A DNA stretch of 34,157 nt, taken from Candidatus Meridianibacter frigidus. Its GTDB lineage: Bacteria; Vulcanimicrobiota; Vulcanimicrobiia; Vulcanimicrobiales; Vulcanimicrobiaceae. The translations under genes and the position numbers were made by a program. Below the pieces are notes generated by a model. That model had not been told where the DNA came from. It saw nothing but the letters and a program-made list of their open reading frames with translations, and made no database searches. The stretch spans positions 1-34,157 of the forward strand of contig QHBJ01000028.1 in the NCBI GenBank assembly GCA_003243975.1. Reading direction: 5' to 3'. Each line of letters begins with the position of its first letter. Position 1 is the stretch's first letter. Below, piece after piece: positions 1 to 34,157 of this stretch.

Positions 1-75
1 TGGTAGCGCCAACGGGAATCGAACCCGTCTTTTCGCCTTGAAAGGGCGATGTCCTAACCGATAGACGATGGCGCC
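1..75 (-). tRNA. tRNA-Glu (anticodon UUC)
   Basis: Read on the minus strand this folds as a full cloverleaf. The acceptor stem GGCGCCA pairs with TGGCGCT, with a G-U first pair. The D-arm GTCTATCGGTTAGGAC is typical of tRNA-Glu. The anticodon loop is CTTTCAA, giving anticodon UUC, and the T-loop is GGTTCGATTCC. The 3' CCA is encoded (plus-strand bases 1-3 are TGG). The gene begins at the window edge, so any downstream partner is not visible. It lies 15 bp from tRNA-Met and is probably co-transcribed with it. Confidence 0.95.
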
Positions 76-90
76 GCGTTCAGACAAGTT

Positions 91-162
91 TGGGCCTGGC
101 AGGATTCGAACCTGCGCGCAACCAGTTATGAGCCGGCCGCTCTACCGCTGAGCTACAGGCCC
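91..162 (-). tRNA. tRNA-Met (anticodon CAU), elongator type
   Basis: On the minus strand the acceptor GGGCCTG pairs with CAGGCCC. The D-arm is GCTCAGCGGTAGAGC, the anticodon loop CTCATAA gives CAU, and the T-arm is GCAGG-TTCGAAT-CCTGC. The first acceptor pair is G-C and the anticodon stem lacks the three G-C pairs of initiators, so this is an elongator tRNA-Met. A tRNA-Ile with a lysidine-modified CAU cannot be excluded from sequence alone. The 3' CCA is not encoded (discriminator A followed by AA), unlike the neighbouring tRNA-Glu. Confidence 0.93.
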
Positions 163-188
163 CAGCGCTGCAAAAACGCATTTCGCCC

Positions 189-194
189 AGCATA
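189..194 (-). promoter_or_regulatory. possible -10 box of the tRNA pair
   Basis: TATGCT on the minus strand lies 26 bp upstream of the mature 5' end of tRNA-Met, a reasonable place for a sigma-70-like -10 element with a short leader. No convincing -35 hexamer is seen at 16-18 bp spacing, so this is a suggestion only. Confidence 0.3.
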
Positions 195-265
195 GCGCGC
201 GGCCTTCGTCCACTGCGCCGCGGACGGAGCTCGTTTACTGCGTGCAGAATCGGTTCATCGGATCT

Positions 266-271
266 TAGAAT
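266..271 (+). promoter_or_regulatory. possible -10 box of the cyclase-ATPase gene
   Basis: TAGAAT ends 9 bp before the GTG start at 281, which would place the transcription start within about 3 bases of the start codon. The -35 region is weak. The same geometry appears upstream of uvrB. Confidence 0.35.
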
Positions 272-280
272 GGGGTTGCC

Positions 281-3046
281 GTGGATTCCGTTACCGTCAT
301 CCTCTTGTTCACCGACATTCAAGGCAGCACGACGCGCTGGGAGCAAGACCGCAATGCGATGGCAGAAGCAGTTCGCCGCCACGATGAATTGCTGAATGCA
401 GTATTTACCGCATCTCGCGGACGCGTCTTTAAAACGATGGGCGATGCGTTTTGCGTCGCATTCTCCACAGCGTCCGATGCAGTCGTAGCAGCCCGAGAAG
501 CCCAGCGCGCTTTGGCGGCACATGATTGGAGCGATGTGGGCGGTCTAGATATTCGTGTGGCGATCCATGCCGGCTCGGTCGAATCGCGCGACGGCGACTA
601 TTTCGGTCCTGCTCTTAATAAGGTTGCGCGTCTGCTCGGAATCGGCCATGGCGGGCAGGTGCTGCTTTCGAATGCCATCGCGGACTTGGTTTCCGGGGAG
701 TTGTCAGACGAGCTGCAACTCGATTACTTAGGCCGGCACCGGCTCAAAGATTTGGAAGGGCTCGAGCACGTCTATCAGTTGCGCGCCCCAGAATTGCGCG
801 CAGATTTTCCACCTCTACGGTCGCTTGAAGAATTTCCGAACAATCTTCCACTACAGCTGACAAGCTTCATCGGCCGAGAAAACGAGCTTGCTCGACTTCG
901 TGAAACCGCCGAAAAACAGCGGCTCCTGTCCCTCGTCGGTACGGGCGGCGTGGGCAAGACACGGATGGCGCTGCAGCTGGCAAACGAATCCCTTTCTCAT
1001 TACCCAGATGGCGTCTGGCTCGTAGATTTGTCGTTGACCACCGACCCTGACGCGGTCGCATCTGAGACGGCGTCCACCCTGTCGGTGCGCCCGAGCGCAA
1101 ACCAGAAGGCAACCGATGCAATCGCTACGGCGATCCGCGGCAAGAGCATGCTTTTGATCTTTGATGGTTGCGAACAGGTCGTGCATGCTACGGCCGAGCT
1201 CGTCAATTGGATCTTGCGCTCGTGCCCAGAAGCGCGCGTCCTGGTCACGTCGCGTCAAGCGCTCGGTATTGCCGGGGAAAGCGTTCACGACGTCGGAACG
1301 CTCGACACTCCGCCGGCGGAGGCCACTTCTTCCGACGAAGTTCGCACATACAGCGCAGTTCAGTTGCTCGTAGAACGCTCGAAAGCGGCATCGAACCGGT
1401 TTGCATTGACCGATGAGAACGCCGCGGCAGTCGCGCACATCTGCCGCCGGTTGGACGGCATTCCGCTCGCGCTGGAACTGGCCGCTCCAAAAATGGTCGT
1501 GCTAAGCCCACGTCAGCTCTCCGCCAAGCTGGACGAACTCTTTCGTATGATCGCTGGAACTAGCCCAGAGCGTTCGCCGCGGCAACAGACGCTTCGCGCG
1601 CTCATCGATTGGAGCTTCGATCTTCTTGACGAACAGGAACGGGCGGTTTTTCGACGCCTGGCTGTTTTCGCGGGCGGCTGGGTTCTGACGGCCGCGCAAC
1701 ACGTATGCGAGGACCAGCAGATCGATGCTTGGCAGGTGCTCGAGCTGTTGTCATCATTGGTTTCCAAATCGCTCGTAGTTGCCGAACTCGATGGCGACGA
1801 GCAGCGTTATCGTCTGCTAAACTCCATTCGTGAGTATTGCCGCGAGCGCTTGGCACAGGCTGATGAAGAAACGATAACATCCTCAAAATTCGCGCTTTTT
1901 TATGCGGCGTTCATACGCGAGCTTCGTCCGACGGTAGAAGCGATGGAGGACGTGCGGTGGAAGCAGGCAGTGGCCCCCGAGATTGACAATCTTCGGGGCG
2001 CGCTTGAGTGGACGGTTTTCCGAGGACATGATCCCGATGTGGGAATCAGGTTGCTTGCCGAGTTGGAGTGGCCGGAACTTGTCACGACGCCTCAGGAAGC
2101 GATCCGTTGGTTTAATGCCGCCGCGAGGCACTTAGAAACGCTATCCGACGATCTTACAAAAGCGCGCTTTCTGCGTCACTACGTGCGCCTCGAGTGGCTT
2201 GTAGGCCGCCCGACGGCACAACGCGAGAAGACTGCTGCAGGGTCCGTGGATGTCGCTCGCGCCTCGGGTGACCCAAACGAGATCTCGCTGGCGCTGGCGA
2301 ACTTGGCCACCTGCTACCGCGACGGCGGCAGACTTGACGAGGCGGAGCCCTTGTACGCGGAAGCCTATCAGAATCCCGAAGCGCTTTCCGCGATCACGCT
2401 CAACACGGTCTTGCGCAATTGGGCCGTTACGGACGTGCAGCGCGGCGAAATGGATCTCGCACGCGATCGTTTTACGACGGTGGCTCAGCTCGAAAGGCCC
2501 GGCAGTGAAGCACACGCGAGTGCGCTGCTCAATCTCGGCGAGCTCGAGTTCGCCGCTGGAAATATTGCGGCAGCGCGCCAGGCCGCGGCCCAAGCCAAGG
2601 AAACATTTGCGCGCCTAAATGCCGCCCCAGTGGCCTTGGTCGTTTGCAACCTTGCTGCGTACGCGCTTGCGGCTGGCGATCTCGAGGAAGCGCGCATCTT
2701 GTTGCGCGAAGCACTTCAGCTGCTCGGGCGGTCCGGCGCGCGTTGGGTGATAACCGCCCTGGAGCACCACGCGACCCTCGCCGGACTGCATGGGGAGCAC
2801 GAAACCGCCGCCATCCTCGTCGGTTTTACGGACGCTGATTATGCGCTTAGCGGAAACGCGCGCCAAACAACGGAGCGGCATGGGTACGAGCGTTTGATGC
2901 GACTTCTCACTCAAGCGTACGATCCAGAAGATCTCGCGCGCCGCATGAGCGTTGGTGCCCGGCTGACTGGCGAGCAGGCGCTCGCATATGCGGCGGCAAT
3001 AAGTGAACCTACGCCGGACAAGCCGGCTGCAAGAACCGCCAAATAG
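281..3046 (+). CDS. adenylate cyclase-ATPase-TPR signalling protein
   Basis: A 921-residue multidomain regulator. Residues about 5-165 form a class III nucleotide cyclase domain. It has FTDIQGST with metal Asp12, KTMGDAF with Lys51 and metal Asp55, and the transition-state pair Asn113/Arg117 in NKVAR, so the cyclase looks catalytically complete. Residues about 190-540 are an NTPase of the NB-ARC/LuxR-associated type. Walker A is GTGGVGKT (220-227), Walker B is LLIFDGCE around Asp295, and ICRRLDGIPLALELAAP is a typical sensor-region motif. The C-terminal third is alpha-helical TPR-like repeats. No LuxR helix-turn-helix is seen, so output is probably cAMP rather than DNA binding. The start is GTG at 281. 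It is followed at once by a small ORF whose ribosome-binding site overlaps this stop. The input signal is unknown. Confidence 0.88.
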   Translation: MDSVTVILLFTDIQGSTTRWEQDRNAMAEAVRRHDELLNAVFTASRGRVFKTMGDAFCVAFSTASDAVVAAREAQRALAAHDWSDVGGLDIRVAIHAGSVESRDGDYFGPALNKVARLLGIGHGGQVLLSNAIADLVSGELSDELQLDYLGRHRLKDLEGLEHVYQLRAPELRADFPPLRSLEEFPNNLPLQLTSFIGRENELARLRETAEKQRLLSLVGTGGVGKTRMALQLANESLSHYPDGVWLVDLSLTTDPDAVASETASTLSVRPSANQKATDAIATAIRGKSMLLIFDGCEQVVHATAELVNWILRSCPEARVLVTSRQALGIAGESVHDVGTLDTPPAEATSSDEVRTYSAVQLLVERSKAASNRFALTDENAAAVAHICRRLDGIPLALELAAPKMVVLSPRQLSAKLDELFRMIAGTSPERSPRQQTLRALIDWSFDLLDEQERAVFRRLAVFAGGWVLTAAQHVCEDQQIDAWQVLELLSSLVSKSLVVAELDGDEQRYRLLNSIREYCRERLAQADEETITSSKFALFYAAFIRELRPTVEAMEDVRWKQAVAPEIDNLRGALEWTVFRGHDPDVGIRLLAELEWPELVTTPQEAIRWFNAAARHLETLSDDLTKARFLRHYVRLEWLVGRPTAQREKTAAGSVDVARASGDPNEISLALANLATCYRDGGRLDEAEPLYAEAYQNPEALSAITLNTVLRNWAVTDVQRGEMDLARDRFTTVAQLERPGSEAHASALLNLGELEFAAGNIAAARQAAAQAKETFARLNAAPVALVVCNLAAYALAAGDLEEARILLREALQLLGRSGARWVITALEHHATLAGLHGEHETAAILVGFTDADYALSGNARQTTERHGYERLMRLLTQAYDPEDLARRMSVGARLTGEQALAYAAAISEPTPDKPAARTAK

Positions 3047-3056
3047 GGAGTATTAC

Positions 3057-3239
3057 ATGGCCAGTAACAAGGATGAAGCCGTGCGCATTCTCGATACTCA
3101 CGAGCGCGCGATCGACGATCTTCATCGCAACCTCGCCGCTACGCCTGGGGTCGACAAGGCGCGTCTGCAACAAGCCGCCGACAAATATAAGGCCGCACAC
3201 AAGCAGTTCCGCGACGATGCCCTAGGATTTATGAACTAG
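3057..3239 (+). CDS. small helical protein of unknown function (60 aa)
   Basis: I do not recognise the family. The ATG at 3057 is preceded by a good Shine-Dalgarno (GGGAG at 3046-3050, 6 bp spacer) that overlaps the stop of the cyclase-ATPase gene, which argues for real translation and coupling. The product is soluble, highly charged and predicted helical (RILDTHERAIDDLHRN, then a second Lys/Arg/Ala-rich helix), with no cysteine, signal peptide or membrane segment. It ends 3 bp before the convergent S53 peptidase stop. The position suggests a partner of the cyclase-ATPase, but that is inference. Confidence 0.65.
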   Translation: MASNKDEAVRILDTHERAIDDLHRNLAATPGVDKARLQQAADKYKAAHKQFRDDALGFMN

Positions 3240-3242
3240 AAA

Positions 3243-6076
<2,834 letters not shown>

Positions 6077-6538
6077 TTACTTCTTCTCGACCAGCCAGCG
6101 CTCGAGGTCGTGCTTGCGCGACACGAACTCCCGGGATTCGAAGAAGATGGCCAGCTCGCGCTCTGCGCTCTCGTAAGAATCGCTTCCGTGCACCAAATTC
6201 AAACCGATGGTCTGCGCGTAATCGGCGCGAATGCTCCCCGGCGCGGCTTGTAATGGATTGGTGGCGCCCATCAACTGACGGCATCCCGCAATGGCATCTT
6301 CGCCCTCGATACACATGGCGACCAGAGGGCCGCTCGTAATGAAATCAACCAGGCCCGCAAAGAACGGTTTGCCGTCGTGCTCCGCATAATGCTTGCGCGC
6401 CCGCTCGCCGTCGAGCTGCATCATCTTCATCGCGACGATCAGATAACCGCGCACTTCGATCCGGCGCACGATTTCACCGACGAGCCCGCGTGAGACGGCG
6501 TCGGGTTTGCATAAGATAAGCGTTCGTTGTATTGCCAT
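6077..6538 (-). CDS. ndk: nucleoside diphosphate kinase
   Basis: Transfers the terminal phosphate from NTPs to NDPs through a phosphohistidine, balancing nucleotide pools. It opens with family-typical [11 protein letters not shown], has the active-site histidine in NLVHGSDS (His117), and carries [14 protein letters not shown] for nucleotide binding. It is 153 residues from the ATG at 6538. A TTG three codons upstream (6547) is possible, but MAIQRTL aligns with other Ndk N-termini. No strong Shine-Dalgarno lies in the roughly 21 bp after the glycosyltransferase stop. The stop abuts the eno GTG. Confidence 0.96.
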
Positions 6539-6559
6539 AGCGGGCAAGATAGTTAGCCG

Positions 6560-7831
6560 CTATGCTCCATTTGCCTCCGCGGTGCGGGCGGCGATGAATT
6601 CCAGCTTGCGCCGCAAGACCGTCAGCACGGTCGGCCACGTGTAGCGTTGCGCTGTGGCTTGCGCGGCCACATGCATGCTATGGACTTGCCGCGGATCACG
6701 CAAGGTGGATTCGATATACGTTGCAAGCTCGAGGCCGTCGTCGGTATCGCAAACGATCGCGTTGACGAACGGCTCAGCATACTCTTCTCCGGTCGCACCG
6801 CAGACCGGCAGACCGCCCGCCGCCATAACTTCTAGCCCTACTAAGCCGAACGGCTCTTTGCCGCTATTGGCGAGTACGGCATCGGCGGCGGCATACAACG
6901 CATAGAGAGCGTCTTGAGGAATCGGCCGGCGCAGCACGACCACGTCGGCTTTGGTGGCCGCAAGCTGCTCGAAATAGCTTGCATCGGCGAAATTGCCGTG
7001 GAAGTCATCGACCTGCAAACCGAGCGACTTGGCACGCATGATGACCTCGCGCCCGTGCGACTCACGCCCTCCGCGAATAACCAAGCGCGCGCGCAGGCCG
7101 CGTTTGCGCAGTTCCGCCGTCGCATCGATGGCTTGAAACCAACGTTTGTCGGGGTCGAACCGTCCGACTTTGGCCAGCAAGGGATCGGCGATGAGCGCAT
7201 CGCGAAAGTGTCTCACGATCGCGGGCGGGGGACCGTCGAGTAACCGTTTGGGAATCCCGTTCGGGATGACCAGTGCGTTTACGCCTCGCTGGCGCATCTC
7301 AAACTTCATGAACTTGCTGATGGTCGTGATGGTCGCGGCGGATTGTAAATCGATCCAATCGATATTCTCGAAACCGTACGTGTTATTGGCATTCCACAGA
7401 ATGACCGCCGACTTGCGAAGATCGCGTTCTCGCAGGCGGCGGTCTAATTCAACGGTGGCTTTCACGGTTTGCCACTCCTCGGACAGTACGAGCACTTGCT
7501 CGCCGCGCGCTGCGGCGGGCTCGATATGTTCCTGAATGATATAGTCGGGGACTTCGCGCGCGAAGGCGTCCACTTTACTGTACTCGCCCTCGTAGACGCT
7601 CGCGGGGTAATCGGCCGACATGGCCTGTAAGGCGCGCCGCAGGCGGACGCCACCCTGCGTGTGCTGGGCCGGCTTCGCCTTCGGATTGCCAACAAACACC
7701 AACTCCGTGCCGATGCCGTCCGCGCATAGTGCTTGCGCCAATTCGGCGACTCGCACGGCCAAGCCGCCGACTTGCGAGTATGGGTCGGGCCCTTCAAAAC
7801 AGAGAAGCACCGCATGCTTGGGAAAGAACAC
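6560..7831 (-). CDS. glycosyltransferase (GT4/GT5-like, GT-B fold)
   Basis: A GT-B glycosyltransferase. The N-terminus (GPDPYSQVGGLAVRVAEL) resembles the KxGGL sugar-nucleotide loop of glycogen/starch synthases. The C-terminal half has KVGRFDPDKRW, then the E-x7-E motif in EPFGLVGLEVMAAG, typical of retaining GT4 enzymes that use UDP- or ADP-sugars. The acceptor and product cannot be read from the sequence; a glycogen-synthase-like or glycoconjugate role are both possible. The start is uncertain. The frame is open to 7933, but that would overlap birA. GTG at 7831 puts the start just before the first beta strand (HAVLLCFEGPD), without a clear Shine-Dalgarno. First gene of the unit leading to ndk and eno. 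Confidence 0.82.
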   Translation of the reverse strand: MFFPKHAVLLCFEGPDPYSQVGGLAVRVAELAQALCADGIGTELVFVGNPKAKPAQHTQGGVRLRRALQAMSADYPASVYEGEYSKVDAFAREVPDYIIQEHIEPAAARGEQVLVLSEEWQTVKATVELDRRLRERDLRKSAVILWNANNTYGFENIDWIDLQSAATITTISKFMKFEMRQRGVNALVIPNGIPKRLLDGPPPAIVRHFRDALIADPLLAKVGRFDPDKRWFQAIDATAELRKRGLRARLVIRGGRESHGREVIMRAKSLGLQVDDFHGNFADASYFEQLAATKADVVVLRRPIPQDALYALYAAADAVLANSGKEPFGLVGLEVMAAGGLPVCGATGEEYAEPFVNAIVCDTDDGLELATYIESTLRDPRQVHSMHVAAQATAQRYTWPTVLTVLRRKLEFIAARTAEANGA

Positions 7832-7909
7832 GTGGCCCGCGTTCTGCCCGGCGGAAAGGTCACCTTGCGAGCCAGAATCTTGGATCCATTCGCGCCGACG
7901 CGTGCGGCA

Positions 7910-8656
7910 ATGTCTGGCACGCCATTCGCCCACCTACGCTTTGTGCCAGAAACCACGAGCACCAACGATGATGCGCAAACGCTCCTGGGCGACCCAGGAG
8001 CGGCGGGCATGACGATCGTAACGGATTTTCAAACCGCCGGCAGCGGGCGGCATGGTCGCCGGTGGATCGCTGCGCCGGGGTCGGCGCTGCTCTTCACAAC
8101 AATTCTTCCCGATCCACTTCCGGCGGACGCTTTATGGTCCGTCCCATTTCTTGCCGGCCTGGTAGTGCATGCGGCGCTGAAAAGACACGGCGTCTCAGCT
8201 CAGTTGCAGTGGCCCAACGATGCGCTTTTAAACGGCGGCAAAATTGCGGGCATCCTGTGTATCTCGCGAGGAATCGGTGCGCGCGCTTGGGCTGCGTGCG
8301 GCATCGGCATCAACGTCGAACGCACCGACGACTCCGCGCCAGCAAACATCGCTCCGCCGCCGGCATACGTTCGCGACGTGAGTACTGTCAGCAGATCTGC
8401 GCTGCTCGCGAGCATCTTGCAAGAACTAGATCGCCGCCGCGCGCTGTTGGATAATCCCAATCGAATCGTTCGCAAATGGGAAGAAGTTGCACAACTCGCG
8501 GGGACGCGATACGTCATTCACATTGACGGTGACGCGCAACCGTTCGCGGCAATCGGCCGCCGGATTGGCCCTGGCGGCTCACTCGTTGTCGAACAGAACG
8601 GCACCGAACGGGCGATCAACTTAGCCGACGCCCGCATTTTACGCAATCCCGGCTAG
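7910..8656 (+). CDS. birA: biotin-[acetyl-CoA carboxylase] ligase
   Basis: Activates biotin with ATP and attaches it to the carrier lysine of biotin-dependent carboxylases. It is 248 residues from the ATG at 7910. Motifs are ETTSTNDDAQ, the biotinyl-AMP loop TAGSGRHGRRW (canonical GRGRxGRxW), QWPNDALLNGGKIAGIL with the catalytic-region lysine in GKIAG, and GIGINV. The C-terminal SH3-like domain is present (GTRYVIHIDGDAQPF onward). There is no N-terminal DNA-binding domain, so this is a monofunctional ligase, not a repressor. The frame is open further upstream, but the family N-terminus fits ATG 7910. Its TAG stop overlaps the stop of the convergent archaemetzincin gene. Confidence 0.93.
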   Translation: MSGTPFAHLRFVPETTSTNDDAQTLLGDPGAAGMTIVTDFQTAGSGRHGRRWIAAPGSALLFTTILPDPLPADALWSVPFLAGLVVHAALKRHGVSAQLQWPNDALLNGGKIAGILCISRGIGARAWAACGIGINVERTDDSAPANIAPPPAYVRDVSTVSRSALLASILQELDRRRALLDNPNRIVRKWEEVAQLAGTRYVIHIDGDAQPFAAIGRRIGPGGSLVVEQNGTERAINLADARILRNPG

Positions 8657-9183
8657 CGGCGGGCGCGGCTCCTTTTCTCGCAGAGCTCACAGAAGTGCGC
8701 GACCTTGTTGTCGGTCTCGAAGATCGAGTTGGAATCGTACATCGCGCACCGCGCATTGAAGCAATGCTTGAGCCCCATCGCATGTCCCAGCTCGTGTACG
8801 CACTCCTTTAGCGACCGCTGAAAGAGCAGATTGGCGTCGGAATCTTCGCCGTAGAACTCCGGCCGCAGGCGGTGCAGCGACACGACGGCCAGGCGTTGCT
8901 GCTGGTCCGCATCGCCGAAAAGAAAGCGGTGGCCCGTCTTATAGAGGTCAAAATCCGTAATTGCCAACAGCAGTCCGGCTTCGCTTGAATACGCCCGAAC
9001 AATCTTCGCCGCAAGGGTGCTCAAGAACATCTGTCCTCGCTGGGTGTTGACGACGCTGTGCGATACGCTTAAAGTACGCGCCGTCTGCGCGGGAAAAAGG
9101 AAGCGTTCCTCCAGACAGAGTCCTAGACGCGACAGGAAATCGCTAGGGATTGCATTGATGGGAACGATCCGAATGCGGCTCAT
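8653..9183 (-). CDS. amzA: archaemetzincin-like zinc metalloprotease (peptidase M54)
   Basis: A 176-residue metzincin of the archaemetzincin family, reported as aminopeptidase-like in the few members studied. The zinc-binding motif HELGHAMGLKH (130-140) is followed by the family's cysteine site: Cys141, Cys146 (CFNARC) and Cys165/Cys168 (CELC), expected to bind a second structural zinc. SNSIFETD between them matches the family. The start is ATG at 9183 (MSRIRIVPIN); longer in-frame extensions run into the acpS promoter side. It is tail to tail with birA, the two stops sharing CTAG, and divergent from acpS. The family is common in archaea and scattered in bacteria. Physiological substrates are unknown. 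Confidence 0.9.
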   Translation of the reverse strand: MSRIRIVPINAIPSDFLSRLGLCLEERFLFPAQTARTLSVSHSVVNTQRGQMFLSTLAAKIVRAYSSEAGLLLAITDFDLYKTGHRFLFGDADQQQRLAVVSLHRLRPEFYGEDSDANLLFQRSLKECVHELGHAMGLKHCFNARCAMYDSNSIFETDNKVAHFCELCEKRSRARR

Positions 9184-9264
9184 GCAGCCAAGTCCATGTC
9201 GGAATGTCTTTTTCGCGGCTACCCGACGGAAAACTTCTGTTCGTGCGCGAAAATACTTATGCAC

Positions 9265-9630
9265 ATGATTATCGGCCTGGGCATCGATCTCGCCGAAGTC
9301 TCACGGTATGAATTCGATGCGGGCACGCTGGCGTGGTTTGCTCGCAAGATCTATACCGACGAAGAGGTCGCCTACGTAATGCGCAAGCGAAACCGCGCAG
9401 AGCGCTTCGCTGGATTCTTCGCTGCCAAAGAGGCCACGCGCAAAGCATTCGGACACGCAATTCCATGGCGGCAAATTGGCGTAACGCACGAACGCGGGGG
9501 CAAGCCAGCAATCAAGCTCTTCGGCCGCGCAGAGGCGCTTCCGGCGATGCGTAAGGTCGAGCGTATCCAGTTGAGTATTACACACACGAGTCTCATCGCC
9601 GCGGCCGTGGTCATTTTGGAAACCGCATGA
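9265..9630 (+). CDS. acpS: holo-[acyl-carrier-protein] synthase
   Basis: Transfers 4'-phosphopantetheine from CoA to apo-ACP, needed for fatty acid synthesis. It is 121 residues, standard for AcpS. The N-terminal IIGLGIDLAEVSR carries metal Asp8, and FAAKEATRKAFG carries Glu56. The C-terminal IQLSITHTSLIAAAVV matches the usual SISH-type strand. The start is ATG at 9265; another ATG two codons upstream (9259) is possible. No Shine-Dalgarno is visible, and an AT-rich TACTTAT lies 5 bp upstream, so a very short leader is possible. The TGA overlaps the nnr ATG as ATGA. Confidence 0.95.
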   Translation: MIIGLGIDLAEVSRYEFDAGTLAWFARKIYTDEEVAYVMRKRNRAERFAGFFAAKEATRKAFGHAIPWRQIGVTHERGGKPAIKLFGRAEALPAMRKVERIQLSITHTSLIAAAVVILETA

Positions 9631-11180
9631 TCTTCGTTCTCACGCCGCAGCAGATGCGCGATGCCGAGCGCCGCGCCATGCAAACGGTTGGCGAGTCTTC
9701 GCTGATGCGGGAGGCAGGGGGGCGCATCGCAGAGGCGATGGCGCGCGAGCCGCTCGATCTCACCAGCATCGTCGCATTCGCCGGCCCTGGGAATAACGGC
9801 GGAGATGCGTTCGCCGTGGCAGCTGAGCTGCGCGCCGCCAATCCCAATATGCGGATCACCGTCTACAATGCCGAAGCAGAGACCGCATCCGACGCGCGTA
9901 AAGATGCGGCCGCGCGCGCCGCGGATTGCGGAGTAGAGATTCGGACGTTTCCTCCAAGCGAAACCGAGATTCGAGCATCGCTCGCGCGGGCGACGTGCAT
10001 CGTTGACGGGCTTTTCGGCACGGGCTCGAGGTTGCCGCTGGCGGAGCCGTACAGCTCCGCCGTCGCGGCGATCAATGCTTGCGGAAAAACAGTGGTGGCC
10101 ATCGATTTGCCCACCGGGATTGATGCGCTTACGGGTACGGCGAGCGACTTCTGCGTGCGTGCCGACGTCACGATCGCGCTTGCCGCACTTAAGCCCGGAT
10201 TGCTGCTCGACCCCGCTCGCGGTTTCGTGGGAACCCTCTACCTGGGCAACATCGGAATCGACCGCGCTGTACTGGAAGGGCAGACGCGAAGCTTCGCGGC
10301 GCTCGACGACCAAGAGTTGCTCTCGATGCTGCCGGCGCGGCCTGCAGATGCCGACAAACGGAGCGCGGGCGCGCCGCTCTTGGTTGCGGGTTCCGCGCAA
10401 TTTCCCGGAGCGGCGGTACTCTGCGCACTCGGTGCGGCGCGCGCCGGAGCCGGCTACGTTACCGTGGCGAGCCCCGCTTCGGCGGCACCCAGCTTGCGCT
10501 TGCATCTAGTCGAGCAAGTCGTTACCCAGATTCCCGAGGACGCAACGGTCGACGATGCGATAAGCGACCTGGTGGAGATTTCCAAGCGATGCACCGCGGT
10601 CGGCATCGGTCCCGGCTTGGGACTGGACGGCCGCACCGGCGAGGTCGTGCGCGGTTTTCTGCGAAAAATTAAACTCCCATTCGTCGCCGATGCCAGCGCA
10701 CTCTTCCACTTCGCCAAGCACTTGGACATTCTGAATAACCCGGGCGCAGTAATTACTCCGCACGCCGGCGAGTTCGCGCGCTTGAGCGGCGGAGGCACGC
10801 TCGAGGAAGAAGACCGCGTCGAACGGTTGCGCGAATTCGTTCATCGCACGCATTGCACCACGCTGCTCAAAGGACGAACGACCCTGATCGACGATGGGAA
10901 CATGGTACACATGAATACGAGTGGCACCGCCGCGTTGGCAACCGCCGGAACCGGCGACGTGCTCACAGGAATGATCGCCACGCTGCTTTCTCAGGGGCTC
11001 GCGCCCGTTGACGCGGCGCGCGCGGCCGCATTTTGGCATGGTCGCGCTGCGCAAATGTGCGGTGCGCGCCGCTTGCGCGGCGTGGTCGCCGGTGATTTGC
11101 CCAATGCCCTCGGCGAAGCACTGGCCCAAGCGGGCACGCGAGAAGAATCCAAGTTGCAACTGATTCTTAGGCGCGAGTAG
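9627..11180 (+). CDS. nnr: bifunctional NAD(P)H-hydrate epimerase / ADP-dependent NAD(P)H-hydrate dehydratase
   Basis: Repairs hydrated NAD(P)H. The N-terminal domain (about 1-215) epimerises R-NAD(P)HX, and the C-terminal domain (about 225-517) dehydrates S-NAD(P)HX using ADP. The epimerase half shows GPGNNGGD (53-60), DGLFGTG and AIDLPTGIDALTG. The dehydratase half shows GAPLLVAGSAQFPGA, GIGPGLG, ITPHAGEFARL, LLKGRTTLI and the nucleotide-binding ATAGTGDVLTGMIA. The fused arrangement and 517-residue length are usual in bacteria. The acpS-nnr pairing with an ATGA overlap is also common. The stop abuts the SRAP gene. Confidence 0.96.
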   Translation: MIFVLTPQQMRDAERRAMQTVGESSLMREAGGRIAEAMAREPLDLTSIVAFAGPGNNGGDAFAVAAELRAANPNMRITVYNAEAETASDARKDAAARAADCGVEIRTFPPSETEIRASLARATCIVDGLFGTGSRLPLAEPYSSAVAAINACGKTVVAIDLPTGIDALTGTASDFCVRADVTIALAALKPGLLLDPARGFVGTLYLGNIGIDRAVLEGQTRSFAALDDQELLSMLPARPADADKRSAGAPLLVAGSAQFPGAAVLCALGAARAGAGYVTVASPASAAPSLRLHLVEQVVTQIPEDATVDDAISDLVEISKRCTAVGIGPGLGLDGRTGEVVRGFLRKIKLPFVADASALFHFAKHLDILNNPGAVITPHAGEFARLSGGGTLEEEDRVERLREFVHRTHCTTLLKGRTTLIDDGNMVHMNTSGTAALATAGTGDVLTGMIATLLSQGLAPVDAARAAAFWHGRAAQMCGARRLRGVVAGDLPNALGEALAQAGTREESKLQLILRRE

Positions 11181-11834
11181 ATGTGTGGGCGCTACTCCCT
11201 AACGCAACGCCTCGAAGTCCTCGAGGAAATCTTTAAAGCGCAGGCGCGTGCGCTCAGACTCAAGCGTGCCGTCTATAACATTGCCCCCAGCCAACCGATT
11301 TTGGCCATCACCCAAGAAGAGCCCGGCGCCATCGAGGAACTCACCTGGGGCATGGAAGTGGGTCGGGAGTCGCAGCCGCCTAGATTGATCGTGAACGCAA
11401 AAGCTGAAACGCTCGAGCAACGTCCACTCTTCGCCGACGCGCTGCAATACCGGCGCTGCGTGATCCTGGCGGATGGGTTCTACGAATGGGAAACGCGCGC
11501 CGGCACGCGCTACCCGCGCTACTACCGCCTGCGCAACGGAAAGCCGTTCGCCTTCGCGGGCGTCTATCAGCAAACGCTCGGCGAAAGCCCCAACCGGCGC
11601 GCGGTCATCATTACTTCAGAAGCGAACGCCCTCGTCTCGCAAACGCACGATCGCATGCCGGTCATCCTGTCCGATCCGAAACAATGGCTGGCCGCAGGGG
11701 ACCCCAAGATACTGAAGCCGTTCCCTTCCGACGCGATGGAATCGTTCCCGGTCGATCCCATCGTCAACGCGCCGGAGAACGACACCGAGGCCTGCATCCG
11801 GCCGTGCCAGCCCAAAGAATTGCCGCTCTTCTGA
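11181..11834 (+). CDS. SRAP domain protein (YedK/HMCES-like abasic-site protein)
   Basis: SRAP proteins form a thiazolidine cross-link with abasic sites in single-stranded DNA, shielding them from cleavage. It is 217 residues starting MCGRYSLT, where Cys2 becomes the N-terminal nucleophile after Met removal. Other active-site residues are visible: Asn72 in IVNAKAET, Glu102 in DGFYEWE and His156 in THDRMPVIL. NIAPSQPI and FAFAGVYQ are further family marks. The ATG begins right after the nnr stop. It ends 6 bp from the small ORF convergent with it, close to ligA and uvrA, which fits a DNA-repair neighbourhood. Confidence 0.95.
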   Translation: MCGRYSLTQRLEVLEEIFKAQARALRLKRAVYNIAPSQPILAITQEEPGAIEELTWGMEVGRESQPPRLIVNAKAETLEQRPLFADALQYRRCVILADGFYEWETRAGTRYPRYYRLRNGKPFAFAGVYQQTLGESPNRRAVIITSEANALVSQTHDRMPVILSDPKQWLAAGDPKILKPFPSDAMESFPVDPIVNAPENDTEACIRPCQPKELPLF

Positions 11835-11840
11835 AAGAAA

Positions 11841-14534
<2,694 letters not shown>

Positions 14535-14537
14535 CGT

Positions 14538-17500
14538 TCAGGCTTCGATTGGGACTCGCTCGCCCTGCGCCAAATCGTCCAGGGCCTGCATATTCTCCGC
14601 CGTCAGGGTCTCGAGCGCTTCCCGGTCGATGTGGTGATGGCCGACCGCGCGTTGGTCTTTCAGAACGTCGGCCAGGTACTCGCCCGTGTAGGAAGTCTTG
14701 ATGCGTGCGACTTCCTCCGGCGTTCCGGTTGCGACGATTTTTCCGCCGCGGTCACCGCCTTCTGGCCCGAGATCGATCAGGTAATCCGCAGTCTTGACCA
14801 CGTCCAGGTTGTGCTCGATCACCAGGACGGTGTTGCCCGTTTTCACCAAGCGCTGCAAAACATCGAGCAAACGGTGAATGTCGGCGAAGTGCAATCCGGT
14901 CGTCGGCTCGTCGAGCACGTAGAACGTGCGACCGGTCGATCGGCGCGAAAGTTCGGTCGCCAGCTTCACGCGCTGCGCCTCGCCGCCGGAGAGTGTGGTG
15001 GCCGGCTGCCCCATCTTGATGTAGCCCAACCCGACGTCGCAGATGGTGCGCAACTTGTTGTGGATGCGTGGGATGGCCGAGAAGAACTCGTTGGCCTCAT
15101 CGACTCGCATCTCGAGTACGTCTGCAATCGTCTTGCCCTTATACTTCACTTCGAGCGTCTGCGCATTGTAACGCTTCCCCTTGCAAACCTCGCACGGAAC
15201 GTACACATCGGGCAGGAAATGCATCTCGATTTTGATGATGCCGTCGCCCGCGCACGCCTCGCAACGGCCGCCCTTCACGTTGAAAGAGAACCGGCCGGGC
15301 GTGTATCCGCGCATTTTGGCATCGGGGACCATCGAGAACAACTCCCGGATTTGGTCGAAGGCGCCCGTGTACGTTGCAGGATTGGAGCGCGGCGTGCGGC
15401 CGATGGGCGATTGGTCGATCACGACCAGCTTGTCGAGCGCATCGGCGCCCTTTACCGTGCCGTAGGTTCCACCGGCGGGTTGATGGTGTAGATGCTGGTT
15501 GAGCGCCTTGATCAAGACGTTGTTGACCAATGTGGACTTTCCGCTGCCGCTCACGCCCGTAACGCAAGCGAAAACGCCGATCGGAAAATCGACGTCCAAA
15601 CCGGCGATGTTGTTCGCCTTGGCATTCTTTACGTACAACCACGCGCGCGGTTTGCGGCGGTGGCGTGGAATCGGAATAAATTGTTTGCCCGCCAAGTACG
15701 CGCCCGTCAGGGACTTTGGGTTGGCCATGATGTCCTCGAGCGATCCGACCGTGAGAATCTCGCCGCCCTCCGCCCCGGCACCCGGGCCGATATCCACGAT
15801 AAGGTCGGCCATCCGCATCGTATCTTCGTCGTGCTCGATGATGATCAGAGTATTGCCTAAATCCCGCAAGGTTTTTAGCGTCGCCAGGAGCCGGTCGTTG
15901 TCGCGTTGGTGCAAACCGATGGACGGCTCGTCCAGAATGTAGAGCACGCCAACCAGCGAGGAACCGATTTGGGTCGCCAGGCGGATGCGCTGCGACTCGC
16001 CACCCGAGAGCGTGGTCGCGGAGCGCGAGAGTGTCAAGTAGTCCAAGCCGACGTTGGAGAGAAAGCCCAGACGCGCGCGAATCTCCTTGAGGATTTGCTG
16101 CGCGATCATCTCCTCGCGCTCGTTCGGTTTGAATTCGTTGATGAACCGTTCGGCGTTCTCCACCGACATGCGAGTAAGCCGGTCGATGTTCATGCCGCCA
16201 ATCGTGACGGCCAGTGCTTCGGGTTTGAGACGGGCGCCTTTGCACTGGGGGCAGATCGAGGCCGACATGTACTTTTCGATGTCTTCCTTCACGTAATCGC
16301 TGCTGGTGTCGCTGTACCGCCGTTCGAGGTTGTTGACCACACCTTCGAAAGTGGCCTTATAGCTCCACGCGTGGCCGCTGCGCGATTCGTACGTAAAACT
16401 TTGCTCCTTCTCCGTTCCGTACAGAATCATATCTACGACGTCTTCCGGCATATCTTCAATCGGCGTCGAAGTTTTGACGCGCCGACTGCGCAACACGCGC
16501 TCCAGCTGCTGCAAATAGTAGGGATTCATCGAAGGAAAGCGCCCGCTGCCCAGCGTCCGGCTCCAGGGAACGATCGCCCCTTGCGCGATGGACTTCGTGC
16601 GATCGGGAATTACTTTCCACGGATCGATTTCCACCTTTTCGCCCAACCCACTGCATCCGGAACACGCGCCGAACGGCGAATTGAAGGAAAACAAGCGCGG
16701 CGCAAGTTCCTCGAACGACAAGCCGCAGTACACGCATGCGAACGCTTCGCTGAACGTGAGCTCGCGCGTGGATTTGCCCGGCTCATCTGCCAGCACCGTC
16801 ACGATGCCGGTCGAAAGGCGCAACGTCGTTTCGATGCTATCCGTAAGGCGTTTCCGTACCTCGGGTTTCATCACTAGCCGGTCGACGATGACCTCGATCG
16901 TGTGCTTGCGCTTCTTGTCGAGCGCAATCTTCTCGCGCAGCTCCTTCTGCTCGCCGTCAACGCGCACGCGAGAGAAGCCCTCTTTCGCGATCTCCTCGAA
17001 GAGCTTGGCGTACTCGCCTTTACGCCCGCGAATGACCGGTGAAAGCAATTGCACGCGCGTGCCCTCAGGAAGTTCCACGATCGAGTCGACGATCTGCTCG
17101 CTGGTTTGCGAGCTGATTTGGCGCCCGCAACTGTAGCAGTGCGGCACGCCGATGCGCGCAAAGAGCAGGCGCAAATAATCGTAGATTTCGGTGACTGTGC
17201 CGACCGTCGAACGCGGATTGCGGGACGTTGATTTCTGATCGATGGAGATGGCCGGCGATAGCCCTTCGATGTAGTCGACGTCCGGCTTCTCCATCTGACC
17301 TAAGAATTGCCGCGCATACGAAGAAAGGGACTCAACGTAGCGGCGCTGGCCCTCCGCATAGATGGTGTCAAAAGCAAGCGACGACTTGCCCGAACCACTC
17401 AACCCCGTCACTACGATTAGCTGATTACGTGGCAGGACGAGATCGATATTCTTAAGGTTGTGTTCGCGCGCGCCCTTGATAACAATGGAGTCAAGCCCGC

Positions 17501-17555
17501 GGGGCTTGGCTCCATTGTCGTGACCGGTGCTTTTAGCGCTTGCCGGAGTTGCCAT
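14538..17555 (-). CDS. uvrA: excinuclease ABC subunit A
   Basis: The damage-sensing ATPase of nucleotide excision repair, working as a dimer with UvrB. It is 1005 residues. The first nucleotide-binding domain has Walker [10 protein letters not shown] from residue 51 and signature [16 protein letters not shown]. The second has [10 protein letters not shown] and [15 protein letters not shown], with [13 protein letters not shown] as Walker B/D-loop. Zinc modules are visible as CVYC...CSGC in the first half and CEAC...CEVC in the second. The first about 20 residues are a low-complexity extension before the conserved [16 protein letters not shown]. The start is ATG at 17555. It follows the six-TM protein gene by 38 bp. 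Confidence 0.98.
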
Positions 17556-17593
17556 TCACAACCATCAACCGTGAAATGGCGCGCGGCGTTGCG

Positions 17594-18385
17594 CTAGAGC
17601 GGCGGTACGGCCGGCGGTGCCGTGAAGGGAGGCTGCGCGGCAACCGCGGGATGGGCGCGGCCGCGCAAGTCGTTGTACTCGCCGACCAGCACCAGCGAGA
17701 AGAAGGCGACGATAACCCCCGAGATCGCGGCCGCGATGATTGGGCCGATGAATGGAACGAAGTGGAAAGCGGCGGCAAGCAGCGTAGCCAAGAATGCCAC
17801 GACACCTAAAAGCACGACGACGATGAGAGTGGTCAGCCACGACGTCTTTGCGACCTCGAATGACTCCTTGAGCGCGTCCATGCCGCTGAATCCGCCGACC
17901 ACCGCAGCGGCAATCGTGTAAATCAAGAAGAAAAACACGACGAGCGAGATCAGGCCGGCCAAACCAAGCGTTACGAGCGTCAAAAGCGAGAGCACGAGCG
18001 AAACGACAATCAACATCAGCATGGCAGAGAGAACGTTCGGGCGCCTCAAAGCATCCATGCCGTCGGAAATCATTGCCTTGCCGGTCTTCCAAGCGGCAGC
18101 GGCCATGCCGGTGGTCATCGTTAGAATCACCACGTTGGCAAGCATGCCGACGAAGGTGGCGATCATGGTTCCGACGACGAGCGACAGACCGAGCATCGAG
18201 TGATAGACAGGGACAGGATATACGCCCGAGGTGTCCATGTAATACGTCGGCGTCACCAGCGCAGCGATCAACCCCGCGATAATGCCGATAATGATGGCGG
18301 GCACGATAATAATCCAATTTGAGGACAAGAGCGTCCAGGAACGCCCGAAGACACTTCCAATGTCTTTGGTTGGGTCAGTTTGCAT
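17594..18385 (-). CDS. six-TM integral membrane protein of unknown function
   Basis: 263 residues with six clear hydrophobic segments at about 24-44, 65-90, 118-140, 142-166, 183-208 and 211-234, and a Pro/Ala-rich C-terminal tail (AQPPFTAPPAVPPL). Amphipathic stretches between helices 2 and 3 (KTGKAMISDGMDALRRP) and before helix 5 (GMDALKESFEVAKTSW) look like an internal repeat of the type seen in bacterial DUF-type membrane domains. No catalytic residues are evident. The start is ATG at 18385 with GGAG about 10 bp upstream. It lies between the HAD and uvrA genes on the same strand. Confidence 0.75.
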   Translation of the reverse strand: MQTDPTKDIGSVFGRSWTLLSSNWIIIVPAIIIGIIAGLIAALVTPTYYMDTSGVYPVPVYHSMLGLSLVVGTMIATFVGMLANVVILTMTTGMAAAAWKTGKAMISDGMDALRRPNVLSAMLMLIVVSLVLSLLTLVTLGLAGLISLVVFFFLIYTIAAAVVGGFSGMDALKESFEVAKTSWLTTLIVVVLLGVVAFLATLLAAAFHFVPFIGPIIAAAISGVIVAFFSLVLVGEYNDLRGRAHPAVAAQPPFTAPPAVPPL

Positions 18386-18430
18386 ACAGCTTAAACTCCA
18401 AGGCAGACCAAGGGCTGAAAGCGGCTTCGG

Positions 18431-19177
18431 TCAGGCGATAAGAGTCCCCTGGGGCAACTCCAAACGCGCGAACGCGCGGCCGACTTCGGCGAGCGTTTCA
18501 ACGGTGATGTCGGGCGGAGGTGCGCCGGGCGGCAAGTGTGCACCGTGGACGTTCATCCAAATGGTATAGAGCCCCGCCTCGATTGCGCCCCGCATGTCCC
18601 GCTCGTACCTGTCGCCTACCATGGCGCTCACGGATGGCGCCTTCTCCAGCTTTGCGCATGCGTGCGCGAAGAGAAGCGGATCGGGCTTGACCATTCCCAC
18701 CTCGTCTGCGATGAAGACCGCATCGAAAAGATCGCCGATCTGTAAAAGCGCGATCTTCTCGCGGTGCGTTTCGGCGAAACCATTGGTCACGAGCCCCAGT
18801 TTAGCCCCGGCCGCCCGCAGCTTGCGCAACAGATCGACGGCGCCTGGAAACATCTTGAGATACTTCGCCCGGTAGCGGTTGTATTTGTGCGCGGAACGCT
18901 CGGCTAGGGGCTCGTCGTCAATGCCGACGGAGTGCAGCGCCGCAACCCACATCTCTCTTCGAACCAGCCCCAACTTCGTTTTCAGCGCGGCAGCGTCTAA
19001 ACGGGTCCAAAAACCTTCGGCCTGCGCTACGTAGGCCGCCTTTAGCGCCAATGCATCGATGTTGTGCTCGGCCGCAACTTCGCGCGCCACTTCTTCGGCC
19101 GCGCTTTGGTATGCCAGCGTATCGTCGTGTAAGGTGTCGTCCAAATCGAACAGGACCGCCTCGATGCACCGCTTCAC
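18431..19177 (-). CDS. HAD superfamily hydrolase
   Basis: A haloacid-dehalogenase-type phosphatase, 248 residues. Motif I is VLFDLDDTL (nucleophile Asp11, acid/base Asp13). Motif II is LGLVTNG. Motif III is the lysine in GMVKPDPLLF. Motif IV is MVGDRYERD. The roughly 85-residue helical cap between motifs I and II makes it a C1 (subfamily IA) member like YjjG/Gph phosphatases. The substrate cannot be read from sequence; nucleotide or sugar phosphates are plausible. The start is GTG at 19177, abutting the mannosidase stop, so translation is coupled to that gene. Confidence 0.88.
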   Translation of the reverse strand: MKRCIEAVLFDLDDTLHDDTLAYQSAAEEVAREVAAEHNIDALALKAAYVAQAEGFWTRLDAAALKTKLGLVRREMWVAALHSVGIDDEPLAERSAHKYNRYRAKYLKMFPGAVDLLRKLRAAGAKLGLVTNGFAETHREKIALLQIGDLFDAVFIADEVGMVKPDPLLFAHACAKLEKAPSVSAMVGDRYERDMRGAIEAGLYTIWMNVHGAHLPPGAPPPDITVETLAEVGRAFARLELPQGTLIA

Positions 19178-21628
19178 CTAGAAACGCACGCGCAAAGAGC
19201 GCAGGCCCAAAGACGGAATTTCAACCCGCACGGATTCTCCTGAAATCTCGCACGCACCGGCAGCGGGGCGTTCCAAAGCGTCCACGAGCCCGGCACTTCT
19301 CATGCGCGCGCCACATTGCAGATGTACTTGGGCAGGGGCACCGTCGCACTCGCGCAAGCGCATGACCACGCCGTCGCCGTCGCAGGCCGGTTTGCACGCG
19401 ACGACGATGACTGCGGGGTGGGACGGGCGGAAGAGCCTCACCCGCGGCTCAAGCGCGAATCGCTCCCATAATGCCTCAACCTCACTCACGGAAAACTTCG
19501 TCAACGGTACAAATGCGTACTCGATGCGGTGCTCGCCCACGTCCGCGTCGCGCTGCGGCCACATCGGCGCGCGCAACAGCGAATGCCCCAGGCGTAAACC
19601 CTTATCTGCGACCTTACCGCTCCAGCCGTAGGTATCGCGCGCAAGGATCGCAAGCCCACCGCTGCCCGCACTCGCGGCGGCAAACCGTTGGCCGGGAACT
19701 TCGAATTGCGCCTGTTCCGCCGGCGTTTCATTTGCAGTACTCCGCGCGACCGTTCCGTGCGGCGTTCCGTAACGCACCTCCGGAGCGGCAAAGCTTAGTA
19801 GATTCTCGACCCGAAGCAGCGTGTGGCGCTCACGCCAATCGCAATGCAAGGCAACGCGCAAAAACGGCTCGCCTTCCAGCAGGTGAATCCGCATGGAGAA
19901 GCTCGAGCGCTTCCAGGTGAAGGGCACGATGAGCGCCCCGTCCTTTATTGAGGGAGGCCCCGGTTGCGGCCGCCAAGCCGTCTTCGAGTATCCGCTGTCG
20001 ATATTCCAGGCTTCCCACTTGCGGGGGCGATCCTCGTAGAGCCTCAGAGCGTTGGCCTCGGAAACGACATTAGCGCGCGCGGAAAGCGCCAAATGCTCGA
20101 GCGTTCCGTCGGGGTGCACACGCGCTTCGATGAGTCCGTTGGCAAGCGCGAAGTTGCCGTTCGCATCTTGAACCGGTTGGCAAAGCGGCGCCGGCGGCCG
20201 AGCTCGCCCACGGGGGAGAACCGCCCGCGTGCTCGTGCGAATCCGGTCGACCAGGCGCTGCGCGCGATCGTATTCACGATGAACATCTTCATACACGCCG
20301 CCGATCGATGTGCCCGGCAATACGTCGTGAAATTGATTGCGCAGCACGATCGTCCAAGCCTCGTGCAGCATCTGATTCCAGGAGGACGTGAGTTCGCGCG
20401 GCGTTTTGATGGCCATGCACCAAGCGACGGTCTCTTCAACCGCGAGAAGATCACGCTCCAGCGCCGCATTGCGCGACTTCGCATCGTGGTGGCTGGTGTA
20501 GACTCCGCGATGGTACTCCAGATAGAGTTCGTCCCGGTGAACCGGCAGCTTGTCGCGATCGAGCGTAGCGAACCAATCCACAGGTCGCGTCCAGGTACCA
20601 ACGGACTGCGCATCCGCAATCATCGCTTCGGTTACGCCGCCTCCGCCATCACCGTAGCCTGCCACGACGGGTTCATTGCGCGCTTTCGCCCGCGCCACTC
20701 GCGCCGGCGTCGGTGCTCCGTCGTACGAATCCAAGAGCGCTGCAAGCACCTCGCTCCCATCGGGTCCGCGCCAGCGAAACTGCGGATTTGGAAACCGCGT
20801 AGTGTCGTTCCACTGCAGCTTCGTGGTCGCGAAGTAGGGGATGCCGGCGTGCTCGAGGAGCGTCGGCAGCGTGTTGGCAAACCCGAATGAATCCGGCAGC
20901 CACGCAACCTGCGGTGCTTGGTTGAAGTGTTCGCGCGTAAATTGATGCGCGTGCAGCATCTGCCGCAACAGGGACTCACCGGAGGGAAGATTGCAGTCCG
21001 GTTCGACCCACAACGCCGCGATGGATGCGTCAAAGCGGCCTTCTTGCACCAGGGGCCGTAGCCGCTCGAAGAACTGCGGATCGGCGGAGCGCACGAATTC
21101 GTAGAGCTGCGGCTGGCTCTGCGAAAAGACGAAGGCGCGATACTCTCGCAGCAAGTTGGCAGCAATGGCGAACGTTCGCTGGGCCTTGCGCTGCGCTTCA
21201 GCATACGTCCACAACCAAGCCACGTCTAAATGCGCGTGGCCGAACAGTGGGTACCCCGGCGTGGCCGTTCCAGGCAGCGGATCGGGCGCGGCGCACAAGC
21301 CGATCGCTCGCGCGGGACGCTGCGAAGCGAACAGATTCAACAGCCACCATTGCAGGCCGTTGCCGGAGGGAAGGCCGCTGGTGGGCAAGGAGCGTTCTTC
21401 GACTTCGAGAGTAACGTGCGAATCGGGGGCAATGCTGCAGACTGCGTCACCGTGTTCCCGGTCGAAGGCTGCCAACGCTGCGCCGTTAATGCGCAACAAC
21501 GCACCGGTGCGCGTAGGGTACGATATCTTCAAGACTTCCTGCAACCCCGTCGGGATTACGCCACGCAAGCGAACGATGCCGCCGCTTTCCGATTCGACGG
21601 TCAGTGCAAGACGCCGGCTAGCTGCCAA
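19178..21628 (-). CDS. alpha-mannosidase-like glycoside hydrolase (GH38)
   Basis: A retaining alpha-mannosidase of family 38, 816 residues. The zinc motif is in [18 protein letters not shown] (His133, Asp135). [11 protein letters not shown] and [15 protein letters not shown] are family blocks. The nucleophile region [15 protein letters not shown] holds Asp246, and [18 protein letters not shown] supplies a later histidine. The C-terminal beta-sandwich follows. No signal peptide is seen, so the enzyme is probably cytoplasmic, acting on imported or internal mannosides. The start is TTG at 21628, overlapping the uvrB stop by 11 bp; a later start is possible because the first about 125 residues are weakly conserved. 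It is an unusual resident of a repair-gene run. Confidence 0.9.
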
Positions 21629-23663
21629 CGAGTTCTTTTAGCGCTTTCTCGAAGATCTTCGGCGCGCGGCCCTGGAAGAGTACTGATTCGTTGCCGCCAA
21701 TTTGTTTGCGCAATTCAAGCAGCTCGTCGCGCAAAGCGGCCGCCTTTTCAAACTCCAGATTGGCGGCGCACTCGCGCATCTTGCGCTCGATATCTTCGGA
21801 CATCTTCATCGCAACCGCACGCGGGATTTTTTCGGCCCGGATCGCGGCTGCTCGATCTTCGGTTGCGCCCAGGGTCGCCAAGATATCGCGAATTTCTTTA
21901 CGGACCGAGCGTGGCTCGATGCCGTGCTCCGCATTGTATGCCAACTGCCGTTCGCGCCGCCGGCGCGTTTCGCCGATTGCGCGCGCCATGGACTCGGTGA
22001 CGCTGTCGGCATACATCAGCACCTTGCCTTCCACGTTGCGCGCGGCGCGGCCAATGGTTTGAATGAGCGACGTGCCGCTGCGCAGATACCCCTCTTTGTC
22101 GGCATCCAAAATGCCGACCAGCGAAACCTCGGGTAGGTCTAGGCCTTCGCGTAAGAGATTGATGCCCACCAGCACGTCGAAGACGCCGAGGCGCAGGTCG
22201 CGCAGGATCGCAATGCGCTCGAGCGTGTCTACTTCGCTGTGCAGATAGCGCACTTTAAAGCCCATCTCCAGCAAGAAGTCGGTAAGGTCTTCGGCCATCT
22301 TCTTGGTAAGCGTCGTGACGAGCACGCGCTCTTTGCGCTGCGAGCGCACCCGGATCTGCTCCATGAGATCGTCCACTTGGTTTCTGGTGGGGCGAACCTC
22401 GACTTCAGGATCCACCAAGCCGGTCGGACGAATGATCATTTCGACCACCTGCTGCGATCGTCCAACTTCATACGTTCCCGGTGTGGCTGAAACGTAGATC
22501 GCTTGATTGATGTGCCTGTCGAACTCCTCGTAGGTCAGCGGGCGATTGTCCAGCGCACTTGGCAACCGGAATCCGTGCTCCACCAGCGACTCCTTGCGGG
22601 ACTTGTCGCCCCCGTACATGCCATGCACCTGCGGCAGCGAAACGTGCGACTCATCGACGAACAGCAGCCAGTCGTCCGGAAAGAAATCGATCAGACACGA
22701 CGGCGTCGAGCCGGTCTCGCGTCCCGTAAGGTGCCGCGAGTAATTTTCGATGCCGTTGCAATAGCCGACCTCGCGCAACATGTCCAGATCATACCGCGTG
22801 CGCATCTCCAGGCGTTGTGCCTCGAGCAGCTTGCCCTGCGATTTGAACAAGGCCAGGCGCTCCGCAAGTTCCTCTTCGATGGCAACTATAGCCCGGCGTA
22901 ACTTTTCATCCGGCGTGATAAAGTGTTTGGCCGGAAAGATGGTGAGCGAGTCTTTGGATTCTACGTACTCTCCGGTAAGGATGTTGACCACATTGATCGC
23001 TTCGATCCGGTCGCCGAAGAACTCGAGGCGATGCACCAGCTCTTCCTCGACGCCCACGTACTCCAAAGTATCGCCGCGCACGCGAAACGTGCCTCGCACC
23101 AAGTTGAGGTCGTTGCGGCGGTACTGCATGTCGACGAGCTTGCGCAAGAACTGGTCGCGGTCGATTTCGTCCCCAATAGCGATCCGCTGCGAGAGCTCCA
23201 TGTAATCTGAGGGCGACCCCAAACCGTAGATGCACGATACGGACGCGACGATCAGCGTGTCTTTGCGGGTGAGCAGCGCCTGCGTCGCGGAATGCCGAAG
23301 CCGCTCAATCTCATCGTTGACCGAGCTGTCTTTCTCGATGTACGTATCGGTGTGGGCGATGTACGCTTCGGGCTGATAGTAATCGAAGTAAGAAACGAAG
23401 TACTCGACGGCGTTCTTCGGAAAGAAATCGCGAAACTCGGCACACAACTGGGCGGCTAGCGTCTTGTTGTGGCAGAGCACCAGGGTCGGCTTCTGCACCA
23501 GCTCGACGACGCGCGCCATCGCCAGCGTCTTGCCGCTGCCGGTGACGCCCAAAAGGGTTTGATACTTGTCGCCACCGCGCACGCCCTTGGCCAACGCATC
23601 GGTGGCCCGCGGTTGGTCCCCCGCCAGCGCATAGGGCGCGACGAGTTTGAATTGGTTTGCCAT
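21618..23663 (-). CDS. uvrB: excinuclease ABC subunit B
   Basis: The damage-verifying helicase-like subunit of nucleotide excision repair. It is 681 residues. Walker A is GVTGSGKT (39-46). The beta-hairpin region is [16 protein letters not shown], and helicase motif II is [13 protein letters not shown]. Motifs V/VI are [15 protein letters not shown] and QTIGRAARN. The C-terminal UVR/UvrC-binding motif is [23 protein letters not shown]. The start is ATG at 23663. No Shine-Dalgarno is visible; a TATTAA box lies 9 bp upstream. It leads the minus-strand unit that continues into the mannosidase. Confidence 0.98.
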
Positions 23664-23770
23664 TGCTACCGTTTAATACCCGGCTGCCCGGCGGCTCGTT
23701 GCAGTGAGGACTCGTCGGACAACTTCTGGAAAAGCATTCCCGTAATGTATCCTACATATGGGGAAAAATT
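23664..23770. other. divergent intergenic region between uvrB and a small membrane-protein gene
   Basis: About 110 bp, the most AT-rich stretch of the window, especially 23731-23785. It must hold the uvrB promoter and probably one for the plus-strand membrane protein. On the minus strand TATTAA (plus-strand TTAATA, 23673-23678) ends 9 bp before the uvrB ATG and is a candidate -10. I looked for an SOS-type palindrome (GAAC-N4-GTTC or CTG-N10-CAG) and did not see one. Confidence 0.4.
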
Positions 23771-23780
23771 TTGATTTCTA

Positions 23781-24239
23781 TTGCGGGGGCTTTTTTGGGT
23801 ATTTCCCTTCGGGCTGGCAATGGCTGCCGGAACGTTGTGGAGCGATGGACTTGGCGCTTTCGCATGGGTGACGGCCATAACCATTGCGATGCTGGCTGTC
23901 TTGGCTTGGTACATGGTGGAGTTGCCGCCAGTCGGGCCCCTTAGCAGGAAGAAGGTTGTCGGTACGACGCTCGGCTTGTTAATCTGCGCGGCTGCTTTGG
24001 CGATCTTTCCCTACTATAGATATGTTTATATTCCAACGGCTAGTACCATCGTCCGTGTTGATCGCCTCACCGGGCAGGTATGCCCGTTCCCACTTCAATC
24101 GTGCCCCTTAGCTCCCAAAGACCCGGCGATGAGCTACGACCCGAAAACGCGCAGGTGGGCATATTGTCAAATAAAAACGGCCAAGCCCAAGAGGCCGACG
24201 ACGGGCCTCTTTTCGAGGAGTGAGCGCTCGGCCGCGTGA
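23781..24239 (+). CDS. small three-TM membrane protein, unknown function (start uncertain)
   Basis: Up to 152 residues. There are three hydrophobic segments (WVFPFGLAMAAGTLW, WVTAITIAMLAVLAWYMV, VVGTTLGLLICAAALAIF), then a short polar tail with IVRVDRLTGQVCPFP, a pattern common in small bacterial membrane proteins. TTG at 23781 has no ribosome-binding site; ATG at 23820 would cut the first helix. A frame opened by TTG at 23771 (preceded by GGGGAAAA) reads ISIAGAF and would join this one if the six-T run at 23791-23796 had one T fewer, so a frameshift is possible. The last codons overlap a terminator hairpin. The base composition is less GC-rich than the flanks. Confidence 0.5.
   Translation: MRGLFWVFPFGLAMAAGTLWSDGLGAFAWVTAITIAMLAVLAWYMVELPPVGPLSRKKVVGTTLGLLICAAALAIFPYYRYVYIPTASTIVRVDRLTGQVCPFPLQSCPLAPKDPAMSYDPKTRRWAYCQIKTAKPKRPTTGLFSRSERSAA
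24189..24214 (+). terminator. rho-independent terminator
   Basis: AAGAGGCC (24189-24196) pairs with GGCCTCTT (24204-24211) around a 7-base loop, followed by a short T run, with an A-rich stretch upstream. It points in the plus direction and separates the small membrane-protein gene from prs. It lies inside the last codons of that ORF as called. Confidence 0.7.
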
Positions 24240-24279
24240 ATGAGGCCATCCCTTCCACTTGCATCCCGGAGAGCACTCG

Positions 24280-25296
24280 TTGAGCCACAACCCGTTACTC
24301 TTCAGCGGTAATTCGAACCCGCAACTGGCCGAAGAGATCGCCAAGCGCCTGAAGCTGCACCTCGGCAAGGCGCTGGTTTCGAAGTTCCGGAACGAGGAGT
24401 GCCGCGTCGAGATCAGCGAGAACGTGCGCGGCTCCGAGGTCTTCGTCGTGCAATCCACGTGTAAAGCCCCCAACGGCAATAGCGTCAACGATTCCATCAT
24501 CGAGCTACTGCTGATGATCGATGCTCTGCGCCGGGCGAGCGCCGCGCGCATTACGGCGGTTATCCCGTACTACGGGTACGCAAAGCAAGACAAGAAGACC
24601 AAAGGGCGCGAGCCGATCTCCGCCAAGGTGATCGCCAACCTGCTTAAGGGCGCCGGTGCCAAGCGCATGGTAACGCTGGACTTGCACGCCGCGCAGATAC
24701 AGGGCTTTTTCGACGGCCCGGTCGATAATTTGATGGCGATGCCCACGCTCTGCAACTATTTGAAGAATGAAGGTCTGCGAGACGATCGCATCGTGGTCGT
24801 GTCCCCGGACGCGGGGGGCGTGCATCGCGCCGAGATTTTTGCCAAACGTTTGGGCAGTTCATTGGCCATCGTCTTTAAGCGCCGCCCCGAGCCCGACGTT
24901 TCGGAAGTTACCGACATCGTGGGTGAAGTGAAGGGCAAGATTGCGGTGGTGGTCGATGACATGATCTCCACCGGCGGCACCCTGGCAAAGGCAGCCGAGG
25001 CGATTATCGACCGCGGAGCGACCCAAGTCTATACCGTCGCAACGCACGGCATTTTTGCGGGCGACGCCATTCAGGTCTTGGAGCAGTCCAAAATCGAAAA
25101 GGTCATCGTCACCAACACGATTCCATTTCCGGAGATCGAGAACCACCCCAAATTTGCCGTGCTCTCGATCGCTCAAATACTGGCGGATGCCATCGGCCGC
25201 ATCACGACCAACCGTTCCATTTCTGAACTCTTTAGCGAAGACGACGAAAAGAAAACCGAAGCGCTGACTGTCCCGGCAACCCCGGTTCCGGCATAG
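24280..25296 (+). CDS. prs: ribose-phosphate pyrophosphokinase (PRPP synthetase)
   Basis: Makes PRPP from ribose 5-phosphate and ATP for nucleotide, His and Trp synthesis. It is 338 residues. NDSIIELLLMIDALRRASA and PYYGYAKQDKK are typical N-terminal blocks. LDLHAAQIQGFFDGPVDNL is the metal/ATP region, VVVSPDAGGVHRAEIFAKRL follows, and VVVDDMISTGGTL is the PRPP-binding loop. The start is TTG at 24280, chosen because GGAGAG (24268-24273) sits 6 bp upstream; an earlier in-frame TTG at 24259 would put that site inside the gene. It has an acidic, Pro-rich C-terminal extension (SEDDEKKTEALTVPATPVPA). First gene of a plus-strand run into rplY and pth. Confidence 0.96.
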   Translation: MSHNPLLFSGNSNPQLAEEIAKRLKLHLGKALVSKFRNEECRVEISENVRGSEVFVVQSTCKAPNGNSVNDSIIELLLMIDALRRASAARITAVIPYYGYAKQDKKTKGREPISAKVIANLLKGAGAKRMVTLDLHAAQIQGFFDGPVDNLMAMPTLCNYLKNEGLRDDRIVVVSPDAGGVHRAEIFAKRLGSSLAIVFKRRPEPDVSEVTDIVGEVKGKIAVVVDDMISTGGTLAKAAEAIIDRGATQVYTVATHGIFAGDAIQVLEQSKIEKVIVTNTIPFPEIENHPKFAVLSIAQILADAIGRITTNRSISELFSEDDEKKTEALTVPATPVPA

Positions 25297-25312
25297 CAGC
25301 AAAGGAGACAAC

Positions 25313-25975
25313 GTGGCCACCAAAGATCATCGCCTCGCCATCGAAACGCGCGAGGGAATCGGCACGACCAAAGCGCACGCGCTTCGCAGCGCCGGCAAGA
25401 TTCCCGCCATTCTGTACGGCCACGGCTCGCAAACGCAGCACGTTGCCTTCGAAGCCAAGGCATTCGAGGAGCTGCTGCACCACGGCGCGCGCAACGCGCT
25501 CATCACGCTAACCATGAGCGGCAAGAACAGCGATACGGCGTTGGTGCGCGATATCCAACGCGATCCCGTCACGCGCAAGGTCATTCACGCCGACCTGCAA
25601 CGCGTCTCGGCCACCGAGGAAGTAACGACCAAACTTCCCGTAGTCACGGTCGGCAGCGCCTTGGGCGTTCGCGAATTTGGCGGAGTGCTCGACGTCATTC
25701 TGCATGAGCTCGAGGTCGCGGGCCCGGCAAACAAACTTCCCGGCGAGATTGAAATCGACGTAACCGAACTTGGAATTCACGATCACATCAATGCCGCCGA
25801 TATCAAACTGCCGCAAGACTTCAAGATGGTAACGCCGCCCGAAACGGTGGTCGTGGCCGTCGAGCCATCCAAGACAGCAGCACAGGTTGAGGAGGCCGCT
25901 ACCGTCCCGGTCGAGCAGGCCGAGCCCGAAATCATCGGCGAGAAACCGGAAGAGCCCGCCGAAACGGCTTCCTAG
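25313..25975 (+). CDS. rplY: 50S ribosomal protein L25, CTC/TL5 form
   Basis: Binds 5S rRNA in the large subunit. It is 220 residues. The N-terminal L25 domain (about 1-95) contains RSAGKIPAILYG and VRDIQRDPVTRKVIHADLQRV. The C-terminal TL5 beta domain (about 100-190) has GGVLDVILHELEVAGPANKLP. An acidic Glu/Pro-rich tail follows. The start is GTG at 25313 with a strong AAAGGAG site. The TAG at 25973-25975 is followed without any further stop, in the same frame, by pth. The prs-rplY-pth order is widespread in bacteria. Confidence 0.96.
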   Translation: MATKDHRLAIETREGIGTTKAHALRSAGKIPAILYGHGSQTQHVAFEAKAFEELLHHGARNALITLTMSGKNSDTALVRDIQRDPVTRKVIHADLQRVSATEEVTTKLPVVTVGSALGVREFGGVLDVILHELEVAGPANKLPGEIEIDVTELGIHDHINAADIKLPQDFKMVTPPETVVVAVEPSKTAAQVEEAATVPVEQAEPEIIGEKPEEPAETAS

Positions 25976-26569
25976 CTGTTCAAAAGAAACCCGCCGGCGC
26001 AAGACGCAACCCGTCTTGTTGCCGGCTTGGGAAATCCCGGAAACGAGTACGCGCAAACCCGGCACAATGTCGGGTTTATGGTTGTCGACGAATTGGCCAA
26101 ACGTTGGCACCTTACCGCGTGGAAGAGCAAGCACGATGCGCAACAGGCGATGTTCGCTCCGCAACGGGCACTCCTCGTCAAGCCGACCAAGTTTATGAAC
26201 AGCAGCGGCATTCCGATCAAGTTGATCGCTCATTTCTACCGTATCGAGCCGGCCGGCATCTTGGTCATTACGGACGATGTGGATCTGCCCTTCGGGCGCC
26301 TGCGCATGCGACCGGGCGGCGGACACGGCGGGCATAACGGCTTGCGCTCGGTCATCGCGATGCTGGACGAAGACTTTCCACGTCTGCGCGTCGGAATCGG
26401 GCGCCCCGAATATGAAACGGTGGATCACGTATTGACCACCTTCAATGGGCCGGAGCGCGCGAAACTTCAGGAGATCATCGATGCCGCGGCCGACGGCGCG
26501 GAGCGCTGGCTTGCCAGCGGAATCGAATTGGCAATGAATTTCGTTAATAAGAAAGAACAGTCGCAATAG
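25976..26569 (+). CDS. pth: peptidyl-tRNA hydrolase (non-canonical start)
   Basis: Releases peptides from prematurely dropped peptidyl-tRNA. Family marks are GLGNPGNEY with the substrate-binding Asn, TRHNVGF with catalytic His, KPTKFMNSSG, ITDDVDLPFGRLRMRPGGGHGGHNGL, and RVGIGRP. The start is unusual. The only NTG codon after the family's first strand begins is TTG at 26027, at the Leu of GLGNPG, which would delete strand beta-1. Yet RLVAGLGNPG is encoded in frame just before it, and the frame is open back to CTG at 25976, directly after the rplY TAG. I give the CTG start. Alternatives are the TTG, TAG readthrough from rplY, or a base error. No Shine-Dalgarno is seen at either site. Confidence 0.88.
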   Translation: MFKRNPPAQDATRLVAGLGNPGNEYAQTRHNVGFMVVDELAKRWHLTAWKSKHDAQQAMFAPQRALLVKPTKFMNSSGIPIKLIAHFYRIEPAGILVITDDVDLPFGRLRMRPGGGHGGHNGLRSVIAMLDEDFPRLRVGIGRPEYETVDHVLTTFNGPERAKLQEIIDAAADGAERWLASGIELAMNFVNKKEQSQ

Positions 26570-26589
26570 CGTTGTAGCAAGGAGATCGC

Positions 26590-27252
26590 TTGAGCGCATT
26601 TGCCGGCAAAGCATTCGTGGTCCGGCTCGACGAGACGAGCGCGGGAGATCGTAGCACTCTTATCTCCGACTTGACTTTCCTAGTCGAACATCAAGTCTAC
26701 CCCATTGTCATCGCACCCAACGCGGATGCAGCTCGCGCATTGGTGCGGACCATCAATCGTTCCGGGAATTCGGCAGTCGGGCTCTCCGGAGCAGATGCGG
26801 CGATGCTGCCTGGCGCCGCCAACGGCCTGGGTAACGTCCAGGCGGGGATACTGCATACCCTCATGGGGGGCGGCTATATCCCGGTGGTGGAACCCACGAC
26901 CTTCAGCGCGTTCGGCGATGATGTGGCAGTAGCAGCCGACGACGTAGCGCAGGCCATCGCCAGCGCAACCGACGCTGTTCGGGCGATCTTCTTTCACGCG
27001 CTCGGCGGCGTGCCGGATCCCCACACCGCGCAGTTAATTTCGGAACTCACCGCCGCCGAAGCACTGGACATCGCCGAACAGGCGAACGTCCCTATCGATC
27101 TGCGCACCGCCATTCGCGCCGCCGCCCTCGGGGTTCGCTCGGGTGTGGGCGCGGCGCAAATTGTCGACGGCCGCGTCGCTCACGCCACCATCGTCGAATT
27201 GTTGACGACGAGACATCTGGGCACGCAAGTAACGGGCGGCGTCTATTTTTGA
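26590..27252 (+). CDS. acetylglutamate-kinase-like (ArgB/AAK fold) protein, degenerate
   Basis: Residues 51-220 follow acetylglutamate kinase closely: LVRTINRSGNSAVGLSGADA, ILHTLMGGGYIPVVEP, a LISELTAAEAL block, VRSGVGAAQIVDGR and HATIVELLTTRHLGTQV. The catalytic N-terminus is lost: the KxGG strand is VRLDETSAG, the substrate HGGG loop is IAPNAD, and the lysine before the C-terminal helix (GMIPKV in ArgB) is replaced (PIDLRTAI). It is 220 residues against the usual 260-300. It is probably not a normal kinase; it could bind an amino acid or nucleotide as a sensor, or phosphorylate something else. The TTG start at 26590 has a good AAGGAG site, so it appears translated. It lies downstream of pth, away from any arg gene in the window. 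Confidence 0.7.
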   Translation: MSAFAGKAFVVRLDETSAGDRSTLISDLTFLVEHQVYPIVIAPNADAARALVRTINRSGNSAVGLSGADAAMLPGAANGLGNVQAGILHTLMGGGYIPVVEPTTFSAFGDDVAVAADDVAQAIASATDAVRAIFFHALGGVPDPHTAQLISELTAAEALDIAEQANVPIDLRTAIRAAALGVRSGVGAAQIVDGRVAHATIVELLTTRHLGTQVTGGVYF

Positions 27253-27265
27253 AGGAGCTAAGGTG

Positions 27266-28066
27266 ATGACGACACGTGCCGCGATCTGCGCAGCGATTTT
27301 CGTTTTGAGTACCACATCCGTGGCGCAAGCACAAGACGCCACCACGGCGCCCGTTACGGCGGCCGGTTTTACGGCTCAGGGGACCCTTGTGGCGCAAGCA
27401 ACACTCTCGGGGACACCGGTCAATATCGGCAGCGATATAACGCTGATGAGCCGTGGGAATGACTTGCGGCTCGATATTTTGCGACTCGGGGTGCCGGGAA
27501 CAGACGCTGCAATGAACGCCCTAGTTCAGCAATTCCTACCCCACGGCGGTCTCACACTTGTGGTCAATCACGAGAACAATAGCATGACGGTCTGGTCCAA
27601 CGAGCGGAAGACGTACTTTACGTTCGACTCGGGAAAGAGTTCGCCGGCCTCTTCGTCGGGAACGATGACCGCGGCTCAAAATGGACCCGCGGGATCGGTT
27701 TTGCAACTGCTTGAAATTGGTAAAGAGTTTCGCGATCTCAGCGCTTTCAATGCATCGTTCGCGCTCGTCGGGCATCAGAGTCTCTCCGGACATACCGTTT
27801 CGGTCGTACGCTATAGCTACGCCCGCCAAAAGCGCGGCCAGAAATCGCAAGCCGTAACCGGGGACGCCTATTTCGCAGATGACTTGCAAGGGTTCCCGGT
27901 CCGCTTGAGCGGAGCGGTCAAGGGTTCATTCGACGGACGTTTTCAACTCGATCTTCGAAACATCGCCACGACTGCGCCTGACCCCTCAAGCTTTGAAATT
28001 CCGGCCGGATACTCGCGCGCCGCGGATCCTTCCGGCGTTTTCGGAGTTTCAATCCCCAACGGCTAA
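27266..28066 (+). CDS. predicted exported protein, unknown function
   Basis: 266 residues. It has a clear Sec signal peptide (MTTRAAICAAIFVLSTTSVAQAQ), with a likely signal peptidase I cut after AQA. The mature part is beta-rich: alternating strands such as GSDITLMSRGNDLRLDILRLG and GLTLVVNHENNSMTVWSN, then GDAYFADDLQGFPVRL. This suggests a LolA/outer-membrane-lipoprotein-sorting-like or DUF4412-like fold, but I do not recognise a specific family. The start is ATG at 27266, with GAAGGAG 8 bp upstream; an adjacent GTG at 27263 is an alternative. Last gene of the prs run, ending 13 bp from the convergent M48 gene. Confidence 0.75.
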   Translation: MTTRAAICAAIFVLSTTSVAQAQDATTAPVTAAGFTAQGTLVAQATLSGTPVNIGSDITLMSRGNDLRLDILRLGVPGTDAAMNALVQQFLPHGGLTLVVNHENNSMTVWSNERKTYFTFDSGKSSPASSSGTMTAAQNGPAGSVLQLLEIGKEFRDLSAFNASFALVGHQSLSGHTVSVVRYSYARQKRGQKSQAVTGDAYFADDLQGFPVRLSGAVKGSFDGRFQLDLRNIATTAPDPSSFEIPAGYSRAADPSGVFGVSIPNG

Positions 28067-28079
28067 CAATCGAACCCGC

Positions 28080-29339
28080 TCAAGGACAGGGGTTGGCTTG
28101 GCCGTTCATGACGCTTATGCGCGTTCCCAGCGGTGGATGGCTGTACCACCATATGCGTGCTAACCGCCCCGGACACAACAACGCGAGATCCTCGTCGGCA
28201 AAACGCACGAAGGTGCGCGCACCCGCAACTTTGTCGGCGGTCAAATGTAGACCGTAGGCGTCAGCAGCCGATTCCACAATGCGCGAATATCCGTTTGTAA
28301 CGGGCAAGAGGACAACATACAATACGGCCAGCAGTGCGGCAACCAGGGCGATGCGCGAGAGCGGGTCGTCATCGCGGCGAAACCCCAGGCGGTCGGCCAT
28401 CAGGACGGCCAAGGCGGCCGCAAAGATGAACATGACCGACGCAAAGATCGAACCCTTGAACGTATCGCGGTGAACGTCGTGTCCCAGTTCGTGCGCCACC
28501 ACAAAAACGATTTCATCGGGCGTGGCGCTGGAGAGCAACGTATCCCCGATCACGATGCGTTTGCTCGGGCCGATGCCGACCACGTAGGCGTTCCCCGCTT
28601 TGGTCCGGCGCGAGAGGTCGCTGACGTAAATCGGAAGTTCGCCTTCACCGGCGCGTCTGGCCAGCGCGCGGATCCGGATGCTTAAGTCGCCGGTGCGCGG
28701 CAACGGTGCGAAGTGATTGAATAGCGGCTCGACCACAATCGGATAAAGGTACGAGAGAAAGAACGTAACGCCGAATATACCCGCGACCACCCACGCCCAC
28801 CACCAGTGCGTGCGGTCCACCAGCCAGAGCACTACAGCCACGCACACGCCTACGACCAGTGCCTCCAATGCGGTTGCGATCATGACGTCGCGAATCCAGT
28901 TTCCAAAACTTTCCGTCGAGAGTCCCATGATGCGCAGCACGCGGTAGTCGTAAAACGACGGCAATAGGGTTGCGGCCGTAACGGCCCCCACCAAGAAAGC
29001 GCCGAAGACAAATCGCACGGGGAATGCCCAGGGCATCATCAAGCGCAAGCGGTCGCGCACGCGCGCTGCCCAGCCCGAGCGCCACAGATACAGCAGAATC
29101 GCGATTTCCAAAAAAACGGAGACAAACCACGCCGGGCGGGTAAGGCGGGTCAGTTGCTGCGCGGCCGCTTGGCGATTCTGGTCGACCAATTGCGCTGGCG
29201 GCCGCGAGAGAAGCGTCGCCGCGGGAATTGCGCTCACCCTGCGATCGATCGCCGAAGGACCCTCTGCGCGAGCCATCTGCGCGGGTACAATCAGCAAGAT
29301 CAACACGCCGAGAAAGAAAATCTTTTTCAATTGCTCCAT
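28080..29339 (-). CDS. M48 family membrane metalloprotease (CAAX protease 1/Ste24-like)
   Basis: 419 residues. There is an N-terminal signal/anchor ([22 protein letters not shown]), then transmembrane segments around [46 protein letters not shown] and [16 protein letters not shown]. The zinc site is HELGH (283-287), with the third ligand Glu356 in [13 protein letters not shown]. Two further membrane helices lie between these. [10 protein letters not shown] near the C-terminus is typical of Ste24/HtpX-type M48 peptidases. Without eukaryotic-type prenylated substrates it is likely a membrane-protein quality-control protease (inference). The ATG overlaps the thyX 3' end by 13 bp. Confidence 0.9.
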
Positions 29340-29953
29340 CCTAGTGCTTGCGCTACATTGGGAAACTGAGCGATGAAGATTTTTTTGGCGGCCAAAGCTA
29401 TTTGGCGGTGCTCGAGTTGAGTCGCCGGGTCGGACCGCAAAGCGATGTAGTGAATCCAGTCCCGAACCGTGCCTTTCATGTAAATGGTCGTGCCGGAGGC
29501 CATCGGCAACAGGAAACGCGCGGATTCCTTAGCGATACCTTTTTGGAGCGCCTCGTCGTAGAGTTGACGAGCGCGGGAAAACAACTGCGACTGCGCCTCG
29601 GCAAACCACTCCCTGGTCTCCGCCGGAAGGTCGTCGTGCGAGGACTGGCGGTTCTTGGCATCCTGGCGGCGCGGATGCACCTCTTCAATGCGCTGCACCT
29701 TTGCATACCTTGCGCTGTACTCTTGGAAATGGAACGATCTGTGTCGAATGATCTGCGCGCTGATGCCGCGCGTGGTTTGAATCTCGATGCACATGTCGGC
29801 CATTTCGAAAACCGACCAGTGTCCGTGCTTGATGCAAAACCCAAGCAGCTTCGCGACATCGGGATTTTCTTGATTTTCGGGGTTGCTCACGCGTGCGCAG
29901 TAACCCATCAGACGTTCGGCTTCCGGCGTCACCCAGATAAGACGGCAGGGCAT
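29327..29953 (-). CDS. thyX: FAD-dependent thymidylate synthase
   Basis: Converts dUMP to dTMP using methylenetetrahydrofolate, FAD and NADPH. It is 208 residues from the ATG at 29953. The ThyX motif RHR-x7-S is [11 protein letters not shown] (residues 70-80), followed by [23 protein letters not shown] and [14 protein letters not shown] match family blocks. The frame is open up to 30037, but [15 protein letters not shown] with [10 protein letters not shown] shortly after aligns with known N-termini, and the extra stretch overlaps the GGDEF remnant. No thyA is visible in the window. Confidence 0.95.
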
Positions 29954-29967
29954 GAAGGGTTCTTCGT

Positions 29968-30297
29968 CTAGGACGCGGCGGATGCTTCCCTGTTCAATGC
30001 GATGAATGAACCGGCGCCGTACGGGAACGAAACACAACTGCGACCTGCCCGTTTGCTATGGTACATCGCACCGTCCGCAAGCTCTGGGAGCGCGCGTCAT
30101 CGGGATACGCGACAAACGCCGATGCTGGCCGTGATCGGTAAAGCCACCCCGAAGTTCGCTGCAGCCACCGCATCGCACAAGGCCCGGGCGCGCACGATGG
30201 CCGACGACTTGGTCGCGTGGCGAAGAATTGCACAAAACTCATCCCCACCGTTGCGAGCGGCTACATCAACGTGGCCATTCGTGTGTGCGTGGCCATC
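29968..30297 (-). pseudogene. remnant of a GGDEF (diguanylate cyclase) gene
   Basis: Reading the minus strand in the frame of codon 30276-30274 gives HVDVAARNGGDEFCAIL (GGDEF at 30249-30235), then VRARALCDAVAAANFGVALP, ITASIGVC, a TGA at 30099-30097, and in the same frame [18 protein letters not shown] before a TAG at 29970-29968. This is the second half of a GGDEF domain in correct order: active-site loop, helix, SIGV strand and the final AD-x-ALY-x-AK-x-GR-like helix. The first half, including the metal Asp strand and any sensor, is missing, because the intact glmU 3' end lies there. No start codon is in place. The truncation plus one nonsense codon indicate a decayed gene. Confidence 0.8.
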
Positions 30298-31655
30298 TAG
30301 TCCGCAGCAGTTACCGACCCTTTCTCCGGAAGCGGGCGCGCGGGATTCCCGGCAACTCGTTCGCCGGGCGCGACATCCTTGGTTACCACTGAAGATGCGC
30401 CGGTGAGGGCTCCGTCGCCGATGCGCAGTGGCGCGACCAGCGATGTATTCGATCCGATCATGACGTCGCGTCCGATGATCGTTTCATTTTTTTGCTGGCC
30501 GTCGTAGTTGCACGTAATCGTACCGGCTCCGATGTTGGAGTTTTCCCCGACGGTCGCGTCGCCCAGATATGCCAGATGGTTGGCTTTGACGCCGCGGTCG
30601 AGGCGGCTGTTTTTGACCTCCACGAAGTTGCCAATCTTCACTTCTGCCGCTAGCGTCGCATTGTTACGTAAATGGGCAAACGGACCGATTCGGCTCTCGG
30701 CTCCGACTCTGCTATCGGTAATAACGCTCTCGCGAACGATCACGCGCTCCGCTAGCTTGGCATTCGAAAGCCGCGCGCCCGGCCCGAGGACGCAGCCCTC
30801 GCCGATTTGGCTCAACCGCCCGATCGACGTGTTCGGATAGATCACCGTGTCTCGGCCGATGAGCAATTCGGGCTCCAGGTAGGTCCGCTCCGGGTCGACG
30901 ATGGTCACGCCCTCCCGCATGTGCGCCGCGCACAGGCGCGCATTGAGCTCTTTGCGCGCTTGCGCGAGCTCCACCCGGTCATTGATGCCGAGAACGTTCC
31001 GGTAATCTCCCGCATCCACCGGTATCACGCACTTGCCCGAATTCGCTAGCGAAGCAACGGTATCGGTCAAGTAGTACTCGCTCTGTGCGTTGATACTATT
31101 CAACTTTTCAACCGCCCCCCGCAGTGCACTCTCGTCGTACAGGTATACGCCGGCATTCATTTCATCGATCGATTTTTGAGATTCATCGCAATCGCGCTCT
31201 TCGACGATGGCTCGAACGTTGTCGCCGCTGCGTATCACGCGGCCAAAGTTCGAGGGCAGCGGCATGCGTGCAGTCACCATGGCAAGTGCAACGCCGGGGC
31301 GAGCGTCGAACGTTGCGAGGATTCTTGAAAAAATCCCGTCGTCAACCAGCGGCATGTCGCCGTAGGCGATCAGTACCCGTCCAGCCCAGGCCGGGAGCTC
31401 GCGAAGCGCGACTTGTACCGCATGTCCGGTTCCCAGTTGCGGTTCCTGTACGATACCGCGCACCCCGAACTCATTGAGGCACTGCTTCAGTTCGGCGTTG
31501 CCGACCACCGCGATATCCACTACTCCGGCATCGCGCAAAGCTCGAAGCGTGTACCAAAGCATCGGGCGACCGCAGAGTTCATGCAGAACTTTCGGGCGCG
31601 CGCTCTTCATGCGCGTGCCTTTACCCGCCGCCAGCACGATGGCGCGTACGTTCAT
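30297..31655 (-). CDS. glmU: bifunctional UDP-N-acetylglucosamine pyrophosphorylase / glucosamine-1-phosphate N-acetyltransferase
   Basis: Makes UDP-GlcNAc for peptidoglycan and other envelope polymers. It is 452 residues. The N-terminal uridyltransferase domain has LAAGKGTRMKSARPKVLHEL and AYGDMPLVD. The linker leads into a left-handed beta-helix of hexapeptide repeats (SVITDSRVGAESRIGPFAHLR), with catalytic His in KANHLAYLGDA and GAGTITCNYDG. The start is ATG at 31655, overlapping the gltX stop as ATGA. Longer in-frame readings into gltX are not needed. The C-terminus is intact up to the GGDEF remnant. Confidence 0.97.
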   Translation of the reverse strand: MNVRAIVLAAGKGTRMKSARPKVLHELCGRPMLWYTLRALRDAGVVDIAVVGNAELKQCLNEFGVRGIVQEPQLGTGHAVQVALRELPAWAGRVLIAYGDMPLVDDGIFSRILATFDARPGVALAMVTARMPLPSNFGRVIRSGDNVRAIVEERDCDESQKSIDEMNAGVYLYDESALRGAVEKLNSINAQSEYYLTDTVASLANSGKCVIPVDAGDYRNVLGINDRVELAQARKELNARLCAAHMREGVTIVDPERTYLEPELLIGRDTVIYPNTSIGRLSQIGEGCVLGPGARLSNAKLAERVIVRESVITDSRVGAESRIGPFAHLRNNATLAAEVKIGNFVEVKNSRLDRGVKANHLAYLGDATVGENSNIGAGTITCNYDGQQKNETIIGRDVMIGSNTSLVAPLRIGDGALTGASSVVTKDVAPGERVAGNPARPLPEKGSVTAAD

Positions 31656-33160
31656 GCCGGCAACGGTGTCGAAACGACGCTGAGAAATGCATCGATGCGC
31701 CCCAAGGAAGTTTCGCGCCCGATCACCTCGAGCGTTTCGAAGATGCCCGGCGAAACCGCTTGGCCGGTGACGGCGACGCGCAAGGGGCCGATGTATTCCG
31801 CCGCCTTGCAGCCCTGGGACTGCGCCAGCGCGCGGAGCGCCTCTTCGACCGGCGCCCGATCCCAGGTTCGCAGCTCTCGCAGCACCGACTGCGCATCCGC
31901 CAAGCGCAGCCGCGATTCGCGGGTTGCCGCGCGCTGAGAGATCGCGTTCGCATCCCAATGCAGCACGAGTGCTCTGCTGAAAAGATACTTATTAGCTTTG
32001 ACGATTTCAGCCAGAGTTTTCGCCCGTCCGCGCAAAAGTTCGCAGACCTTCCCAACGTGTTGGGAATCCGTGCGCAGATCGGCTGCGTCAGCTTCCCGTC
32101 TGAGCAATTCTCGCACGCCGGCGACCAACTCCTCATGCGCAGCGGTCTTGAGGTATTCGCCGTTCATCCACGTGAGCTTCACCGTATCGAACACGGCGCC
32201 GTGCTTCTGCACGCGCTCAAAATCGAAGAGTGCGATGATCTCTTCCAACGAGAGCAGCTCGCGGTCGTTACCGGGCGACCACCCCAGCAAGGCCAGAAAG
32301 TTTAGCAGGGCACCCGGAAGGTAACCTAAGCGGCGATAGTCACTCAGCGCCGTTGCACCGTCGCGCTTGGAAAGCTTCTTTCGCTCCGTGTTCAGCAGGA
32401 TCGGTAGATGCGCAAACTGCGGAGCAGTGTTGCCCAGTGCAACGTGCAGCAACAACTGCTTTGGAAGGTTGCCAAGATGCTCTTCACCGCGGATGACGTG
32501 AGTAATCTGCATCGCAGCATCGTCCACGGCGCACGCGAAGTTATAGAGCGGCGACCCTCCCTCTTTGGTGATGATGAAGTCTTCGATCTCACCGGGCGGA
32601 AACGTCACGACGCCTCGAATCAAGTCGTGCGCCTGGTGGCTTTTGCTCGAGTCGACTCGAAAACGAAGCGCGGGCTCGCCGTCGCGCGCGGCTGCGCGCT
32701 TTGCGGTCTCGGCCGGCGATAGAGACGCACACTCGCACTGTTCGGCTCGGGAGTAACTCTCTTCGGGCTCGTCATCTTGCGCCGCGCGCGCTTCGGAAGC
32801 CACGCCGCAAAAGCAGGGATACACGCGACCTTCGGCTTCGAGTTTTTCCTTCGCCTGCGCGTAAAGATGCAGCCGCTCGCTCTGCACATAGGGGCCAAAA
32901 TCCCCGCCGCGGTCAGGCCCTTCGTCCCAATCAAGGCCCAGCCACCGCAGCGCGCTAAAGATTTCTTTGCGATACTCTTCGCGCTCGCGCGCTTTGTCCG
33001 TATCTTCGATGCGCAAGATAAAGACGCCGCCGTTGTGGCGGGCGAAGAGCCAGTTGAAGAGCGCGGTCCGGGCGCCCCCGACATGCAAGAAGCCCGTCGG
33101 CGAGGGCGCAAAGCGAACGCGCGGGGGGTTCAACCGACCAGTTCTCGGCGGCTCCCGCAT
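31652..33160 (-). CDS. gltX: glutamyl-tRNA synthetase
   Basis: Class I aminoacyl-tRNA synthetase charging tRNA-Glu (whose gene lies at the other end of the window). It is 502 residues. The HIGH-like motif is in RFAPSPTGFLHVGGAR, and the KMSKS equivalent is KLSKR (262-266). A zinc site is likely from Cys116, Cys118, Cys142 and Cys144 (PCFCG and CEC). The C-terminal anticodon-binding domain is helical. The start is ATG at 33160, overlapping the mutase B12 subunit by 31 bp; TTG at 33133 would nearly remove the overlap and still precede RVRFAPSPTG. Its stop overlaps glmU as ATGA. Confidence 0.96.
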   Translation of the reverse strand: MREPPRTGRLNPPRVRFAPSPTGFLHVGGARTALFNWLFARHNGGVFILRIEDTDKAREREEYRKEIFSALRWLGLDWDEGPDRGGDFGPYVQSERLHLYAQAKEKLEAEGRVYPCFCGVASEARAAQDDEPEESYSRAEQCECASLSPAETAKRAAARDGEPALRFRVDSSKSHQAHDLIRGVVTFPPGEIEDFIITKEGGSPLYNFACAVDDAAMQITHVIRGEEHLGNLPKQLLLHVALGNTAPQFAHLPILLNTERKKLSKRDGATALSDYRRLGYLPGALLNFLALLGWSPGNDRELLSLEEIIALFDFERVQKHGAVFDTVKLTWMNGEYLKTAAHEELVAGVRELLRREADAADLRTDSQHVGKVCELLRGRAKTLAEIVKANKYLFSRALVLHWDANAISQRAATRESRLRLADAQSVLRELRTWDRAPVEEALRALAQSQGCKAAEYIGPLRVAVTGQAVSPGIFETLEVIGRETSLGRIDAFLSVVSTPLPA

Positions 33161-33546
33161 TCGCGCTGCACGAACTCGATGATGTTGGAAAGCGGCGCTC
33201 CCGGCGTGAAAATCTCACGGACACCGAGGCGTTTGAGTTCTTCCGCATCTTCCGGCGGTATCGTGCCGCCACCGAAGAACACGATGTCGCCGGCGCCCTG
33301 CGCTTTCAACTGCTCGACGACCAGGGGAAAGAGCGTCATATGCGCGCCTGAGAGAATCGATAATCCTATTCCATCCGCATCTTCTTGAATTGCGGTCTGG
33401 ACAATCTGCTCGGGTGCCTGGAACAATCCGGTGTAGATGACTTCCATCCCGGCATCGCGCAGCGCGCGCGCTATCACCTTGGCACCTCGGTCGTGTCCAT
33501 CCAATCCCGCTTTGGCGACGATGATACGAAGCGGTCTAGGTGCCAC
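33130..33546 (-). CDS. mcmA2: methylmalonyl-CoA mutase, B12-binding subunit
   Basis: 138 residues forming a stand-alone cobalamin-binding domain. DGHDRG (16-21) supplies the lower-ligand His18, SILSGAH and FFGGGTIP complete the B12 nucleotide-tail pocket. It partners the large subunit encoded just upstream to isomerise methylmalonyl-CoA and succinyl-CoA; a related acyl-CoA mutase (isobutyryl- or 2-hydroxyisobutyryl-type) cannot be excluded because the specificity residues of the large subunit lie outside the window. The GTG start overlaps the large-subunit stop as TAGTG. Confidence 0.93.
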   Translation of the reverse strand: MAPRPLRIIVAKAGLDGHDRGAKVIARALRDAGMEVIYTGLFQAPEQIVQTAIQEDADGIGLSILSGAHMTLFPLVVEQLKAQGAGDIVFFGGGTIPPEDAEELKRLGVREIFTPGAPLSNIIEFVQRECGSRRELVG

Positions 33547-34157
33547 TAAAACGCCGCCTGCTCGGTGTACCGGCCGTACACTTGCACCATGGCATCGACG
33601 ACTTCACCTTCAGTGGCGTACGCATTTACGCAATCGATCAGGTGCGGCATCAGATTGTCGGTGGGATCCCCGCATGCTTTCTTCAAGAGCCCCAGCATGG
33701 CACTCAGTTTGTCTTCATCCCGGTCCGTGCGCACTCTCTGGACCGACTCCGCCTGGCCACGCTCGATCTCTTCTCCGATGCGCAACAGATCGATGTCGCT
33801 GCGCTCATCGGGATTTTCAAAGTAGTTCACGCCGACGATGATGCGTTCTTTGGTTTCCAGCGAACGCTGGTAGCGGTAGGACGCATCGGCAATCTCGCGC
33901 TGGAAGAAGCCGGCTTCAATCGCCTCAATGACCCCGCCGAACTCGTCGATCTGCGCGAAGTACTCTTCGGCCTGCTTCTCCATCTCGTCGGTCAGCGCCT
34001 CAACAAAGTACGATCCGCCCAGCGGATCGACCACATTGGTGACGTTGGTTTCATAGGCCAGCACCTGCTGCGTACGCAGCGCGATCTCCACCGATTTTTG
34101 CGTGGGTAGCGCCAGCACCTCATCCATGGAGTTCGTGTGCAGCGATTGCGTGCCACC
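33546..34157 (-). CDS. mcmA1: methylmalonyl-CoA mutase, large (catalytic) subunit, C-terminal part
   Basis: Partial: 203 codons plus stop, with the 5' part cut off by the window edge. The visible part begins GGTQSLHTNSMDEVLALPT, the conserved end of the TIM-barrel catalytic domain, then NVVDPLGGSYFVEALT, IEAGFFQREIADASYRYQ and VGVNYF, all typical of acyl-CoA mutase large subunits. It ends without a fused B12 domain; that domain is encoded by the next gene, overlapping by one base (TAGTG). The enzyme is thus of the split type seen in archaea and several bacterial phyla. Confidence 0.94.
   Translation of the reverse strand, partial: GGTQSLHTNSMDEVLALPTQKSVEIALRTQQVLAYETNVTNVVDPLGGSYFVEALTDEMEKQAEEYFAQIDEFGGVIEAIEAGFFQREIADASYRYQRSLETKERIIVGVNYFENPDERSDIDLLRIGEEIERGQAESVQRVRTDRDEDKLSAMLGLLKKACGDPTDNLMPHLIDCVNAYATEGEVVDAMVQVYGRYTEQAAF

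Follow-up and report, generated by a model that had tools for sequence, protein, structure and literature searches.

Peptidyl-tRNA hydrolase genes without a canonical start codon beside the rplY stop in Candidatus Meridianibacter frigidus and its relatives

The gene for peptidyl-tRNA hydrolase (pth) in Candidatus Meridianibacter frigidus has no in-frame ATG, GTG or TTG between the stop codon of the preceding gene, rplY, and the conserved N-terminus of its product, and such a codon is likewise absent between the rplY stop and the first β-strand in 81 of the 111 pth loci that we read. The lack of a canonical pth start is real, extends beyond this genome and is not a product of chance. In the reading that we consider probable, pth is translated by coupled termination-reinitiation at a weak, non-canonical codon by the rplY stop, which in the window would be the CTG at 25976. 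The window is the whole stretch of DNA analysed here, 34,157 nucleotides of contig QHBJ01000028.1, and the parts of its rplY-pth junction are as follows.

25301-25307, + strand: Shine-Dalgarno sequence of rplY, AAAGGAG, 5 nt before its GTG (direct reading)
25313-25975, + strand: rplY (bL25/CTC, with a TL5 C-terminal domain), GTG start; PF01386 84.7 bits, PF14693 79.3 bits, TIGR00731 150.1 bits
25973-25975, + strand: TAG stop codon of rplY, with pth in the same frame (direct reading)
25976-25978, + strand: CTG abutting the TAG, most likely the start codon of pth; the sole codon in the linker with a single mismatch to ATG
25976-26014, + strand: linker of 13 codons from the rplY stop to strand β1, without ATG, GTG or TTG
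25976-26569, + strand: pth, peptidyl-tRNA hydrolase, 197 codons if CTG 25976 is the start; stop codon at 26567-26569
25993-26026, + strand: inverted repeat of 14 bp with one bulge; z of -3.8 over the 70 nt that follow the stop
26015-26029, + strand: start of strand β1 (LVAGL), containing TTG 26027, the first in-frame canonical start codon

Reading the window directly, we find, as an earlier sequence-only reading had stated, that the frame of rplY continues past its TAG into pth and stays open from 25976 through to the stop at 26567-26569. It begins CTG TTC AAA AGA AAC CCG CCG GCG CAA GAC GCA ACC CGT CTT, with no canonical start codon from the upstream stop to the conserved N-terminus. The earlier reading had named CTG 25976 as the only candidate upstream and had noted the want of a Shine-Dalgarno sequence there, and both points hold: no other linker codon is one mismatch from ATG, and the best pairing among 9-base windows ending 0-8 nt upstream of the CTG is -1.7 kcal/mol. 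Because the window has no Shine-Dalgarno sequence at this point, a start at CTG 25976 would depend on coupling alone. The CTG directly follows the TAG, the arrangement of a termination-reinitiation pair, in which the start overlaps the upstream stop or lies a few nucleotides from it. No other startless frame-0 locus of family f1 has as long a linker as the window; in family f3, L047 equals it and L049 exceeds it.

The product is a full-length member of the Pth1 family, scoring above the cut-off in both PF01195 (213.4-213.6 bits, over positions 1-183 of a 183-position profile) and TIGR00447 (191.6 bits, cut-off 100). The PF01195 match begins at profile position 1, which corresponds to 26015, and TTG 26027 lies four residues inside it. 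Translation from 26027 would thus remove part of strand β1, which speaks against the true N-terminus at 26027 that had earlier been entertained. It had also been claimed that RLVAGLGNPG as a whole is encoded ahead of this TTG; RLVAG (26012-26026) does precede it, but the TTG is itself the Leu codon of GLGNPG. The genome that contains the window (1.95 Mb, 43 contigs, 96% complete) has a single copy of pth, with no second peptidyl-tRNA hydrolase detected by PF01195 or PF01981 (PTH2). No odd initiator tRNA was found there by ARAGORN, in whose output the three Met tRNA genes share the anticodon CAT; it was run on 30 loci for 35 tRNA matches, and of the other five matches two lay inside neighbours' loci and three were left out.

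We found pth in 108 of 117 genomes of the same class and matches in four phylum-level relatives, three of which were read, the fourth (G059) being a fragment at a contig end. With one locus read per genome, this gives the total of 111 (108 of the same class and three of the same phylum). Positions were counted from residue 0, the position of the β1 motif, which is present there in all 111 loci. When residue 0 itself is included, 77 loci still have no canonical codon, four of the 81 having one exactly at residue 0, and 79 of the 81 lack one all the way back to the previous in-frame stop. At least one startless pth occurs in 37 of 47 genera.

In 107 of the 111 loci, no more than 54 nt separate the rplY stop from residue 0. 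We call these coupled, meaning that rplY is within 70 nt, a limit that was chosen after inspecting the data. Startless loci make up 73 of the 92 coupled loci in family f1, all three in f2, five of ten in f3 and neither of the two coupled outgroup loci. The other 26 of the 107 coupled loci carry an ATG, GTG or TTG 2-13 codons before residue 0, and in seven of these the start codon overlaps or follows the rplY stop. The four uncoupled loci (L038, L054, L056 and L059) carry ATG or GTG without exception, whereas a canonical start is present in 26 of the 107 coupled loci (Fisher p 0.0046, for coupling as defined by the limit above). Far relatives (Megamonas, Gilliamella, an alphaproteobacterium and an Oxalobacteraceae) have an ATG no more than seven codons from β1 in four of four cases. 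Two single loci deserve mention. In L038 (G021, genus g22), whose pth starts with ATG, no neighbouring rplY was found. In L110 (G114, genus g8), pth has a doubled β1 motif, LLVVGLGNPA followed by LIAGLGNPG; this locus was counted as canonical, but its GTG sits in the first copy of the motif, so that it may be startless too.

Relative to rplY, pth is in frame -1 in 59 of the coupled loci, in frame 0 in 44 and in frame +1 in four, and rplY ends in a stop codon in all 107. At least 21 changes of frame are found on a tree of L25 plus Pth, a quick tree with many open forks built on 106 rows with an assigned frame, L111 being left out. For L087, an alternative rplY stop beyond the pth start was set aside and the original stop kept. 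The frame shared by rplY and pth is a trait of this genome and not of the phenomenon. According to PMC10666635, the usual start codons rule out overlaps of 2 and 5 nt, with ATT as an exception for 5 nt; a scarcity of the +1 frame is therefore expected if the start sits at the rplY stop.

Several observations point to initiation at that stop. (i) Pairing with the anti-Shine-Dalgarno sequence in startless -1-frame loci of f1 is strongest 6 nt before the stop-adjacent codon, with a value of -4.8 kcal/mol; at this position 48% of 44 loci reach -4.5 kcal/mol or lower, compared with 5-18% at 60-12 nt upstream. In startless frame-0 loci of f1, the peak is -4.6 kcal/mol at 3 nt (59% of 27 loci); other positions 60-9 nt upstream give 4-26%, but there is a second peak of 41-44% at 51-54 nt. 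About half of the startless relatives have a Shine-Dalgarno sequence aimed at the stop-adjacent codon. (ii) The base before the stop is A, giving ATA, in 27 of 47 startless -1-frame loci versus three of 31 frame-0 loci (p 1.6e-5). Relatedness is accounted for in these p values only by genus votes: with one vote per genus and frame the counts are 12/23 versus 1/15 (p 0.005), and in f1 alone 11/22 versus 1/11 (p 0.027). Two loci, L111 and L058, both with canonical starts, were left out of the Shine-Dalgarno, base-preference and NTG analyses and of the stop-codon counts given below. (iii) Among the 38 frame-0 loci of f1, NTG is the first codon after the stop in 12 (ten CTG and two TTG, from seven genera) and the second in six; at codon 3 it occurs in one of 36, together with seven ATC, and it is found at neither codon 4 (0/36) nor codon 5 (0/35). 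The TAG-CTG of the window belongs to this CTG-after-stop kind. (iv) In four startless loci, L013, L075, L096 and L102, a stop in the pth frame lies within three codons upstream of the ATA.

Translation of the linker would leave its mark on codon positions, and here the support is real in some genera but weak overall. Differences between same-length linkers within genera fall on the three positions in a total of 115/87/164. The pattern is strong in g24 (24/0/57), is seen also in g38 (0/0/4) and g6 (0/0/2), and is weak or missing in g36 (54/53/71), g8 (27/28/22), a second g36 pair (4/6/4) and g33 (6/0/4).

The window linker also contains the hairpin at 25993-26026, whose first paired base is at +18 from the C of CTG 25976. 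It could, speculatively, hold a ribosome with the CTG in the P site. A conserved downstream hairpin was considered as a general feature and rejected: the 70 nt after the rplY stop have a mean z of -0.77 over 107 loci, 17 of them below -2, and the window stem is unique among 15 loci, with no counterpart in the 14 others compared. In most of the 15 low-z loci that were inspected out of the 17, the main stem falls within the GLGNPG codons. When the junction stretches of three loci were folded, z was low in the window only (-2.9, versus 1.2 in L018 and -0.2 in L062).

Coupled termination-reinitiation, one of three options offered by the sequence-only reading, is the best supported of them. Ribosomes terminating on rplY, the upstream cistron, would be delivered to pth and would re-initiate either at a codon overlapping the stop (NTA or NTG, in the -1 frame) or within three codons after it (CTG or ATC, in frame 0), often with the aid of a Shine-Dalgarno sequence within the last rplY codons. 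The non-canonical start would presumably be read by fMet-tRNA and repressed by IF3, as infC and sigR are elsewhere; by analogy with those genes, the pth start codon is probably sensitive to IF3. PMC5472188 describes IF3 as a repressor of non-canonical starts and of sigR and as autoregulating infC, and in an E. coli reporter described in PMC2268962, overproduced IF3 lowered re-initiation almost threefold. RRF and RF3 promote peptidyl-tRNA drop-off, the source of the substrate of Pth (PMC10192219, as there summarized). From the weak, coupled start we infer that Pth is tied to initiation stringency and recycling; Pth, together with IF3 and perhaps S1, would then be tuned by initiation stringency. 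The arrangement suggests that pth output may be kept low or adjustable.

Some loci fit this scheme less well. Among the 106 coupled loci in which near-cognate codons were counted (L111, with a canonical start, was left out), eight startless ones have no codon one mismatch from ATG anywhere from the stop through residue 0. They comprise five of seven genomes of genus g25, in which a Shine-Dalgarno sequence is followed by GTA AAA CTC, and three genomes of g36 in which the stop is followed by CCG or GTC. At codon 1, three genomes of g36 show CCG and their sisters CTG, so that the pth start codon is not strictly conserved. The eight loci would use either double-mismatch codons, for which the GTC start of sigR reported in PMC5472188 is a precedent, or a codon-independent restart. 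The efficiency of the ATA overlaps also needs to be considered. At a UAAUG overlap without a Shine-Dalgarno sequence in E. coli with active RRF, changing AUG to AUA is reported to drop downstream reading from 24.7% to 0.4% (PMC9955659), so that ATA overlaps are, on that account, poor starts in E. coli. Many of the ATA loci here do have a Shine-Dalgarno sequence, and weak output may be the point.

These same eight loci, together with the CTG/CCG swaps between sisters and the dominance of frames 0 and -1, would also be expected if no start codon were needed at all, that is, if unrecycled ribosomes at the rplY stop resumed on whatever codon lies at or beside it and Pth output read out recycling. 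There is some precedent in E. coli, where, as PMC9955659 describes it, ribosomes restart once RRF activity is lost, using every frame in vivo at high temperature and the stop frame in vitro, and where a UAAua junction still gives 2.2% over all frames when RRF is active. We nevertheless regard such restart as unlikely in the loci studied here: the enrichment of NTG at codons 1-2, the A before the stop and the Shine-Dalgarno peak all run against it, indicating that in many genomes it matters which codon is present and where, and RRF is present in 60 of the 61 genomes searched. A bolder version, in which pth has shed its need for a start codon, restarts on any codon at or beside the rplY stop, rises when recycling or initiation stringency falls and forms a small regulon with the translation genes infC (ATA) and rpsA (ATC), all tuned by the stringency of initiation, draws on the restart without a canonical codon that PMC9955659 describes after stops in E. 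coli lacking RRF activity. We judge it to be rather unlikely; if true, the rise in Pth would coincide with conditions that also disturb peptidyl-tRNA metabolism.

The remaining alternatives place initiation elsewhere or remove the problem. A start downstream, at residue 0 or inside β1 on ATC, GTG or TTG, would give Pth a short N-terminus; many loci do have ATC at residue 0, and four of the 81 startless ones have a canonical codon there, but the 77 others, among 107 coupled loci, do not, the window would have to use a TTG four residues into the PF01195 match, several linkers change like codons, and the Shine-Dalgarno and base preferences point to the stop. This makes a downstream start very doubtful. 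An L25-Pth fusion, made by readthrough of the rplY stop in frame 0 or by -1 frameshifting there, had been another of the options raised for the window, where the two genes share a frame and a strong hairpin begins 17 nt after the TAG; moreover, frames 0 and -1 are precisely those that readthrough and a -1 shift would serve. It is most improbable across the lineage. Programmed readthrough or frameshifting would show a conserved frame relation and, in some members, both genes in a single frame; the frame relation here is not conserved, and a fused frame occurs in none of the 107 coupled loci. All three stop codons are used among the 43 frame-0 loci counted (TAG 26, TAA 15, TGA 2), L013, L075, L096 and L102 would need the shift to occur in the last few codons, the window hairpin has no counterpart in the 14 loci compared with it, and a Shine-Dalgarno peak located at the stop favours initiation. 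The third option, a sequencing or assembly error that deleted a start codon, might be suspected, the genome being a draft in 43 contigs. That 80 further loci, all in different genomes, are startless as well excludes a base error as the explanation and leaves it only a negligible probability.

A non-canonical start is not confined to pth in this lineage. The start codon of infC is ATA in 46, ATC in two and ATT in two of 50 loci. A canonical codon lies further upstream in the open frame in 26 of these, so that the reading of the infC start rests on homology and on the Shine-Dalgarno sequence, which at proper spacing is usual for infC in the lineage without being strictly required, and which is missing at pth in the window. 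The gene for ribosomal protein S1, rpsA, was read in 49 of 50 loci and starts with ATC in 39, ATA in two and ATT in three; for the remaining five the alignment begins at another position, and two f3 loci among them have ATG. In 38 of the 49, the frame is free of canonical codons as far as the upstream stop. In the genome of the window, both genes are on contig C22, infC with ATA (L257) and rpsA with ATC (L277). By comparison, frr, taken as a control, has a canonical codon at the start in all 30 loci read (60 genomes have a match). Examples of the non-canonical-start set are the following.

L146:9885-10445 (G066): infC
L143:14547-15701 (G066): rpsA

In a survey of ortholog pairs from 370-400 kb of each of four genomes, 38 of 400 had no canonical codon near the onset of coding in either member, versus 59 of 400 at control positions inside genes, a background too high for a clean genome-wide rate. 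Thirteen flagged open reading frames were read, among which infC and rpsA were recognised by eye, and the copies in the genome of the window were confirmed by Pfam and NCBIfam. Because this search was not exhaustive, pth, infC and rpsA are a lower bound for the startless genes.

Non-canonical starts and termination-reinitiation are both known, and we met no account of their combination as a lineage-wide rule for pth in the literature searched; nor did the titles and abstract openings covered mention pth or rpsA as having a non-canonical start. The closest likeness is infC, a translation gene whose AUU/AUC start serves autoregulation by IF3 in E. coli and Streptomyces, as summarized in PMC5472188. 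In contrast, pth encodes a different enzyme, lies behind rplY and has a variable start (ATA, GTA, CTG or ATC) tied to the upstream stop; the infC of the present lineage itself uses ATA, unlike the ATT and ATC quoted there for E. coli and Streptomyces. The IF3-repressed sigR of Streptomyces (PMC5472188) resembles pth in starting with a codon other than ATG, GTG or TTG, in its case GTC, and hence in being misannotated, but in the account given there its start is not tied to an upstream stop, as that of pth appears to be by the close spacing of rplY described above. It is on this likeness to infC and sigR that control of pth by IF3 would rest. At the ATGA and TAATG overlaps discussed in PMC6728339 and PMC10666635, stop and start overlap or adjoin in the same frames as here and coupling has been proposed; the start codons there are ATG or GTG, whereas the overlapping codon of pth is mostly ATA or GTA (ATAA, ATAG, GTAA, GTAG), or a CTG follows the stop. 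RRF-deficient E. coli, as described in PMC9955659, likewise restarts at or beside a stop without a canonical start, but does so because RRF is lost, whereas the present arrangement is widespread in genomes that, with one exception among those searched, have RRF.

According to PMC10192219, pth is essential in E. coli and other bacteria. An essential gene without ATG, GTG or TTG in 37 genera breaks the rule that underlies annotation, and gene callers are expected to truncate or miss Pth in these genomes. The loci also provide a natural series (ATA, GTA, CTG and CCG at one stop, with and without a Shine-Dalgarno sequence) with which the needs of a re-initiating ribosome could be probed. Taken with infC and rpsA, they suggest control of several translation genes by the stringency of initiation, which would extend the infC and sigR cases.

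The gene that follows pth in the window (26590-27252) has a TTG start and a weak argB-like match below the cut-off, and no Pfam family was assigned to it. Six of 58 relatives lack a canonical start for this gene (L028, L069, L073, L092, L019 and L048), and in some of these a strong Shine-Dalgarno sequence stands ahead of a CTG or an ACG.
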